Shown: in pieces, positions 1-64,000 of the stretch | Position numbering within the stretch: position 1 is the first letter of the stretch | Layout of the letters: the number at the start of each line of letters is the position of its first letter | NCBI GenBank assembly: GCA_902806065.1 | Contig: CADCVE010000037.1 | Location: 1 to 64,000 of the forward strand | DNA: 64,000 bases | From: an uncultured Rubrobacteraceae bacterium | GTDB taxonomy: Bacteria > Actinomycetota > Rubrobacteria > Rubrobacterales > Rubrobacteraceae | Reading direction: 5' to 3' | Notes under the pieces: generated by a model | Database searches by the model: none | What the model saw: only the letters and a program-made list of their open reading frames with translations | What the model was told of the DNA's origin: nothing | Program-made: the position numbers and the translations under genes

Positions 1-178
1 GCCCCCTCGCGAGAGCCTCAGAGGTAAGACCTGGGCTCTGCGTCAGGGCCTCCCACGCGCCCAGCTCCCGTGCAATCTCGATGAGGTTGGTCGCATGGTA
101 ACCAGCAATCAACTCATAAAGCCTGCTGACTTGCTCGACCAAAGTCGGAGCAGCAGTCTGACTGCCTTCAGCGGTCAT
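1..178 (-). CDS. Partial methyltransferase-like protein (N-terminus)
   Basis: An open minus-strand frame begins at an ATG at 178 and runs off the left edge. An AAAAAGG ribosome-binding site lies about nine bases upstream, which fits this ATG better than the in-frame ATG at 187, where the site would touch the codon. About 59 residues are visible, including the helix LIAGYHATNLIEIARELGAW. That resembles the N-terminal helical or dimerisation region that precedes the SAM-binding fold in some class I methyltransferases. The catalytic part lies outside the window, so the family call is an inference from one segment. It sits next to the IS element and away from the core block, in a disturbed region. 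Confidence 0.45.
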   Translation of the reverse strand, partial: MTAEGSQTAAPTLVEQVSRLYELIAGYHATNLIEIARELGAWEALTQSPGLTSEALARG

Positions 179-333
179 ATTATCCATCCTTTTTCTGTGG
201 GTAGGTTCTTCATTCCTACAATTTTTTCCCGCGCAACACACAAGTGGCTCATATAGTGACAGTTACCGGAGGCTAAAGGGTTGTCAAGTATTGGTTACCA
301 CCTGGGCTCAGAGTTTCCGAGAAGACATCGTCC

Positions 334-1298
334 GAGACTGTCTGAAAAAGAGTCGGGCGGCTGTTTACGCGCCGTGGCATGGGAAGCAGAAGGTACCCGA
401 CCGACCTATACGACGAGGAATGGGCGCTACTCAAACCGTACTTACCTGCCCCGCAACGCCGTGGGCGTCCGAGGTTGCACAGCCCGCGCGAGATTCTCGA
501 CGCCGTCTTCTTCTACGTCCTGAAGAGCGGCTGCCAGTGGAGGATGCTGTCGAGGGACTTCCCGCCGTGGAAGACGGTGTTCCATTACTTCAGGAGGAGG
601 TGGCGCATCGACGGTACCTGGAAGCGGATGAACCGGGCGTTGCGTCGGCGGCTCTTGAGGGAGAAGCTCGGTCGAGACCCCAAGCCGAGCGCTGGCATTG
701 TGGACGCGCAGTCGGTGAAAACCACCGGGGTCGGGGGCGAACAGAGAGGCTTCGACGGGGGCAAGAAGGTTCGGGGCCGCAAGCGCCACATCCTGGTAGA
801 CACCGAAGGTCTGTTGGTCGAGGCGAAGGTCCACAGCGCCAAGGTGCCCGACCAGGACGGCATCAGGCGTCTACTCAGGCCCGCGCGAGGCCATCTCCCT
901 CGCCTCTCTTACCTGTGGGTCGATGTGCAGGCTACCGGGGCAGAGGCAAGGAGTGGACAGAGGAGGCGCTCGGCGTGGAGGAGGTCGAGGAGGTCGTGAA
1001 CCGATCACCCAAGCCGACACCCGAGAAGGTCCTGAAGATCTTCAGGGCCAAGGAGTGGTTCAAGGAGGGGTGCGAGATGGACCTTAGCAAGCTGCCGAAG
1101 CGTCCGGCTTTCTCGAGAACCTGCCGCGCCGTTGGGTGGCAGAGCGCACCTTCGCGTGGATCTCTCACAACCGGCGCATGGCGAAGGACTACGAGCGGGT
1201 GTGCTCGACGGGCGAGGCGCTTATTCACGCTGCCATGACGCGGCTGATGGTAAGGCGGCTGGCCCGAGCATGAGGATTTTCAGACTTCAGACGGTCTC
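334..1298 (+). mobile_element. IS5-type insertion sequence with imperfect terminal inverted repeats
   Basis: The left end GAGACTGTCTGAA (334-346) and the reverse complement of 1286-1298, GAGACCGTCTGAA, match at 12 of 13 positions and bracket a single transposase reading frame. The element is about 965 bp, within the size range of IS5-family elements. Just outside the ends are near-identical direct repeats, GTTTCCGAGAAG (313-324) and GTTTCCCGAGAAG (1309-1321), at 9 and 10 bp from the repeats. They are not a typical IS5 target duplication and may be coincidental. The transposase inside is frameshifted, so the element is probably immobile unless helped in trans. Confidence 0.7.
379..1273 (+). 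pseudogene. IS5-family transposase, two frameshifts
   Basis: Reading starts at the ATG at 379 (MGSRRYPTDLYDEEW) and carries IS5-type hallmarks: GRPRLHSPREILDAVFF, CQWRMLSRDFPPWKTVF, the first DDE-region block VDAQSVKTTG, and GRKRHILVDTEG. Around 921-932 the frame is lost; what looks like two extra bases in GATGTGCAGG separates WVD from GYRGRGKEW, which continues one frame over. Near 1110-1115 one base is missing, and the end ([19 protein letters not shown], then a stop at 1271-1273) is in the third frame. The parts together make one normal-length transposase, so this is a recently broken copy. Programmed frameshifting in some IS families does not explain two separate shifts like these. Confidence 0.8.
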
Positions 1299-1610
1299 TC
1301 TCCCAAAGGTTTCCCGAGAAGCCTCACATCTACTCACAGGCCAGTGAGTAGGGCACGAGCGTCTAACCGCTAGCCCAGCGTTAGCTCAACCTCAGGCTCC
1401 TTACTCACCGTGGCGGAAAAGCGGACCTTAGAGGTGTTGTGATTTCGTACCATTGTGGGCGCATGTTGTCACGAGGATCGCCCCAGACGGACCAGATGGC
1501 AGTAGGAGGGGTAGGGCAAGGCAGAAGAGCCAGGAGACGGCTGTGAGGGCGCGTAGCATCATACCAGCACCAGATGGACAACTGGCGAGAGGCCCAGCGT
1601 AGCGGTTAGG
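1299..1610. other. Non-coding stretch between IS element and broken comM
   Basis: No convincing gene is visible. A minus-strand frame at 1428-1562 would give 44 residues beginning MMLRALTAVSWLFCLALPLL, which looks like a signal peptide, but it has no recognisable continuation. This is where the C-terminal two thirds of comM, and then dprA in related genomes, would be expected. Neither is present, so the stretch probably marks a rearrangement or deletion junction. Confidence 0.5.
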
Positions 1611-2315
1611 TTAAGCTGTGAGAGGCGTTGCGTTTTGGCCGAATATGAGGATGTTGTGTCCCCCAGCGGCGGTTACCTCCAACGCCCGTTTGGCATACTG
1701 CTGTCCCGCTACATCCGCGAAGTCATCGCCTGACTTCCCCGCGATTCCCTCTCCAACGTTCGCGCCGGGATCGGTTGGAGAGAGATGGCTCTCGCCGGCG
1801 ACGAGGCTGACCGCTTCTTTCAGAGATCGCACCCCGTATACTTTGGGGCCTGCTATCTCGGCCGCTTCGGCGGCGTTCTGCTCCGGTAGGATCAGGGCGC
1901 TCAGGTCCTCCTTCTTCGCGCTCTCGGCCATCGAGAGAGCGCCTCGTACCCCTCTGACACCCCCGTCGAGTGAGAGTTCACCCACGACGCCCGTACCCTC
2001 CAATCCCTGCTCCGGTATTGACCCGGATGCGGCGAGGACGGCAAGAGCTATCGGGAGATCAAAGGCCGGCCCTTCCTTACGCAGGTTGGCGGGTGCTAAG
2101 TTGACTATGACCTTCCTGGTCGGGAACTTGTAGCCACTGTTCGAGATCGCCACCCGCACCCGTTCCCGCGCCTCCTGTACGGCCGTATCCGGTAAACCCA
2201 CGATAGAGAACCCAGGCAAGCCTGCGCCAACGTCCACCTCGACCTCCACGGGCAGAGCGTCTATACCAAACAAAGAAAGGCTACGCACCCGGTAAACAGA
2301 CACTACTTCGTACAC
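1611..2315 (-). pseudogene. comM: Truncated comM (YifB/Mg-chelatase-like ATPase), N-terminal domain only
   Basis: The 234-residue product matches the N-terminal Lon-protease-like domain of ComM/YifB proteins, for example GLPGFSIVGLPDTAVQEARE, KVIVNLAPANLRKEGPAFDL and GVVGELSLDGGVRGVRGAL. It continues into the linker to the AAA+ domain (DVAGQQYAKRALEVTAAGG). Family members are about 500 residues and continue HNILLFGPPGSGKT. Here the match stops exactly after HNILIFG, and ten unrelated codons lead to a TAA at 1611. Walker A, Walker B and the C-terminal domain are therefore absent. ComM is a branch-migration helicase in natural transformation, so this copy should be inactive. It starts at GTG 2315 with AGGAAATGG upstream, in the usual place after yraN and rnhB. 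Confidence 0.85.
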
Positions 2316-2365
2316 CCATTTCCTACTGTGGACCTGCTTACGCGCCCCCTAAAGCCGCTTGCCGC

Positions 2366-2381
2366 GTCAGGGCTCCCTGAC
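2366..2381. repeat. Short perfect inverted repeat upstream of comM
   Basis: GTCAGGG and CCCTGAC are separated by two bases in the 136-bp gap between yraN and the comM remnant. The seven-base arms could form a small hairpin or an operator. No T-rich tail follows on either strand, so a canonical intrinsic terminator is not supported. Confidence 0.3.
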
Positions 2382-2451
2382 ATCACAAAGTAACATGCTT
2401 TCTTAGATTGCGAAAGGGTACTCCGGCGTCCAGCAATTCAGAACAGGTACT

Positions 2452-2853
2452 TCAGAAGGCATCCTCCACGTGCCGAACCTCCGGTCTGCCGGTCCCCGGT
2501 AGGAGTAGGATGCCGACGACATCGAAGCGCATCTCTGTGAAGCGCGCGGCGAAGTCCTCTTCCTTCCCGGCGAGGTAGTGCTCAGCCATGAGCCGCACCT
2601 TGGCCTGCTTCTTCGGCGTTACAGCCTCCAACGGGTCACCGAAACCCCTCCCCCGCCGCAGCTTTACCTCGACAAAGACCAGGGCGCTCGCAAGAGGTCC
2701 TTCTTCACGCATGACCAGGTCGATCTCGCCTTCACGCGTCCGGTAGTTGCGTTCAACGAGCGTATAACCTTTATGCTCCAGATACCGGCAAGCGAGATCC
2801 TCGCCTCGTTCCCCAGACCGCCGGCTACTATTGCGCTTATTCAGGGCGAGCAA
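2452..2853 (-). CDS. yraN: YraN family protein (UPF0102)
   Basis: This 133-residue protein belongs to the YraN/UPF0102 family, which has a restriction-endonuclease-like fold and no firmly established role. Visible hallmarks are GERGEDLACRYLEHKGY near residue 14, the GEIDLVM block near residue 42 and FVEVKLRRGRGFGDPLEAV near residue 61. Together these give the E-x(n)-D-x(n)-E-x-K nuclease-like signature. It begins at a TTG overlapping the end of rnhB by 17 bases, suggesting coupling. The rnhB-yraN-comM order is common in actinobacteria and supports the call. Confidence 0.85.
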   Translation of the reverse strand: MLALNKRNSSRRSGERGEDLACRYLEHKGYTLVERNYRTREGEIDLVMREEGPLASALVFVEVKLRRGRGFGDPLEAVTPKKQAKVRLMAEHYLAGKEEDFAARFTEMRFDVVGILLLPGTGRPEVRHVEDAF

Positions 2854-3478
2854 CCCCAGCGTAGCTCAACCGATGTACCCGGCACGGACCCGTCGCCCGC
2901 AGAGACTCCCTGTGCTCTAGCGTACCGTAACCTCTGTTGCGCTCGAAGCCGTACCCGGGATACTCCATAGAGAGGGTACGCATCGCCCCGTCCCGCAAGA
3001 CCTTGGCGACCACGCTAGCCGCCGCGACGGCCGCGCTCTTGCCGTCCGCTCGCGGTAGACACTCGACCTCGGAGCCAAGCTTCAAGTTCCCGTCCGCGAG
3101 GAAGCATCCGCAGTACGGACGCACGCCTTCGAGGGCGCGTCGCAGGGCTTCCCTATTCGCCGCGCCTACGCCATTGCAGTCGATCCACCACGCCGGAAAA
3201 GAGACTACGCATACTGCCCGAGCACCCTCCAGCACCTCCGCGCATAGCTCCTCGCGCAGGCCGGCGTGTAGAATCTTCGAGTCGTTAACGCCGTAGATCT
3301 CCTGGGTCCCCAAGACGACCGCCGCCGCGACCAGAGGACCAGCTAGAGCACCACGCCCAGCCTCATCCGCGCCGGCCAAAGGGCTATTCTCCAACCCGCG
3401 TTCGGCGGTCCACGCGGCGTCGAACGCGTAGAGAGCGCCACTCTCGGAGCGACGCCCTCTGGTAGTGCGGATCTTCAA
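2837..3478 (-). CDS. rnhB: Ribonuclease HII
   Basis: The 213-residue enzyme removes RNA from RNA-DNA hybrids, including single ribonucleotides left by replication. The catalytic acidic residues are visible: Asp and Glu in GADEAGRGALAGPLV near residue 37, Asp in LADGNLKLG, and Asp in SVVAKVLRDGAM. The first about 30 residues have no family match and may include an upstream extension; the TTG at 3478 lacks an obvious Shine-Dalgarno site, so the start is uncertain. It lies 15 bases after rplS and overlaps yraN. Confidence 0.9.
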   Translation of the reverse strand: MKIRTTRGRRSESGALYAFDAAWTAERGLENSPLAGADEAGRGALAGPLVAAAVVLGTQEIYGVNDSKILHAGLREELCAEVLEGARAVCVVSFPAWWIDCNGVGAANREALRRALEGVRPYCGCFLADGNLKLGSEVECLPRADGKSAAVAAASVVAKVLRDGAMRTLSMEYPGYGFERNRGYGTLEHRESLRATGPCRVHRLSYAGVARPE

Positions 3479-3493
3479 GATAAAGCTCGGAGG

Positions 3494-3823
3494 CTAGGTG
3501 GCCTTTTTCACCCGGGCCTTCTTACCGACCTTCTCACGGATGTAGTACAGCTTGGCGCGCCGAACCGCGCCTCTGGAGACGACTTCCAATCCCGCTATCT
3601 TAGGCGAGTGTAGCGGGAAGACTCGTTCCACGGGGACTCCGAAAGAGTTCTTGCGTACCGTAAACGTCTCGGCTATGCCCTTGCCTTTGCGCTGGATACA
3701 TAGCCCCTCGAAGTTTTGCACACGCTCCCGATTACCTTCGACAACCCGGTAGCTGACCCTTACCGTGTCGCCTGCCCGGAACTGGGGCACGCTACTCTGC
3801 CTGATATCCTCGCTCGTGATCAA
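3494..3823 (-). CDS. rplS: 50S ribosomal protein L19
   Basis: L19 sits at the 30S-50S interface. I place the start at the TTG at 3823 because GAGGAG lies six bases upstream and the product then begins (M)[18 protein letters not shown], giving 109 residues, normal for the family. The longer frame upstream would add residues encoded by the end of trmD. Typical L19 blocks are [31 protein letters not shown] and [14 protein letters not shown]. The start overlaps the 3' end of trmD by 32 bases, so the two are probably translated in a coupled fashion. Confidence 0.93.
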
Positions 3824-4574
3824 GTTTGTCTCCTCTCGTGGGTGTGTCCGGAACCTGTGACGCGGGTGAGAATTCATCTCCCCCCGCGTCTCCGCCCTGG
3901 CCCTGGTCCTGGTGAGGACCTCTCTCGCGCCAGGCACGGATCTCCGCATGGTTGCCGGATAATAACACGGCCGGTACACCCTCTCCATCCCAAACCGCAG
4001 GCCGCGTGTACTGAGGAGGTCCCAGGACATTCTCCCGCGAGAAAGACTCCCCGATCAGGCTCTCCGAGTTCCCGAGCACACCGTCTAGAAGCCGGATCAC
4101 GGCGTCTGACAGGGCAGCCGCGACGATCTCCCCACCCGAGAGCACGAAGTCACCCAATGAGACGGCCTCCGTCGCGAGCACCCCCCGCACTCGCCCATCC
4201 ATCCCACCATACCGTCCACAGACAATACTCAGGCCTCGCCCGACCGACAGGCCCTCCGCAATCTCTCGCACGTACCGTTGCTCCACCTTCCGGCCGCCGG
4301 GCTCCGTAACGAGCACGCGCCGCTCCTCCCGAACCTTACGTGCGGGTACCCCATACGCTTCCTCAAAAGCCCGCGCAACGACGTCGACCCGCACTATCAT
4401 CCCCGCCCCTCCACCAAAAGGCATGTCGTCTATCCGGCCCTTCGGAGCATACTCCCGGAGATCAAAAGTACGAAGAGCCACGGAACCACGCTCGATCGCC
4501 CGACCGACCACCCCCACGCGCAGCGTACTCTCCACCGCCTCGGGGAACACGCAGAAAACGTCTATACCGCTCAC
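3792..4574 (-). CDS. trmD: tRNA (guanine-37-N1)-methyltransferase
   Basis: TrmD makes m1G37 in tRNAs with G36, preventing +1 frameshifts. The 260-residue product has the trefoil-knot SAM-site blocks [15 protein letters not shown] near residue 51, [11 protein letters not shown] near residue 118 and [15 protein letters not shown] near residue 138, followed by LGPPQYTRP. The last 35 or so residues are low complexity and overlap rplS; the family normally ends soon after HAEIRAWR, so this is an extended tail. It starts at GTG 4574, overlapping rimM by four bases (GTGA). Confidence 0.93.
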
Positions 4575-5089
4575 TCGACATCCATCTCGGGCAGTCTCAC
4601 CACGACGTGCCCTTTCTCCAGTACCACCGCGGTTACGTGACGAAAGGTGAAAGGTACGTAATGCTCCGCCTCCTCATCGTCCCGCACTATCAGAACTTCA
4701 TGCGCGGGCGTCTCCAGGACTTCGGCCACGCTCCCGATACGCGTCCCCGCCTCATCGTAGACCTCTAAACCGATTAGATCCCCAATGTAGAACTCCTCTT
4801 CGTCGGGGGTGTCGAGTTCGGCGCGGTCCAGGAGCAATTCCGATCCGCGCAGGGACGCGGCGAGGGCGCGGTCGTCGATGCCTTCGAGGTCGATCAAGAA
4901 GCCTTTGGGCGTCTGGCGCGATGCGAGTATCCGGCGGCGTTCGCCGTTCAACACAGGTTCGGCGCCTTTTCGGAGGTGACGGCCCGAACCCGGGGCCTTG
5001 ACTTTGATAGTCCCACGCACGCCGTGCGCGGCGGAGATTACACCGATGACTACAGGGTCGTCTAGGAGGTCCGGGGGGCGCTTCTCCAC
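4571..5089 (-). CDS. rimM: Ribosome maturation factor RimM
   Basis: RimM assists assembly of the 30S head near S19. The 172-residue protein has the two expected parts. The N-terminal barrel begins VVIGVISAAHGVRGTIKVK and includes the LIDLEGIDDRALAASLRG region. The C-terminal PRC-barrel includes EEFYIGDLIGLEVYDEAG and ETPAHEVLIV. A GTG at 5089 with GGGAG just upstream is used. It lies between khpA and trmD, the standard rpsP-rimM-trmD-rplS order of bacteria. Confidence 0.92.
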   Translation of the reverse strand: MEKRPPDLLDDPVVIGVISAAHGVRGTIKVKAPGSGRHLRKGAEPVLNGERRRILASRQTPKGFLIDLEGIDDRALAASLRGSELLLDRAELDTPDEEEFYIGDLIGLEVYDEAGTRIGSVAEVLETPAHEVLIVRDDEEAEHYVPFTFRHVTAVVLEKGHVVVRLPEMDVE

Positions 5090-5102
5090 GGCTCCCGGAC
5101 TC

Positions 5103-5342
5103 CTAGTCCGCGACCTCCACGTTGACGCGCTTGTTCGCCTTGACAGAGGCCGCCTTCATAACCGTGCGGATAGCCTTGACGATTCGGCCCTGGCGGCCGA
5201 TCACCTTCCCTACATCACCGGGCGCAACGCGCAGGGTAAGCTCCACCCGCGAGTCCGTCTCCCTACCCTCCACCTCGACCTTCTCCGGCTCGTCCACCAG
5301 CGAGCGAGCGAGGAACAGGAGCAGGTTCTCCAACTGGCGCAC
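5103..5342 (-). CDS. khpA: KH-domain RNA-binding protein KhpA
   Basis: This is a 79-residue single-KH-domain protein with the GxxG loop in GDVGKVIGRQGRIVKAIRT and the N-terminal helix RQLENLLLFLARSLVDEPEKV. KhpA proteins bind RNA, often together with KhpB (EloR). I prefer the GTG at 5342: it follows the rpsP stop by 11 bases, has TAGGTAG upstream and gives the standard length. The longer open frame reads back into rpsP and is not family-like. Confidence 0.88.
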   Translation of the reverse strand: MRQLENLLLFLARSLVDEPEKVEVEGRETDSRVELTLRVAPGDVGKVIGRQGRIVKAIRTVMKAASVKANKRVNVEVAD

Positions 5343-5353
5343 AGTGTATCTAC

Positions 5354-5596
5354 CTAGAGTGCCCCGGAGATCTTCAGCAGCTTGCGCACCTGGTTCGTGG
5401 GCTGCGCACCCTTGGAGAGCCACTCCTTAGCCTTGTCGTTATCCACCTGAATATCCGACGGGTTCTTGCGCGGGTCGTACGTGCCGACCCTGGCTATGAA
5501 CGCGCCGTCACGCGGGCTTCTAGCGTCGGCCACTACTATTCTGTAGAAAGGAGCCTTCTTCGACCCGTGCCTTGCCAGTCTAATCTTTACCGCCAT
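5354..5596 (-). CDS. rpsP: 30S ribosomal protein S16
   Basis: The 80-residue product reads MAVKIRLARHGSKKAPFYRI, then VVADARSPRDGAFIARVGTYDP, which is unmistakable S16. The ATG at 5596 is chosen over the in-frame GTG at 5602 because AGAGAGG lies seven bases from the ATG and only one base from the GTG. It is the upstream member of the rpsP-khpA-rimM-trmD-rplS group, 42 bases after ffh. Confidence 0.94.
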   Translation of the reverse strand: MAVKIRLARHGSKKAPFYRIVVADARSPRDGAFIARVGTYDPRKNPSDIQVDNDKAKEWLSKGAQPTNQVRKLLKISGAL

Positions 5597-5638
5597 ACTC
5601 ACACCTCTCTCATTTTGGTATTCACTTTGAAGTAAACA

Positions 5639-6988
5639 CTACCTCGTTTTGAACGGCATGCGCGGCATCCGCTTCGGGGCGCCGCCCTTGCCCGTACCCA
5701 TCTGCCGCATCATCTTCTGCATCTCGGCGAACTGCTTGACGAGCTTCTGCACGTCCTGCTGGGTCGAGCCCGAGCCGCGCGCTATCCTACGCGCCCTGCT
5801 CGGGTTCTGCAACAGCCGCGGGTTGCGCCGCTCCTGAACGGTCATGGAGGTTATCATCGCCTCGACCCTACCGAGCATCTTGTCGTCAATCTCCTCCAGC
5901 TTCGCACCCTGGAGCTGCTTGTTCAACCCGGGGATCATACCAAGCAAACTGGACAAAGGACCCATCTTCTTGATCATCTGCATCTGCTTCAAGAAGTCCT
6001 CGAAGTCGAACTTCCCGGCCATGAGCTTCTTACTCTGGGCCTCGGCCTCTTGGCGATCCACCTGCTGCTCGGCCTTCTCGATGAGCGTCAGGACGTCGCC
6101 CATCCCGAGGATGCGGCCGGCCATCCGATCCGGGTAGAAGTAATCGAACTCCCCCATCTTCTCGCCTTCACTGGCGAACTTGATCGGCCGCTCCGTCACC
6201 GAAACCACCGAGAGCGCCGCTCCACCCCTCGCGTCACCGTCGAGTTTGGTCAACACCATCCCGTCGAAGTCCGCGTACTCCTGAAAAGCCTTCGCAACCT
6301 CCACCGCGTTCTGGCCGGTCACCACGTCCAGCACCAGCAACACCGAGTGCGGTTTAGCCGCGCTCCGGGTCCGCTTGATCTCCTCCATCATCCCCTGGTC
6401 CAGGACTTGCCTACCTGCCGTATCCACGATGACGAAGTCGTAACCACCGTCCTTCGCAGCCTTTATGCCGCGCTCGGCGATCTCCTCCGGCGAGGGCTCC
6501 GTGCCCTCGGAATAGACGGGGATGCTCAACTCCTTGCCGATCTGCTGAAGCTGATCAATAGCCGCCGGACGATACGTATCGCAAGCAACCAGATACGGGT
6601 TCTTGCCCATCTTCCTGACAAACAGCGCCAGCTTGCCCGCGGTCGTGGTCTTTCCATGCCCGTTCAGACCCGCGAGCATCACCACCGTCGGCGTCTTTGA
6701 GGCGAAGGTAAGCTTGCTCGCCTGACCACCCATGAGGTTCGCGAGCTCCTCATTGACTATCTTCACGACCTGCTGGCCCGGGGAGAGCGCCTTCGAGACC
6801 TCCGCGCCGGTCGCCCGCTCGCGCACGTTCTTGACGAACTCCTTGACTACGCCGAAGTTAACGTCCGCCTCCAGAAGAGCCAGCCGTATCTCCCGCGTTA
6901 CCTTCTTGACCTGGTCCTCGGTGAGGTTGCCACTTCCGCGCACGCCGTCGAGCGCCGCGCCGAGCCTTTCACCTAAAGTATCAAACAT
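5639..6988 (-). CDS. ffh: Signal recognition particle protein Ffh
   Basis: Ffh binds signal peptides and 4.5S RNA and delivers ribosomes to FtsY. The 449-residue product has the N domain (1-90), the G domain with the P-loop in GLNGHGKTTTAGKLA near residue 107 (the usual third Gly is His-Gly), DTYRPAAIDQL, VDTAGRQ and TKLDGDARGG. It then has a methionine-rich M domain from about 300 to the end (FLKQMQMIKKMGPL and MQKMMRQMG). GGAGAG lies six bases before the ATG. The gene directly abuts ftsY, so the two partners are made together. Confidence 0.95.
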   Translation of the reverse strand: MFDTLGERLGAALDGVRGSGNLTEDQVKKVTREIRLALLEADVNFGVVKEFVKNVRERATGAEVSKALSPGQQVVKIVNEELANLMGGQASKLTFASKTPTVVMLAGLNGHGKTTTAGKLALFVRKMGKNPYLVACDTYRPAAIDQLQQIGKELSIPVYSEGTEPSPEEIAERGIKAAKDGGYDFVIVDTAGRQVLDQGMMEEIKRTRSAAKPHSVLLVLDVVTGQNAVEVAKAFQEYADFDGMVLTKLDGDARGGAALSVVSVTERPIKFASEGEKMGEFDYFYPDRMAGRILGMGDVLTLIEKAEQQVDRQEAEAQSKKLMAGKFDFEDFLKQMQMIKKMGPLSSLLGMIPGLNKQLQGAKLEEIDDKMLGRVEAMITSMTVQERRNPRLLQNPSRARRIARGSGSTQQDVQKLVKQFAEMQKMMRQMGTGKGGAPKRMPRMPFKTR

Positions 6989-8218
6989 TTATAGCTCTCC
7001 AAACAGTGCTTGCGCGAACTCACGAGCCTCGAACGGGTGCAGGTCACCAATATGCTCGCCGACCGAGATCAACTTTATCGGCACCCCGACCTCGTTCGCG
7101 ATAGCCAGGGCGATGCCACCCTTGGCCGTACCGTCGAGCTTGGTCAAGATAATCCCCGTCACCCCCGCGACCTCGTGGAAGAGCTTGGCCTGCCTCAACC
7201 CGTTCTGCCCCGTCGTCGCATCGACCGTCATCAACACCTCGTGCGGAGCGCCGGGCAACACCCGCTCTATAACCCGCCCGACCTTGTCCAACTCCGCCAT
7301 GAGGTTTGCTTTGGTGTGCAACCTCCCAGCGGTGTCTATAAGCAGGATATCCGCACCGTCTCTCTTCGCCTCCTCGACGGCCTCGTGGGCGACCGCCGCG
7401 GAGTCCGCGCCCCTCTCGCGCGCCACGACCCTGGCCCCGGTCTTCTCGCCCCAGTTCTGGAGCTGCTCGATAGCCGCCGCCCGGAAAGTGTCGCCCGCCG
7501 CCAGCATTACCTTGCCCGGCAGGAAGTTGACCATCTTGCCGATATTCGTCGTCTTGCCCGTACCGTTGACCCCAACCATCAAGATGACCGTTGGCTTGTG
7601 CGAGACGTCAAGCTCTATCGGCTTGTCGAGCAACCTGGTAGCGTGCTCGATCAGAAGTGCCCGAAGCTCCCTGCCGCTCGTAATGTTCCTCTCCAGGGCC
7701 TCCTGCTCCAACTCCGCGACCAGCTTCGCCGTCGTCGGCACCCCAACGTCGGAGGTGATCAGGATCTCCTCGACCCTCTCCCAGAACTCCTCGTCCTCCA
7801 CGTCCCGAAACTCCGACATGGCGGCATTCAACTGCCCGACGAACGACTCCCGGCTCCGGCGCAGCCCCTTCCGCAACCGCCCGAACCACCCGCCAGACTC
7901 CCCCGACTCAGGACCCTCGGTTATGCCAGTCTCATCTACCGGCACCTTCTCAATCGGTGCTTCCGAAACGAGGTCTTCGATTACTGGCGCTTGCGCTACC
8001 GGATCTCCCTGAACCTGCCGGTCCTCTAGCTTCTCGATGGCAGCCGCCTCGGGGGCCACGTCCTCTAGAGCAGTTTCAGCCTCTTCCAAGGTCAGACCTG
8101 GAGCCTCTACCTCCGGCGTCTCCTCGGCAACGGAAGCACTTTCGGGTGCGCCTACAGGGGCCCCAGACTGCTCTGGGTCCCTCCTTCTCCTCAATAAATT
8201 GCGCCACGACCGTCCCAT
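6989..8218 (-). CDS. ftsY: Signal recognition particle receptor FtsY
   Basis: FtsY is the membrane-associated GTPase receptor for Ffh. The 409-residue protein has an acidic, Glu/Pro/Val-rich A region (about 10-110), then the NG domain with GVNGTGKTTNIGKM, DTFRAAAIEQL, DTAGRLHTKANLM and TKLDGTAKGG. The basic start MGRSWRNLLRRRRDP may help lipid contact. Its stop is immediately followed by the ffh ATG. It follows smc by 13 bases, matching the smc-ftsY-ffh order seen in many bacteria. Confidence 0.95.
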   Translation of the reverse strand: MGRSWRNLLRRRRDPEQSGAPVGAPESASVAEETPEVEAPGLTLEEAETALEDVAPEAAAIEKLEDRQVQGDPVAQAPVIEDLVSEAPIEKVPVDETGITEGPESGESGGWFGRLRKGLRRSRESFVGQLNAAMSEFRDVEDEEFWERVEEILITSDVGVPTTAKLVAELEQEALERNITSGRELRALLIEHATRLLDKPIELDVSHKPTVILMVGVNGTGKTTNIGKMVNFLPGKVMLAAGDTFRAAAIEQLQNWGEKTGARVVARERGADSAAVAHEAVEEAKRDGADILLIDTAGRLHTKANLMAELDKVGRVIERVLPGAPHEVLMTVDATTGQNGLRQAKLFHEVAGVTGIILTKLDGTAKGGIALAIANEVGVPIKLISVGEHIGDLHPFEAREFAQALFGEL

Positions 8219-8231
8219 ATAACGGCTTCTC

Positions 8232-11200
8232 TCAATCTCCTGTTAAACGTTTGGATACGACTACGGAAGCGCCGGAGGCGTCCGGCGATACCCCGTAGAG
8301 TACGTCTGCCGCCGCCATGGTTCGTTTCTGGTGCGTTACCAGCAAGAACTGTCCGTGCGCCCTGTAGGAGTCTACCACAGCAAGAAACCGGGCCAGATTG
8401 AGGTCATCCAGCGCCGCCTCCGCCTCATCCAGCATACAGAACGCCCCCGGAGCAGCCCCGGCCTGAACCCCGAATCGCCCGAGGAAGATGCTAAACAAGA
8501 ACGATAGCGCGAGCAAGGACCTCTCCCCGCCCGAGAGCACGCGTAGCGGGCGCCACCCGCGCCTCTTCAGGCGTAGCCCGATCTCCACCCCTTCCTCCGA
8601 GACCTCTAGCTCTCCCGCCGCCCCATCCAGCATCCGCGGGACCATCTCGGAGAACGCCCGCCGCACCTCCCTAAACGTCGCCTCGAAACGCGCCTCTATC
8701 TCCCCATCCACGCCCTGGATTATTCGTTCGATCTCGGTGGCGGCCTCCTCAGCATCTGCGCGCTGAACGGAGACGAACTCGTACCGCTCCCGCAGCGTTC
8801 CTTCTTGAGAGATCGCAAGCAGGTTTACGTCGCCAAAGGTCTTCAACTTGCGAGCGAGGCGCGCTCGTTCGCGCTCGCTGTCAGATTTGGCTGTCTCGGG
8901 AAGGGCTTCCGTCGCCGCGCGGGCAATCTCCAGGGTCGCGCCCCATTCTTCGGAGATCTCCGCTTCGGCCGCTCTCGCAGCTTCCTCGGCCCGGGAGAGC
9001 TCCCCTGCCAGCGCGGTGGCTTCGGAGGTACTCCGGGCCAGGTCTCCGGCCACGTCACCGATCTCGCCGGCGAGTCCGGCGCGCTTCCGGGAACTCTCAG
9101 CCTGTAGTCTGGCGATCTCCGAACGGTAGAGACGCAACCGCGCGAGACGCTCGCGAGCAGCATCATCGAGGCGCCGTGCATGCTCGACGGCGCGGCGAGC
9201 CAACAGCGTACGCCTGGCGGTCTCGTCGGCGGTCCTCGCGTTCTTCAGGCCCGAGATACCGCGTGAGATCCGCGCCCGGTGGTCCCGAAGTCCGTGCAGA
9301 TCGGTCCGCGTCCGGGCAAGTCGCCCGGCAGTCTCCCTCGCCTCCGCGTATTTCGGCTCCACGGCTGACACAGCAGCGTCCAACTCCTCTTTCGTATGCC
9401 GTTCAGCCTCCCCGACTTCGTGGAGTCTCTCCCCGGCTGACTGGATCTGCGCTTCTATCGCCCCGAGGTCCGTCTCGTACGTGGCTCGCCGTTCTCGCGT
9501 AGCCTGGGTTCTCCGCGTCCTACGCACGGTTTCGGAGGCGAGCAGGCGCGCAGCGCGGGCCGTCCGGGAGGCCAGAGATGCCAGCGCTTCAGCCTCAGCG
9601 TTGCGCTCGCCCAGTTGCCCGGACGCGAGGGACGCAGTCTCTCGCAAATCGTAAAGCTCCTCCCCGAGACGGTTCTTTAGCGTACCCAAACGTCTCTCTT
9701 CTTCGGCAAGGCGGGTCTGACGAGCGAAGTCGCCATCGGGCGCACGGCGGCTGGCGCTCGTACGGGTGAAGCGCAAACCGTCACTGGTCACAGCGACGTC
9801 GTAGCCGCTCTTTGGGACTCCGTTCGGAGTAGTGTCGTCGGCTCCTTCGAGTACGTAAGCTCCCCCGAGCAGGCGCTGCAAGGCGTCCGCGAATGAGGTG
9901 TCTAGGACTTCGACGCATTCCAGTAGAGGCTTACCGGGTCGTGAGCCATTGCGTGACACCTTCTCTGCGTCCAGACGTACCACTATGCGCTCGGCGGGAC
10001 CGGAGGTCTCGTTTGCGGAGAGGAATTTCAGGCCCTCGTCTAGAGACTGGACCAGGACGCCGCGAGCCAGGTCACCCAGAGCGGCCTCGACGGCAGCCTC
10101 GTAGCCGGGGTGCGGACGCAGGATCTCGTGTAGCCGTTTGCCACCAGTCTCCCCCGCCTGCTCCGGGGTCCTCAAGGCTTGTATCTCCGCCTCCGTCCTC
10201 CCAACGAGCGCGGCGAGCACGCCCCGCCGCCGGTTCGCCTCCGCCGCCCGCTCCGAAGCCGCCGCCCGCAGCTTCTTTAGCCGTCCGAGCAACGCCTCGC
10301 CGCGTATTCGTAACCCCTCTGGAGAGTACGATCCAACCTCTTCTTCCATCTCCCCAAGACGTTGAAGCTCCAAGTCCCCCAGACCGTCCGGCGCGTCGAG
10401 ACGTCCCTGCAACCTCTCGCGCCGCTCCCGCAGGGCGCCTAGATCCGCGCTGAGTCGTGCCCGTTGTTGCGATACCTTCGCGTGACGTGCCCGAAGTCCA
10501 GCCGCATGTTCCTCCAGGGAGGCAAGCGCTTCCTTTCTGCGCGAATGCTCTTCTTTCAGGCCGCCGATCAGCCCTTCCATCTCACGGACCTTCGAATCCG
10601 CTTCGTCGAGTTCGTTCTGGAGGCGGGAGATTAGGCGCGAGCGATCCACGCCCCGGTCCCTGGCGCCCTCCAGACGCAGTGATACCCGCTCGGCTCGCAA
10701 AGCCTCGATCCGCAGGGTCTCCGAGCCGTTCTCAATACCCTGAATGGTCTCCTCCGCCAATCTTAACCGGCCGGCGAGGTCCTTCTCCTCCGCCGCGAAG
10801 CGCCGCCTCTCCTCATCCAACGATTCCTGCCTCGCCCGTAAGGCAAGTACCTTCTCTTCGATCTCCGCCAGACGTCCGCGCATTTGTTGGAGGTCGCGGG
10901 TGACTATACGATGGAGGTGAGCCAGCGAGAGCTGACGGTAGCGGGCTTCGATCTCCCGATACTCTCGCGCCGCGACAGCCTCGACCTCTATCCTCCGCAA
11001 CTGGCCCGAAAGCTCCGCCTCCAGGCGACTGCTGCTCTCCAGCCGGTCGGCGGCCCGCTCCAGCTTCCGGGCGGCGGCGAGTCGGCGTCTGCGGAACACA
11101 CCCAATCCCGCGGCCTCTTCCAGCGCGTTGCGGCATGCCGCCGCACCCCCGGAGACGATGGCATCCACAGCACCCTGGCGGAGGATGCTATGGCGGCCGA

Positions 11201-11597
11201 GGCCCGCTTCTCCCGAGACCGCCCGTACATCGGTAAGGCGGGCGCGGGCGCCGTTGATCCTGTACTCCGTCTCGCCACCGCGCGAGATCCTGCGCGTCAG
11301 CGATACCTCCTCATAGGGCAGGGAGATAGCACCGGAAGCGTTGTCCATGACCAGCGTGACCTCGGCCGCTCCCGCCGGCGGCAAGGAGTCCGCCCCAGAG
11401 AAGATCAGGTCGTTCATCAAGCCCGCCCGCAACAAACTCGGGCTCCCCTCACCGAGCGCGAACAGGATCGCATCCGTAATATTGCTCTTGCCCGAACCGT
11501 TCGGCCCCACGATAGCCGTGATCCCCCCCGTGAGCGGCATCCGCACCGGACGAGCGAAGGTCTTGAAGCCCTTTATGTAAACCGCAGAGAGCACCAC
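8232..11597 (-). CDS. smc: Chromosome partition protein SMC
   Basis: The 1121-residue product has the full SMC plan. Walker A (GPNGSGKSNITDAI) is near residue 31, followed by a long coiled coil and a hinge at about 490-620 containing HPGYEAAVEAALGDLARGVL. A second coiled coil follows, then the ABC signature LSGGERSLLALSFLFSIFLG and Walker B (FCMLDEAEAALDD). It condenses and segregates the nucleoid with ScpA and ScpB, which are not in this window. The length is slightly below the usual 1150-1200. Either of two adjacent GTG codons at 11597 and 11594 could start it. Confidence 0.95.
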   Translation of the reverse strand: MVLSAVYIKGFKTFARPVRMPLTGGITAIVGPNGSGKSNITDAILFALGEGSPSLLRAGLMNDLIFSGADSLPPAGAAEVTLVMDNASGAISLPYEEVSLTRRISRGGETEYRINGARARLTDVRAVSGEAGLGRHSILRQGAVDAIVSGGAAACRNALEEAAGLGVFRRRRLAAARKLERAADRLESSSRLEAELSGQLRRIEVEAVAAREYREIEARYRQLSLAHLHRIVTRDLQQMRGRLAEIEEKVLALRARQESLDEERRRFAAEEKDLAGRLRLAEETIQGIENGSETLRIEALRAERVSLRLEGARDRGVDRSRLISRLQNELDEADSKVREMEGLIGGLKEEHSRRKEALASLEEHAAGLRARHAKVSQQRARLSADLGALRERRERLQGRLDAPDGLGDLELQRLGEMEEEVGSYSPEGLRIRGEALLGRLKKLRAAASERAAEANRRRGVLAALVGRTEAEIQALRTPEQAGETGGKRLHEILRPHPGYEAAVEAALGDLARGVLVQSLDEGLKFLSANETSGPAERIVVRLDAEKVSRNGSRPGKPLLECVEVLDTSFADALQRLLGGAYVLEGADDTTPNGVPKSGYDVAVTSDGLRFTRTSASRRAPDGDFARQTRLAEEERRLGTLKNRLGEELYDLRETASLASGQLGERNAEAEALASLASRTARAARLLASETVRRTRRTQATRERRATYETDLGAIEAQIQSAGERLHEVGEAERHTKEELDAAVSAVEPKYAEARETAGRLARTRTDLHGLRDHRARISRGISGLKNARTADETARRTLLARRAVEHARRLDDAARERLARLRLYRSEIARLQAESSRKRAGLAGEIGDVAGDLARSTSEATALAGELSRAEEAARAAEAEISEEWGATLEIARAATEALPETAKSDSERERARLARKLKTFGDVNLLAISQEGTLRERYEFVSVQRADAEEAATEIERIIQGVDGEIEARFEATFREVRRAFSEMVPRMLDGAAGELEVSEEGVEIGLRLKRRGWRPLRVLSGGERSLLALSFLFSIFLGRFGVQAGAAPGAFCMLDEAEAALDDLNLARFLAVVDSYRAHGQFLLVTHQKRTMAAADVLYGVSPDASGASVVVSKRLTGD

Positions 11598-11699
11598 CGC
11601 CGCATTTTACGCAGCTTTAAGAGAGAAAGCATGGAAAACCCAGCAAAATGACCCTCTTTCGCAAACCAATGCTCGGAAACTGATAGCCCTAAGGGTTAC

Positions 11700-12347
11700 C
11701 TAAGTCAAGTTGGTCGTTAGGAACAACAGAAAGAGTATTAAGCCACCGGCGAAACCAAACAAAGACAATAAGTTGTTTAGAGGCTCTCCTATCCACTCAT
11801 GTGCTTTTTTAAGTATCCGGTTGATTGAACTTACCTCGATATCCTTACGGACATGAGGAGCTAAAGCTAGTGTCAAGCGCGAGCCGAGGTTGTGCATGAT
11901 CATTGTTGTGTTGACTATAGAAGTTACGAGTGCTATGTAAGCTCCAGACAAGAGGTAAAGGTTGATAGGGTCGTCTAGTAGCCCTGTAGTGATTGCCGTA
12001 AACACTACCAGTGCTCCTGAGCAGAGTAAATTCTGGCTCTTGTACGCCTCGAAATCCATCTTGTAGCTCTCTATGATGTTTTCTCGGCTTCTCCTAAGCT
12101 GATCTTGTAATACAGAATGTTGAAGTCCCAAAAGCTCTGGCCTTGCTCCCAGAGCGTCAGTACTCTCCTCGTGAGAAGACGAAGGTCTTAAGCCCATCTC
12201 ATGAAGCCGTATGGCCAACTCTATCTTCTGAAGCTTTTCCAAGGAGTTGTCTTCAATTAAGTTTTTCACGAACTCGGCGTCTGACACGTCATGCTCATAC
12301 GCTGCGTTCGCTTCGAGTTTTTCACGAGGTGTATTTTCTTCTGTCAT
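11700..12347 (-). CDS. Orphan membrane protein of unknown function
   Basis: I do not recognise this 215-residue protein. The first about 110 residues are hydrophilic and charged (KNLIEDNSLEKLQKIELAIR). Three hydrophobic segments follow: LLCSGALVVFTAITTGLL (about 107-125), LYLLSGAYIALVTSIVN (about 130-150) and FGFAGGLILFLLFLTTNLT at the C-terminus. Codon use is distinctly AT-richer than in smc and rnc on either side, with many AAG, TTA and ATA-type codons. It interrupts the usual smc-rnc adjacency, which suggests acquisition by transfer. The ATG at 12347 follows GGGAAAAAT. Confidence 0.65.
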   Translation of the reverse strand: MTEENTPREKLEANAAYEHDVSDAEFVKNLIEDNSLEKLQKIELAIRLHEMGLRPSSSHEESTDALGARPELLGLQHSVLQDQLRRSRENIIESYKMDFEAYKSQNLLCSGALVVFTAITTGLLDDPINLYLLSGAYIALVTSIVNTTMIMHNLGSRLTLALAPHVRKDIEVSSINRILKKAHEWIGEPLNNLLSLFGFAGGLILFLLFLTTNLT

Positions 12348-12499
12348 ATTTTTCCCGAGGACGTAGTGCGAAGGTTGTGGAGAGTGCGATCATAGCCCGA
12401 AGAAAAACCGATACAGCCACGAGCGGCGCTGCAAGGAGTCCAAGCTAATCAATATGATCGATGCCCCTCTCCCTGTAGTTCCCAGTCGCACCCGGAAAC

Positions 12500-13159
12500 C
12501 TACGCGCCTACGTGTACCTCGACGGCGGCTCGCGCCACCGGGCGAACGCCCAATATCTCCAGGGCGGAGCGGGCGGCGGCCTGTTCGCTCTCTTTGATGG
12601 AGTTACCTTCGCCCGAGGCAACTTCGTTACCGTCTACCGCGACGGCGGATGTGAAGTGCGGGCGGTGAGGCGGACCGTGCTTGGCGCGGACCCGGTAAGT
12701 TGGACGTAGGCCCTCGGCCTGCAGCGTCTCCTGCAAGAGGGTCTTCCAGTCCCTTAGCTCGTCGGTATCCACCTCGGCGGGGTTGAAGATCTCGTCTATC
12801 GTCTTGTACGCTAGGTCTTTGTCTATGAGGTACGCGGCGCCGATGATCGCCTCGACCGTGTCCGCGATGACTGAGTCGTTTATCACCGAGCTCTCGATGT
12901 TCTCCTCAATCCCCTCGCCCCGTCCAACGCTCGCCAGAAAGGTCTTCCTCACCAGATGCGCCCGGATACGCGTCAGGTCCCCCTCCAGAAACTCCGGGTA
13001 CCCGTGAAAGACCAGCTCCGCCACCCGGCTGTTGAGCACGGAGTCGCCAAGAAATTCCAGACGGCCGTTCGAGTCGTAGGGATCGGCGACGCTCGGATGA
13101 GTCAGCGCGCGCTGCCTCAAGGGCTCCGGCAGCACGTCGATCAAATCTCTTATAGACAT
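12500..13159 (-). CDS. rnc: Ribonuclease III
   Basis: This double-stranded-RNA endonuclease matures rRNA precursors and some mRNAs. The 219-residue product shows the signature RLEFLGDSVLNSRVAELVF near residue 33 and the second catalytic block IADTVEAIIGAAYLI near residue 97, so the acidic metal ligands are present. The C-terminal dsRBD (about 140-210) includes DWKTLLQETLQAEGL and EQAAARSALEIL. The ATG at 13159 has GGAACGAAC directly upstream. It sits between the orphan membrane gene and fabF. Confidence 0.93.
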   Translation of the reverse strand: MSIRDLIDVLPEPLRQRALTHPSVADPYDSNGRLEFLGDSVLNSRVAELVFHGYPEFLEGDLTRIRAHLVRKTFLASVGRGEGIEENIESSVINDSVIADTVEAIIGAAYLIDKDLAYKTIDEIFNPAEVDTDELRDWKTLLQETLQAEGLRPTYRVRAKHGPPHRPHFTSAVAVDGNEVASGEGNSIKESEQAAARSALEILGVRPVARAAVEVHVGA

Positions 13160-13171
13160 GTTCGTTCCATA

Positions 13172-14431
13172 TTATTCTATATCGGAGAAGGCTACAACCA
13201 CGTTATGCCCCCCGAAGCCCATGGAGTTCGAGACGGCGGCTTTGAGGTCCGGCACCTCTCTAACCTCCCGTACATAATCCAGGTCCTCGCAGTCCGGGGA
13301 GACCTTGTCCAGATTGATAGTTGGTGGCAGAACCTTGTGCTTCAGGGCGAGGGCGCACATGATACCCTCCATCGCCCCAACCGCCCCGAACGAGTGCCCA
13401 GTCATGGACTTGGTGGCCGAGACCGCCGCGTGCGGTAAGAATCGTTTTATAGCTTTTGTCTCCGGCCCATCACCGGTGGGCGTGGATGTCGCGTGCGCGT
13501 TGACGTGCCCGACTTGCTCGGGGCTCAGGCCCGCGTCTTCCAGTGCGAGGCGCATCGCCCGCTCCACCCCGCGCCCCTCGGCGTCCGGTGCGGTGACGTG
13601 ATAGGCGTCCGTCGAACGGCCGTAGCCCGTGACCCTCGCGATCGGGTCCGCCCCGCGCCGCTCGGCGTGCTCCGGGCTTTCGAGTACCACGGCGCCCGCT
13701 CCCTCGCTCATCACGAACCCGTCCCGATCCGCGTCGAAGGGCCGGCTTGCCTGCTGCGGCTCGTCGTTGCGCGTGCTGATCGCGCGTATAGCGCAAAAAC
13801 CGGCCATGCTGAGCGGCGTGATCGGGGCCTCCGCAGACCCGGCTATCACCACGTCCGCGTCGCCGCGTCTTATCAGCTCCAGACCCTCGGCGATTGCCTC
13901 GCCGCCGGTGGCGCACGCGAGGACGGGGCACTGCGACGGTCCGGTGGCTCCTAGTGCTATGGCGAGCTGGCCCGCGGCCATGTTCGGCACCATCATCGTA
14001 ATGAGGAACGGGCTAACGCGGCCCGCGCCTCTCTCGTTGAGCACCTGGTACTCCCGCTCCCAAGTCGAGAGACCACCGATACCGCTACCCATTACGATCG
14101 CGACGCGATGCGGCGTTTCACGGATCGTTTCGAGTATCCCGGCGCTCTCGGCTGCCTGGACGCCCGCCGCCATACCGAGCTGGGCGAAGCGGTCCATCCG
14201 GCGGGCCTCTTTCTTCGTCATGAAGTCTACGGGATCGAAGTCCGAGCACTCCCCGGCGATGTGTGAGGGGAACGGCGTGGAGTCAAAGAGCGTTATCTCC
14301 CCGATGCCGCTCTTGCCATGCAGCGCCGCGTCCCAGAAGCTCTCCGTGCCTACGCCAAGCGGCGTTACAGCCCCAGTACCGGTAACATAGGCGTAGCCCA
14401 GATTACCGCCGTTTGGCGCTCCTTCCGTCAC
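13172..14431 (-). CDS. fabF: Beta-ketoacyl-ACP synthase II
   Basis: FabF condenses malonyl-ACP with acyl-ACP during fatty-acid elongation. The 419-residue protein has the nucleophile Cys in [14 protein letters not shown] near residue 168, the first His in [14 protein letters not shown], the lysine-His block [15 protein letters not shown] and the C-terminal NSMGFGGHN. These are the Cys-His-His residues of the family. It starts at GTG 14431, overlapping the acpP stop by four bases, and is the last gene of the fab operon. Confidence 0.94.
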
Positions 14432-14673
14432 GCCGCCTGGTGCTCCGACACGTAATTCACGGCCTCATCGACCGTGGTGATCCTCTCGGCCTCCTCGTCG
14501 GGGATCTCCATCCCGAACTGCTCCTCTAGCTCCATAATCAACTCGACGAGGTCCAGCGAGTCGGCCTCCAGATCCTCCCTGAAAGAGGCCTCCGGCGTCA
14601 CCTCGCCCTCATCTACCCCGAGCCTGTCAGCGGTTATCTCCCGGATCCTCTCCAGTATCTCTTCCCGTCCCAT
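14428..14673 (-). CDS. acpP: Acyl carrier protein
   Basis: This 81-residue acidic protein carries growing acyl chains on 4'-phosphopantetheine attached to the Ser in [19 protein letters not shown]. The start is the ATG at 14673, which has AAGGAGG six bases upstream; the longer open frame to 14733 is not family-like. There is a 104-bp gap to fabG. The overlap with fabF couples ACP to the condensing enzyme. Confidence 0.94.
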
Positions 14674-14777
14674 TCCGTTCCTCCTTACCGCTAATATATA
14701 ACCTTCCACAACCGATTCCCCGCGAGTTCCCACCCGCGAGATAGCGCGTAGTGTAGCGCAAATTACCTTCCCGCACC

Positions 14778-15518
14778 CTACTGCATAACCATCCCACCAT
14801 CAACCGCAATAGTCTGCCCCGTCACGTACGCGGCGCCATCACTCGCGAGGAACGCTACGACCTCCGCGATCTCCTCTGGCTCCCCAAACCTGCCCACCGG
14901 AACCTGCCCCAGGATCTGCTCCTTGATGGTCTCCGGCAACCCCGCGGTAAGCTCCGTCTCCACGTACCCCGGCGCCACCGCGTTGGCCGTAATACCCCGG
15001 CCCGCGATCTCCCGCGCCACGCTCTTGGTAAAGCCAATTATTCCCGCCTTGGACGCAGCGTAGTTCGCCTGCCCCGCATTCCCGAGAAGACCCACCACCG
15101 AACTGATGTTGACGATCCTGCCCCACCGCCCCCGAATCATCCCTCGCAATACCGCCCGCGTACATACATACGTCCCCTTGAGGTTCGTCGCGATGACCTC
15201 GTCGAACTCTGCGTCCTTCATGCGCATGAGCAGGTTGTCCCTCGTCGTCCCGGCATTGTTCACGAGTATCTCCACCGGCCCGAATGCCTCGCCGACACCC
15301 TTCATCAGAGCCTCGACGTCCTCCTGGGAGGCCACGTCACCCTTGAAGATCTCGCACTCAGCACCCGCCCCCCGCACCATATCCGCCGTCTCTTGCGCCG
15401 ACGCGTCATTCGAGCGGTAGGAGATCGCCACTCTGGCGCCCCCTTTGGCGAGCCTCACGGCGATAGCGCGCCCGATCCCGCGTCCGCCACCGGTCACGAG
15501 CGCTACCCGTCCCTCCAC
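14778..15518 (-). CDS. fabG: 3-oxoacyl-ACP reductase
   Basis: This NADPH-dependent reductase of the short-chain dehydrogenase family reduces 3-oxoacyl-ACP. The 246-residue protein begins [20 protein letters not shown] (cofactor loop TGGGRGIG), has [15 protein letters not shown], the catalytic Ser in [16 protein letters not shown], and YAASKAG with the Tyr-x3-Lys pair. The C-terminus [16 protein letters not shown] is typical. The GTG start at 15518 shares its G with the fabZ TAG stop. Confidence 0.94.
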
Positions 15519-15976
15519 TACTCCCCCTCCACCCTATCGGCAAAAGCAAACATCAACTCAGCCTCGCAGGCGCGCTCGCCGTTCACCGTCGCAGCGCCCT
15601 TCCCGCGGCCGACCCTGCCTTTGAGGCGCGAGATCTCGACCTCCATTCGCAGCACGTCCCCAGGGATGACCTGCCGCCGAAACCTCACGCCGTCTATCCC
15701 CGCGAAGAGCACCAGCTTGCCCCGAAACTCCTCCAGCGTCATCACCCCAACCGCCCCGACCTGCGCCATCGCCTCGACGATGAGGACCCCCGGCATCACC
15801 GGGTAGTCCGGGAAATGCCCCTCGAAGAACGGTTCGTTCTGAGTCACGTTCTTTATCCCGACCGCCCGGACACCAGGTTCGATCTCCTCGATCCTGTCCA
15901 CCAGCAAGAACGGGTAACGGTGCGGTATGAGCTCCCGGATAGTCGCCGGTCCCATTGGTAATTCCAGCGCGTTCAT
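15518..15976 (-). CDS. fabZ: 3-hydroxyacyl-ACP dehydratase
   Basis: FabZ removes water from 3-hydroxyacyl-ACP. The 152-residue hot-dog-fold protein shows [14 protein letters not shown], the catalytic His in [16 protein letters not shown] and the Glu in [11 protein letters not shown]. The start is the ATG at 15976, with GGAGGT six bases upstream and a four-base overlap with fabD. The longer open frame upstream reads fabD out of frame and was discarded. Confidence 0.94.
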
Positions 15977-16788
15977 CCCAGGACCTCCTTCGCCGCCCGG
16001 CCTCTCATCTTCACGTCCTTGAAGTCCCGCAACATCCTCACGAGCGTTCCCCCTCCAGCCTCCACGATCTCCTCGACACCCAGGGCAGCAAGCCGCTCGA
16101 CGACCGCCACCCACCGCACCGGAGAGAGCATCTGATCCCTGAGCGCGAGCCGAACGTCATCGGCCCTGGCGAGTACGGCGCCGTCCATGCCGCTGATCAT
16201 TGGTATCTCCGGGTCCCGTAACGGAACCTCCGCCACGAACGCCTCCATACTTACCGCCGCTTCCTGTATCAGGGGCGAATGGAACGCGCCCGCGACGTCT
16301 AGCTTGCGCTTCTTCCCGCCGACGCGCCCGGCGACGTCTTCCATCACTTCTTCTTGCCCGGAGATTACGGTCTGGCGCGGGGTATTGTAGTTCGCCGCCA
16401 CCACGACTCCCTCCGCGACATCCACTGCATCCACTACCTCCCGCGCCCCGGCACCGATGATCGCGGTCATCCCCCCGGGGTTCCGGTGGGACACCTCGGT
16501 CATCAACCGGTCCCTCTCCGCCACCAACCGCACCCCGTCTTCCAACCCTAGAGCCCCCGCTGCGTACGCGGCGGCATACTCACCTAGAGAGTGCCCGGCG
16601 ACGACGTCCGGCTCTACACCACTCTCTTTGAGCTTGTGGAAGGTTTCCACGGAGCTTGCGAAGACGGAGAGCTGGTACGGGACCTCACCGTTCCCGATCA
16701 CGCGCCGCACGGCCTCCTGGATCTCGCCAGAGATCTCCCCACCAACCGTACCCTGTCCCGGGAATACAACGGCCAACCGCAGCGCCAT
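15973..16788 (-). CDS. fabD: Malonyl-CoA:ACP transacylase, compact form
   Basis: FabD loads malonate onto ACP. The 271-residue product has the N-terminal VVFPGQG, the nucleophile Ser in [18 protein letters not shown] near residue 66, RDRLM, the catalytic His in [10 protein letters not shown] and the late Gln-Leu region. Usual length is about 300-315 residues with the active-site Ser near 90. Here about 20-25 residues are missing between the PGQG loop and the Ser, so the N-terminal subdomain is shortened. GGAGGT precedes the ATG. It is in the fabH-fabD-fabZ-fabG-acpP-fabF order. Confidence 0.92.
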
Positions 16789-16798
16789 AAACCTCCCC

Positions 16799-17743
16799 CT
16801 AGATCCTGTACAAGTTAGCCGCCCAAGTCAGCCCGAACCCGAACCCAACCGTGACGACGTAACGGCCCGGCTCAAAGCTCCCGAAGATGTCCGGATAAGA
16901 GATCGGGATGCTCCCCGCCGACGTGTTACCAAACCGATCGAGGTTTACCACCACACTACCCTCCGGTACCTCCATCTTCCTCATCGCTGCGTGTATTATG
17001 CGTGCATTGGCCTGGTGGGGGATGACGTATTGGACTTCTTCGGGGGAGACGTTGTTACGGGCGAGGAGTTTCTCGACCATCTCCGGAAAGATCCTGGCGG
17101 CGAACTTGAAGACTTCGCGTCCGTTCTGGTAGAGCTTGTTCTCCGTGCCGGGGTGTCCGGCGCGGCCCAGGGGCGCCATCCGGCCGTCGGCGCCGAGGAT
17201 GTGGTCCACGAACCCGGACTCGCCGGAGCCGCCGTCGAGGACGACCGCTCCCGCGCCGTCGGCGAAGATCACCGCCGTCGAGCGGTCCTTCTGGTCCACG
17301 ACCCGGGTCATCGCATCCGCCCCGATGAGCAGTACACGTCGCGCCGCGCCGCTCTTCAGCATCGAGTGCGCGACGCTCGCCGCGTATGCGTAGCCGGTGC
17401 ATGCCGCCGATACGTCAAAGGCGCCCACGCCCGCAGCGCCTATCGCTTCGCCTACGAGGCAAGCCACCGATGGCATCGACTCGGGGGCGGTCGAAGTGGC
17501 GCAGACAATGAGGTCTATAGTGTCGGCCTGTATCCCGGCGTGCGCGAGCGCCGCCTTCGAGGCGCTTGCGGCCAGAGTAGCGCAGTCTTCGTCGTCGTCG
17601 GCGAAGTGTCGCTCCTTTATGCCGGTGCGCTCCACGACCCAGGCTTCGTCGGTGTCGAGCACCTCCGCGAGGTCGTGGTTGGTAACTACGCGACTGCCCA
17701 GGGCGCGACCCACGCCTATGATCTTGCCGGCGGCGTTGCTCAA
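16799..17743 (-). CDS. fabH: Beta-ketoacyl-ACP synthase III
   Basis: FabH starts fatty-acid synthesis by condensing an acyl-CoA primer with malonyl-ACP; its substrate choice sets straight or branched chains. The 314-residue protein has the catalytic Cys in [14 protein letters not shown] near residue 110, His in [10 protein letters not shown] and Asn in [13 protein letters not shown]. The C-terminal [15 protein letters not shown] is typical. It begins at TTG 17743, overlapping the plsX stop by four bases (TTGA). Confidence 0.94.
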
Positions 17744-18750
17744 ACCGCGTCTCCCGTCACTTGTTCTTGTGCCACCGCCAGGGCTCTTTCGGAGGCTTCG
17801 GCAAGACCGGAGCCGGAGCGAGAGAGACCGAGGAGAGCGTTCTCGACGCCTCTGGCGCGGGTATTACCGTGTCCTATCACGACCGGGCCGCGTACGCCGA
17901 GCAGGAACGAGCCACCATAGCTCTCGGGGTCGACGCGGTCGCGGACGGCTACCAGCCGGGGGCGCAAGACGCTCGCGGCGAGCTTCGTGGCTACGTTGGA
18001 GGTCATTGCCCCGCGGACCATGCCCAGGATCTCACGCGCGACGCCTTCGGCTGTCTTGAGGACGACGTTGCCGGTGAAGCCGTCCGTGACGAGCACGTCG
18101 GCCACGCCACGGCTGATCTCCCGTCCTTCCACGTTGCCGACGAAATGCACGCTGTCCGAAGCAGCGAGCAGACGGTGAGCTTCCCTTGCGAGGTCGTTGC
18201 CCTTACCCGGCTCTTCGCCGACATTGATCAGACCGACTCTCGGGTCACCTTCTACAGATAAGTATCTCCGCGCGAACACGCTCCCAAGGATAGCGAAATT
18301 TAGCAGGTCTTGCGGACGGCACGACACAGTAGCTCCCGCGTCCACTAGCAACACCGGCTCGTCGAAAGGAAGCATGGTGACGATACCCGGCCTCCGGCAG
18401 CCCGCGAGACGCCCCACCTTCAATAGCGCCGCCGCGACAGTGGCCCCCGTACTCCCCGCCGAGAAGAAAGCCTCGGCTTCGCCCGCCCGCACCATCCCCG
18501 CGGCCACCGCTACGCTAGAATCCGGCCGGCGACGCAAAGCGACCGCCGGTTCTTCCCCCATGTCTACTACCTCGCTAGCGTGCCGCAGAGATATATTGGC
18601 CGGAGCGTCGCTCAAATTAGGCCCGAGCACGGCCTCATCACCAACGAGACAGAACTCATCGTCCGGTCGCCTCCTCGCGGCTGCTACAGACCCGGCGACG
18701 ATCTCACCTGGCGCGTTATCACCGCCGAGCGAGTCTACCGCTACGCGCAC
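17740..18750 (-). CDS. plsX: Phosphate acyltransferase PlsX
   Basis: PlsX converts acyl-ACP to acyl-phosphate, the donor for PlsY in phospholipid synthesis. The 336-residue product begins [20 protein letters not shown] and has [21 protein letters not shown]-type and [14 protein letters not shown] blocks, then [20 protein letters not shown]. All are standard for the family. It leads the fab operon after rpmF, so lipid-head synthesis and chain synthesis share one transcript. The GTG at 18750 follows AAAAGAGC. Confidence 0.94.
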
Positions 18751-18789
18751 GCTCTTTTGAACCCGTGAAGCGGAAAGGTAAAGCTGAAC

Positions 18790-18975
18790 TTACTCGTTGA
18801 CCTCTACAGCGACCACGGTGCGGCCTTTATAGTAGCCGCAGTTGGCGCATACCCGGTGAGGTACGTGCGGCTCACTGCAGTTCGGGCACGTCGCGAGGCT
18901 AGGTCCTTTGAGAGCGTGATGCGCCCGGCGCTGGTCCCTGCGAGCCTGTGACGTCTTCTTCTTCGGTACGGCCAT
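18790..18975 (-). CDS. rpmF: 50S ribosomal protein L32
   Basis: The 61-residue protein begins [20 protein letters not shown] and has two Cys pairs, CPNC and CANC, of the zinc-binding form of L32. GGAGGC lies six bases before the ATG at 18975. It is placed between the DUF177 gene and plsX, the conserved order in most bacteria. Confidence 0.95.
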
Positions 18976-18992
18976 GATGTTGCCTCCTTGTG

Positions 18993-19478
18993 TTAGTTAT
19001 CGAGTAATTGTTGCTCGGACTTGGAGCCCGACGCGAAGATACCTTCGAGGCCCTGCCAGCGGGGGTCTATCTCGTCCCCGTCCGACTCCGGCTCCACGGG
19101 TTGCGTACCAGTGCAGAATACCTGCAAGGGTACCTCGCTCGGCAAAGCCTCCCGAGTGTACGCCGACACGTTCAACTCCCAGTCCTCTACGTACATCTCC
19201 AGGTCGTTCGGTCCCGAAAGGAACTCTGAATCCCCGAACGAAAGCGTTAGCTCCGTAGGCTCCAGTGTTCGGTCGCAACTCGTCAGGAGGTGACAGGTCA
19301 CCTTCAGATCGACATGCAGGCCCTCTTGTAGCCGGGTTACGTGGACGTGTGCCTCCGCTTTCGTAACCTCGTGTCGGCGACCATAGAGGTCAAAGGGAGA
19401 GAGGTCGAAAGAGACCGAGAACTCGCGTGAGTCTGCTATGCCCATGCCCGGGCGTTTTAGTTTGATCGGCTTGTCCAT
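18993..19478 (-). CDS. DUF177 (YceD-like) protein
   Basis: This 161-residue protein belongs to the DUF177/YceD family found immediately upstream of rpmF and implicated in large-subunit rRNA accumulation. The central beta-rich part includes [20 protein letters not shown] with the characteristic C-x(n)-C pair. The C-terminus contains the family motif [11 protein letters not shown]. It is 17 bases from rpmF and 22 from the next gene, consistent with one operon. Confidence 0.85.
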
Positions 19479-19500
19479 GCTCGTATCTTACTACGTGGAA

Positions 19501-19956
19501 CTACTCATCAGGGACGCCCTGGAGCTTCGAACGTCCGCGTTGAACGGCCTCCAGGAGTCGGGCAAGGTTCTCTTCGAGGTTCGCGAGGACCTCGTCCGCG
19601 TAGTCTTCCGCGCCGAGGCGTATCTCACGTTCCCGACGCCGGGAGTCCTCCATGATCTCCGCGCTGCGCTTCTCGGCGCGCTTGAGGACCTCTTCTTCCG
19701 AGGTAATCTTCTCGGCCTCTTCCTGGGCCTGGCGGATGATACGGTCGCTCTCGCTGCGCGCCTCGTCGAGCATCGACTGGCGCTCCTTGACGATCCAACG
19801 CGCCTGCTTGAGCTCTTCAGGAATGGTCTGGCGCATCTGGTCTATCACGTCAAATGCGGCATCGCGGTCGATCATCGCCGTGTTGCCGAAGCCCGGAAAG
19901 CTTCGGGCCTCCTCGACCAACTCCTCCAACCTGTCTATCAAAACCAGTACGTCCAT
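19501..19956 (-). CDS. SepIVA/DivIVA-like coiled-coil protein
   Basis: The 151-residue product begins MDVLVLIDRLEELVEEARSF and then forms a long, charged coiled coil (about 55-125: RSESDRIIRQAQEEAEKI, LKRAEKRSAEIMEDSRRRER). The same arrangement is found in the short actinobacterial DivIVA-domain proteins next to DUF177 and coaD, of which mycobacterial SepIVA is a known septation and cell-envelope factor. The position in this window is the same. A role in division is inferred from family and neighbourhood only. Confidence 0.7.
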   Translation of the reverse strand: MDVLVLIDRLEELVEEARSFPGFGNTAMIDRDAAFDVIDQMRQTIPEELKQARWIVKERQSMLDEARSESDRIIRQAQEEAEKITSEEEVLKRAEKRSAEIMEDSRRREREIRLGAEDYADEVLANLEENLARLLEAVQRGRSKLQGVPDE

Positions 19957-19965
19957 TAATCCATT

Positions 19966-21021
19966 CTACCCTTTGTTGCTTTTCTCTGCCTGCCCGTCCA
20001 CATAGAGCCGCTGGACGATGTCTAGTATCTCGTCCGGGACGAGGCCGTGCACGCTTCCACCGTAGCTTGCGATCTCACGCACCGCGCTTGACGAGAGGAA
20101 GCTGTGCTCCGCCGCCGCCATGATAAACACCGTCTCGAACTTCGGGTAGAGCGTCCGGTTGAGCTGCGATTGCTGGAACTCCGACTCGAAGTCCGAGCCC
20201 GCCCGCAGACCCTTTATGACTACCGTGGCGCCACGCTCCCGGGCAAACTCCACGAGCAGACCATCCATGATCTCGACGGAGACGTTCTCCATCAACCCGG
20301 TCACTTTGCCGATGAGCCGCGCCCGCTCCTCGACCGTAAGCCTCGGTCCCTTACGAACGTTCTTGCCTACCGCGACGATAACATGATCGTATATGTGGGC
20401 AGCCCGGTTGATAACGTCGACGTGTCCAACGGTAATGGGATCGAAGCTGCCAGGGCAGATCGCAAGCTTCACTAAATGCTCCTCTGATCTCTCAAGGAAA
20501 GTTACGAAAGTACCGCCGTACCGGCGGCTCTCCCCTTTCATAATGTCCGTATCCCACACAGGAGGATGTCTGCTCTCGATGACGGCGCGTCCGCCGGGCG
20601 AGAGCAACGCCGCTAAACGATCCACGACGTCCCCGATCTCCTTCGGCGGGATTCTATATGGAGGGTCGGCAAATATCAAATGGAATTTGCGTCCTGAAGC
20701 TACTAACCTTTCAAGCTCCCCTTCGACACCGCCGCGCAGCACCTCTCCCCTCTCCGCGAAACCCGCGCGCACCAGATTCTCGCGTACGACTCCAGCCGCC
20801 CGATTGTTTATCTCGACGAACACCGCTCTCTCGTAACCGCGGCTCAGGGCCTCGATACCTAGTGCGCCGGTCCCGGCGTAGAGGTCCAGAACCTCACCTC
20901 CGTCGAAGAACTGCCCGAGAGAGTTGAAGACCGCCTCGCGTACCCGGTCGGAGGTCGGGCGCACACCGTTAGGGACTGGGCCGAGTCGGACGCCGCGGGC
21001 CGTGCCGGCGATGATCCTCAT
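19966..21021 (-). CDS. rsmD-coaD: Fused 16S rRNA methyltransferase RsmD and phosphopantetheine adenylyltransferase CoaD
   Basis: One uninterrupted 351-codon frame holds two enzymes. Residues 1-183 are RsmD, which methylates G966 of 16S rRNA: MRIIAGTARGVRLGP, RVREAVFNSLG, LDLYAGTGALGIEALSRG and the catalytic FADPPYRIP. Residues 184-351 are CoaD, the penultimate step of CoA synthesis: AICPGSFDPITVGHVDVINR, VVIKGLRAGSDFESEF and FLSSSAVREIA. There is no stop between them; the joint reads FLERSEEHLVKLAICPG. However, AGAGGAG lies seven bases before an in-frame GTG at 20472, so a separate 168-residue CoaD could also be made from an internal start. Separate genes with overlapping ends are the usual arrangement. 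GAGGA precedes the first ATG. Confidence 0.9.
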   Translation of the reverse strand: MRIIAGTARGVRLGPVPNGVRPTSDRVREAVFNSLGQFFDGGEVLDLYAGTGALGIEALSRGYERAVFVEINNRAAGVVRENLVRAGFAERGEVLRGGVEGELERLVASGRKFHLIFADPPYRIPPKEIGDVVDRLAALLSPGGRAVIESRHPPVWDTDIMKGESRRYGGTFVTFLERSEEHLVKLAICPGSFDPITVGHVDVINRAAHIYDHVIVAVGKNVRKGPRLTVEERARLIGKVTGLMENVSVEIMDGLLVEFARERGATVVIKGLRAGSDFESEFQQSQLNRTLYPKFETVFIMAAAEHSFLSSSAVREIASYGGSVHGLVPDEILDIVQRLYVDGQAEKSNKG

Positions 21022-21042
21022 GTGTTTGTCCTCAAGAGGCAG

Positions 21043-23112
21043 CTACTCTCGAAAGAGCCACTCGACGTCCTTGCCCAGAAGGTCCCGGACTTCACGGCGG
21101 AGTGGCCGATGTTGTGGTTCCTTGAGGGTCGGGTCTGCGGCGACGAGCTCGAAAGCGGCACGACGGGCCTCGACCAGTATCTCTATATCTCGCAGGAGCT
21201 TGGCTATCTTGAGGTCCGGCATCCCGCTCTGGCGGCTCCCGAAGAGCGTCCCCTCCCCGCGTATCCGCAGGTCTACCTCGGAGAGTTTGAAGCCATCCTG
21301 GTGCTCACACAACGCCTGCAGCCGCTTCAGAGAATCCTCTGTCTTCGGGTCGCTGACGAGGAAGCATTTGGGGGGATGGAGGCCCCGGCACACCCGGCCG
21401 CGTAGCTGGTGTAGTTGGGAGAGCCCGAACCGCTCCGCGCCCTCTATCACGATCGCGCTCGCGTTCGGTACGTCCACCCCGACTTCAACCACTACGGTGG
21501 CTACGAGGATCTCTACCTCCCGCTCCCGGAACGCGCGCATGACCTCTCGCTTCTCGGTGGCCTTCATGCGGCCGTGCAGCAGGCCGACTGTTCTTTCCGG
21601 GAAGACCTCTTCGGTAAGCTCTTCATGCAGTTCCTCCGCCGCCCGGACGTCCTCCAGAGCCTCCGACTCCTCGACGAGCGGGCAGATCACATACGCCTGC
21701 CGGCCCTCCTCAAGCTCCGCGCGCACGGCCTCATAAGCTCCGGCCCGTTCCGCGACCTCGACCATGCTAGTCTCCACCGGCTTGCGTCCTGGCGGCAACT
21801 CGTCGAGCAGAGAGACCTCGAGATCACCGTACAGCGTGAGGGAGAGCGTGCGCGGAATAGGAGTGGCGGTCATGACCAGCGTATCCGGGGTCACACCTTT
21901 CTCCTTGAAGGTAGTCCGTTGTCCGACTCCGAAGCGGTGTTGCTCGTCGACGACCACAAGTGAGAGGTCTTCAAACTCGACGGCTCTCTGGATCAGGGCG
22001 TGCGTGCCAACCACGACGTGAGCCTCGCCACTCTTCACCGCCTCCAGCGCCACCCGCCGCTCCGCCGCTCCCTGCGAGCCGGTGAGGAGCACGACATTTA
22101 TGGGAAGGTCTTTCAAGGCTGCCGAGATGGAGATGAAGTGCTGCTCGGCCAGGACTTCGGTCGGGGCCATAATGGCGCCTTGCCCACCGGACTCGACGGC
22201 CGACAGCAGGGCCGCGACGGCGACCACGGTCTTGCCGCTCCCGACGTCGCCCTGGAGGAGGCGGCGCATTGGTTTCTCGGGGCGCATCCCTTCGAGGACC
22301 TCCCCGATCACACGCTCCTGCGCACCCGTAAGCCCGAACGGCAGACCCTTTAGAAAAGGGTTCAGGAGACGCCCATCCCCCCTGTGACTCCTTCCGGACT
22401 CGGTCTTCTCCAGACGAGCCTTGCGCGCCGCGAGCCCGGTCTGAATAAGGAAAAGCTCGTGAAAGACCAGGCGTCTCGTCGCTGCCTTGAGACGTTCCTT
22501 ATCGGTAGGGAAGTGAATGCCGTGTATCGCGTCGTGCAGGTTCGGCAGACCGTGACGGGCGAGAATCTCCGCCGGCAACGGGTCCAGGATACGCCCGGCT
22601 TCATCGAGGGCGCGATGGATGAGGGTCCGCATCCTGCGTGCGTTTATGCCCTTGTTCACCGGATAGACCGGGACGAACCGGCCAGCGTGTGCATTGTCTC
22701 CTATCGTCGCCGGATCATCTATAAGCTCGATGTTCTTGGCGGAGATTTGTAGTTCGTACTTGCGCTGCGCCTCGCCCGAGACGACGACCCAGGAGTAGTC
22801 CGGGACGATCTGGTTCAGTAACCAGCCTCTGCCCCAGATGGTCGCCGGTATATAACCCGTCCCATCGTAGATCTGCACCGAAAATCCGGGTGTTCTGCCT
22901 CGCACCGGGCGACCGACCTTCTTCACGCCCACCACCCGACCCACGACCGTTACCCTCTCCCCTACACGCAGGTCCGCGATCTTTTTTACGTTAGACAGAT
23001 CTTCGTGGCGAGAGGGGTAGTGCGACACAAGGTCCGCCACGGAGGTTACCTTCAGCTCTTCGAGCGCCGCGGCTATCTTCGGTCCCACACCGAGGAGGTT
23101 TGTGACCGGCAC
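21043..23112 (-). CDS. recG: ATP-dependent DNA helicase RecG
   Basis: RecG drives branch migration at stalled forks. From the GTG at 23112 the product is 689 residues, close to the usual 680-700. The start TNLLGVGPKIAAALEELKVT is the helix-hairpin-helix before the wedge domain (YPSRHEDLS), which is followed by LLQGDVGSGKTVVAVAALL (Walker A), VDEQHRFGVGQR (DExH-like) and MTATPIPRTLSLTLYGDLEV. LHGRMKATEKREVM, VVEVGVDVPNA and GLSQLHQLRGRVCRG complete the helicase. GGAG lies nine bases before this GTG. An upstream ATG at 23232 would overlap degV by 20 bases and lacks a ribosome-binding site, so the start is uncertain. Confidence 0.92.
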   Translation of the reverse strand: MPVTNLLGVGPKIAAALEELKVTSVADLVSHYPSRHEDLSNVKKIADLRVGERVTVVGRVVGVKKVGRPVRGRTPGFSVQIYDGTGYIPATIWGRGWLLNQIVPDYSWVVVSGEAQRKYELQISAKNIELIDDPATIGDNAHAGRFVPVYPVNKGINARRMRTLIHRALDEAGRILDPLPAEILARHGLPNLHDAIHGIHFPTDKERLKAATRRLVFHELFLIQTGLAARKARLEKTESGRSHRGDGRLLNPFLKGLPFGLTGAQERVIGEVLEGMRPEKPMRRLLQGDVGSGKTVVAVAALLSAVESGGQGAIMAPTEVLAEQHFISISAALKDLPINVVLLTGSQGAAERRVALEAVKSGEAHVVVGTHALIQRAVEFEDLSLVVVDEQHRFGVGQRTTFKEKGVTPDTLVMTATPIPRTLSLTLYGDLEVSLLDELPPGRKPVETSMVEVAERAGAYEAVRAELEEGRQAYVICPLVEESEALEDVRAAEELHEELTEEVFPERTVGLLHGRMKATEKREVMRAFREREVEILVATVVVEVGVDVPNASAIVIEGAERFGLSQLHQLRGRVCRGLHPPKCFLVSDPKTEDSLKRLQALCEHQDGFKLSEVDLRIRGEGTLFGSRQSGMPDLKIAKLLRDIEILVEARRAAFELVAADPTLKEPQHRPLRREVRDLLGKDVEWLFRE

Positions 23113-23212
23113 CGAACGCAGCTCCGGGAACGTAGTTCTCGTGGGTAGATCGAGGAGCGGGCGCCGGGCGGGAGTGCCGCCGGCGAATATGCTCGTGGCG
23201 GGAGATCTCTCT

Positions 23213-24028
23213 TTAGAGGAAGGCCACGCCATAGGCCCCCGGGCCGACGTGAGAACCGACGACCCCGCCGATCTCCGCGACGAAGTCACCCTTTACGCCG
23301 AGCCCTGCCCTGAGCTCGGCGAGCGGCTCCCAGGCGTTTACGTGCCCGTAGGCCAAAGGACGCCCAGCCTCGACAGCGGGTCGCGCCTCTTCGAGAAGGG
23401 CCGCCAGCTGGCGTTTACGGCCGCGAGCCCGCTTGTGCGGCACCACCTCGCCGTCCTCGACGCTCAGGACCGGCCGGATGTCCAGCGCCGTCCCCAGGAG
23501 GCGCTGGGCGCGTCCAATGCGACCGTTCTTCTCCAGGTACTCCAGAGTGCCGACAGCAAAGAGAACCTTGCAACGCCTGACCGCTACCTCGACGGCCTGT
23601 CGTATCTCCTCGAACGAGCCCCCTTCATCCAAAACACTCAGGGCCTCCAGCATGATAAGCCCCGAACCCATCTCCGCACTCTTTGTATCCACGACCTCGA
23701 CCGATCTATCCACCATACCGGCAGCCGTCAATGCGGATTCGTAAGTACCACTGAGCTTGCTGGAGATCGTCAACACCAGGATATTATCGTAAGCGCGGAG
23801 AGATTCGTACGCCCTGACGAACGCCCCTGCCGACGGCTGAGAAGTCTTCGGCGGAGAGGGCGTCTCTCCGAGTTTCTTGTAGAACTCCGCGTTGGAGAGA
23901 TCTACCTTGTCCGTATACGACTCCTCCGGCCCGAAAGAGAAAGACAGCGGGACTACTCGAATATTCGGGCGTTCCAGCACCTCCTCGGGCAGGCTCGTCG
24001 TCGAGTCCGTAACTATCGCAGTCGTCAT
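23213..24028 (-). CDS. DegV family fatty-acid-binding protein (FakB-like)
   Basis: The 271-residue protein has DegV-family landmarks: AIVTDSTTSLPEEVLE at the start, TSQPSAGAFVRAYESL near residue 60, VLTISSKLSGTYESALTAA near residue 81, and the central GTLEYLEKNGRIGRAQRLLG. DegV proteins bind a fatty acid; in Firmicutes the FakB members present it to FakA for phosphorylation. The partner-type gene directly upstream overlaps it by four bases (ATGA), which supports a FakAB-like pair. Substrate preference cannot be read from the sequence. Confidence 0.85.
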   Translation of the reverse strand: MTTAIVTDSTTSLPEEVLERPNIRVVPLSFSFGPEESYTDKVDLSNAEFYKKLGETPSPPKTSQPSAGAFVRAYESLRAYDNILVLTISSKLSGTYESALTAAGMVDRSVEVVDTKSAEMGSGLIMLEALSVLDEGGSFEEIRQAVEVAVRRCKVLFAVGTLEYLEKNGRIGRAQRLLGTALDIRPVLSVEDGEVVPHKRARGRKRQLAALLEEARPAVEAGRPLAYGHVNAWEPLAELRAGLGVKGDFVAEIGGVVGSHVGPGAYGVAFL

Positions 24029-25707
24029 TCAGCCACCACCTGCAACGGGTACAGAGGCTGGCCTCCATCCCTGGCCTCGACTTCCACGGCGCCGTCGAGA
24101 AGTTTTATTCTCTCCACAACCTCGCGCGCCAGCTTATCGTCCATTCCGTGGCCGCGGAGAAGGGTTACGATATCCGCGCCGTGCTCTAGTATCTTCTCGA
24201 CGAGCTTGGTCGCCGCATCCTCCAGCCCCTCTTCCACCGCTACCAGGTCCCCGTCCAGAAGCCCGATATAAGCACCCTCGGGCACGTCGCGGCCCGCTAG
24301 CTTAGCCGTACGAACCGCACGTGTGACCTCGCCGCATCTTAATCCCGCGGAGATCTCACTCATCTCCTCGACGACGTCTGGCGCCTCCCCTTCTGCGTCG
24401 TAGCCGATCATTACCGCCATCCCACCCGCGATGTTCATAGTCGGCACCACGTAGACTGCCTTCTCGACTAACTCCCCGACCTGCTCGGCCGTTGGGATGA
24501 CGTTCTTGTTATTGGGCAACAGGATCACGGCCTCGGCTCCAGTCCGCTCTACCGCCCGCACGAATTCCTGCGCGCTCGGGTTCGCGCCCTGCCCCCCCTC
24601 GACCACGACCGCCCCCATGGACTCGAAGAACGCGCGGTTGCCAGCTCCCTGGCTCGCCACCACTAACCCAAGCTTCGCCGTCGCTCCCGCCGAAGCAGCA
24701 GGGCCACCCTCGCACGCTCTGGCGCGAGTCTGAGCCTCCATATCGTCCGCTTTGACGCCGGAGAGCCGACCGAAACCGCCCGCGTAGGTCAGGGCGCTGC
24801 CAGGGTCCTGAGTGTGAAGATGGACTTTGACGAGGTCACCGTCGGGGACGACGAGGACGCTCTTGCCCATCTCCCGGATGCGCTTCTCGAACTCTCCCTC
24901 ATCTCCGCGAAACCCCGTGACGATAAACTCCGTGCAGTAGCCCCAGGCCTCCTCCGTCGAATGCTCCACGGTCTTACGCAGGCGCTCTCCGGTAGCTGCC
25001 GCGTCCAGTTCAGGGAGACTAAGCCCAGGCTGCTCTCCGCTCCATGCCGACACGATACCGTCCAGGATTACGGCGACACCAAGCCCCCCGGCATCCACTA
25101 CACCGGCCTCCTTGAGCACTGCCAGAAGCTCGGGAGTCCGCTGTACAGAAGCGTGCGCCTCACGGGCCGCCATTCTCAAGACCTCCAGCGGACCCTTCTC
25201 TCCTCGCTCCACGCAATCCGCTGCAGTGGCAGCCGCGTCCTTTATCACCGACAGCATCGTGCCCTCGACAGGCTGTCGAACGGTCGCATAGGCACGGTCG
25301 CTAGCCCCCTGGAGCGCCGCGACGACCGCCGCAGCATCGAGAGTTTCGCACTTACCGAGGGCACCGCAAGCGCCACGCAAGATTTGGGAGAGGATCACCC
25401 CTGAGTTGCCCCGCGCTCCCATGAGCGCGGCCCGCGACACCGCCCTGGCCGCCTCCTCACTGGATAATCCAGCCGAGTCCGAGACCTCTTCGAGCACCGA
25501 ACGCAGCGTTAGGAGCATGTTCGTGCCGGTGTCTCCATCCGGTACCGGGTAGACGTTGAGGGCGTTGATCCGCTCCGCATGTGCCGCCAGAGCTGCGTGC
25601 GCGGCTACTATCGCGGTCCCGAGATCCATGTTCGAGGCGACGCTCTCGCCAGCATCCGCGGCAGCTTTCGTCCCGGCTCCCTCGCGTTTTTGGGTTGTAC
25701 CTTCCAT
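24025..25707 (-). CDS. DAK2-domain kinase, FakA/YloV-like
   Basis: The 560-residue protein has an N-terminal DAK2 (DhaL-like) ATP-binding domain with NALNVYPVPDGDTGTNM near residue 50 and GARGNSGVILSQILRGA near residue 98. A central region contains GYCTEFIVTGFRGDE and VHLHTQDPGSALTYA, and the C-terminal domain includes AVILLPNNKNVIPTAEQ and GLLDGDLVAVEEGLEDA. This is the FakA/YloV architecture: the kinase that, with a DegV partner, makes acyl-phosphate from fatty acid. Acyl-phosphate would enter the same step as PlsX, which lies about 5 kb downstream in the same strand block. The first about 25 residues are low complexity. AGGA lies seven bases before the ATG. Confidence 0.85.
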   Translation of the reverse strand: MEGTTQKREGAGTKAAADAGESVASNMDLGTAIVAAHAALAAHAERINALNVYPVPDGDTGTNMLLTLRSVLEEVSDSAGLSSEEAARAVSRAALMGARGNSGVILSQILRGACGALGKCETLDAAAVVAALQGASDRAYATVRQPVEGTMLSVIKDAAATAADCVERGEKGPLEVLRMAAREAHASVQRTPELLAVLKEAGVVDAGGLGVAVILDGIVSAWSGEQPGLSLPELDAAATGERLRKTVEHSTEEAWGYCTEFIVTGFRGDEGEFEKRIREMGKSVLVVPDGDLVKVHLHTQDPGSALTYAGGFGRLSGVKADDMEAQTRARACEGGPAASAGATAKLGLVVASQGAGNRAFFESMGAVVVEGGQGANPSAQEFVRAVERTGAEAVILLPNNKNVIPTAEQVGELVEKAVYVVPTMNIAGGMAVMIGYDAEGEAPDVVEEMSEISAGLRCGEVTRAVRTAKLAGRDVPEGAYIGLLDGDLVAVEEGLEDAATKLVEKILEHGADIVTLLRGHGMDDKLAREVVERIKLLDGAVEVEARDGGQPLYPLQVVAE

Positions 25708-25788
25708 GTTCCGTTCCTAGAGTATCAACAAAGGCCGCCCCGCGACGAGCGGGACTCCTCTGACTGCGGCCGCGCCCCACGAGAAATC

Positions 25789-25797
25789 TGGTACAAT
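25789..25797 (+). promoter_or_regulatory. Putative extended -10 promoter for rpmB
   Basis: TGGTACAAT in the 180-bp divergent gap matches the extended -10 consensus TGnTAtaaT. No clear -35 is seen 17 bases upstream. It would give a leader of roughly 85 bases before rpmB. Support is by pattern only. Confidence 0.35.
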
Positions 25798-25887
25798 TTT
25801 CGCCCGGAGTCTGGAACCGGCGTTCGCCGCCGTCTCCGAGTCTCTGTCGTACATCGGCCGGTATCCTAGCACACAGGAGATTTAATC

Positions 25888-26124
25888 GTGGCGAAGATTT
25901 GTTATTCCTGCGGTAAGCACCCCAGCTTCGGCAACGCTCGCAGCCACTCCCTCCGCGCGACGCGGCGGCGTTGGAACCCGAACCTGCAGAAGATCCGTAT
26001 TCAAGAAGGCAGCACAACCAAGCGTGCCTACGTCTGCACCTCCTGCCTGAAGGCCTTCAAAGTCCAAAAGGCCACTGCTAACACTCGCCCCGCGAGCGCC
26101 GCTACCGAAGGCGCCCCCGCTTAA
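25888..26124 (+). CDS. rpmB: 50S ribosomal protein L28
   Basis: The 78-residue product begins MAKICYSCGKHPSFGNARSH and has RRRWNPNLQKIRI and YVCTSCLKAFK. The CysxxCys pairs mark the zinc-binding form. It starts at GTG 25888 with AGGAG eight bases upstream. It is the only plus-strand gene in the left half and is divergent from the FakA-like gene. The Ala/Thr-rich tail (ANTRPASAATEGAPA) is longer than in most L28 proteins. Confidence 0.94.
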   Translation: MAKICYSCGKHPSFGNARSHSLRATRRRWNPNLQKIRIQEGSTTKRAYVCTSCLKAFKVQKATANTRPASAATEGAPA

Positions 26125-26286
26125 CCTGTAACGACAGCAGGGGAGGTTCCAGCTGGCGCTAAATCCGTTGTTGCGCTAAACCGGAGCTTGTCAGGACGAT
26201 CTCGTTCATTAAGTGAGGTTCGGCGTAGGCTCGGGCCGGAGCTCAGACGCAACGGCGGTTGATAGCACGTCGCTCCGCCCATCATC

Positions 26287-26784
26287 CTAGTCTGCGTTTG
26301 CGTGCTCTTCCATCCGGTCTAGAAGAGAGGCCATCTCGATGGCGGTGGCGGCCGCCTCGAAGCCCTTGTTGCCCGCCTTGGTACCGGCTCGTTCGATAGC
26401 CTGCTCGATAGTCTCCGTGGTAATGACTCCGAAGATCACCGGCAGATCCGCCTCCAGCGCCACACTCGAGATGCCGCTCGCGGCGCCGCCCGCCACATAG
26501 TCGAAGTGGGCCGTCGCGCCCCTAATGACGGCCCCGAGACAGACCACGGCATCATAGCGTCCGGAGAGGGCGAGTCTCCTGGCTGCAAGCGGTATCTCGT
26601 AGGAGCCCGGTACCCAGATTACGTCCACGGAGGAGAGATCTCCTCCGTGACGTTTGATGGCGTCCAGGGCACCGTCGAGGAGCGGGCGCACTATAAAATC
26701 GTTGAAGCGTGACGCTACGATGCCAAAGCTACGACCGGCGGCGGTGAGGTCTCCTTCGATGTAGTTTGGCTCTCTCCTCTCCAC
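26287..26784 (-). CDS. ribH: 6,7-dimethyl-8-ribityllumazine synthase
   Basis: RibH makes the riboflavin precursor lumazine from the RibA/RibD branch product and the RibB product. The 165-residue protein shows [55 protein letters not shown] and [15 protein letters not shown], including the catalytic His-Phe-Asp. It is the last gene of the rib operon, 14 bases after ribBA. The GTG start at 26784 has only a weak GAGAAG site. Confidence 0.93.
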
Positions 26785-26798
26785 GGCTTCTCTATCTC

Positions 26799-28001
26799 CT
26801 AGATCTCGTCGAAGACGTGGTTGAGCTTCTCTTTTTTCGTCTGGAGATAGCGCTTGTTCTCGCCGTTAGGCTCCACTTCTAGCGGTATCCTCTCGGATAT
26901 CTCAAGCCCGAAGCCCTGTAACCCGACGACCTTGGTGAGGTTGTTGGTCATGAAACGTATGCTAGAGAGCCCGAGATCCTTGAGAATGAGCGCGCCTATA
27001 CCGTAATCCCTGAGATCCGGGGCAAAGCCGAGCCTCTGATTGGCCTCCACGGTGTCGAGCCCTTCGTCCTGCAGATGGTAGGCCTTCATCTTGTTGAGGA
27101 GCCCTATGCCGCGCCCCTCCTGCTGCATATACACGAGGACGCCTTCGCCCTCCCGCGCGATCCTCGTCATCGCCTTCTCCAGTTGCCCGCCGCAGTCGCA
27201 GCGTAGAGAGTGCAGGGCGTCACCGGTGAGACACGCCGAGTGTACGCGCACGAGGACGTCCTCCTTGCCTTCAGGCTCGCCCATTATGAGCGCGAGGTGC
27301 GTCATGTCGTCCACGTCGTTCTCGTAGGCCCTGAGGCGGAACTCGCCGAACTCGGTCGGTAGGCGGGTCTCCACGGCGAACTTTACGTGCTGCTCGTACT
27401 GGCGGCGATATTCGATGATCTGGGCCACCGTGACCATCTTTACGCCGTGCTCTTTGGAGAACTTCTCCAGGTCCGGAACGCGGGACATCGTACCGTCTTC
27501 GTTCATGATCTCGCAGATAACGCCAGCAGCTTTGAAGCCGGCCATACGCGAGAGGTCTACCGCTGCCTCGGTTTGTCCAGCCCGCTGCAGGACGCCACCC
27601 GGACGGGCGCGAAGCGGGAAGATATGTCCCGGCATTACCAGGTCATCGGGGCCGGTAGCGTCGTCCACGGCCACACGGCAGGTGTGCGCCCGGTCCGCGG
27701 CCGAGATACCGGTCGTGATACCGTCCTTCGCTTCTATGCTCGCCGTAAAGGCAGTGCCCATGCGGGAGTGGTTGTGTTGGACCATCTCCGGAATCTCCAG
27801 CCGGTCGACAATCTCGCCGGACATGGGCAGGCAGATCAGACCGCGCGCGTGCGTGACCATGAAGTTTATGTCCTCGGGCGTAACGAGCTCGGCAGCCATC
27901 GTCAGGTCGCCCTCGTTCTCCCGGTCCTCGTCGTCACAGACGATGACCATCTTGCCGTTCTGGATCTCCTCGACTATCTCCTCTATGGGACTAAACGGCA
28001 T
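26799..28001 (-). CDS. ribBA: Bifunctional DHBP synthase / GTP cyclohydrolase II
   Basis: This 400-residue fused enzyme starts both branches of riboflavin synthesis. The N-terminal RibB half has [20 protein letters not shown] and YHVTAPD-like equivalents such as [17 protein letters not shown] and [20 protein letters not shown]. The C-terminal RibA half has [20 protein letters not shown], then CDCGGQLE for zinc and [20 protein letters not shown]. The ATG at 28001 is preferred because AGGAG lies eight bases upstream; GTG 28010 is inside that site. It overlaps ribE by 11 bases. Confidence 0.94.
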
Positions 28002-28644
28002 CTTCCACACTCCTCTCAGAAATTTTTAACTCTTCCAAGCGCGGCATCAGTAACCGCTCGACATACTTTCCTATGACATCCGCCTCTAGGTTCACCCGGT
28101 CGCCGGGGGAGAGACTTTGCAAATTCGTCGCTTCCCTCGTCTGGGGCAGTATCGAGACGGTGAACGAGGATTCGCCAACGGAGACCAGTGTAAGGCTGAT
28201 CCCATCCACGCACACGCTCCCTTTCTCGACGGCGTAGCGCAGCACCGTCTCGGGAGCCGAGAACTCCCAGATCTCCGCGCCACCTCGCGGCCCCTCCGGC
28301 GTTACGCTCACCACCTCGCCGACCCCGTCTACGTGCCCCTGCACGATATGCCCACCGAACCGCCGCTCAGGCGTCATCGCCCGCTCCAAGTTGACCGTGC
28401 TTCCCTCCCTCAAATCGCCTAAAGACGTTCGTCTCAAAGTCTCGGGCATGGCATGGAAGACGAGCGTCTCCGCGTCCGTACCCGCATCCACCTCGTTTAC
28501 CGTCAGGCAGACACCGTTGACCGAGACAGAGTCTCCAACCTCCGTATCCACTGCGAGGTGACCGCTGCGTATAAGGAGCCGCACCATGCCGCCCTCCTGA
28601 AGGGAGACTACGCGTCCCGTCCCTTCAACCAGTCCGGTGAACAA
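27991..28644 (-). CDS. ribE: Riboflavin synthase alpha subunit
   Basis: RibE dismutates two lumazines to riboflavin. The product contains two lumazine-binding repeats: FTGLVEGTGRVVSLQEGG with VNGVCLTVNEVD, and FGGHIVQGHVDGVGEV with VDGISLTLVSVG. The universal start MFTGLVE places the initiator at the TTG at 28644, giving 217 residues; AGGAGG lies only three bases upstream, an unusually short spacing. A TTG at 28656 would place the ribosome site inside the gene. The start overlaps the ribD stop region by 20 bases. Confidence 0.9.
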   Translation of the reverse strand: MFTGLVEGTGRVVSLQEGGMVRLLIRSGHLAVDTEVGDSVSVNGVCLTVNEVDAGTDAETLVFHAMPETLRRTSLGDLREGSTVNLERAMTPERRFGGHIVQGHVDGVGEVVSVTPEGPRGGAEIWEFSAPETVLRYAVEKGSVCVDGISLTLVSVGESSFTVSILPQTREATNLQSLSPGDRVNLEADVIGKYVERLLMPRLEELKISERSVEDAV

Positions 28645-29752
28645 GATCCTCCTCAAACTCCAGCGGATACAGAGTCATTGCAACGTCCTCTCCTATCTTT
28701 TCGACTTCTTCGACGCGAAACCTCGGGGTCGCGTCCATACCGGCGACTTTCAACGAGCCCATGAGCGGCGCTCCTTCAGCCCCAAGCAGCCTGGGAGCAT
28801 AGAACAGGGTTAGCTTGTCGATGAGCCCTCGACCCGCAAAGCGGCCAGCGGTCGCCCCACCGCCCTCGACAAGGACGGCCTTGATGCCCCTCCGCCCCAA
28901 CTCCTCCAGCACAAACATGAGATCCAACCCTCCGCCCACAGAGACCTCTGGCGCTGGCACGACCTCCACACCTAAGGAGCGCAACTCCTCGGCTCTGCCG
29001 GGTTCGTAGTCTTCTTTGGTGAAGACGATTACCGGGTTAGAGTCAGCGGTACGGACGAGTTGGCTGTCGGTGCTCAGGGTGAGTCGCGGGTCTAAAACGA
29101 TGCGGGTGACGAGCGGAGGATCTTCGGGGAGGCCGCGGGGTGTGAGCAGGGGGTTGTCAGCACGCACGGTAGCAGCACCCACGAGCACCGCCCCGGCTTC
29201 GGCCCTGAGAGCGTGTACTCGTGCGCGCGCTTCCTCTCCAGACACCCACTTACTGTCACCCGTGGAGTCGGCAATCCGGCCATCCAGGGTCGTTGCGAGC
29301 TTGACGTGCACGAAGGGGCGACCCACGCGCATACGGTGAGCGAAATGCTCATTCTGCTTCTCAAAGCGCTCGTCATCCAGGACTTCGACCTCTACACCCG
29401 CCGCGCGCAAGAGGTCCACGCTATGGCCACGCATCTTCGGGTTCGGGTCCAGGTGCCCGGCCACGACCCGCTTGACGCCTGCCCGTAAAATTGCGTCCGT
29501 ACACGGAGGTGTCCTGCCGTGATGGTTGCAAGGCTCCAGCGTGACATACAGTTCGGCGCCGCGCGCGGCGGGGCCGGAGCTCTCCAGAGCCGCGACCTCT
29601 GCATGGTCCCCTCCGGCGCGGGCATGCCAGCCTTCACCAACCACCGTGCCATCGCGCACCACTAGAGCCCCCACCAGTGGGTTAGGGGCAGCGGTGTAGC
29701 GTCCGTGCTCCGCAAGCTCGCGGGCGCGCTGCATGAAACCGTCCCGAAACAA
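28625..29752 (-). CDS. ribD: Bifunctional riboflavin deaminase/reductase RibD
   Basis: RibD deaminates then reduces the pyrimidine intermediate. The N-terminal deaminase has the zinc ligands HAEVAAL and PCNHHGRTPPC; the C-terminal reductase has VHVKLATTLDGRIAD, WVSGEEARARVHALRA and VLVEGGGATAGRF. I start it at the TTG at 29752 (MFRDGFMQRARELAEHG), which matches the family N-terminus. The upstream ATG at 29776 is part of the conserved GGATGGG of the FMN riboswitch, so it is unlikely to be the true start. A further ATG at 29734 is possible. It is the first gene of the operon. Confidence 0.9.
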   Translation of the reverse strand: MFRDGFMQRARELAEHGRYTAAPNPLVGALVVRDGTVVGEGWHARAGGDHAEVAALESSGPAARGAELYVTLEPCNHHGRTPPCTDAILRAGVKRVVAGHLDPNPKMRGHSVDLLRAAGVEVEVLDDERFEKQNEHFAHRMRVGRPFVHVKLATTLDGRIADSTGDSKWVSGEEARARVHALRAEAGAVLVGAATVRADNPLLTPRGLPEDPPLVTRIVLDPRLTLSTDSQLVRTADSNPVIVFTKEDYEPGRAEELRSLGVEVVPAPEVSVGGGLDLMFVLEELGRRGIKAVLVEGGGATAGRFAGRGLIDKLTLFYAPRLLGAEGAPLMGSLKVAGMDATPRFRVEEVEKIGEDVAMTLYPLEFEEDLVHRTG

Positions 29753-29765
29753 CGACTTCTTCTTC

Positions 29766-29930
29766 CTTTCTCCCATCCGGACTATTACCGTCGGCGCCGG
29801 ACTACGGTCTGTTAGAACAGACTTTCACCGGCTCAACCCCCGGATGTCACCGGGAGTTCGCGGGCTGATCGGGGAACCGCTTGTCCCCCGGATTCACCGC
29901 CGGTGCGGGAATTCCACCCGCCCCCGAAAG
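29766..29930 (-). promoter_or_regulatory. FMN riboswitch (RFN element)
   Basis: Read on the minus strand, the leader contains the conserved RFN blocks in order: CTTTCGGGGGCGGGTGGAAT, CCCGCACCGGCGGTGAATC, AGCCCGCGAACTCCCGG, GAGCCGGTGAAAGTC, and GCCGACGGTAATAGTCCGGA followed by TGGGAGAAAG. The outer CTTTC and GAAAG pair as stem P1. It lies directly before ribD, which makes FMN feedback on ribD-ribE-ribBA-ribH very likely. The 3' end abuts the ribD start within about 15 bases, which favours control of translation initiation over a downstream terminator. No terminator hairpin was seen between it and ribD. Confidence 0.93.
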
Positions 29931-30131
29931 TTACCTGAAGTTAAGCTACCACACCGCAATCACGCGGACAAGGAAGGCGTTAGCACTCGGTCATCAGCAG
30001 TCAGCTTTCAGCTACGAGTGCCGTGCAAGAGACCCTGAGGCCGTGACGAAGGCTCCCATAGCAATTACCGTTGGGGATCGTCCGCTTGTGATCGGCGGCT
30101 CCCGACACTCATCCTTACTTACTGCTGGTAG

Positions 30132-30803
30132 CTACAAAGCGCGGCGTCCGGATTTGATGAGCCGCTGCATCTCGGCTGCAGGGTCGCCCTGAAAGACCGC
30201 GGAGCCGGCGATCAAGACACGCGCACCGGCCTCGACCATGAGGGGAGCCGTCCGCGCGCTGATGCCACCGTCCACCTGTATCGGGAGGCAGGTCATCTCC
30301 CGTACGCGGCGCACTTTCTCCACCATCTCTGTTATGAACCGCTGCCCACCAAAACCCGGGTTGACGCTCATCACATTCACGTAATTCAGATACGGAAACA
30401 CCCACTCGAGTATCTCTGGCGGGGTCGTAGGACTAAGGGCGCACCCCGCCTCTAGGCCGGCGCCGCGGATGGCAGCAAGGGTACGATGCAGATGCGTGGC
30501 AGCCTCCGGCTGGACACAGATGCTCGTCACACCCGCCTCGACAAAAGCCGGTATGAGGGAGTCCGGGCGCTCTACCTGCAGGTGGGCGTCCACCGGGAGG
30601 TTTGTGGCCTTTACCAGAGAGGCAGCGACCACCGGGCCCACCGACAGGTTTGGAACGAAGTGGTTGTCCATGACATCAAAGTGAACGAGCTCCGCGCCCC
30701 CGGCTTGAGCCCGGTGCACCTCTTCGGCGAGGTTCGCGAAGTCAGCCGCGAGGATCGATGGTGCGCCAACTACCCTGTCGCCCAACTCCCTGAAGAACCC
30801 CAT
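30132..30803 (-). CDS. rpe: Ribulose-phosphate 3-epimerase
   Basis: Rpe interconverts ribulose-5-phosphate and xylulose-5-phosphate; the former is also the RibB substrate, so it suits a place near the rib operon. The 223-residue TIM-barrel has APSILAADFANLAEEV, VHFDVMDNHFVPNLSVGP, VMSVNPGFGGQRF and IQVDGGISARTAPL. Two usually constant positions differ: MDG is MDN, and HLM near the active site is HLQ. GGAGG lies 11 bases before the ATG. A 190-bp gap separates it from the rib operon riboswitch and holds nothing recognisable. Confidence 0.93.
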   Translation of the reverse strand: MGFFRELGDRVVGAPSILAADFANLAEEVHRAQAGGAELVHFDVMDNHFVPNLSVGPVVAASLVKATNLPVDAHLQVERPDSLIPAFVEAGVTSICVQPEAATHLHRTLAAIRGAGLEAGCALSPTTPPEILEWVFPYLNYVNVMSVNPGFGGQRFITEMVEKVRRVREMTCLPIQVDGGISARTAPLMVEAGARVLIAGSAVFQGDPAAEMQRLIKSGRRAL

Positions 30804-30874
30804 GATTAATTACGCCTCCCTTGCGGCCGTGGATCGACCCTACTCAAGAGCGACATCCTACAGAAAACAAACCG

Positions 30875-31639
30875 TCACTGGCGCTGGGTAAGCTTCTCTT
30901 TGAGAGTTTTCGTGGCCGAGGCGACGATGCGGGAGATCTTGCGCTGGGGGAGGCCAAGCCGTTTGCCGATCTCCGTCTGTGAGAGATCCTTATAGAAGAA
31001 GAGGTAGACGACCTTCTGCTGCAGCTCGCTCAAAGATTCCAGACTATGCTCTAGTAAGATGCGGTCCTCTATCGGCAGGGAGAACGCCTCATACTGGAGG
31101 TTTTTTATTACCGAGAAGTTTGGCTCGTCTCCCTCCGATCCGCCCACCGGCGCGTCTAGCGAGGAGACGTTTGTATCCAGGAAGAGCTTCATCACTTCCA
31201 CCACACCCTCAGGAGTGACGTTGACGTCCTCGGCGATCTCTTCGATTAGTGGCGGGCGGGCGAGTTCCGCGGTCAGGCGCGCAGTCGACTCGGAGATTTG
31301 CGCGTAGAGGCTTCGCGCCCACCGGGGCTTCTTTACCAGCCCGGTATCCCGAAAGTGATGCCTCAACTCGCCGTCAATCATCGCGTAAGCATAGGAACTG
31401 AACCTGGCGGAAGAGTCTATCTTGTAGCCGTTGACGGCCTTCAGGAGGCCCACGTAGCCTACTTGTGAGAGGTCCTCGTAAGGCTCGCCAGAGATGTTCG
31501 AGTAGCGGTGGACTATGTGGTTTAGAATCCTACCGTGCATAGCGAAGATGCGCTCGATCGCACGCCTGTCACCCGTTTCGCGGTAGGCCTTGAGCAGCCG
31601 GATGACCTTGTAATTCTCGGTTTGTTGAGTAACGGTCAT
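30875..31639 (-). CDS. SigB/SigF-type sigma factor
   Basis: This is a 254-residue sigma-70 family protein of group 3. Region 2 includes YEDLSQVGYVGLLKAVNGY and ARFSSYAYAMIDGELRHHFR; region 3 includes LARPPLIEEIAEDVNVTPE; region 4 includes LSELQQKVVYLFFYKDLSQ followed by TEIGKRLGLPQRKISRI. The order of domains is that of SigB/SigF/WhiG proteins. It is 26 bases after pilC on the same strand, so it may be co-transcribed with the pilus genes, though its targets are unknown. A second member of the same family is at 42372-43211. Confidence 0.88.
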   Translation of the reverse strand: MTVTQQTENYKVIRLLKAYRETGDRRAIERIFAMHGRILNHIVHRYSNISGEPYEDLSQVGYVGLLKAVNGYKIDSSARFSSYAYAMIDGELRHHFRDTGLVKKPRWARSLYAQISESTARLTAELARPPLIEEIAEDVNVTPEGVVEVMKLFLDTNVSSLDAPVGGSEGDEPNFSVIKNLQYEAFSLPIEDRILLEHSLESLSELQQKVVYLFFYKDLSQTEIGKRLGLPQRKISRIVASATKTLKEKLTQRQ

Positions 31640-31665
31640 CCGAATATCTTCATTTCCCTGAAGAG

Positions 31666-32877
31666 CTACTCGATCAGCTCGAAGATTTTGAACATCGGGA
31701 GGTACATCGCAACGATGATTCCACCGACGATGCCGCCGACGACCACTATCATCAGAGGCTCAATGATCGAAGTGAGAGCCTTCACCGCCGCGTCCACCTT
31801 GGACTCGTAGAATTACGCGATCTTGGTGAGCATCCCGTCTATGTCACCGGTCTCCTCGCCGACGGCGATCATGCGCGTCACCATCGGTGGGAAGACCGGC
31901 TCCTCCTCGAGCGGGTGATAAATCGGCAAACCCTCCCGGATCGCCTCCCGGCTCTTGAGGAGAGCCCTCTCTATTACGAAGTTGCCAGCGGAGGTCGCCG
32001 TAATCTCCAGCGCCTGCAAGATGGGCACACCCGCGGCGCTCAACGTACCGAGCGTCCGTGCGAAACGGGCGAGGGAGACCTTCAGGATGATGTCACCGAT
32101 CTTGGCCGGTATCTTGAGCATATACGGGTCCACCACTTGGCGCCCATTCTCGGTCTTCTTCCACCGCAGGAACAAATAGATGCCGAGGCCCGCACCAGCA
32201 TAAATAAATACTCCCCAGATGCTCGTCAGAATGTCGGAGAGGAACATCGCCACGCGGGTCGGAAGCGGGAGCGTTCCGCCAAGATCTTCGAACATGGTAG
32301 CGAAGATCGGAACGATAAAGATCAGCATGAATGACGCAGCGAGGATGGCGAGCACCATAACGACAAGGGGGTAGGTCATGGCGCTCTTGACCTTGCGCCT
32401 GAGCTCCTGGTCTTTCTCTAGCTGGCTGGCGACGCGGAGCAAGACCTCATCCAGGATACCGCCAATCTCTCCGGCACGGACCATCTCGGTATAGAGCTTA
32501 CTGAAGACCTTCGGGTGCTTCTCCAGGGTCTCCGATCGCGCGAGCCCGGCTTCGACGTCCTTGCGGACGTCTTCAAGTACCTCTTTGAGTTTCTTATTGT
32601 CGGTCTGCTCGGAGAGGACGTAGAGGCAACGCACGATGGGAAGGCCGGCGTTGATCATGGTAGCAAACTGCCTCGTGAAGATGACTAGATCGCTTAATTT
32701 GACCTTTTTGAAGGGCGCGAAGATGTCCTTATTCCCGACACCCTGCTCTTTTATGTCGATGACGAGAAGGCCCTGCTGGCGCAGAGTCATGGCAACGCTC
32801 ATCGTGTCGTTGCCCTCCATCTTGTCCTCGACCATCTCGCCCTGACGACTACGGGCTTTGTACGTAAATACCGCCAA
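31666..32877 (-). pseudogene. pilC: pilC (type IV pilus inner-membrane platform) with in-frame stop
   Basis: The frame from TTG 32877 (GGGAGG six bases upstream) encodes the PilC/GspF platform protein: FTYKARSRQGEMVEDKMEG at the start, LVIFTRQFATMINAGLPIV, MVRAGEIGGILDEVLLRVA, YPLVVMVLAILAASFMLIFI and a second GspF repeat. A TAA at 31813-31815 interrupts it after LTKIA. In the same frame the normal ending continues, FYESKVDAAVKALTSIIEPL then the last membrane helix VVGGIVGGIIVAMYLPMF, to a proper TAG at 31666-31668. The whole frame is 404 codons including stop, a normal length. The truncated product would lose the last about 48 residues with the final transmembrane segment. A nonsense mutation and a sequence error are both possible. 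Confidence 0.88.
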
Positions 32878-32901
32878 ATCGAGCCTCCCTCTACCTCAAC
32901 C

Positions 32902-34044
32902 CTACCGGCGGCCCAGCGCCGCGTAATCGCCACCGCCGCCGGACCTCGCCGCCGCCATGCCGCCGGCCATCTGGCCACCGCCTCCCATAAGACGCTTGAG
33001 CTCGTCGGGGTTGCTGGAGCGCTTCTCGGCTTCCTCGCGCGAGATCGCGCTCTTCCTAACCAGTTCAACCAGGGCGGCATCCATGGTTTGCATCCCAAAT
33101 TTGCCACCGGTTTGCATGGCCGAGTAGATCTGGTGGTTCTTCCCTTCGCGGATGAGGTTCCTGACGCCCGGTGTCGGCACCAGTATCTCGCACGCCACCA
33201 CCCGGCCCTTGCCATCGCGCTGTGGGATGAGAGTCTGCGTAACTATGCCCTGCAAGGCGATCGCAAGCTGGGCTCTCACCTGACCCTGCTGGCTCGGGGG
33301 GAAGACGTCTATGATGCGGTCGACGGTCTGCGGGGCGTCCTGTGTGTGTAGCGTGCCAAAGACGAGGTGACCAGTCTCCGCCGCGCTGATGGCCAGGCCG
33401 ATAGTCTCAAGGTCACGCATCTCGCCGACGAGGATGGTGTCCGGATCCTGGCGGAGTACGTGCTTCAGGGCCTGGGCGAAGCTCTTGGTGTCCTGGTTGA
33501 CTTCACGCTGGTTCACTATGCACTTTTTATGGCTGTGCAGGAACTCTATCGGGTCCTCGACGCTCATAATATGCTCTTGACGCTCCGAGTTGATCTTGTC
33601 GATCATCGAGGCCAGCGTCGTGGACTTACCAGAGCCGGTCGGCCCCGTTATAAGGACCAGACCGCGAGGCTTGTCCGCCATCTGCTCTATGGCCTTTGGG
33701 AGGCCCAGCTCACCGAACTCCTTTATCTCGTGCGGGATAGTCCTGAATGCCGCCCCCATCGAGCCTCGTTGCAGGTACACGTTCACACGGAAGCGGGCGG
33801 TGCGCGGTAGGGTATAGGCAAAGTCCAGTTCCCACTCACTCTCAAAGCGCTGGCGCTGGTCGTTAGAGAGGATGTCGTAGATCATCTCCCGAGTCGTATT
33901 CGGTGTGAGTTCCGGATAATCTAGTTTCTCCACCTTCCCATGAACCCGTATCATGGGCGGCAAGCCAACTGTGATGTGCAGATCGCTCGCCCCGGCCTTC
34001 ACCGTGTCAAATAGGTAGTCGTTCAGACCACTCTCTATCATCAT
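32902..34044 (-). CDS. pilT: Type IV pilus retraction ATPase PilT
   Basis: PilT powers pilus retraction and twitching. The 380-residue protein has GASDLHITVGLPPMIRVHG, Walker A GPTGSGKSTTLASMID near residue 134, the Asp box, Walker B DPDTILVGEMRDLETIGLAI, the His box TGHLVFGTLHTQDAPQTVDR and the AIRNLIRE-like GVRNLIREGK motif that marks retraction ATPases. The C-terminus is Gly-rich (LMGGGGQMAGGMAAARSGGG). AGAGGT lies nine bases before the ATG. It lies between pilB and pilC. Confidence 0.93.
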   Translation of the reverse strand: MMIESGLNDYLFDTVKAGASDLHITVGLPPMIRVHGKVEKLDYPELTPNTTREMIYDILSNDQRQRFESEWELDFAYTLPRTARFRVNVYLQRGSMGAAFRTIPHEIKEFGELGLPKAIEQMADKPRGLVLITGPTGSGKSTTLASMIDKINSERQEHIMSVEDPIEFLHSHKKCIVNQREVNQDTKSFAQALKHVLRQDPDTILVGEMRDLETIGLAISAAETGHLVFGTLHTQDAPQTVDRIIDVFPPSQQGQVRAQLAIALQGIVTQTLIPQRDGKGRVVACEILVPTPGVRNLIREGKNHQIYSAMQTGGKFGMQTMDAALVELVRKSAISREEAEKRSSNPDELKRLMGGGGQMAGGMAAARSGGGGDYAALGRR

Positions 34045-34136
34045 CCGCGTGTTACCTCTTTCGGCATTGGTCCTCTAGTCGCCACTATGTTTATCGGCAC
34101 GGATGAGAGAAAGCTTTAACCGCTGCCTTGGGCAGC

Positions 34137-37100
34137 CTAGACTACCGTTCTCAGTACCTCCTCGATCGTGGTAATACCTGCCGCCGCTTTGAGTAAACCG
34201 TCGTCGCGCAGCCGGATCATGCCAGCCTCCTCGGCGGCACGCCCGATCTCGCCGGTCGGCGCCCGGCGGAGGATCAGCCCCTTGATCTCCTCGTCCACGA
34301 CCATGAACTCGTACATCCCTACCCGGCCCTTGTAACCGGTGCCGCCGCAGAAGTTGCAGCCGACAGCCTTGTGGAACCATAACTCTTTCGGCGCGTGCTG
34401 GAAGGGGAACTGCATCCCGGCCAGGATCTCTTTATCGATCTCCATCGGCTCCTTGCACCTCTCGCAGAGCCTCCGCCCGAGCCGCTGGGCGACCACGCCG
34501 TCAACCGCCGAGGACGTGAGGAAGGGCTCCACACCCATCTCGGTGAGCCGGCTGACGGCACCGGGAGCGTCATTGGTGTGAAGCGTCGAGAGGACGAGGT
34601 GACCGGTGAGGGCCGCCTCTACGGCAATCTGACCGGTCTCGAAGTTCCTTATCTCACCTATCATCACTATATCCGGGTCGGCGCGCAAGATGCTCTTGAG
34701 CGCGCTCGCAAAGGTAAGCCCGGCCTTCGGGTTGGTCTGGATCTGGTTGATCCCACGCATGCGATACTCGACCGGATCCTCGACGGTGATTATGTTCTTC
34801 TCGGGCGTATTGAGTTCACCAAGCGTAGCGTAGAGCGTGGTGGACTTACCGCTACCGGTAGGTCCGGTGACCAGGATCGCCCCGTAAGGCTGGCGGAAGA
34901 TCTCCTCATACTGGGCGTAGACTTCGGGCGGGAAGCCAAGCTCCGTTAGCGGGACCAGGGCATTCGAGGAGTCGAGGAGCCTCAAGACCAGCTTCTCACC
35001 ATACACGGTCGGCAAGCTCGCAACGCGCAGGTCTATCTTCGTGCCGCCGAGCTTCACGGAGAAGCGACCGTCCTGGGGAAGGCGCTTCTCGGTTATATCC
35101 AGGTTAGAGACTATCTTGAGGCGCGCGGTTACACCATTCTGCAGCTTGGGCGGGATGGACATGGCCTCGCGCAACACGCCGTCCACCCGTAATCTAACGA
35201 CAACCTCGCGAGCACGGGGCTCTATGTGAATATCCGACGCCCCGTCGCCGACCGCCTGCTGCAGAATAGAGCTCACGAGTTTGATGATCGGGGCCTCATC
35301 GGGACCGGCGTTCGCCCCGAGGTCCAGCTCATTGTCGTCCTGCTGCACCATCCCGGTCTTTGACTCCTCGAGGAACTCCGAGATCTCCTCGGTCATCGCG
35401 TAGACTTTGTTGTGGACACGATGTATCTCTTCTTCGAGGGCAACGACCGGCGTGATAGGGTAGCCGGAGATCATCATCAAGTCTTCCAGAGCGTGGATGT
35501 TGGTCGGGTCGCTCATCGCCACCATGAGACGGTTGTTCTCCAGCCGGAGCGGCACGACCCCGTGCTTGCGCAGGACCTTCTGCTCTACGAGGCTCGCAAC
35601 CCCCTTGTCCACGTCACGCTCGGTAAGCTCTATAAAGTCTAGCCTCAGCCTCTGGGCAAGCGCGTGGGCGAGGTCCGTCTTGTTTACGTAGCCTAAAGAG
35701 AGCAGCAGTTGGCCGATCTCGCGCGGGTCGTCCTTCTGCATCATCAATGCCCGCTCTAACTGCTCCTCGGTGATCTTGCCGTACTTGACGAGGATGTCCC
35801 CGATCCTGCCGCCGCCAATGGCGACCCTCCTGCCCCTGGCCTCATCCCCAATGCGAGCCAGCGAACTTCCGGCATTGCCCTGGGGACTAGCATCGTCCGG
35901 CTCTTCCAGAGGATCGCCCTCGCTAGCGGGGACAGGCTCCTCACCAACATCCTCGGGCCTCAGGGATTCGGCGAGGATGGCGTCAGCGGGGTCCTCCTCG
36001 GGGTAGAGCTCCTCGCTGGCGCCAAAGATGGCGTCAAAAGCCCCATTCAGGTCCTCTTCCGTGGCAACCACAGGGCATATAGGTTGCCTGGCTATGATCC
36101 TGAGGTCTTCGAGAGCGAAGATATCGTTCGGATTGGCCATCGCAACGACGAGCTTGCCGCTCTCGAAGCGTAGAGGAAGGGCCATGTACTTACGCAGCGC
36201 CTCTTCGTCGATCAAGTCGAGCGCCTCCGGGTTTACCTCATCCTCCGAGAGTTCGGAGATGACCACGTAGTCTAGCTTGAGGCGTCTGGCGAGAGCCTGG
36301 GCGAGGTCGGCGGGCAGAATATAACCCAAAGAGATAAGAATCTTCCCCAGATCGCGTGGGTCGCTCTTCTGCACCGACAGCGCTTGATCTAGCTGCTCGT
36401 CGGTGATCTTGCCCTCCGAGATCAGGATCTCCCCGATCTTGCCCTCGCCCCCAACTCTGTGCCTCTTGCCACGCGCCCGATCTCTTGACTCTTGACGTAA
36501 CCCAGTCTCGGACGCGGTGGCTGCCGCAGGCTCTACCACCGGCTCGCCGAGGTCTACCTCCGGCTGTGCACCGGGCTCTACTCTCTCCGGCCTCTCTACC
36601 GTCCTCGCATCCTGGCTCTCTTCCAGCGGCGCACCGACGCTCCCGTTCCCCTGTGCCCCACTCCTACGAGAGGTGAAGCCGGAGGCGCAAGTCGTCTTTA
36701 CAGCCCTGGTAAGCTCGGCCACGGTGCTGTCCACTGGCTCTGCGCCGAAGAGCTGGTCTTGCAAGCGGCCCACGGCGGTTTCGGAGGAGATCACCGGCGT
36801 TACGGGGTAACCGGCGCTGATTGTCAGGTCGCTCCTCGCGTAGATGTTGTTTGGCTCGCTCATCGCAACGATCAAACTGCCATTCTCTATGCGCAAGGGT
36901 ACGGCCTTGTGCTGTTTGAGAACGTCCTCGCTTATGATGCCTATAACGTCCTGGTCGACAGTAGCATTCTTGAGGTCCACATATTCCAAGTTGAGCCCCA
37001 TGCCAAGCGCGCGGGCGAGGTCTTCGTCACTCAGGTAACCCATTGAAACCAGAATCCTGCCTAGATACCGCGCGTCCGTTTTCTGGACCTCCAAAGCCTC

Positions 37101-37193
37101 CTCGAGTTGCTCGTCGCTGACCATGCCCTCGGAGACGAGGATGGAGCCAAGCTTACGTTGCGGGGAGACCCTGCCAATATCAGGAGAGTGCAT
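34137..37193 (-). CDS. pilB: Type IV pilus assembly ATPase PilB with three tandem MshEN domains
   Basis: PilB drives pilus extension. Residues about 12-150, 248-390 and 458-600 are three copies of the MshEN/GspE-N domain, each with the signature seen in KLGSILVSEGMVSDEQLEEA, KIGEILISEGKITDEQLDQA and RIGDILVKYGKITEEQLERA, and each followed by its paired half-motif. The known MshEN fold binds cyclic di-GMP through this repeated motif. The ATPase follows, with Walker A GPTGSGKSTTLYATLGELN near 777, Walker B DPDIVMIGEIRNFETGQIAV, the His box GHLVLSTLHTNDAPGAVSR, and the zinc cysteines CERC and CNFCGG near 911-950. At 1018 residues it is nearly twice the usual 560. Acidic, Pro/Glu-rich linkers join the modules. 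A strong GGAGGTGATG site precedes the ATG. Confidence 0.92.
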   Translation of the reverse strand: MHSPDIGRVSPQRKLGSILVSEGMVSDEQLEEALEVQKTDARYLGRILVSMGYLSDEDLARALGMGLNLEYVDLKNATVDQDVIGIISEDVLKQHKAVPLRIENGSLIVAMSEPNNIYARSDLTISAGYPVTPVISSETAVGRLQDQLFGAEPVDSTVAELTRAVKTTCASGFTSRRSGAQGNGSVGAPLEESQDARTVERPERVEPGAQPEVDLGEPVVEPAAATASETGLRQESRDRARGKRHRVGGEGKIGEILISEGKITDEQLDQALSVQKSDPRDLGKILISLGYILPADLAQALARRLKLDYVVISELSEDEVNPEALDLIDEEALRKYMALPLRFESGKLVVAMANPNDIFALEDLRIIARQPICPVVATEEDLNGAFDAIFGASEELYPEEDPADAILAESLRPEDVGEEPVPASEGDPLEEPDDASPQGNAGSSLARIGDEARGRRVAIGGGRIGDILVKYGKITEEQLERALMMQKDDPREIGQLLLSLGYVNKTDLAHALAQRLRLDFIELTERDVDKGVASLVEQKVLRKHGVVPLRLENNRLMVAMSDPTNIHALEDLMMISGYPITPVVALEEEIHRVHNKVYAMTEEISEFLEESKTGMVQQDDNELDLGANAGPDEAPIIKLVSSILQQAVGDGASDIHIEPRAREVVVRLRVDGVLREAMSIPPKLQNGVTARLKIVSNLDITEKRLPQDGRFSVKLGGTKIDLRVASLPTVYGEKLVLRLLDSSNALVPLTELGFPPEVYAQYEEIFRQPYGAILVTGPTGSGKSTTLYATLGELNTPEKNIITVEDPVEYRMRGINQIQTNPKAGLTFASALKSILRADPDIVMIGEIRNFETGQIAVEAALTGHLVLSTLHTNDAPGAVSRLTEMGVEPFLTSSAVDGVVAQRLGRRLCERCKEPMEIDKEILAGMQFPFQHAPKELWFHKAVGCNFCGGTGYKGRVGMYEFMVVDEEIKGLILRRAPTGEIGRAAEEAGMIRLRDDGLLKAAAGITTIEEVLRTVV

Positions 37194-37944
37194 CGCTCAT
37201 CACCTCCACGCCGGCTTCCTTACCAATGCGCACGCGACGCACCCCTGATACAACCCACCCAGCTATCCTCACCGTCCACGCTCCGGCCACCTTCGCCGGA
37301 CGGATCAACGCGGTCTCCTCTTTCGCCTTGTTAACTACGTCGCAGATTATCTTGTCTATAGCTAACGCTCCGGCGGGCAACGGCAAAGGCCCTTCTTCCT
37401 TATCTCCGAGTAGATTGCGTTGATTATAACCCCGGCCTTCGCCGCGAGATCATTGGCTTTCTCCAAACACCACTTGAAGGTCTCTCTGCTTCGGTAGCGA
37501 ACTCCGAGACCTTCGCGCAAGGCTCCTCCAACGCCGAGGATCAGCACCCGCTGACCCGCGAGAACGACACCCGTTTCCTCGCAAGCCTCTACGAAACCGT
37601 CCCCATCCGTGTCACTGACACGAAGCCTATTCTCACCGATAGCCAACGTGCTCACGACGCCCGCGAGGCTGGCTATTTTATCCAGATCGCCCCCCAAGGC
37701 GAGCATGACCTGTTTATGGCGCCCCGCGACCTCGAAACCGGCGGACCCGAGGACCACTAGCGTCTTGGCGGCTTTATCGACTAGCTTCGGGAGATCGTTC
37801 ATTGGCGTGTACACCCACCCCTGGCCCGCACGGATGAGCTTCCCGCCGGTGGCTAAACGTGGCACTGTATGTTCGGGAGCTGCGATTGTGTCCTATAGGA
37901 TGTGTGATAACGGCAGGCAAATACTTCGTCCTTCGACCTTTGAT
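37180..37944 (-). pseudogene. aroE: Decayed shikimate dehydrogenase (aroE)
   Basis: Pieces of AroE lie in order in different frames. The N-terminus, KYLPAVITHPIGHNRSSRTY (around 37875-37940), resembles the family start with VIGxPIxHSxSP. The middle, in a frame that reads GWVYTPMNDL, GFEVAGRHKQ, RLRVSDTDGDGFVEACEETG, then VVLAGQRVLILGVGGALREG, corresponds to the PHK, NTDGxGF and NADP-loop blocks. The C-terminus, LPAGALAIDKIICDVV, GAWTVRIAGW and EAGVEVMSDAL, is in another frame ending at 37180. Frameshifts fall near 37870 and 37400, and key residues have changed: NVTxPHK has become VAGRHK, and N in NTD is now D. The stop overlaps the pilB start by 14 bases, the remains of an intact operon junction. 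Confidence 0.8.
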
Positions 37945-38078
37945 CTCCGGTACAGAAAGCTCTGGTGGCTCCTGCAACTGTTATCGGCACAACGGCGCGA
38001 AACCTTTAGCGCTGGCAGGTCGTTATCGCGATGTACGGTATTAGCATCTGGCTTTTTTACTCTACGTGGCGCTAGCGT

Positions 38079-39212
38079 TCAGCGTTCTTCCTCGGCCTCG
38101 TCCTTGGCTTCGAGAAACTCGTTATAGTCGTTGGTGAAGAAGTGCTCTTCGCCCCCAGCCTGGAGCACGTAGTAGAGGTAGTCTGTCTCGGCGGGCCGGA
38201 GGGCGGCCTCGATAGACTCACGGCTCGGGCTGGCGATCGGGCCTGGCGGCAGGCCGATGTTGGTGTACGTGTTATAGGGCGAATCTATTTCGAGGTCGCT
38301 GAGCTTGAGGTTCTCCTTGGGCTCGTCGAGGACGTAGAGTATCGAGGCGTCTACCTGCAAAGGCATGCCGGACTGGATGCGATTGTAAATCACACTGGCA
38401 ATTATCGGGCGCTCCTCTTGATTGGCGGACTCCTTCTCGATGAGGGACGCCATGGTTATGATCTCATACTCGGTAAGCTCGACGCCTCCCCTTGGTTCCG
38501 CGAAGTCAAGGTCTTCGGTCTCGATGACATACTGCCTGAGGAACCTGTCCACGATCTGCCGGGCATCGGTGTCTCTCTCGAACTCGTACTGCTTGGGGAA
38601 GAGAAACCCTTCGGTAGTCCGGATCGTCGAATCGTCGAGAAAGTCGTGTCCGTAGTCGGTCCTTTCGGCAGCAGCCTGGAACTCCCCGGCGGAGATACCG
38701 CTCTGTTCCTCGACCACGCCGGCGGTCTGCTCCAGGGTAAGGCCCTCCGGAACGGTGATCGTCAGGGCAGGGATTGTCTCACCTCGCGATAGGACCCCGA
38801 GGATTTCATCTCCGCTCTCACCTGGCGTGAACTCGTACTCACCGGCCTTTATCTCGGTCTCCTGCTCCTGAAGCCGCGCCTCTAGCTGAAATAGCACGGA
38901 ACTCCTTACAACGCCAGCCTCCTGCAGCTTATAGGCGACGTTGGAGAGCGCATCCCCCTTCTCCACCACGATGGTCACGGCTCCTCCGCCGGGTGCGGTA
39001 CTCGCGAGCAAGTAGAAGCCGCCTACAGAGGCAAGGATCAACAGCACCACCAGTACCAGGCGCCTGGCCAGGAACCCGCGCTTGCGACGCCGCTTCTTCC
39101 GCTTTGAGCGGGGCGTCCTTTTTACGGGCGGGTCGGCGAGCCGCATGGCTTCGAGGCGGGCGTCGATCTCCTTTTGCTCGTGCTTACGGCGAGCCCTGTC
39201 GCGTCGCCTCAA
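38079..39212 (-). CDS. mltG: Endolytic transglycosylase MltG
   Basis: MltG cuts nascent peptidoglycan strands in the periplasmic space and is thought to terminate glycan synthesis. The 377-residue protein has a very basic cytoplasmic start (about 1-47, RSKRKKRRRKRGFLARR), one membrane helix (LVLVVLLILASVGGFYLLA), a LysM-like part (VVEKGDALSNVAYKLQ) and the YceG catalytic domain with TVPEGLTLEQTA, EGFLFPKQYEF, the catalytic Glu in MASLIEKESANQEER near residue 258, IASVIYNRI and YNTYTNIGLPPGPIASPS. It starts at TTG 39212 with AGAGGGGG upstream and overlaps ruvX by 29 bases. Confidence 0.92.
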   Translation of the reverse strand: MRRRDRARRKHEQKEIDARLEAMRLADPPVKRTPRSKRKKRRRKRGFLARRLVLVVLLILASVGGFYLLASTAPGGGAVTIVVEKGDALSNVAYKLQEAGVVRSSVLFQLEARLQEQETEIKAGEYEFTPGESGDEILGVLSRGETIPALTITVPEGLTLEQTAGVVEEQSGISAGEFQAAAERTDYGHDFLDDSTIRTTEGFLFPKQYEFERDTDARQIVDRFLRQYVIETEDLDFAEPRGGVELTEYEIITMASLIEKESANQEERPIIASVIYNRIQSGMPLQVDASILYVLDEPKENLKLSDLEIDSPYNTYTNIGLPPGPIASPSRESIEAALRPAETDYLYYVLQAGGEEHFFTNDYNEFLEAKDEAEEER

Positions 39213-39657
39213 GTTTCCCCCTCTGGTCCAGATACTCCTGCAGCATGACGGCTGCCGCCAGGTGGTCTACCCGCTCTCTGCGCGCTCTACCCTTGCGCCG
39301 GTCCGCCCGGCCTCCGGGACGCCTCCCCGCTGTCGTGCTCCGCGAAGAGCGCGCAACGCGAGTCGTCAAACGCTCGTCCCATTCCACAAAGCGTACCGTA
39401 GGGAACGCTCTTTTGAGGACAATTAGTGTATCTAATACTCGCTCCGCCTGAAAACCTGCCTCGCCGCCGAGGGTCCTCGGTATGCCCACGACGACTTCCG
39501 CTATGCCCTCTTCGACCAGCAGCTTGCGCAGGTACTCCACCAGCGAGTCCGCGGCAATCACCTCCAAGGGCCGGGCTAGAGTGCCGCCGGGGTCGGATAC
39601 CGCCACACCGCTGTAGGCTTCACCAACGTCGAGCGCGGCGACTCGCCCGGAGTTTAT
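39184..39657 (-). CDS. ruvX: Holliday junction resolvase-like protein RuvX (YqgF)
   Basis: YqgF proteins are RNase H-fold nucleases involved in pre-16S rRNA processing. The frame contains the catalytic-Asp strand RVAALDVGEAYSGVAVSDPG, IPRTLGGEAGF, VEWDERLTT and DHLAAAVMLQEYLD, so all family acidic positions are present. The start is a problem: no ATG, GTG or TTG occurs in frame between the alaS stop and the catalytic Asp. The first canonical codon, GTG 39606, falls after that Asp and would remove it. An ATA at 39657 has GGAG six to seven bases upstream and gives a 157-residue protein of normal length. A rare start codon or a sequence error is likely. Confidence 0.75.
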   Translation of the reverse strand: MNSGRVAALDVGEAYSGVAVSDPGGTLARPLEVIAADSLVEYLRKLLVEEGIAEVVVGIPRTLGGEAGFQAERVLDTLIVLKRAFPTVRFVEWDERLTTRVARSSRSTTAGRRPGGRADRRKGRARRERVDHLAAAVMLQEYLDQRGKLEATRQGSP

Positions 39658-39671
39658 ATCCGTCTCCAGTT

Positions 39672-42353
<2,682 letters not shown>

Positions 42354-42360
42354 GGTAGTT

Positions 42361-42366
42361 ATTGTA
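42361..42366 (-). promoter_or_regulatory. Putative -10 element for leaderless alaS transcript
   Basis: On the minus strand TACAAT ends seven bases before the alaS ATG at 42353, where transcription would start at or next to the start codon. The absence of any ribosome-binding site before this ATG fits a leaderless message. The -35 region (about CTGAAA) is weak and lies inside the end of the sigma-factor gene. Confidence 0.35.
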
Positions 42367-42371
42367 CTTTT

Positions 42372-43211
42372 CTAGGCTTTGTTTTTCAGTTCGTCAGCAC
42401 GCTCGCCAGGGTACTCACCGAGGCTGCCATTGGATGAGTCCTCTTCGTCATCCAACTCTCCGAGTTGACCTCTGAGGTCTTCGATAGCGCGGCGGAGCAA
42501 GCGAGAGACGTGCATCTGGCTGACACCAATGGTCTGGGCGATCTCGGTCTGCGTCTTACCCTCGTTGAAGCGCAGCTTGAGGATCGTCTGTTGCTGACCC
42601 TTGAGATTGTCTATGGCTTTTTGCAGCAGGATCTTGTCTTCGAGACCGTCTATCGGGGAGTTCTCGTCGGCCTGCAGGTCCATGATCGTATCGCCCTCCC
42701 GGTCGTCCTGGCTGACCGGCGCGTCGAGGCTCGCGGTATTGTAGGCCCGGCCGAGGGTAAGAGCCTCGGCGACGCTCTCGATGTCGGAGTCCAGAGAGAC
42801 GGCGAGTTCCTGGATGGTGGGCGAGTGTCCGGTCCTGACGGTGCCGTTGCGGATCGCCTCCTTAGCGGACTGCCTTAGCTCCTGCAAGCCGCGCGGGACG
42901 CGCATCGCCCACCCCTTGTCGCGGAAGTAGCGCTTGATCTCCCCGAGAATATTAGGCGTCGCATAAGTAGAGAACTCGATATTCCGGTCCACGTCAAAGC
43001 GGTCAACAGCTTTTATGAGCCCGACCGAGGCGACCTGCACCAGATCTTCGACCGGCTCTCCCCGACCGGCGAACTTGCGCGCCAGGAACTCCACGAGCGG
43101 GAGTTGCTCCTGGATAGCCTGTTCGCGCGCCTTCTGGTCGCCGTGCTTGTGATAGCGGATGAGGAGACGTCTAGTGCGTGCCTTGTCAGGCCTTCGATAA
43201 CGACGGCTCAC
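42372..43211 (-). CDS. SigB/SigF-type sigma factor
   Basis: This 279-residue group 3 sigma factor has region 2 LVEFLARKFAGRGEPVEDLV, VASVGLIKAVDRFDVDRNIE and FSTYATPNILGEIKRYFRDK. It also has the W-R-V-P-R region MRVPRGLQELRQSAKEA and region 4 with TILKLRFNEGKTQTEIAQTI and SQMHVSRLLRRAIEDL. The start is the GTG at 43211, whose GTGA overlaps the stop of the upstream gene; an earlier GTG at 43238 is less likely. The overlap with an RsbW-like gene suggests a stress-response module, although the partner looks degenerate. Confidence 0.9.
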   Translation of the reverse strand: MSRRYRRPDKARTRRLLIRYHKHGDQKAREQAIQEQLPLVEFLARKFAGRGEPVEDLVQVASVGLIKAVDRFDVDRNIEFSTYATPNILGEIKRYFRDKGWAMRVPRGLQELRQSAKEAIRNGTVRTGHSPTIQELAVSLDSDIESVAEALTLGRAYNTASLDAPVSQDDREGDTIMDLQADENSPIDGLEDKILLQKAIDNLKGQQQTILKLRFNEGKTQTEIAQTIGVSQMHVSRLLRRAIEDLRGQLGELDDEEDSSNGSLGEYPGERADELKNKA

Positions 43212-43522
43212 GACACCATCTCTACCACGGTGCGCCACCGGGAAGCGCTCTCCGCTGATGCAACGCCCTCAGCCATGTCTCCGAACGGCTCCTCCACTTC
43301 GGCTACGAGGCCATCCTCCGTGAGGGAGAAGCGGTAACAAGTCGGACCCTGGACAGAATGACGCTCCTCTAGAAGGTTCACGGCCTCGTCGAGCCCCGCA
43401 ACCCCTATCCTGGCTCGGGCCGCCAACCCGGCGACTACCAACCCGATACAAGAGGTCAAAGTCCTATCCGGCGGGAGCGTCAGATACGTATAATCGGTAG
43501 CAGCAGCGTCGGCAAATTCCAA
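43208..43522 (-). CDS. Reduced RsbW-like anti-sigma factor relative
   Basis: The 104-residue product starts MEFADAAATDYTYLTLPPDR and has a hydrophobic helix region CIGLVVAGLAARARIGVAGL, then DEAVNLLEER and YRFSLTEDGLVAEVEEP. This order is like the first half of the HATPase anti-sigma (RsbW/SpoIIAB) fold. The N-box ExxxN and the G-boxes needed for ATP binding are not visible, and the protein ends where they would be. It overlaps the sigma gene by four bases. It could be a shortened anti-sigma factor without kinase activity, or a relic. The assignment rests on weak resemblance and context. Confidence 0.5.
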   Translation of the reverse strand: MEFADAAATDYTYLTLPPDRTLTSCIGLVVAGLAARARIGVAGLDEAVNLLEERHSVQGPTCYRFSLTEDGLVAEVEEPFGDMAEGVASAESASRWRTVVEMVS

Positions 43523-43553
43523 ACTGGGCTCCTCCTTTCCCTTCAGTAGTCGC

Positions 43554-43913
43554 CTAAACGTCTTTTGTCGGAGGACTCAGGGGGAACTCCCCGGTCGTCC
43601 CGGTCGCAGGAGCCTCGGGCAGAGCCTCGGGAACCGTTTCCGTCAGGGCATCCTGTCCTCCCGCGGGCACCTCCAGGCTTCTACGCCCGGTGTGGCCCCC
43701 GCCGTGAGACTCGAGCTCTCGCAGGATCTCCGCCCTTCGCCTTGCCGAGGCCTCCCGTCCCGCGTTTCTTGCCGCCTCGAACCGGCGCCGCACTGTCACC
43801 GGCAGGTCACGCGCCGTCCTGGGCAACCCCTTGCGTAGCTCCTCGTTCGTCGCGTACAGGGCGCCCGCCACCCCGATCACGGCTCCGGCGACCAGCTTTC
43901 CCCAGCCAGGCAC
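43554..43913 (-). CDS. Small protein with N-terminal membrane segment, YtxH-like
   Basis: This 119-residue protein begins GKLVAGAVIGVAGALYATNE, a Gly/Ala-rich single hydrophobic segment. A highly basic stretch (RRRFEAARNAGREASARRRA) and a Pro/Glu-rich acidic tail follow. YtxH-like proteins share this layout but no firm family match is claimed. It lies four bases after the DUF948 gene, and the pair precedes the RsbW-like/sigma genes. The start is GTG 43913. Confidence 0.6.
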   Translation of the reverse strand: MPGWGKLVAGAVIGVAGALYATNEELRKGLPRTARDLPVTVRRRFEAARNAGREASARRRAEILRELESHGGGHTGRRSLEVPAGGQDALTETVPEALPEAPATGTTGEFPLSPPTKDV

Positions 43914-43916
43914 GCC

Positions 43917-44369
43917 CTATGCACCTTCTTTCGGCGGGATCGATGGCTCCGAAACCGTCGTTCGCTCTTCCACGATCCGTGTTCCTTCCCGTTTCTTTAC
44001 CTGGTTCTCCGCGCCGCCGAAAAAGGCGCTTATGCCCTTTGAGAGGCCGGCGGTTGCGGAGGAGACCTTTATTACCCCGCCACGCACGCCACGTGTAATC
44101 ACGGCCGTCGTCTGATCCAGTTCGCCGGTTATGTCGGCCACGTCGCCAACGGCCTCGTCGAGCTGGGAGAGTTGGCTGTTGATGTTATCAACGGTTACAT
44201 GTGTCTTGCCGAGTAGCGGCACGACCTGATCCGAGACCTCCTTTATAGTCTTTTCGGTAGCGGAAAAGATGCTGGCGAGCCTGAGGAACATCCAGGCCAA
44301 AACCAGGAACGCCACGGCCAGCGCCACGAAGAGCGCCCCCCTGGCCAGTTCCACGAATACCTCCAACAA
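43917..44369 (-). CDS. DUF948-like membrane protein
   Basis: The 150-residue protein has one N-terminal membrane helix (ALFVALAVAFLVLAWMFLRL) followed by an amphipathic region with TEKTIKEVSDQVVPLLG, HVTVDNINSQLSQLDEAVGD and ITGELDQTTAVI. This matches the DUF948 pattern in actinobacteria. The remainder is basic and then Ser/Thr/Pro-rich. It is predicted to start at TTG 44369 after AGGAGGTGCGG. Its function is unknown; in many genomes it neighbours YtxH-like proteins and alaS, as here. Confidence 0.7.
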   Translation of the reverse strand: MLEVFVELARGALFVALAVAFLVLAWMFLRLASIFSATEKTIKEVSDQVVPLLGKTHVTVDNINSQLSQLDEAVGDVADITGELDQTTAVITRGVRGGVIKVSSATAGLSKGISAFFGGAENQVKKREGTRIVEERTTVSEPSIPPKEGA

Positions 44370-44502
44370 ACCTTACCGCACCTCCTAAAGTCTCCCGTCC
44401 TGTAACGGAGCCTGGATTATACATTCACACAGCGGCCGTCCACACGGAAGCCAGAGATCGGATGGCCTAACAACACAACGCGCGTTCCGGGCTCCGTTCC
44501 AG

Positions 44503-45555
44503 CTAAACGCCCCGGCTCACCACCCCACCGCCAACGACCCGGTCTCCCTTATAAAACACCGCCGACTGGCCGGGCGCGACGCCCAACACCGGCTCGGAGA
44601 GCCGTGCGATCCACTCGCCTCCGCCCGCGTCCTCTACCTCGCAGTATACGGGACCACTGTTATAGCGCACCTGCACCGAATCAGCCTCATGTGGATCGAG
44701 GAACCAGTTGAGGCCGCCGACTCGTACCTCAAGCACCTCCAGGTCCTTCTTCATACCCACTACGACTTGCCTTCGGGCAGGTCGCACCTCAGTCACGTAA
44801 AGAGGCGTCGGGGCGGAAACACCAATGCCGCGCCGCTGGCCGACCGTAAAGTCCACCACTCCAGCGTGCCGTCCGAGAGCGCGGCCTTGCGTGTCCACGA
44901 TCTCACCGGGCTCCGCAGCGACTTTTTTGCGGACGAAGCCCCGGTAGTCACCATCCGGGATAAAGCAGATATCCTGGCTCTCCGGCGTATATGCGACGGC
45001 GAGGCCCCTCTCCCCGGCGATGCGGCGCACCTCCTCCTTACGGTACTCGCCAAGCGGGAAGATCGTCCGCGAGAGCAACTCCTTCGGCACCGGCCACAGT
45101 ACATAAGTCTGATCTTTGCTCGCGTCCACAGGCCGTGCCATCGTGACCCCGGTCCCGTCGGGCTCCTTGACGACGCGAGCATAGTGACCCGTCGCCACGT
45201 GCTCTATACCGAGCCTGTCAGCGAGGAAGGCGGCGGCGTGGAACTTGACGTGGGCGTTGCACGACACGCATGGGTTCGGCGTCGTACCGGCCGCGTAAGA
45301 CCCAACAAAGTCACGCATGACGCGCTTGTCGAAGAGATCCTTGAGGTTCAGCGTAAAGTGCGGCAGGCCCATCCTGTGCGCCGTGTCCCGGGCAAATAGC
45401 ACGGTATCCGGCGAGCAGCACGAGCGGCTCCCCCGCTCACCATCATGCAGCCGGAAGGTAACACATACGGTCTCGTAGCCGGCCTCTTTCAACAACAGGG
45501 CAGTAACGGCCGAATCAACCCCACCGCTTGTTGCTACCACGACGCTCTTACCCAT
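44503..45555 (-). CDS. mnmA: tRNA-specific 2-thiouridylase MnmA
   Basis: MnmA makes 2-thiouridine at tRNA position 34 using sulfur passed from IscS. The 350-residue product has the PP-loop VVVATSGGVDSAVTALLLKE, the catalytic Cys in TPNPCVSCNAHVKFHA, HVATGHYARV, KDQTYVLWPV, and the second Cys in PESQDICFIPDGDYRGF. The ATG at 45555 is preferred because GGGGAG lies nine bases upstream. It overlaps the end of the iscU-like gene, forming an iscS-iscU-mnmA sulfur-transfer block. Confidence 0.94.
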   Translation of the reverse strand: MGKSVVVATSGGVDSAVTALLLKEAGYETVCVTFRLHDGERGSRSCCSPDTVLFARDTAHRMGLPHFTLNLKDLFDKRVMRDFVGSYAAGTTPNPCVSCNAHVKFHAAAFLADRLGIEHVATGHYARVVKEPDGTGVTMARPVDASKDQTYVLWPVPKELLSRTIFPLGEYRKEEVRRIAGERGLAVAYTPESQDICFIPDGDYRGFVRKKVAAEPGEIVDTQGRALGRHAGVVDFTVGQRRGIGVSAPTPLYVTEVRPARRQVVVGMKKDLEVLEVRVGGLNWFLDPHEADSVQVRYNSGPVYCEVEDAGGGEWIARLSEPVLGVAPGQSAVFYKGDRVVGGGVVSRGV

Positions 45556-45976
45556 CGTTATCGGCTCCCCGCGCGTAATCATCTACGAGCATCGTCCCCG
45601 CTTTCTTGTTCCAGTGGTCTTCGAAGGCCTTATGCAAGGCGTCGAGGACGAGCGTAAGCGCGTGCTCCTTGCCCTCCGGGAGTGGCCCGCCCAGGGCATC
45701 TACAAGGTCATCGCGCGAGACTCGCGCCGCCTCCAGCAAGTGTCTGTCACGCGCCAACTCCGAGAGCGCAGACCCCGCGGCGATACACGCCACGCAGCCG
45801 TATACCTTGTACCGGACCTCCAAGAGGCGATTCTCTTCTATTGCCACCGCGAAGCGCGCAACATCGCCACACGCATTATCCCCGGACTCCCCAAGGCCGC
45901 TCGGCGCCTCCAACTCCCCGACGTTGCGGGGCCGGACGAGGTGCTCTATTACCTGTGGGTTGTAGCGCTCAGCCAT
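45548..45976 (-). CDS. IscU/SufU-like Fe-S scaffold lacking the third cysteine
   Basis: The 142-residue protein begins MAERYNPQVIEHLVRPRNVG and contains DNACGDVARFAVAIEENRLL and VYGCVACIAAGSALSEL, the first two cluster-binding blocks of IscU/SufU. The third block, usually KxHC or KC followed by SILAEDA, reads GKEHALTLVLDALHKAF; its Cys is Ala. Three cysteines plus an Asp normally hold the cluster, so cluster chemistry may differ here or the protein may act only as a sulfur carrier for MnmA. It is placed between iscS and mnmA with one-base and eight-base overlaps. Confidence 0.82.
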   Translation of the reverse strand: MAERYNPQVIEHLVRPRNVGELEAPSGLGESGDNACGDVARFAVAIEENRLLEVRYKVYGCVACIAAGSALSELARDRHLLEAARVSRDDLVDALGGPLPEGKEHALTLVLDALHKAFEDHWNKKAGTMLVDDYARGADNDG

Positions 45977-47154
45977 CAGCTTTCAGCCAGTGTAAAGGTC
46001 GAGACTTCGCGCAGTTGCGTGACGGCGGTGGTAAAGGCATGCAGGAATCCTTCCACCTCTTCTTCCGAAGTATCCTTGCCGACACTTATTCTGACGGCGG
46101 AGAAAGCTTCATTCTCGGTTCGTCCCATCGCGAGGAGAACCGGGGAGGCCTTGTGGCCAATGGTGCTGGACGCGCAAGCCGAGCCGCTACCGACGGCGTA
46201 TCCCAGAGCGTCCAGATACAGGACGAGGCTTTCGGCCTCGATACCCTCGACGCTCAGATGCACGTTGTTGGAGAGCCGCTCTTGGGGGTGGCCGTTGAGA
46301 CGTACTCCTGGGAGGCTCGTGGCGCCGGAGATCACAGCGTCCCGCAATGCCTCTTCGTGTCGCCTCCGCTCCTCCAGGTCATCGTGAGCAAGGCGGACAG
46401 CAGCCCCGAAGCCAGCGATCCCGGCGACGTTCTCGGTGCCGCTCCTTAGTCCCTTCTCCTGACCACCACCGACGATAACCGGCTCAAGCTCGGCGCCCTC
46501 CCGCACGTACAGGGCGCCAACGCCCTGCGGACCGTAGAGCTTGTGAGCCGAGAGGGCAAGCGTCGAGACCGGTACGCGCGAGACGTCGATGGGGAGACGC
46601 CCGGCAGCCTGCACCGCGTCGACGTGAAACGGTATCCCCGCCTCGTGGCACAAACCGGCAAGCTCCTCGACCGGCTGCACGACACCTACCTCGTTGTTTG
46701 CCCACATTACCGCCGCCACAGCCGTGTCCGGACGCAGGGCCTCCGCGAACCCGGATAGATCAATAATTCCATCCGAGCCTACGCCGACCCTCGTCACCTC
46801 GTAGCCCGTCGCTTCCAGGTGTTCGGCTGCCTTCGTCACAGCGGGGTGCTCGACCGCGGAGATCACGACGTGCCTCTTACCGGGCTGCGCGGCGGCTAGA
46901 CCCATGACCGCGAGGTTGTCCGCCTCCGTGCCGCTCGCCGTGAACAGCACCTCCCCCGGCTCGGCATTCACCAGACGCGCCACCGCAGCGCGAGCCTCTT
47001 CAACGGTCTCGCGTGCGGCGGCTCCGGGCGCGTGCAGAGAAGAAGGGTTGCCCCGGAGAGTCGCGCCACTCAAGTGTAAGAGCATGGCTTCGAGGACCCT
47101 ATCGTCCAGCGGAGTGGTGGCTGCGTGGTCCAGATAAACAATATCGTTCGGCAT
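45976..47154 (-). CDS. iscS: Cysteine desulfurase IscS/NifS
   Basis: This PLP enzyme takes sulfur from cysteine for Fe-S clusters and tRNA thiolation. The 392-residue protein has YLDHAATTPLDDRVLEAML, TASGTEADNLAVMGLAAA, HVDAVQAAGRLPIDVS, the PLP Lys in LALSAHKLYGPQGVGAL and the active Cys in SGSACASSTIGHKAS. LRSGTENVAG is also conserved. Its TGA shares a base with the iscU-like ATG. The ATG at 47154 starts the block. Confidence 0.94.
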   Translation of the reverse strand: MPNDIVYLDHAATTPLDDRVLEAMLLHLSGATLRGNPSSLHAPGAAARETVEEARAAVARLVNAEPGEVLFTASGTEADNLAVMGLAAAQPGKRHVVISAVEHPAVTKAAEHLEATGYEVTRVGVGSDGIIDLSGFAEALRPDTAVAAVMWANNEVGVVQPVEELAGLCHEAGIPFHVDAVQAAGRLPIDVSRVPVSTLALSAHKLYGPQGVGALYVREGAELEPVIVGGGQEKGLRSGTENVAGIAGFGAAVRLAHDDLEERRRHEEALRDAVISGATSLPGVRLNGHPQERLSNNVHLSVEGIEAESLVLYLDALGYAVGSGSACASSTIGHKASPVLLAMGRTENEAFSAVRISVGKDTSEEEVEGFLHAFTTAVTQLREVSTFTLAES

Positions 47155-47211
47155 CGTGAGTCTAGTTTAACGTACGAAGAAGCGTTCGCTAAGGCGTTTG
47201 CGGGCGCGTTT

Positions 47212-48270
47212 CTAGATCGAGATGGTGTCGACGACGGCGCCGCCGTTGTCGAGAAGGGCGACCTGGTCCCCGGCTCCGACCGCGAGCGCTTCGCCGCCGG
47301 AGAAGGTACCGAGGGCCTCTCTCCCGTCGGCGTCCGTGACCCCGGGCTCGCGACCGATAGAGGCCGTCTCGCCGGGGGCGACCCTCACCTGCTCGGCTAT
47401 CCGAAGGACGGAGCCAGAGCTGTCTATGTCGCCGGTATCCGGGTCCTGCGGTTGGAGAGAGAAGCCCGAAAGATCCGCCTCCTCGTCGCCCTGATTGGTT
47501 ACCGTGACGTACTCTATGCCGCCCCCGCTCTCGGTAAGCTCTACCCGGTCGAGGACGACGTCTATGTCGCTGGAGTTTCCCCCTCCGACGTCAAAGCGCG
47601 TCAGGTCAAAGAGCGCCTGTTCCAGCACGCCCCGGTCCACGTACCCCTGGAACAGATTCTTGATGACATACCCCTCGGCCTGCGGCGCGAGCATTGCGAC
47701 GAACGGCGTGTAACCGACCTCGAGTTGGGCGGCGAGGGTACCGTACTCACCCCTCGCCAGGTCCTCGCTCGCCTCGGCCTCACCGGGCCGGCCGATATCG
47801 TAGGAAAAGAACTCGATCTGGGGATAGTCCGCTCGCAAGTCGCTCAGAGCCTGACCTACCTCTTCATCCGGTCCGATGCCCTGAGGGTACTCGATCCCGC
47901 GAGTAGAGTCCGGAGCCTCCTTCGAGAACTGCACCACAATAAGAGCCCTGCGCTGGTAGGCTGCCCTGAAGTCCGGCGGTACCGTCAACCGCTGATTGAG
48001 CTCGAACGGGGTATCTTCGAGGGTCTCAGCGTTGGTCTTCGACTCGACGGTCGCGCCACCAGGCGCATTCCCAGGAGGAGCAGCTTTCGGGTCGGCCGCT
48101 TTGTCCGGAGGCGGAGGCTCGGCTTTCTTGGCCTCTTCCCCACCACCGCCACAGCCCGCCACGAGAAGGATAACCGCCAGCGTCAGGACCGCCAGGATCG
48201 ATGCGGACCTCCGAACCAGTCCCCCGAAACCGCTTCCTTCGATGGTACTCTCCCTGTCCTCGACGCCCAC
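47212..48270 (-). CDS. Lipoprotein with C-terminal lamin-tail (LTD) domain
   Basis: The 352-residue product has an N-terminal hydrophobic helix ending in the lipobox LLVAGC (Cys near residue 40). A Pro/Ala/Lys-rich linker follows, then a middle part (about 88-235) with RRALIVVQFSKEAPDSTRGI, which resembles a thioredoxin-fold or redox-like strand order without a CxxC. The last about 110 residues, with VLDRVELTESGGGIEYVTVT, ADLSGFSLQPQD and DQVALLDNGGAVVDTISI, form a lamin-tail beta-sandwich often found on secreted bacterial proteins. It should be tethered to the outer face of the membrane. I do not know its function. Confidence 0.65.
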   Translation of the reverse strand: MGVEDRESTIEGSGFGGLVRRSASILAVLTLAVILLVAGCGGGGEEAKKAEPPPPDKAADPKAAPPGNAPGGATVESKTNAETLEDTPFELNQRLTVPPDFRAAYQRRALIVVQFSKEAPDSTRGIEYPQGIGPDEEVGQALSDLRADYPQIEFFSYDIGRPGEAEASEDLARGEYGTLAAQLEVGYTPFVAMLAPQAEGYVIKNLFQGYVDRGVLEQALFDLTRFDVGGGNSSDIDVVLDRVELTESGGGIEYVTVTNQGDEEADLSGFSLQPQDPDTGDIDSSGSVLRIAEQVRVAPGETASIGREPGVTDADGREALGTFSGGEALAVGAGDQVALLDNGGAVVDTISI

Positions 48271-48565
48271 CGGCGGGCCTTCGGCTGATGCATTCTGGAC
48301 ACGCCCTACGCCTGAGACACGGCCCCATGCAACTTATCACAGCGATAAAAAGGGCGCAATCAGCCGCTCGACCCCTCGCGCGCCTCCCCGTGAGGGGCAC
48401 GTCCACTGCCCGCAACGAAAAACCAGGCTCTCCTCACGCTCCATCCTCCTCGAAGGGTGGTACGAAGATGAATGCCGGTCGGCGTGATGCGTGGCTTCCT
48501 TCGCGGGTCTAACTTATACTTGCCAGGCAATCAGGACTTTGGATCAGAGTGGCGGAGGGAGAACC

Positions 48566-50398
48566 TTGCACCGGAGAGATGCCGGAGAGAACCCGTACAG
48601 GACGCATACGGCGGGCGAGCTGAGCGCTAAGGACGTTGGCGAGCGCGTGAGGCTGGCTGGATGGGTGAACCGGCGCCGGGACCACGGGGGACTCGTCTTT
48701 ATAGACTTGAGGGACCGCTGGGGCGTAACGCAAGTCACCTTCCACCCGGAGTCGGCCGCTGTCTTCACGCAGGCTGAAGAGTTGCGGCCGGAGTGGAGCA
48801 TCACAGTCGAGGGTGAGGTCGTCAAGAGGCCGGAAGGAAACGAGAACCCGGAGCTCCCGACCGGGGGGATAGAGATCGCGGCGTCGTCGATGCGTGTATT
48901 GAATATCAGCGAGACGCCGCCGTTCGAGATCGACCGGGAGAACCCGGTGGATGAGCTTCTGCGGCTGAAGTACCGTTATCTCGACCTCCGGCGCCGGCGG
49001 ATGCAGGAGAACGTCGCGTTCAGACATCGCATCGTCAAGCACATGCGCGACTACCTGACGGAGCGGGACTTCCTGGAGATAGAGACGCCGCTCCTGACGG
49101 CCTCGTCCCCCGAGGGGGCACGGGACTATCTGGTACCGTCGCGGTTGTATCCGGGGCAGTTCTATGCTCTACCCCAATCGCCGCAGCAGTTCAAGCAGCT
49201 CCTGATGGTCGCCGGCTTTGAGCGATATTTCCAGATCGCACGGGCACTGCGCGACGAAGACCAGCGCGGCGACCGGCAGCCCGAGCACACCCAGCTCGAC
49301 CTGGAGATGAGCTATACGACACAGGACGAAATCCTGGACCTCGTCGAAGGTCTGTTTATCGAGATCGTTGAAGGCTACACCGCGAAGAAGCTATTCCAGA
49401 AGCCCTTCCCACGTTTGAGTTACCAGGAGGCGATGGACAGGTTCGGGACGGACAAGCCGGATCTCCGCTTCGGGCTGGAGATTCAGGACGTCTCGGAGAT
49501 CGCCTCGAAGAGTGAGTTCAAGGTCTTCCGGGGCGCGGTGGAGTCCGGAGGTTCCGTACGCGGTATCGCCATCGGATCGCTGAAAGACCTTTCGAGAAGA
49601 GAGATCGACGAACTAACGGGCGTGGCGGCGACCGGCGGGGCGCGGGGACTGGCGTATCTCAAGGTCACAGGCGAAGGTCTGACAGGTCCGATCGCCAAGT
49701 TCTTCTCAGAAGAGGAGGGAGAGGCTTTAAAGGGCGCGTTGGGAGCCAGAGAGAGCGACTATATGTTCTTTGTCGCGGACAAAAACGCGGTTGTCTTCGA
49801 GAGTTTGAACCGGCTCAGGCTGCACATGAGAGACCGGCTCGGGCTCGCGGATACGAACACACTCGCCATGTGTTGGATTACGGACTTTCCGCTGTTCGAG
49901 TGGAACGAGGATGAGGGGCGCGTGGAGCCGATGCACCACATGTTTACGATGCCGCGCGAGGAGGACCTTTCGCTGCTGGATACGGAGCCTTTGAAGGTTT
50001 TGGGACAGCTCTACGACCTCGTGGCCAACGGCACGGAGCTCGCGTCGGGGAGCATCCGGATACACGACCCGGAGTTGCAGCAGAAGGTCTTCTCGACCGT
50101 GAACATCCCGCCGGAGGAGGCGGAGAAGCGTTTCGGGGCGATGTTGGAGGCGTTCCGCTACGGGGCGCCGCCGCACGGAGGAATCGCGCCGGGGGTGGAC
50201 CGCCTGATCATGGTCCTCCGGGACGAGCCGAACATTCGAGAGGTAATGGCTTTCCCCAAAACCCAGGGAGCCCGCGACGAGATGATGGACGCCCCTAGCC
50301 CCGTCACCCCGGAGCAACTGGGGGAGCTACACATAACGATAAAAGGTCCGACCCGAAAGAGCGGCGAGCAACCTCCAAGAGAACAACCCACCGTATAA
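48566..50398 (+). CDS. aspS: Aspartyl-tRNA synthetase
   Basis: The 610-residue class IIb enzyme begins with an OB-fold (RLAGWVNRRRDHGGLVFIDL) that reads the anticodon. It has motif 2, RYFQIARALRDEDQRGDRQP, the core block FYALPQSPQQFKQLLMVAG, the bacterial insert domain (about 290-420), and motif 3, GGIAPGVDRLIMVLRD. The start is the TTG at 48566, with GGAGG seven bases upstream. The longer frame upstream has no family match. Whether it also charges tRNA-Asn cannot be read here; a gatCAB set would be informative. Confidence 0.95.
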   Translation: MHRRDAGENPYRTHTAGELSAKDVGERVRLAGWVNRRRDHGGLVFIDLRDRWGVTQVTFHPESAAVFTQAEELRPEWSITVEGEVVKRPEGNENPELPTGGIEIAASSMRVLNISETPPFEIDRENPVDELLRLKYRYLDLRRRRMQENVAFRHRIVKHMRDYLTERDFLEIETPLLTASSPEGARDYLVPSRLYPGQFYALPQSPQQFKQLLMVAGFERYFQIARALRDEDQRGDRQPEHTQLDLEMSYTTQDEILDLVEGLFIEIVEGYTAKKLFQKPFPRLSYQEAMDRFGTDKPDLRFGLEIQDVSEIASKSEFKVFRGAVESGGSVRGIAIGSLKDLSRREIDELTGVAATGGARGLAYLKVTGEGLTGPIAKFFSEEEGEALKGALGARESDYMFFVADKNAVVFESLNRLRLHMRDRLGLADTNTLAMCWITDFPLFEWNEDEGRVEPMHHMFTMPREEDLSLLDTEPLKVLGQLYDLVANGTELASGSIRIHDPELQQKVFSTVNIPPEEAEKRFGAMLEAFRYGAPPHGGIAPGVDRLIMVLRDEPNIREVMAFPKTQGARDEMMDAPSPVTPEQLGELHITIKGPTRKSGEQPPREQPTV

Positions 50399-50651
50399 AT
50401 TCAGCGCCGTAACCCGAGGACTTCGCGCTAGCCCGGACCTCCGAGTGAAGACGAGTACACCTTGGCAAAACTGGCCTGTGTTAACATTCGGACGTTTTTG
50501 AAGGACGTACTCCTTTGATAAGACATTTGCGGAGCTCTTATGGCAGCAACGAAACATATGAACGTGAGACCGCCACAACCGTAAGGAGAGTAAGGTAGAG
50601 ACACGGTTAGGGCCTGAAGAAGCGGTTATCGGGTACGGTCGCGAGAGGCGA
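50399..50651. other. Intergenic region before the glycan-type cassette
   Basis: This 253-bp gap between aspS and the deacetylase gene holds no recognisable gene. It is AT-richer than the flanks. It probably contains the promoter of the five-gene cassette; a clear -35/-10 pair could not be assigned. Confidence 0.3.
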
Positions 50652-51317
50652 ATGGTCACGCGCCCGGCGGTCTTTGATGCCTCCCCACGTCAACCCTGGG
50701 CCGCGCTGACCTTCGACGACGGCCCAGATCCGCTGTGGACGCCTCGCATCCTCGAAGCTCTGGACCATGCCGGTGCCCGCGCGACTTTTTTCGTCATCGC
50801 CCCACTCGCCGTCGAGTACCGTGACATCGTAGTCGCCGCGCGCGAGGCGGGCCACGGGATCGAGCTCCATTGCACCGCTCACGTACGCCATACGCGTTGC
50901 TCCCGCCGCGAGGTAGAGACCGACACGCGCGAGGGCCTCGAGATGCTGCGAAGCATAGGCATAGAGCCCCGGCTGTGGCGGCCACCTTGGGGAGTTCTCG
51001 CGCCCTGGACGGAGGAGATCGCTAGAGACTTCGGCCTCCGGCTCGCCCCCTGGAGCGCCGACACGCACGACTGGCGGGGCGACCCCGCCTCCGAGATGCT
51101 GAACGGTATAGAACCGCTTCTCGGCCCCGGCTCGATAGTGCTCATGCACGACGGGCTGGGACCAGGTTCCCTGAGGAGAGGCTGCCAGGAGACCGTCGCC
51201 CTCGTGCAACCTCTCGTCGCCCTCCTGCGCTCGATGGGCTGCGAACCTGCGGCCATGTTCCGAAACGAGCGCGCGCAATGGTTACCGGCGGCCGGGATCC
51301 GGAAGGCCAAAGCGTGA
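50652..51317 (+). CDS. NodB-type polysaccharide deacetylase
   Basis: The 221-residue product matches the CE4/NodB family, which removes N- or O-acetyl groups from glycans. Motifs in order are ALTFDDGPDPLWTP with the catalytic and metal Asp pair, IELHCTAHVRHT with the metal His-x3-His, LWRPPWGVLAPWT and IVLMHDGLG. Thus all main motifs are present; the usual Ser/Thr after the first His is Cys. There is no signal peptide, unlike many peptidoglycan deacetylases, which suggests a cytoplasmic substrate such as a lipid-linked or nucleotide-linked precursor. GAGAGG lies close before the ATG. Its stop overlaps the next gene's GTG (GTGA). Confidence 0.85.
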   Translation: MVTRPAVFDASPRQPWAALTFDDGPDPLWTPRILEALDHAGARATFFVIAPLAVEYRDIVVAAREAGHGIELHCTAHVRHTRCSRREVETDTREGLEMLRSIGIEPRLWRPPWGVLAPWTEEIARDFGLRLAPWSADTHDWRGDPASEMLNGIEPLLGPGSIVLMHDGLGPGSLRRGCQETVALVQPLVALLRSMGCEPAAMFRNERAQWLPAAGIRKAKA

Positions 51318-52480
51318 GGATGGCGCGGGAAGAGACACGGGCCGCGAACGGGAAGCCGGTGCAGCAGGCGGGACGCATCCTGCCCGGCTCCGCCGCCTTC
51401 GATGCAGTGCTCGCGCAGATCTCCGAAGGCGCGGCCAGCCGCGACAACGAACCGGCCTTCCCACACCGTCCGTTCCGGGTACTCGCGGAGGCAGGCCTCC
51501 TCGCCCTGCCCGTACCCGACCTCATGGAGGCGGGTGGACGGCGGGCCTCTTTCGGGGAGGAGTGGCGGGTCTTGAGGGCCGTCGCCGGTGCCGACGGGTC
51601 AGTCGGCAGGATCTTCGATGGCCACCTGAACGGCGTCGAGCGCGTGGCCGTCCTCGCACCCGAACCTCTGCGTACCAGGGAGCTAGAGGCAGTCGCCGCC
51701 GGAGATCTATTATTAGGGGTCTGGGGGGCCGACCCTATCCCCGGCGAAGGCACGCCTGCCCGTCTCGTAGAAACCCGCAACGGCTTGGTCCTCGAAGGCG
51801 TAAAGACGTTCTGCTCGGGCTCGACCGGCCTCCACCGGGCGCTCGTTGCCGTTCGCGGGACCGACGGCGCGCCCGGACCGCCACATCTGGCGTATGCGGA
51901 TCTGTCAGAGGGGGTCGAAGTAGACCGAGCGTGGTTCCAGGGGGCGGGGATGAGGTCTTCGGAGAGCCACCGGGTCGTCTTCGAGGGTGCGCCGGTACTC
52001 GCGGTGTTGGGAGAACCGGGAGAGCTAATTCGGGAGCCGTACTTCTCGCGGGACGCGATCCGCACTGCCGCTTCTTGGGCGGGGATCTCGGACCTCGCTG
52101 CAGACGCCGCGCTGGATACTCTAGCTGCCAAGTCTAACAGTAGCGAGCCGGACGACATCGTCTCCGTAGCCGCCGGCAGGATACTCACCGCGCGAGGAAC
52201 CATCGACCGCTGGTTGGATCATGCTTCGCGCGAGGCCGAAGCCAATCCGGAGAACTCGCTCGCGGACTTCGCCGTGCAGTTACGCGTAGCGGTCGCCGGG
52301 GCCTGCCGGGAGATACTGGACGAAGCGTCGCGCGCGTGCGGCTCGCACCCCTTCGCGGTCGCCGGCCCGCTTGACCGCGCCCGCCGCGACCTTCAGCTCT
52401 TTCTCCTCCAACACCGCCTCGAACCCGCACTGGCCCGCGCGGGACGCCGGACTATAATTGAGCGCGATCTAGGCACGTGA
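51314..52480 (+). CDS. Acyl-CoA dehydrogenase-like protein
   Basis: The 388-residue protein has the layout of the acyl-CoA dehydrogenase superfamily: an N-terminal helical part with RVLAEAGLLALPVPDLMEAG and GSVGRIFDGHLNGVERV, a beta middle domain with GLVLEGVKTFCSGSTGLHRA and GMRSSESHRVVFEGAPV, and a helical C-terminal domain with RAGRRTIIERDL. It is divergent, and I cannot identify the catalytic base with confidence. GTG 51314 has AAGG seven bases upstream and overlaps the deacetylase stop. In this cassette it may oxidise an acyl group or act as a nitrogen- or sugar-modifying flavoenzyme; this is inference. Confidence 0.75.
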   Translation: MRMAREETRAANGKPVQQAGRILPGSAAFDAVLAQISEGAASRDNEPAFPHRPFRVLAEAGLLALPVPDLMEAGGRRASFGEEWRVLRAVAGADGSVGRIFDGHLNGVERVAVLAPEPLRTRELEAVAAGDLLLGVWGADPIPGEGTPARLVETRNGLVLEGVKTFCSGSTGLHRALVAVRGTDGAPGPPHLAYADLSEGVEVDRAWFQGAGMRSSESHRVVFEGAPVLAVLGEPGELIREPYFSRDAIRTAASWAGISDLAADAALDTLAAKSNSSEPDDIVSVAAGRILTARGTIDRWLDHASREAEANPENSLADFAVQLRVAVAGACREILDEASRACGSHPFAVAGPLDRARRDLQLFLLQHRLEPALARAGRRTIIERDLGT

Positions 52481-52487
52481 GATTCTC

Positions 52488-53069
52488 GTGAGAGAGCGCC
52501 TAGACCGCGAATACTTCGAGAGCTTATACGAGCGGTCGCGCGACCCCTGGGACTTTGAGACCTCAGGGTACGAGCGCGAGAAATACACGCGCACCCTGGG
52601 CGTCCTCGCGCAACACCAGCGGAGCTACGGCAGGGCGCTGGAGGTGGGTTGCTCCATCGGTGTCTTCACGGCGATGCTCGCGCCTCTGTGCGAAGAAGTT
52701 TTGGCCGTGGACGTTTCGGAGAGGGCTCTCGCCGTGGCCCGTGCGAGGCTAAAAGACTCCCCGCACGTCCGGCTTGAGCCGCGCAGACTACCAGAGGAGA
52801 TGCCCGGGGGACCGTTCGACCTCATCGTCGCCTCAGAGGTCCTATACTACTGGCCCCGAGACTTGATGCTCGCGGCGTTGAGGCGCTTCGAGGAGGCTCT
52901 GGCGCCCGGCGGCGTGCTCCTCGCGATTCACTGGCGCGGGGAGACGAAAACCTATCCGCTCCAGGGAGACGAGGTGCACGAGCTGCTTTCAGAGAACACG
53001 CGGCTTACGAATACCGCCAGGATCGTGGAACCAGAGTACCGCCTCGACCTCTTCGAGGCTGCATTATGA
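52488..53069 (+). CDS. NodS-like SAM-dependent methyltransferase
   Basis: The 193-residue protein begins with the conserved YFESLYERSRDPWDFETSGY segment seen in NodS-type and related methyltransferases. It has the SAM loop ALEVGCSIGVFTAML near residue 50, then [15 protein letters not shown], and FDLIVASEVLYYW as motif IV. NodS N-methylates the deacetylated end of chitin oligomers in rhizobia, so a neighbour of NodB type is suggestive, but the real substrate here is unknown. It starts at GTG 52488 and overlaps the next gene by four bases (ATGA). Confidence 0.82.
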   Translation: MRERLDREYFESLYERSRDPWDFETSGYEREKYTRTLGVLAQHQRSYGRALEVGCSIGVFTAMLAPLCEEVLAVDVSERALAVARARLKDSPHVRLEPRRLPEEMPGGPFDLIVASEVLYYWPRDLMLAALRRFEEALAPGGVLLAIHWRGETKTYPLQGDEVHELLSENTRLTNTARIVEPEYRLDLFEAAL

Positions 53070-54247
53070 ACCTGAACGAGCGTATAGTGATAGTCGGCGG
53101 TGGCCCGGGTGGCCTCTCTGCTGCCCAGGCCTATCGCGAAGCCGGTGGGCGCGGAGAAGTCATTCTGCTCAGTGCCGAGAGCTACCTACCCTACGAGCGC
53201 CCCCCTCTCACCAAGGAATTCTTGCGCGGCGAGGTCGGACGGGACGAGTTGCCCATGCAGGAAGCGGCGTGGTTCGAGGAGAACAACGTAGAGCCAAGGA
53301 TCGCAACGACCGTCAACGCGCTCGACCGGGAGCGGCGCGTCCTGGAGACGGAGGACGGCGATGTCCCATATGACACCTGCGTATTGGCTACCGGCTCCGA
53401 GCCGATCCGGATACCCGTACCTGGTGGCGAGGACCCGGATATTCTGGTCATGCGCACCATCGAAAACTCGGAGCGCCTCAAGAGCCGCGTGGGTGAGGGG
53501 AGCACGGTAGTCGTCGTGGGTAGCGGCTTTATAGGCTGCGAGGCCGCGGTCTCCCTCTCGATGCGCGGAGCCCGAGTAACACTCGTCAGCCAGGAAGAGG
53601 GACCACAGAAGCAGCGCCTCGGCGAGGACGTCGCGCGGCGTATCGAGGGCTGGCTGGAGGGCTATGGCGTGGACCTGCGGCTGGGGACTAACGTCGAGGG
53701 GATAGAGCGCCGGGACGGCGGCTTCGAGGTAGCGGTTGGGGGTGGAGAGACAGTCTCCGCGGGGACTGTCTTGTTCGGTACTGGTGTCTCGCCGCGCACG
53801 CGTCTAGCCCGGGAAGCAGGGCTGGAGATCGAAGAAGGCGGCGTAGTTACCGACTCTTCGATGCGGACGAGCGCACCGGGTATCTTCGCCGTCGGCGACA
53901 TCGTATACGCCATGAACGAATCCGCCGGCCGCCGGCAGAAGGTCGAGCACTGGGGCGATGCCCTCACGCACGGGCGGATCGCCGGTACCGTGCTCGCGGG
54001 TGGTGAGGCGTCCTGGGACTCGGCGCCGGGGTTCTGGTCGGTGATGGGCGAGAAGACGCTGAAATACTGGGCCTGGAGCGGGGGCTGGGACGAGGCGAGG
54101 TTCGTGGACAAAGACGGACCCGATGGCGAGGCATTCACTGTCTGGTACGGTAAAGAGGGCGTCTGCGTCGGTGTATTGGCGCACAATGTGGACGAAGATT
54201 ACAACAACGGCCGCGAGCTAGTCGAGCAGAAATCTCCCCTGCCTTGA
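53066..54247 (+). CDS. FAD-dependent pyridine-nucleotide oxidoreductase
   Basis: The 393-residue product resembles ferredoxin-reductase-like flavoproteins. It has an FAD-binding start IVIVGGGPGGLSAAQAYREA, YLPYERPPLTKEFLRGE, the NAD(P)H loop TVVVVGSGFIGCEAAVSLSM near residue 150, and the second FAD block APGIFAVGDIVYAMNES near residue 270. The C-terminal dimerisation part reads EHWGDALTHGRIAGTVLAGG. The family passes electrons to ferredoxins or oxygenases; no oxygenase is next to it, so the acyl-CoA dehydrogenase-like protein is a possible partner. ATG 53066 overlaps the methyltransferase end; its own stop overlaps the next TTG. Confidence 0.85.
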   Translation: MNLNERIVIVGGGPGGLSAAQAYREAGGRGEVILLSAESYLPYERPPLTKEFLRGEVGRDELPMQEAAWFEENNVEPRIATTVNALDRERRVLETEDGDVPYDTCVLATGSEPIRIPVPGGEDPDILVMRTIENSERLKSRVGEGSTVVVVGSGFIGCEAAVSLSMRGARVTLVSQEEGPQKQRLGEDVARRIEGWLEGYGVDLRLGTNVEGIERRDGGFEVAVGGGETVSAGTVLFGTGVSPRTRLAREAGLEIEEGGVVTDSSMRTSAPGIFAVGDIVYAMNESAGRRQKVEHWGDALTHGRIAGTVLAGGEASWDSAPGFWSVMGEKTLKYWAWSGGWDEARFVDKDGPDGEAFTVWYGKEGVCVGVLAHNVDEDYNNGRELVEQKSPLP

Positions 54248-55932
54248 GCGCCGGACACGTTGCCCTCCCGCCGCCCCACCCGGCGCTCAAGGTCTGTGTG
54301 GTCGTCCCGGCTCGTAATGAGGAGGCGCTCATAGGTTCCTGCCTGCGGTCTCTCGCGGAACAGGAAGACATCTCCTTCGCGGAGTTCGAGGTCTTGCTGG
54401 TCCTGGACCGGTGTACGGACGCGACCGGGGAGCGGGCGCTGGAGGTAGCCACCGAGTATCCGGATCTTTGCCTATACACACTCGAAGGTCCGGGCCGGGG
54501 AGCGGGGCATGCCCGCAGGCTGGGGATGGAGGAGGCACGCGGGCGGCTGATGAGCCTGGACCGTCCAGATGGGCTTATCGCTTCGACGGATGCGGACACG
54601 GTGGTAGCCTCGAACTGGCTCTCCATGCAGCTCGAAGCGGCGGCCCGGGGCGCGAAGGCGATCGGGGGTCATATAGAGCTCCGGGATGAGGCGAACCTTC
54701 CCCGAGGCGTCTCCAGCTGGCGCGATGAGCAGGGGCGTTTGAGACAAGATGCGCTGCTCTCGCCCCCCGGCCCCAATGGCGAATCCCGCGCGCGGACGGA
54801 GCACTGGCGGTTCAGTGGCGCCTCACTCGCCCTCACGGCGGTGACATACCAGGAGATCGGAGGGCTGGAGCCTCGCGCGGCCCTGGAGGACGAACACCTG
54901 GAACGCACACTCGAAAGCCGCGGCGTCCCCATCGAACGTCCGCTCGCCGTAAAGGTCGCTACCTCCGCCCGGCTCGTCGGACGCGCGAAGAGAGGGCTCG
55001 CCCGGGACCTGGCGCTCGCATCCTGGGTCCGCAACAACACATACGACGCTTACGACTTCGACCCCGACGAGCTTCTAGAACTAAAGCTCTCCTCGGGGAC
55101 CTCCGTGAGTGCCGTGATCCCAACACGGGGAAAGGGCCGCGGGACGCCCGCCCTACTCAATACTCTAGGACCGCTCGCGGAGGCCAGTATCATCGATGAG
55201 ATGATCGTATTGCGTACGGAGGAGGGGAACGACTCGACCAACCTCTTCACTGAAGCGCACGTGAAGTTCTACCGCGACGCGGACCTCATGCCCGAATTCG
55301 GGCCTGTACGAGGCTACGGCGATGCGTTGTGGCGAGGGCTCTCGGCGGCCAGAGGAGAGGTCTTGTTGTTCCTCGACCCGAGCGTGACGGACCCCGGAGG
55401 GCGCCGAGCCCTGGGCCTGTTAGGCCCCCTACTCTCGCGGCAGGACTTGCGCTTCGTCAAGGGCTTCTCCACGGCGCCCACCGGCGAACCGGCCACCGGA
55501 ACCAGAGACCTCGACGAGCTGTTGGCGCGGCCTCTGATCAACGTGTACCATCCCGAGCTTGCCGGCTTTACCGAACCACTCTCACCCGAGTTCGCCGCCC
55601 GGCGCGCTCTACTCTCGTCCCTCCCCTTCCCCGCCGGCTACGGTGCCGCCCTGAGCCTCCTCCTCGATGCCGCAGAGGCAGTGGGCGTTCCGGCCCTCGC
55701 TCAAACCCAACTCGATCCGCGCCCCGCAACCGCCGTCCCTCTGCCGGACCTGTCCGAGGCCGCCTACGCCATCCTCGTCGCCGCTACCGCCCGCGCCTAT
55801 GGCGACGAAGACCTCGACGAGCGCGCCCCAGGACCGCTCTTCCTGCCGCTCCCGACACGCGCCGCAAGTACCACGGGCTTCACCCAGCGACGCGTCGCTA
55901 TCGAGGAACGTCCGCCTCTCGGTTCCCTCTAG
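54244..55932 (+). CDS. Two-domain glycosyltransferase (GT2 plus GpgS-like)
   Basis: This 562-residue protein carries two transferase modules. Residues about 15-260 are GT2: VCVVVPARNEEALIGSCLRS, LLVLDRCTDATGERA, IASTDADTVVASNWLSMQL (DAD) and EHLERTLESRG. Residues about 275-520 resemble glucosyl-3-phosphoglycerate synthases: VRGYGDALWRGLSAARGEVL, LFLDPSVTDPGGRRALGLLG, ARPLINVYHPELAGFTEPLS and LLSSLPFPAGYGAALSLLLD. The nucleotide-sugar loop of the second half is altered (VLRTEEGNDST), so it may be inactive or specific for another donor. Related GT81-type synthases make compatible-solute precursors in Rubrobacter, by general knowledge. It starts at a TTG overlapping the oxidoreductase stop. Confidence 0.8.
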   Translation: MSAGHVALPPPHPALKVCVVVPARNEEALIGSCLRSLAEQEDISFAEFEVLLVLDRCTDATGERALEVATEYPDLCLYTLEGPGRGAGHARRLGMEEARGRLMSLDRPDGLIASTDADTVVASNWLSMQLEAAARGAKAIGGHIELRDEANLPRGVSSWRDEQGRLRQDALLSPPGPNGESRARTEHWRFSGASLALTAVTYQEIGGLEPRAALEDEHLERTLESRGVPIERPLAVKVATSARLVGRAKRGLARDLALASWVRNNTYDAYDFDPDELLELKLSSGTSVSAVIPTRGKGRGTPALLNTLGPLAEASIIDEMIVLRTEEGNDSTNLFTEAHVKFYRDADLMPEFGPVRGYGDALWRGLSAARGEVLLFLDPSVTDPGGRRALGLLGPLLSRQDLRFVKGFSTAPTGEPATGTRDLDELLARPLINVYHPELAGFTEPLSPEFAARRALLSSLPFPAGYGAALSLLLDAAEAVGVPALAQTQLDPRPATAVPLPDLSEAAYAILVAATARAYGDEDLDERAPGPLFLPLPTRAASTTGFTQRRVAIEERPPLGSL

Positions 55933-55945
55933 TAGCGGCGTTGAC

Positions 55946-55983
55946 ACCTCCGAACACATATGTAAACTGCATGGTTCGGAGGT
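55946..55983 (+). terminator. Possible hairpin terminator after the glycosyltransferase operon
   Basis: ACCTCCGAAC (55946-55955) and GTTCGGAGGT (55974-55983) are perfect inverted repeats separated by 18 bases, 14 bases after the glycosyltransferase stop. The following TGTATCTGTAGTTTATT is T-rich but not a run. An operator role is also possible because TTGACA (55941-55946) overlaps the left arm. Confidence 0.4.
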
Positions 55984-56046
55984 TGTATCTGTAGTTTATT
56001 CATCCGAGTTATCCCTGGCATAGAGGCCAAGACGGAGGCAGTAGCG

Positions 56047-56268
56047 ATGCTTAGCGCGGTAAGAACAGGCGGAGTGGTCAGGCGGATGGCGCTGGGCATG
56101 CGGGGTACCTTAAAGACCGCCCTCGCCAGCGGCCCGGACCAGGAGTCCATCTCTCTAGGCGCCGGACACGTCGGCCTTCTCGTCAGGCCGGAGGCCATGG
56201 GCGGGCTCTGGCCGCGGTCCGGGATTGGCTTGCGCCACGCTCCGCAAGACAGGAGGAATAGCTGGTGA
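56047..56268 (+). pseudogene. Remnant of a PHA-synthase-like (PhaC) C-terminus
   Basis: The 73-residue frame ends with SLGAGHVGLLVRPEAMGGLW followed by PRSG, which resembles the C-terminal GGHxGLLVGxxAxxELWP block of polyhydroxyalkanoate synthases and related alpha/beta hydrolases. The nucleophile and Asp regions are absent, so this is only a tail. The ATG at 56047 and the upstream part have no match. Its TGA overlaps the GTG of the methyltransferase (GTGA), so it may remain from an operon in which PhaC preceded the methyltransferase, and it may still couple translation. Confidence 0.4.
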
Positions 56269-57113
56269 CCGTACATCCTACATCCAACCCCGTGGCCCCG
56301 ACTTCACGGTGGATGGCCGCGGCACGGGCCAGGGAGAGCGAACGGCCGGATCGCCTGTTCGACGACCCGCTCGCGGCGGCGCTCGCCGGTCCCGAGGGAT
56401 TCGCGTGGCTGGAGCGCATGGAAGCCGCCGCGCAGTCGAGCGGGCCGGGGCTGTACCCCGTGATCCGCACCCGCTTCTTCGACGACTTTCTGCTGAAAGC
56501 CTGTAAAGAATCCGGGATCCGCCAGGTAGTCCTCGCGGCGGCCGGCCTGGACACCCGCGCTTTTCGCCTGGAGTGGCCGTCAAATACGCAGTTATACGAA
56601 CTGGACCTACCCGAGGTGTTGGATGCCAAAGACGCCGTGATCGAGGCCGCAGGAGCAAGGGCAAACTGTGAGCGGCATACCGTCAGAGTAGATCTCAAGG
56701 AGACCGACTGGCCGAAGGCGCTCCTTACCGCTGGCTACCGTCCGGAGAGTGAGTCAGTTTGGCTCATAGAAGGTCTCCTGTTTTACCTGACCTGGAACGA
56801 CGTGCATGGGCTCCTGGAGAAGGTAAGCACGCTAACGGCGGTCGGCAGCTACCTCGGACTAGACGTGATGAACACGGGACTGTTCTTCTCCCCGGTGGCA
56901 TGGCCAATGATGGCCGCCCTTGCCCGGCGTGGCGCAACTGGACGCTTCGGGACCAACGCTCCAGAGAAGTTGACAGCCATTCACGGCTGGGAGACGAACG
57001 TAACGCAGCCCGGCGAGGAGGGCGCGAACTTCGGTCGATGGCCCCGGCCGATGCTACCCCGGAAAATACCTGGCGTGCCGCGAAGCTTCCTGGTCACGGC
57101 GCGCCGCACGTAG
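56265..57113 (+). CDS. Class I SAM-dependent methyltransferase, TIGR00027/LCMT type
   Basis: The 282-residue protein has features of the actinobacterial LCMT-like methyltransferases. These are TSRWMAAARARESERPDRLF at the start, the RTRFFDDFLLKACKE helix, the SAM loop QVVLAAAGLDTRAFRLEWPS, YELDLPEVLDAKDAV, VRVDLKETDWPKALLTAGY and the motif ESVWLIEGLLFYLTWNDVHG. The methyl acceptor is unknown for this family, which is often tied to secondary metabolism. The GTG at 56265 has AGGAGG eight bases upstream. Confidence 0.88.
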   Translation: MTVHPTSNPVAPTSRWMAAARARESERPDRLFDDPLAAALAGPEGFAWLERMEAAAQSSGPGLYPVIRTRFFDDFLLKACKESGIRQVVLAAAGLDTRAFRLEWPSNTQLYELDLPEVLDAKDAVIEAAGARANCERHTVRVDLKETDWPKALLTAGYRPESESVWLIEGLLFYLTWNDVHGLLEKVSTLTAVGSYLGLDVMNTGLFFSPVAWPMMAALARRGATGRFGTNAPEKLTAIHGWETNVTQPGEEGANFGRWPRPMLPRKIPGVPRSFLVTARRT

Positions 57114-57196
57114 AATATAGTGCGCGAGCGCGCCGAAGACCGGATCGAGACGCTGGTGGAGTCCCTCAAAGACAAACGAATTTCAGGAGGCAATGC

Positions 57197-58291
57197 GTGG
57201 CTGATACAGGTCTACTACAGGGTGTAGCTACGGAGACAGTACAGACTCCCCGGCTGAGAACGCACCTCTTGACCGGTGGCACCGAAGGTGGCGAGCCGGT
57301 CTTTTTCATCCACGGCAACGTCTCCTCCTCGCGCTTCTTCGAGGAGACCCTGGCAGCGCTGTCCAATGGAGCTAATTACCGGGGGATCGCTCCCGACCTC
57401 AGGGGGTTCGGTGGCTCAGAGACGAAGCCGTTGGACGCCACCCGGGGACTCGGAGACTTCTCCGACGACCTGCATGCCCTCGCGGGCGCTCTAGGACTTG
57501 AGGAACGCAAGATCCACCTGGTCGGATGGTCTGTGGGAGGCATGGTAGTCATGCGTTACGCGATGGACCACCCGGACGAGGTTGCCTCGTTGACGCTCGT
57601 AAACCCCATGTCCCCCTTCGGGTTCGGGGGGACCAGGGACGTCTCCGGCACGCCATGCTGGCCGGACTACGCCGGATCCGGGGGAGGGACGGTAAGCCCC
57701 GAGTTCGTGAGCCGCCTGAGAGAGGGCGACCGGAGCGATAAAGACCTCAACTCACCCCGCAACGTAATGAACGCCTTCTACTTCAAGCCCCCGTTCCGGG
57801 CGCCAGCGGAAAGGGAAGAGGTTCTCGTCTCCTCCATGCTCTCGACGAGGGTGGCGGAGGAGAACTACCCGGGGAGCATATCACCATCCAGGAACTGGCC
57901 GCACGTCGCGCCCGGCGCCACAGGCATGAATAATGCCATCTCGCCCCGGTATTGTGACCTTGGGGGGTTGGCGGAGATAGAACCGAAGCCTTCTGTACTC
58001 TGGATCCGGGGCGCCGATGATGCGATCGTCTCCAACACCTCACTCCTGGATCTCGGCGTCCTTGGCAGATCAGGCATATTGCCAGAGTGGCCGGGCCAGG
58101 AAACCTACCCCCCGCAGCCGATGGTCTCCCAGATTCGGGCAGTACTTGACAACTACGCCTCGCGAGGCGGGACATACCGCGAGGAAGTCTTCACCAATTG
58201 CGGTCACTCCCCGCACATCGAAAAGCCCGAAGAGTTTCGGAGGCTTCTCTTCGGCTTCCTCGACAAGCATCTCGCGTCATCCTCGGCGTGA
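57197..58291 (+). CDS. Alpha/beta hydrolase
   Basis: The 364-residue enzyme starts at GTG 57197 with AGGAGG six bases upstream. The fold begins PVFFIHGNVSSSRFFEETLA, with LRGFGGSETKPLDATRGLG, the nucleophile Ser in HLVGWSVGGMVVMRYAMDHP, the Asp in WIRGADDAIVSN and the His in FTNCGHSPHIEKPEEFRRLL. A lid insert of roughly 100 residues lies between the nucleophile and the Asp, longer than usual. It follows the methyltransferase by 83 bases. Substrates cannot be predicted; esterase, haloperoxidase-like or lactonase roles are all possible. The longer upstream frame has no match. Confidence 0.88.
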   Translation: MADTGLLQGVATETVQTPRLRTHLLTGGTEGGEPVFFIHGNVSSSRFFEETLAALSNGANYRGIAPDLRGFGGSETKPLDATRGLGDFSDDLHALAGALGLEERKIHLVGWSVGGMVVMRYAMDHPDEVASLTLVNPMSPFGFGGTRDVSGTPCWPDYAGSGGGTVSPEFVSRLREGDRSDKDLNSPRNVMNAFYFKPPFRAPAEREEVLVSSMLSTRVAEENYPGSISPSRNWPHVAPGATGMNNAISPRYCDLGGLAEIEPKPSVLWIRGADDAIVSNTSLLDLGVLGRSGILPEWPGQETYPPQPMVSQIRAVLDNYASRGGTYREEVFTNCGHSPHIEKPEEFRRLLFGFLDKHLASSSA

Positions 58292-58331
58292 GACGTCACG
58301 AAGGTTACCCGCGGTCTCCTGACTCGTATCT

Positions 58332-58712
58332 TTAGGCCTTCTCCTCGCGATACTCCTGGATATCCTGGTACAACTCGTCGGGGAAGGTCAGCTCGTTGTA
58401 GACATTGCATGCGTCCGGATCATCGGGGTCCGGGCAGATCTGGAAGTCCTGCTCCTTCTGCCACTGCAGGATCTTCTCTCGCCGCGGTGGGTTGTAGCCC
58501 TTCTCCTCGACCTGCTGCACCAGTGCCTTAGCCTCGTTCTCGTCGGTGTCACGGTCCTTGGCTAGTAGCTGTGCAAGCTCCTCGTTATCCACGAAGTAGC
58601 GCGCGACCATAGCGAAGGTCAGCCGGCCGTAGTGGCCGATGTCCTCGCCCTTCTCCAAGGCCTCCAGCATATTGTTCATCATCGGGCTCTGCTTCAGATC
58701 CTCTACGGACAT
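58332..58712 (-). CDS. Conserved-looking acidic protein of unknown function
   Basis: I do not recognise this 126-residue protein. It is mainly helical and acidic, with MNNMLEALEKGEDIGHYGRL, FAMVARYFVDNEELAQLLAK and a C-terminal part with two Cys (FQICPDPDDPDACNVYNE) and DELYQDIQEYREEKA. The well-formed codon use and lack of membrane segments suggest a real soluble protein. The two Cys are ten residues apart and could bind metal. It lies 96 bases after the sirtuin gene on the same strand, converging on the alpha/beta hydrolase. Confidence 0.7.
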   Translation of the reverse strand: MSVEDLKQSPMMNNMLEALEKGEDIGHYGRLTFAMVARYFVDNEELAQLLAKDRDTDENEAKALVQQVEEKGYNPPRREKILQWQKEQDFQICPDPDDPDACNVYNELTFPDELYQDIQEYREEKA

Positions 58713-58808
58713 AGCTTATGCTCCTCTTCAATCGCCTGAAAGAAGGATAAGGACAAACGCCAGAAAAACCACCCCTAAAGGCGCTGTCCCTTCGCCCGCC
58801 AACTCTCT

Positions 58809-59582
58809 TTATCCTCCATGACCTCCAAGGTCTCTCCCAAACGCCGTCTCCATAAGTGCCGGCAGCACCTCGCCCGCCCGGCCCCGCAAGAGATACTCAG
58901 CATACGGGCTTAGAGGTGTCTGGTTCGAGTTTATCTCGGCGATGACGGCCCCGTTTCGCAGCGCATCCAAAGCCAACGAAGCCGCTGGCTGCACGAGGCC
59001 GGACGTACCAATGGAGAAAAACAGGTCGCAGTCGCGAGCCGCCTCCAGGGCTTCTTCAAACTCCCGAACCGGCAACGCCTCCCCAAACCACACTACATCC
59101 GGACGCAGGAAAGCCCCGCAGTTCGGGCAGGAAGGCGGGACGTCCGTATCGTCCTCTCGAGGCTCGACCACGACCTCCTCAACGGAGCATTTGGAGCGCG
59201 TGATGTTGCCATGTAGCTCCGTAACGTTCTGGCTCCCCGCCCGCCGGTGCAGGCCGTCGACGTTCTGGGTTATGAGGACGACGCCGGGGACTCGGTTCTC
59301 CAGCACGGCTAGCGCCCGGTGACCAGGGTTCGGGACGGCCTGTTCTACAAGCTCGCGGCGCCACGCGTACCACTCCCAGACCAGGCGCGGATCCCGGGCG
59401 AATGCCTCCGGGGTGGCCAGTTCCTGGGGTTCGTACCGAGCCCAGAGGCCCGTCTGAGCGTCCCGGAAAGTCGGGACGCCACTCTCGGCGGAGATGCCCG
59501 AGCCGGTGAGGACGGCGATACCGCGCGCGTTTTGCAGCGTGGTAACGAGGCTCTCAGGGATGCCAACAGGCGCGTCTACCAC
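58809..59582 (-). CDS. NAD-dependent protein deacylase (sirtuin, SIRT5/CobB class)
   Basis: The 257-residue sirtuin removes acyl groups from lysine using NAD. It has the NAD loop VLTGSGISAESGVPTFRDAQ, LITQNVDGLHRRAG and the catalytic His in VTELHGNITRSKC, then CPNCGAFLRPDVVWFGE and FFSIGTSGLVQPA. The Tyr-x-x-Arg pair in YAWRRELV, which selects succinyl- and malonyl-lysine in SIRT5-type enzymes, is present. As in other class III bacterial members, the first zinc Cys pair is reduced to one Cys (SKCSVEE). It lies ten bases after hisS. Desuccinylase preference is inferred from the motif. Confidence 0.88.
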   Translation of the reverse strand: MVDAPVGIPESLVTTLQNARGIAVLTGSGISAESGVPTFRDAQTGLWARYEPQELATPEAFARDPRLVWEWYAWRRELVEQAVPNPGHRALAVLENRVPGVVLITQNVDGLHRRAGSQNVTELHGNITRSKCSVEEVVVEPREDDTDVPPSCPNCGAFLRPDVVWFGEALPVREFEEALEAARDCDLFFSIGTSGLVQPAASLALDALRNGAVIAEINSNQTPLSPYAEYLLRGRAGEVLPALMETAFGRDLGGHGG

Positions 59583-59592
59583 TCACCTCCGG

Positions 59593-60873
59593 TCAGACCC
59601 CCAGAGCCTTTATCAGCTCCCAGGGTCCCTCCACGATCGAGACAGCACGCTGCTCGCCAGTAGTCATGTCGCGCACGGAGCAGACCCCGTCCGCCAACTC
59701 TTCGTCCCCGATGACGACCGCATACCGGGCGCCGCCCCGGTCGGCCTGCTTGAACTGTCCTTTGGCGCTGCGGTCGGCGTAATCCAGGTCGCAGGAGAGC
59801 CCCGAAGAGCGCAGGACGCTCGCCAGACTAAACGCTGGCAGTCGCGCCTCGGGGGCGAGGGTGATAAAGAAAACGTCCAGCTTCGGTACCTCGTCCGGCG
59901 CGTTCGCGGCGAGCAGGATACGTTCGACGCCGCTGCCGAACCCGATCCCCGGCATCTCCGGTCCGCCGAGCTCCTGGACCAGCCCGTTGTAACGTCCCCC
60001 ACCCCCCACTGTATCCTGCGCCCCAAGCGCCGTACTCTTCGCCTCGAAGACCGTCAAAGTGTAATAGTCCAGCCCCCGTACGAGCCGCTCGTCTATCGCA
60101 TACGGTACGCCAACCACCGCCAACCCCTCCTTCACGGCCTCGAAATATCCCTTCGCCTCCTCACTGAGAAAGTCCCCGATCCTCGGCGCTTCGGCGAGCA
60201 GCGCCTGAGTGTTCGCGTTCTTGGAGTCAAAGGTGCGCAGGGGGTTGGTCTCGATGCGGGAGACGGAGTCCGGGTCTAGCTCGGACTCGTGCTTTTTGAG
60301 GTAACCCCGTAACTCCGGGACGAAACGACGCCTGGTTTCGAGGTCACCCAGGTTGTTCAGGTAGACGATCTCGTCCCTTACGCCGAGGGCCTGGTGAATG
60401 TTGTAGAGGAGCGAGATGACCTCGACGTCGACAAGCGGGTCGGCGGAACCTATTACCTCCGCCCCGATCTGGACGTGCTGCCGGTACCGTCCCTTCTGCT
60501 GGCGCTCGTGGCGGAACATCGGCCCGAAGTACCACATCTTCACCGGCTGCGCGAGCTTGTACAGCCCATGCTCCACGTAAGAGCGCACGACGCCGGCGGT
60601 CCCTTCCGGCCGCAGGCTTAGCTCCCGACCGCCCTTGTCGTGGAAGACGAACATCTCCTTGCGCACGATGTCCGACGCTTCACCGACGCTGCGGATAAAG
60701 AGCCGCGCCTCCTCGAAGACGGGGAGCCGCACCTCCGTATAATTGTAGCGGCGGAAGAAGTCACGGGCGACGCTCTCCGCCCACGCCCACAGCTCCGGTC
60801 TCTCGTGCGGCTCCTGGCCCTGGCCCCCGCCCGGATAGACGTCGTAAGTGCCCTTCGGTCCCCTGTAGCTCAC
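59593..60873 (-). CDS. hisS: Histidyl-tRNA synthetase
   Basis: The 426-residue class II synthetase has RGPKGTYDVYPG at the start, LPVFEEARLFIRSVGEASDI, LRPEGTAGVVRSYVEHGLYK, motif 2 (FRHERQQKGRYRQHVQIGAE), the HisA box (LVRGLDYYTLTVFEAKS), GGGGRYNGLVQELGG and motif 3 (GIGFGSGVERILL). The GTG at 60873, overlapping the metallo-hydrolase stop (GTGA) with GGGAG just upstream, gives the normal length. The longer frame to 61011 reads into that gene and was rejected. Confidence 0.95.
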   Translation of the reverse strand: MSYRGPKGTYDVYPGGGQGQEPHERPELWAWAESVARDFFRRYNYTEVRLPVFEEARLFIRSVGEASDIVRKEMFVFHDKGGRELSLRPEGTAGVVRSYVEHGLYKLAQPVKMWYFGPMFRHERQQKGRYRQHVQIGAEVIGSADPLVDVEVISLLYNIHQALGVRDEIVYLNNLGDLETRRRFVPELRGYLKKHESELDPDSVSRIETNPLRTFDSKNANTQALLAEAPRIGDFLSEEAKGYFEAVKEGLAVVGVPYAIDERLVRGLDYYTLTVFEAKSTALGAQDTVGGGGRYNGLVQELGGPEMPGIGFGSGVERILLAANAPDEVPKLDVFFITLAPEARLPAFSLASVLRSSGLSCDLDYADRSAKGQFKQADRGGARYAVVIGDEELADGVCSVRDMTTGEQRAVSIVEGPWELIKALGV

Positions 60874-61448
60874 ACAACTCCCAGGGGCAGGTACGGGTTC
60901 GTCTCCAGCTCTTCGAGAGCGTTCAGGACCTGACCGTGTCCCGCGAAGAGACGCGTCGTGTGGTCCCACAGCGGCATCACCTTCCTCAAAGACACTTCGA
61001 TCTCCTCCCACGACGCCCCGGAGAGGTCCGTTCGGCCCACGCTCCCGGAGAGTATGAGATCCCCCACGATCTGGTCTTTACCAACTACGAACGTTACTGA
61101 TCCCGGCGAGTGCCCCGGTGTATGTAGGACATGCAGGGTCTCCCCGGCCATCACGAGATCCTCCCCATCACCCAGCGGCTCGTAGTCCACGATGCCGGCC
61201 CCTTCCGCATCCGCCGGGTGGGCGTAGACGGGGGCGTTCGTCTCGACCCGGATGGCGTCCAGCGCTCCGACGTGGTCGGCGTGTCCGTGTGTGATCAAGA
61301 TGGCAGCGACAGGACGGGTGGTTTCGGCGAGAATCTTCTCCGGCTCGGCTCCGGCGTCCACGATCAGGTCTCCCCCCGGAGCGTGAACCACGTAGGCGTT
61401 TACCTCGAAACCGCCCATGTCCAGGCGGACCTGCTCTATCTCGGACAT
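60870..61448 (-). CDS. Metallo-beta-lactamase-fold hydrolase (glyoxalase II-like)
   Basis: The 192-residue protein has the zinc signature LITHGHADHVGALDAIR (HxHxDH), LHTPGHSPGSVTFVVGKD, LILSGSVGRTDL with the metal Asp position read as Gly-Ser, and a final His in LFAGHGQVLNALEELETNPY. Proteins of this size between relA and hisS are common in actinobacteria and are usually annotated as hydroxyacylglutathione hydrolase-like. In this setting a thiol other than glutathione is likely. The bridging Asp of other members is often D in GDxL; here LILSGSVG follows VGD, so D is retained. It starts at ATG 61448. Confidence 0.88.
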   Translation of the reverse strand: MSEIEQVRLDMGGFEVNAYVVHAPGGDLIVDAGAEPEKILAETTRPVAAILITHGHADHVGALDAIRVETNAPVYAHPADAEGAGIVDYEPLGDGEDLVMAGETLHVLHTPGHSPGSVTFVVGKDQIVGDLILSGSVGRTDLSGASWEEIEVSLRKVMPLWDHTTRLFAGHGQVLNALEELETNPYLPLGVV

Positions 61449-61471
61449 CGGCGCCTCCTGATCTAGTAACT

Positions 61472-63730
61472 CTAGTGGTTGAGCGGTGTTCCGTCGCGGG
61501 AGACCCGTCGGACATCATAAACGTCGGGGATAGAGCGGATCTTACGCCGGATCTCCTCCACATGCCCCAGGCTCGCCGCCTTGAACGCAAACCTGCTCAA
61601 AGCCGTCCGGTCCTCTATGGTATCCACCCGTGCCGACAGGATGCTCACCCCCGCATCAGAGATAGTCGAAGTTACGTCTTTCAACAGATGCATTCGGTCC
61701 AACGCCTCGACGAGTATCTCCACCGTAAAGAGTCTCCCCTTGCCCTGCGCCCAATCGACCTCCACAAAACGCTCCGGATCCCGCGCACTCAACGCCCGTG
61801 CATTGGTACAACCCGCCGAGTGAACTACCACGCCGCGTCCCAAGGAGACGTAGCCAACGATATCATCGCCCGGCATCGGGCTACAGCACCGTGCCAGACG
61901 GGTGAGGATCCCGCTCGACCCGACGACCCGCACCCCGGTCTCCTCACCCGTCCCATCGTCGCCGGTATTGCCGGGCAATGGCAGCGGCACCAGCGCCGGG
62001 GTGCGCGACGCGCCGATCCCACCAGTATCCGCATCCTCTTCGTCTTTGGGCCGGACCTTCTCTACAACCCTGTGCGCCACGTTATCGGCCGAGATGGCAC
62101 CGAGGCCAACCGCCGCGAGCATGTCCTCCACCGTCGGGTAATTGGTGCTCTTCACAACCTCTTCCCAGACGTCGGCCGGGACCTTGTCTCTGTCCACCCG
62201 CTGCTTTTTCAGGAGTGCCCCGACCTTCTCGCGCCCGAGACTCAGGTTGTCCTCCCAATCGACCTTGTTGAAGAACTGCCGGATCTTGTTGCGGGCGCGT
62301 CCGCTCTGAACCACGGCTAGCCAGTCCCGGCTCGGCTTCGCGGCCTTGCCGGTGATGATCTCCACCCGGTCCCCGGAGAGTAGCTCGGAGTCGAGCGGCA
62401 CGATCCTATCGTTGACCCTCGCCCCCACGGTGCGATGCCCCACCTCCGTATGCACGTGGTAAGCGAAATCAATCGGTGTCGCCCCCGCCGGCAAGCTCAT
62501 CACGTCGCCCTTGGGCGTAAACACGTAGACTTCATCCGCAACCAACTCGCCCTTCAGAGACTCCATGAAATCAGCGGCGTCGGTAGTCTCCTTTTGCCAC
62601 TCCATCATGCTCTTCAACCACGTCAGCCGGTCTACCTGGCTATCCTTGAGGCCGTGCTTGTACATCCAGTGCGCCGCGATACCATACTCGGCGATAGTGT
62701 CCATCTCGCGCGTCCGGATCTGTATCTCCAGCAACTTCCCCTCGTTGGACATGACCGTCGTATGCAAAGACTGGTACATGTTGAACTTGGGCATCGCGAT
62801 GTAGTCCTTGAAACGTCCCGGTATAGGTTTCCACGCGGAGTGAACCACGCCGATAGTCCCGTAACAGTCCCGGACGTTGTCCACTACGATACGCAAGCCG
62901 GCGAGGTCGTAGATCTCGTTGAACTCCTTGTTGCGTCGCACCATCTTGTTGTATATGGAGTAGAAGTGCTTGACCCGCCCCTTGACCTCGGCCTCTACTC
63001 CGGCCTCCTTGAGATGCCCCTTCAACTCCTCGGCCGTAGCGTTGATAAACGCCTCTCGATCCGCTCTTCTGGCGGCCACGAGCCGCTTTATCTCCTCATA
63101 GCGCCTCGGGTGCAGCGTAGCGAAGGCCAGGTCCTCCAGCTCCCACTTCACGGAGTAGATACCGAGCCGGTGGGCCAGCGGAGCGTAAATCTCTAACGTC
63201 TCCGTAGCCTTCTTGAGCTGGTTATCACGCTTGAGATAGGCGAGTGTACGCATATTGTGCAGCCGGTCCGCCAGCTTGATGATGATCACACGCACGTCCC
63301 GGCTCATCGCCACGATCATCTTCCGCAGCGACTCCGCCTGCGCCTCCTCCAAATTCCCCGAAGGCAGCCGCTTGAGCTTCGTCACCCCGTCCACGATGTC
63401 CACTAGCTCCTCGCCGAACTTCTTCCCAAGCTCCGCCTTGGTGATCTCTGTATCCTCCAGGACATCATGCAAGATCGCCGCGGCGATGGTAGTCGAATCG
63501 AGGTGCAGGTCCGCGAGAATATCCGCGGTCGCAAGCGGATGGTAGACAAAGGGCTCCCCACTCTTACGAACCTGTCCCTTGTGGGCGGCGTGGGCCGTCG
63601 CGTAGGCCCCGGCTATGAGCTCCTCGTCCGCCTCGGGATCATAAGCGGTGACCTTGCGCAGCAGGGAGGTAATCGTCACCTCCGGGACGGGTACGGCTCT
63701 TGGATAAGCTTCTTCGCGGATCATCTCCAT
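61472..63730 (-). CDS. relA: Bifunctional (p)ppGpp synthetase/hydrolase RelA/SpoT (Rel)
   Basis: This 752-residue enzyme makes and breaks the stringent-response alarmone. The HD hydrolase has AHKGQVRKSGEPFVYHPLAT and ILHDVLEDTEITK near residue 88, and KLADRLHNMRTLAYLK. The synthetase has RVKHFYSIYNKM, GRFKDYIAMPKFNMYQSLHT, LEIQIRTREMDTIAEYGIAA. TGS (about 405-465, VYVFTPKGDVMSLPAGATPI) and a C-terminal ACT domain (FTVEILVEALDRMHLLKDVT) follow. The RxKD-type RFKD in the synthetase and the intact HD motif fit a true bifunctional Rel. It heads a rel-MBL-hisS operon. ATG 63730 is used. Confidence 0.94.
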   Translation of the reverse strand: MEMIREEAYPRAVPVPEVTITSLLRKVTAYDPEADEELIAGAYATAHAAHKGQVRKSGEPFVYHPLATADILADLHLDSTTIAAAILHDVLEDTEITKAELGKKFGEELVDIVDGVTKLKRLPSGNLEEAQAESLRKMIVAMSRDVRVIIIKLADRLHNMRTLAYLKRDNQLKKATETLEIYAPLAHRLGIYSVKWELEDLAFATLHPRRYEEIKRLVAARRADREAFINATAEELKGHLKEAGVEAEVKGRVKHFYSIYNKMVRRNKEFNEIYDLAGLRIVVDNVRDCYGTIGVVHSAWKPIPGRFKDYIAMPKFNMYQSLHTTVMSNEGKLLEIQIRTREMDTIAEYGIAAHWMYKHGLKDSQVDRLTWLKSMMEWQKETTDAADFMESLKGELVADEVYVFTPKGDVMSLPAGATPIDFAYHVHTEVGHRTVGARVNDRIVPLDSELLSGDRVEIITGKAAKPSRDWLAVVQSGRARNKIRQFFNKVDWEDNLSLGREKVGALLKKQRVDRDKVPADVWEEVVKSTNYPTVEDMLAAVGLGAISADNVAHRVVEKVRPKDEEDADTGGIGASRTPALVPLPLPGNTGDDGTGEETGVRVVGSSGILTRLARCCSPMPGDDIVGYVSLGRGVVVHSAGCTNARALSARDPERFVEVDWAQGKGRLFTVEILVEALDRMHLLKDVTSTISDAGVSILSARVDTIEDRTALSRFAFKAASLGHVEEIRRKIRSIPDVYDVRRVSRDGTPLNH

Positions 63731-63866
63731 AGAGAGATTTTAACATTCCGGAGACCTGTAACCCTGGCGCAAAGGGACATGGAGCTTGCTGCCTCCCTTG
63801 CGGCATGGTCTCGAATCAGAATAGTTTAGTCACCCGGGGTTCTAGTTCTGTCAGTCGAGAAGCTGC

Positions 63867-64000
63867 TTATAGCCTGCGAGACCGGAAGATGACCACTAGC
63901 AGTATCGTCGCCATAACGAGCGCGAGGGTAAAGCCGGTGAAGGCAATGACGGGGACACCGAGGTAGGGTACTTCGGGGCCACCAGTGGCGAAGGCGCCGA
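63867..64000 (-). CDS. Partial membrane protein, probable ABC1/UbiB-type kinase C-terminus
   Basis: The frame ends at a TAA at 63867-63869 and runs off the right edge. The last 44 residues include FATGGPEVPYLGVPVIAFTG and one or two hydrophobic stretches (FTLALVMATILLVVIFRSRR) ending RSRRL. ABC1/AarF/UbiB proteins often finish with a similar pair of helices and an R-S-x-x-L tail. The kinase domain is outside the window, so the assignment is weak. Confidence 0.4.
   Translation of the reverse strand, partial: GAFATGGPEVPYLGVPVIAFTGFTLALVMATILLVVIFRSRRL

What the first reader, a model, noticed from the sequence alone, without database searches (positions are those of the whole stretch)
50652..55932. 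Five overlapping genes form an unassigned glycan-type cassette
Seen: a NodB-type deacetylase, an acyl-CoA dehydrogenase-like protein, a NodS-like methyltransferase, an FAD oxidoreductase and a double glycosyltransferase; three of the four junctions overlap by four bases and the other gap is seven bases. A possible hairpin ends the set. Known: NodB and NodS act in sequence on chitin oligomers in rhizobia, and GpgS-type transferases make glucosylglycerate or mannosylglycerate precursors. Inference: the cassette deacetylates, methylates and oxidises a sugar or glycolipid that the double transferase builds. The absence of a signal peptide on the deacetylase suggests an intracellular substrate. I know of no described pathway with exactly this set.
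Basis: partly seen in the sequence, partly recalled or inferred. Interest (0 to 1): 0.7.

Follow-up and report, generated by a model that had tools for sequence, protein, structure and literature searches.

The report
Amino-sugar cassette with swapped deacetylase
Five co-transcribed genes in a desert-type bacterium (Rubrobacter) are a variant of an undescribed sugar-modifying gene set found in many phyla; here an unrelated enzyme has replaced the usual one for the acetyl-removing step, which points to that step as essential to the pathway.

Summary
They keep the same order across the Rubrobacteraceae (22 neighbourhoods read) and in Solirubrobacter and Conexibacter, so the cassette idea holds. 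The wider picture is new. Its core (GT2 transferase, ACAD-fold flavoprotein, NodS-like methyltransferase) recurs in Hymenobacter/Spirosoma, cyanobacteria, Deinococcus, alphaproteobacteria, Acinetobacter, Microbacteriaceae and Verrucomicrobia. There the deacetylase is a PIG-L (CE14, BshB1-like) enzyme and the FAD reductase is missing. In 80 loci NodB and PIG-L never occur together (10 NodB+reductase, 65 PIG-L, 2 cut by contig ends, 3 with neither). Trees of the three shared proteins each need only one switch. This is a non-orthologous replacement of a de-N-acetylase, so amine release is probably the pathway's key step. Two labels need correcting. The 'acyl-CoA dehydrogenase' lacks the acyl-CoA base and is closest to group D flavin monooxygenases (DszC, and the amino-sugar N-oxygenases KijD3/DnmZ). 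The second 'transferase' domain has lost its DXD motif and is absent from about half of the Rubrobacter cassettes. Best reading: an N-acetylhexosamine is transferred, deacetylated, N-methylated and oxidised by the flavoprotein. Substrate and product are unknown; no described pathway was found.

The parts
50652..51317 (+). NodB-type CE4 de-N-acetylase (Polysacc_deac_1), 221 aa, no hydrophobic N-terminus
   Evidence: PF01522 3.3e-23. CE4 motifs TFDDGP, HxxxH, R[PTV]PWG, D[TS]xDW and [AM]HD[GA] hold in the cassette NodBs aligned, with one exception (motif 4 D to G in L053). NodB equivalog 108.7 bits against a cutoff of 240.
51314..52480 (+). ACAD-fold flavoprotein, probably group D flavin monooxygenase-like (GTG start 51314, or ATG 51320 / 51278)
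   Evidence: Family profile best matches DszC 1.2e-38, MsuC, KijD3, DnmZ. AF2 pLDDT 93, Foldseek to flavin monooxygenases and ACADs. H102, S166 and Q364 invariant; no Glu at the YEG position in 45 sequences.
52488..53069 (+). NodS-like class I SAM methyltransferase, 193 aa
   Evidence: PF05401 2.6e-20. Family profile matches NodS crystal structure 3ofj 1e-29 and 4isc 1.7e-50. True NodS shares about 44% identity over residues 19-121.
53066..54247 (+). FAD/NAD(P)H reductase of the HcaD/AndAa (ferredoxin reductase) type, found only in NodB-type cassettes
   Evidence: PF07992 5.9e-61; best NCBIfam HcaD 208 bits against a cutoff of 450; adjacent in 12 of 12 Rubrobacteria/Thermoleophilia loci and 0 of 65 PIG-L loci.
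54244..55020 (+). GT2 glycosyltransferase domain, the conserved core transferase
   Evidence: PF00535 3.2e-22; TDAD and ED motifs conserved in 36 orthologues across phyla; AF2 pLDDT 91 with GT-A matches.
55021..55932 (+). C-terminal GpgS/MpgS-like domain, degenerate
   Evidence: Matches MpgS 3f1y 5.2e-46 and GpgS 208.6 bits against a cutoff of 262, but DXD reads LDPSVTD; intact in Thermoleophilia (LDADTED), absent in many Rubrobacter cassettes.
55946..55983 (+). 10-bp perfect inverted repeat with 18-nt loop just after the last stop; no T-run; next to a sigma70-like -35 box at 55941

Best explanation
The five genes make one pathway that builds a modified amino-sugar conjugate inside the cell. 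Shown by comparison: they are the Rubrobacteria/Thermoleophilia form of a cross-phylum cassette (GT2 transferase, de-N-acetylase, NodS-like methyltransferase, ACAD-fold flavoprotein), in which a CE4 NodB-type deacetylase stands in place of the usual unrelated PIG-L deacetylase and an FAD reductase has been added. Inferred order: the GT2 domain transfers an N-acetylhexosamine (probably GlcNAc) to an unknown acceptor; NodB removes the acetyl group; the NodS-like enzyme N-methylates the freed amine; the ACAD-fold flavoprotein oxidises the product, most likely at or next to that nitrogen, with reduced flavin or electrons supplied by the FAD reductase. The GpgS-like domain is a decaying leftover and is not needed.
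For: Conserved order in the Rubrobacteraceae and in Solirubrobacter/Conexibacter. Of 80 loci, 65 are PIG-L type without the reductase, 10 are NodB plus reductase, none has both; two further reductase-bearing loci are cut by contig ends. ACAD, NodS and GT trees each need a single NodB/PIG-L switch (SH-aLRT 99, 93, 93). The window's genome has no PIG-L protein at all, and many cassette-bearing relatives also lack it. CE4 catalytic motifs are intact. The PIG-L member is BshB1-like, i.e. related to a GlcNAc-conjugate deacetylase. The methyltransferase is homologous to NodS. A cyanobacterial 1158-aa protein fuses GT2, a NodS-type methyltransferase and a CE4 deacetylase, an independent functional link. 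The ACAD-fold family is nearest to group D monooxygenases, including amino-sugar N-oxygenases; group D enzymes share the ACAD fold and include N-hydroxylases (PMC6165268).
Against: No substrate, product or phenotype is known. GT2 donor specificity cannot be read from the model, since the best matches use GDP- and UDP-sugars alike. Methylation could be on oxygen rather than nitrogen. The third active-site residue of DszC, a histidine, is Gln here, so oxygenase chemistry is not assured. PIG-L cassettes have no dedicated reductase. Three loci (L090, L124, L136) have neither deacetylase within reach.
Confidence: 0.55

Rival explanations
1. Same cassette and same deacetylase swap, but the flavoprotein is a dehydrogenase/oxidase acting on an acyl group or a sugar carbon of a glycolipid, so the product is a modified glycolipid rather than an N-oxidised amino sugar.
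For: The overall fold is shared with true acyl-CoA dehydrogenases; Thermus ACAD 1ws9 is the best single-sequence PDB hit. GT2 enzymes often act on lipid carriers; weak HpnB resemblance.
Against: No Glu at the YEG position in any of 45 members. The family profile prefers DszC/MsuC over the best true ACADs by about 15-40 bits. No fatty-acid genes recur in the cassettes.
Confidence: 0.25
2. It is a Nod-factor-like or cell-surface oligosaccharide pathway: NodB and NodS act on a chitin-like oligomer made by the GT2 enzyme, as in rhizobia.
For: True NodB and NodS are the nearest characterised relatives of two members. A GT2+NodS+CE4 fusion exists.
Against: Scores are far below the NodB and NodS equivalog cutoffs. 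There is no NodA, no NodC-type processive synthase and no exporter in the cassette. PIG-L replaces NodB elsewhere, and characterised PIG-L enzymes mostly act on single GlcNAc conjugates (general knowledge).
Confidence: 0.15
3. Two units sit side by side: NodB-ACAD-NodS-GT as the pathway, while the FAD reductase is a general electron-transfer gene that only shares the transcript.
For: The reductase is missing from all 65 PIG-L cassettes. Its nearest families serve Rieske dioxygenases.
Against: It lies between NodS and GT, with overlapping ends or close spacing, in every NodB-type locus where that stretch is held and the cassette is not decayed.
Confidence: 0.2

Closest known systems
PIG-L-type cassette: GT2 / 'acyl-CoA dehydrogenase' / PIG-L / NodS-like methyltransferase (Hymenobacter, Nostoc, Deinococcus, Roseivivax, Acinetobacter and others); annotated gene by gene, function undescribed as far as found
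   Same: Orthologous GT2 (31-36% identity), ACAD-fold protein (23-30%) and NodS-like methyltransferase (34-44%), adjacent or in one operon
   Different: Deacetylase is PIG-L (CE14) instead of CE4; no FAD reductase; no GpgS-like domain; GT often on the opposite strand
Nod factor core NodC-NodB-NodS of rhizobia
   Same: Glycosyltransferase, CE4 deacetylase and NodS-type methyltransferase acting in sequence
   Different: No NodA or processive chitin synthase; extra flavoprotein and reductase; sub-cutoff NodB and NodS scores
Bacillithiol/mycothiol first half (BshA-BshB, MshA-MshB)
   Same: GT plus de-N-acetylase that frees GlcN from a GlcNAc conjugate; the cassette PIG-L is BshB1-like
   Different: GT2 instead of a GT4-type BshA/MshA; methyltransferase and flavoprotein instead of a cysteine ligase; CE4 deacetylase here
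Group D (ACAD-fold) flavin monooxygenases DszC, MsuC, KijD3, DnmZ
   Same: Fold, and the His (DszC GYH) and Ser (FCSG) active-site positions, invariant in 45 members
   Different: The C-terminal His of DszC is an invariant Gln; substrate unknown
Rubrobacter xylanophilus MpgS / mycobacterial GpgS
   Same: Sequence family of the C-terminal domain
   Different: DXD and neighbouring catalytic stretches lost in the window; the domain is dispensable in the family

Membership tests
NodB chitooligosaccharide deacetylase | CE4 (NodB homology) catalytic motifs | tested here: met
   TFDDGP, HxxxH, RPPWG, DTHDW, LMHDG in the window; conserved in the relatives aligned apart from one substitution in L053
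NodB chitooligosaccharide deacetylase | score above the TIGR04243 equivalog cutoff | tested here: not met
   108.7 against 240 bits
NodS nodulation methyltransferase | score above the NF041650 equivalog cutoff | tested here: not met
   88.7 against 300 bits
NodS-like methyltransferase superfamily | homology to NodS structure 3ofj / PF05401 | tested here: met
   1e-29 for the family profile; PF05401 2.6e-20
Acyl-CoA dehydrogenase (SCAD/MCAD type) | catalytic Glu in the (I/Y)xEG(T/S)-type motif after the C-terminal RD | tested here: not met
   Position 365 is P (33) or H (12) in 45 sequences; real ACADs from the same genomes have GEGT/YEGT
Group D flavin monooxygenase | ACAD fold with nearest profile/structure kin in the group | tested here: met
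   DszC 1.2e-38 best; Foldseek rank 1 a flavin-containing monooxygenase 3.4e-16, but true ACADs score nearly as well
Group D flavin monooxygenase | DszC-like active-site His, Ser and C-terminal His | tested here: inconclusive
   First two invariant, third is Gln; the functional role of these residues in DszC is from memory
Group D flavin monooxygenase | uses reduced flavin and O2 | not testable with these tools
   needs enzyme assay
GpgS / MpgS | intact GT-A DXD and substrate motifs | tested here: not met
   LDPSVTD in the window against LDADTED in Thermoleophilia; 208.6 bits, cutoff 262
Cross-phylum GT2 / ACAD / de-N-acetylase / NodS-like cassette | orthologous GT2, ACAD-fold and NodS-like genes together | tested here: met
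Cross-phylum GT2 / ACAD / de-N-acetylase / NodS-like cassette | PIG-L deacetylase | tested here: not met
   NodB instead; no PIG-L in the genome; hence a variant form
Known anti-phage system | PADLOC system match | tested here: not met
   Only the methyltransferase domain of mad2, at 2.6e-19

The most novel reading that the evidence does not exclude
The cassette makes an intracellular N-methylated, N-oxygenated (hydroxylamine- or nitrone-type) glucosamine conjugate, a new class of small redox-protective metabolite used by sun-, drought- and radiation-exposed bacteria of many phyla. Rubrobacteria re-invented its deacetylation step with an unrelated enzyme.
Probability: 0.12. Interest if true: 0.85.

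Novelty: new variant of a known kind. Interest (0 to 1): 0.6.

Why it matters
A four-step gene set spread over at least six phyla, including Deinococcus radiodurans, has no described product that could be found. The swap of one de-N-acetylase for a structurally unrelated one is a natural experiment. It says which chemical step is indispensable and points to an N-acetylated sugar as substrate, so the pathway becomes testable by simple cross-complementation and targeted metabolomics. It also shows that routine names ('acyl-CoA dehydrogenase', 'nodulation protein S') hide the pathway.

Tried and rejected
Active 'double transferase' making glucosyl- or mannosylglycerate: rejected, because the DXD motif is degenerate, the domain is lost in many relatives, and separate GpgS/MpgS-like proteins lie elsewhere in the genome. 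Canonical acyl-CoA dehydrogenase: rejected. Terminator at the end hairpin: not supported. Further conserved partners: clustering 1087 ORFs from 80 loci found no partner shared across phyla beyond the core; the other recurring neighbours are local Hymenobacter or Rubrobacter synteny. Stress-gene linkage: catalase, Dps, Ku/LigD or trehalose genes lie near 12 of 17 annotated plasmid cassettes, but a narrower search found such genes near only 6 of 80 chromosomal loci; weak evidence only. GT2 donor from structure: undecided. Defence system: no. Ten literature searches found no description of the cassette (two were about the flavoprotein).
Full report
What is there. The window lies in a 3.75-Mb Rubrobacteraceae draft genome. 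The five genes run on one strand from 50652 to 55932 with tight junctions: a CE4/NodB-type deacetylase, an ACAD-fold protein, a NodS-like methyltransferase, an FAD-dependent reductase, and a GT2 transferase with an appended GpgS-like domain. A 10-bp perfect inverted repeat follows the last stop, but it has no T-run, is only 1.9 standard deviations better than shuffles, and lies next to a sigma70-like -35 box, so it cannot be called a terminator.

Conservation in the family. A strong match to the cassette's ACAD-fold gene (E below 1e-20) is present in 26 of 40 genomes of the class. In 22 neighbourhoods read, NodB, ACAD and NodS lie in the same order in 21 (the other is cut by a contig end before NodB). 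The reductase and GT follow wherever the contig continues, except in L053, where the cassette looks decayed. It often sits between AspS and HisS, but in several genomes it is elsewhere, and in R. indicoceani it is on a plasmid, so co-inheritance is not just frozen synteny.

The wider family. tblastn against plasmids and one scan of GTDB genomes with a NodS-family alignment brought in the same GT2, ACAD-fold and NodS-like genes from Bacteroidota, Cyanobacteriota, Deinococcota, Pseudomonadota, Actinomycetota and Verrucomicrobiota. In these the deacetylase is PIG-L. Of 80 genome loci, 65 have PIG-L without the reductase, 10 have NodB with it, 2 more have the reductase but are cut by contig ends on the NodB side, 3 have neither deacetylase nearby, and none has both. 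The NodB form is confined to Rubrobacteria and Thermoleophilia in this sample. Trees of ACAD, NodS and GT each separate NodB-type from PIG-L-type by one branch (SH-aLRT 99, 93 and 93, quick method), so one replacement is enough. The root is not inferred, so the direction (PIG-L replaced by NodB) rests on the wider distribution of PIG-L. The window's own genome holds no PIG-L family protein, and many cassette-bearing relatives have none, so if the step is needed, NodB must do it there.

What the proteins say. All five CE4 motifs are intact in the window and conserved in the cassette NodBs aligned, apart from one substitution in the decayed cassette L053. The methyltransferase family is nearest to an uncharacterised structure (4isc) and then to NodS itself (3ofj), and real rhizobial NodS proteins match at about 44% identity over the SAM domain. 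The ACAD-fold family profile scores best against the monooxygenases DszC, MsuC and TdsC, with the amino-sugar N-oxygenases KijD3 and DnmZ also matched. The AlphaFold model (pLDDT 93) matches flavin monooxygenases first, with true ACADs close behind, so the fold alone does not decide. The residues help: the His and Ser that align with DszC positions are invariant in 45 sequences, the position of the acyl-CoA dehydrogenase Glu is Pro or His, and the neighbouring residue is an invariant Gln. A review confirms that group D monooxygenases share this fold and include N-hydroxylation (PMC6165268). The GT2 domain is well conserved, but its donor cannot be read from structure matches. The appended GpgS-like domain keeps DXD in Solirubrobacter/Conexibacter (LDADTED, LDTDTED), has lost it in the window (LDPSVTD) and two relatives, and is missing where the GT is only 261-265 aa long.

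Mechanism. The most economical reading is a pathway that adds an N-acetylhexosamine to an acceptor, removes the acetyl group, methylates the amine and oxidises the product. The order follows from enzyme logic: NodS acts after NodB in rhizobia, and PIG-L partners such as MshB and BshB act after a GT (general knowledge). It is inferred, not shown. Independent support comes from a cyanobacterial protein that fuses GT2, a NodS-type methyltransferase and a CE4 deacetylase. The reductase may feed the flavoprotein, but it is confined to the NodB form.

Limits. The acceptor, donor, methylation site and oxidation chemistry are unknown. A link with stress genes is seen near 12 of 17 annotated plasmid cassettes but, with a narrower query set, near only 6 of 80 chromosomal loci, so it stays a hint. 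The sample of 80 loci is the best-scoring subset of 592 and is rich in Hymenobacter. Literature searches covered only open-licence PMC papers.

Noticed in passing
L159:3961-7437 (Gloeothece verrucosa plasmid Cy782201): A 1158-aa protein fuses GT2, a NodS-type methyltransferase and a CE4 polysaccharide deacetylase.
   Followed up: partly
L155:3798-10202 (Deinococcus radiodurans plasmid 3): ACAD-fold, PIG-L and NodS-like genes are present; the ACAD-fold gene is about 780 aa and a helicase gene on the other strand sits between PIG-L and the methyltransferase. In Deinococcus sp. AJ005 (L057) the extra N-terminal half resembles a glycosyl hydrolase by eye.
   Followed up: no
G002, G028, G034 (L050, L051, L049); L071; L122: The cassette ACAD-fold gene is split or frameshifted, through assembly errors or decay.
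   Followed up: no
L053 (G007): The cassette looks decayed: NodB and NodS remain, the ACAD-fold gene is a fragment, and the reductase and GT are missing.
   Followed up: no
L090, L124, L136: Cassettes in Spirosoma, a verrucomicrobial MAG and Methylobacterium with neither PIG-L nor NodB nearby.
   Followed up: partly
L146 (G000:C43) and L147 (G000:C22): The genome has two stand-alone MpgS/GpgS-like proteins, one with intact DXD and one degenerate (DVEAP).
   Followed up: partly
56265-57113: A TIGR00027 SAM methyltransferase (LCM family) lies just downstream of the cassette on the same strand; it is not conserved with it.
   Followed up: partly
47212-48270 (-): A lipoprotein-like protein with a possible lamin-tail-like C-terminus (by eye) beside a cysteine desulfurase.
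   Followed up: no
L148, L153, L156 (sphingomonad and Paracoccus plasmids): PIG-L cassettes sit in larger clusters with two or three extra glycosyltransferases, suggesting a larger glycan or glycoside in these hosts.
   Followed up: no
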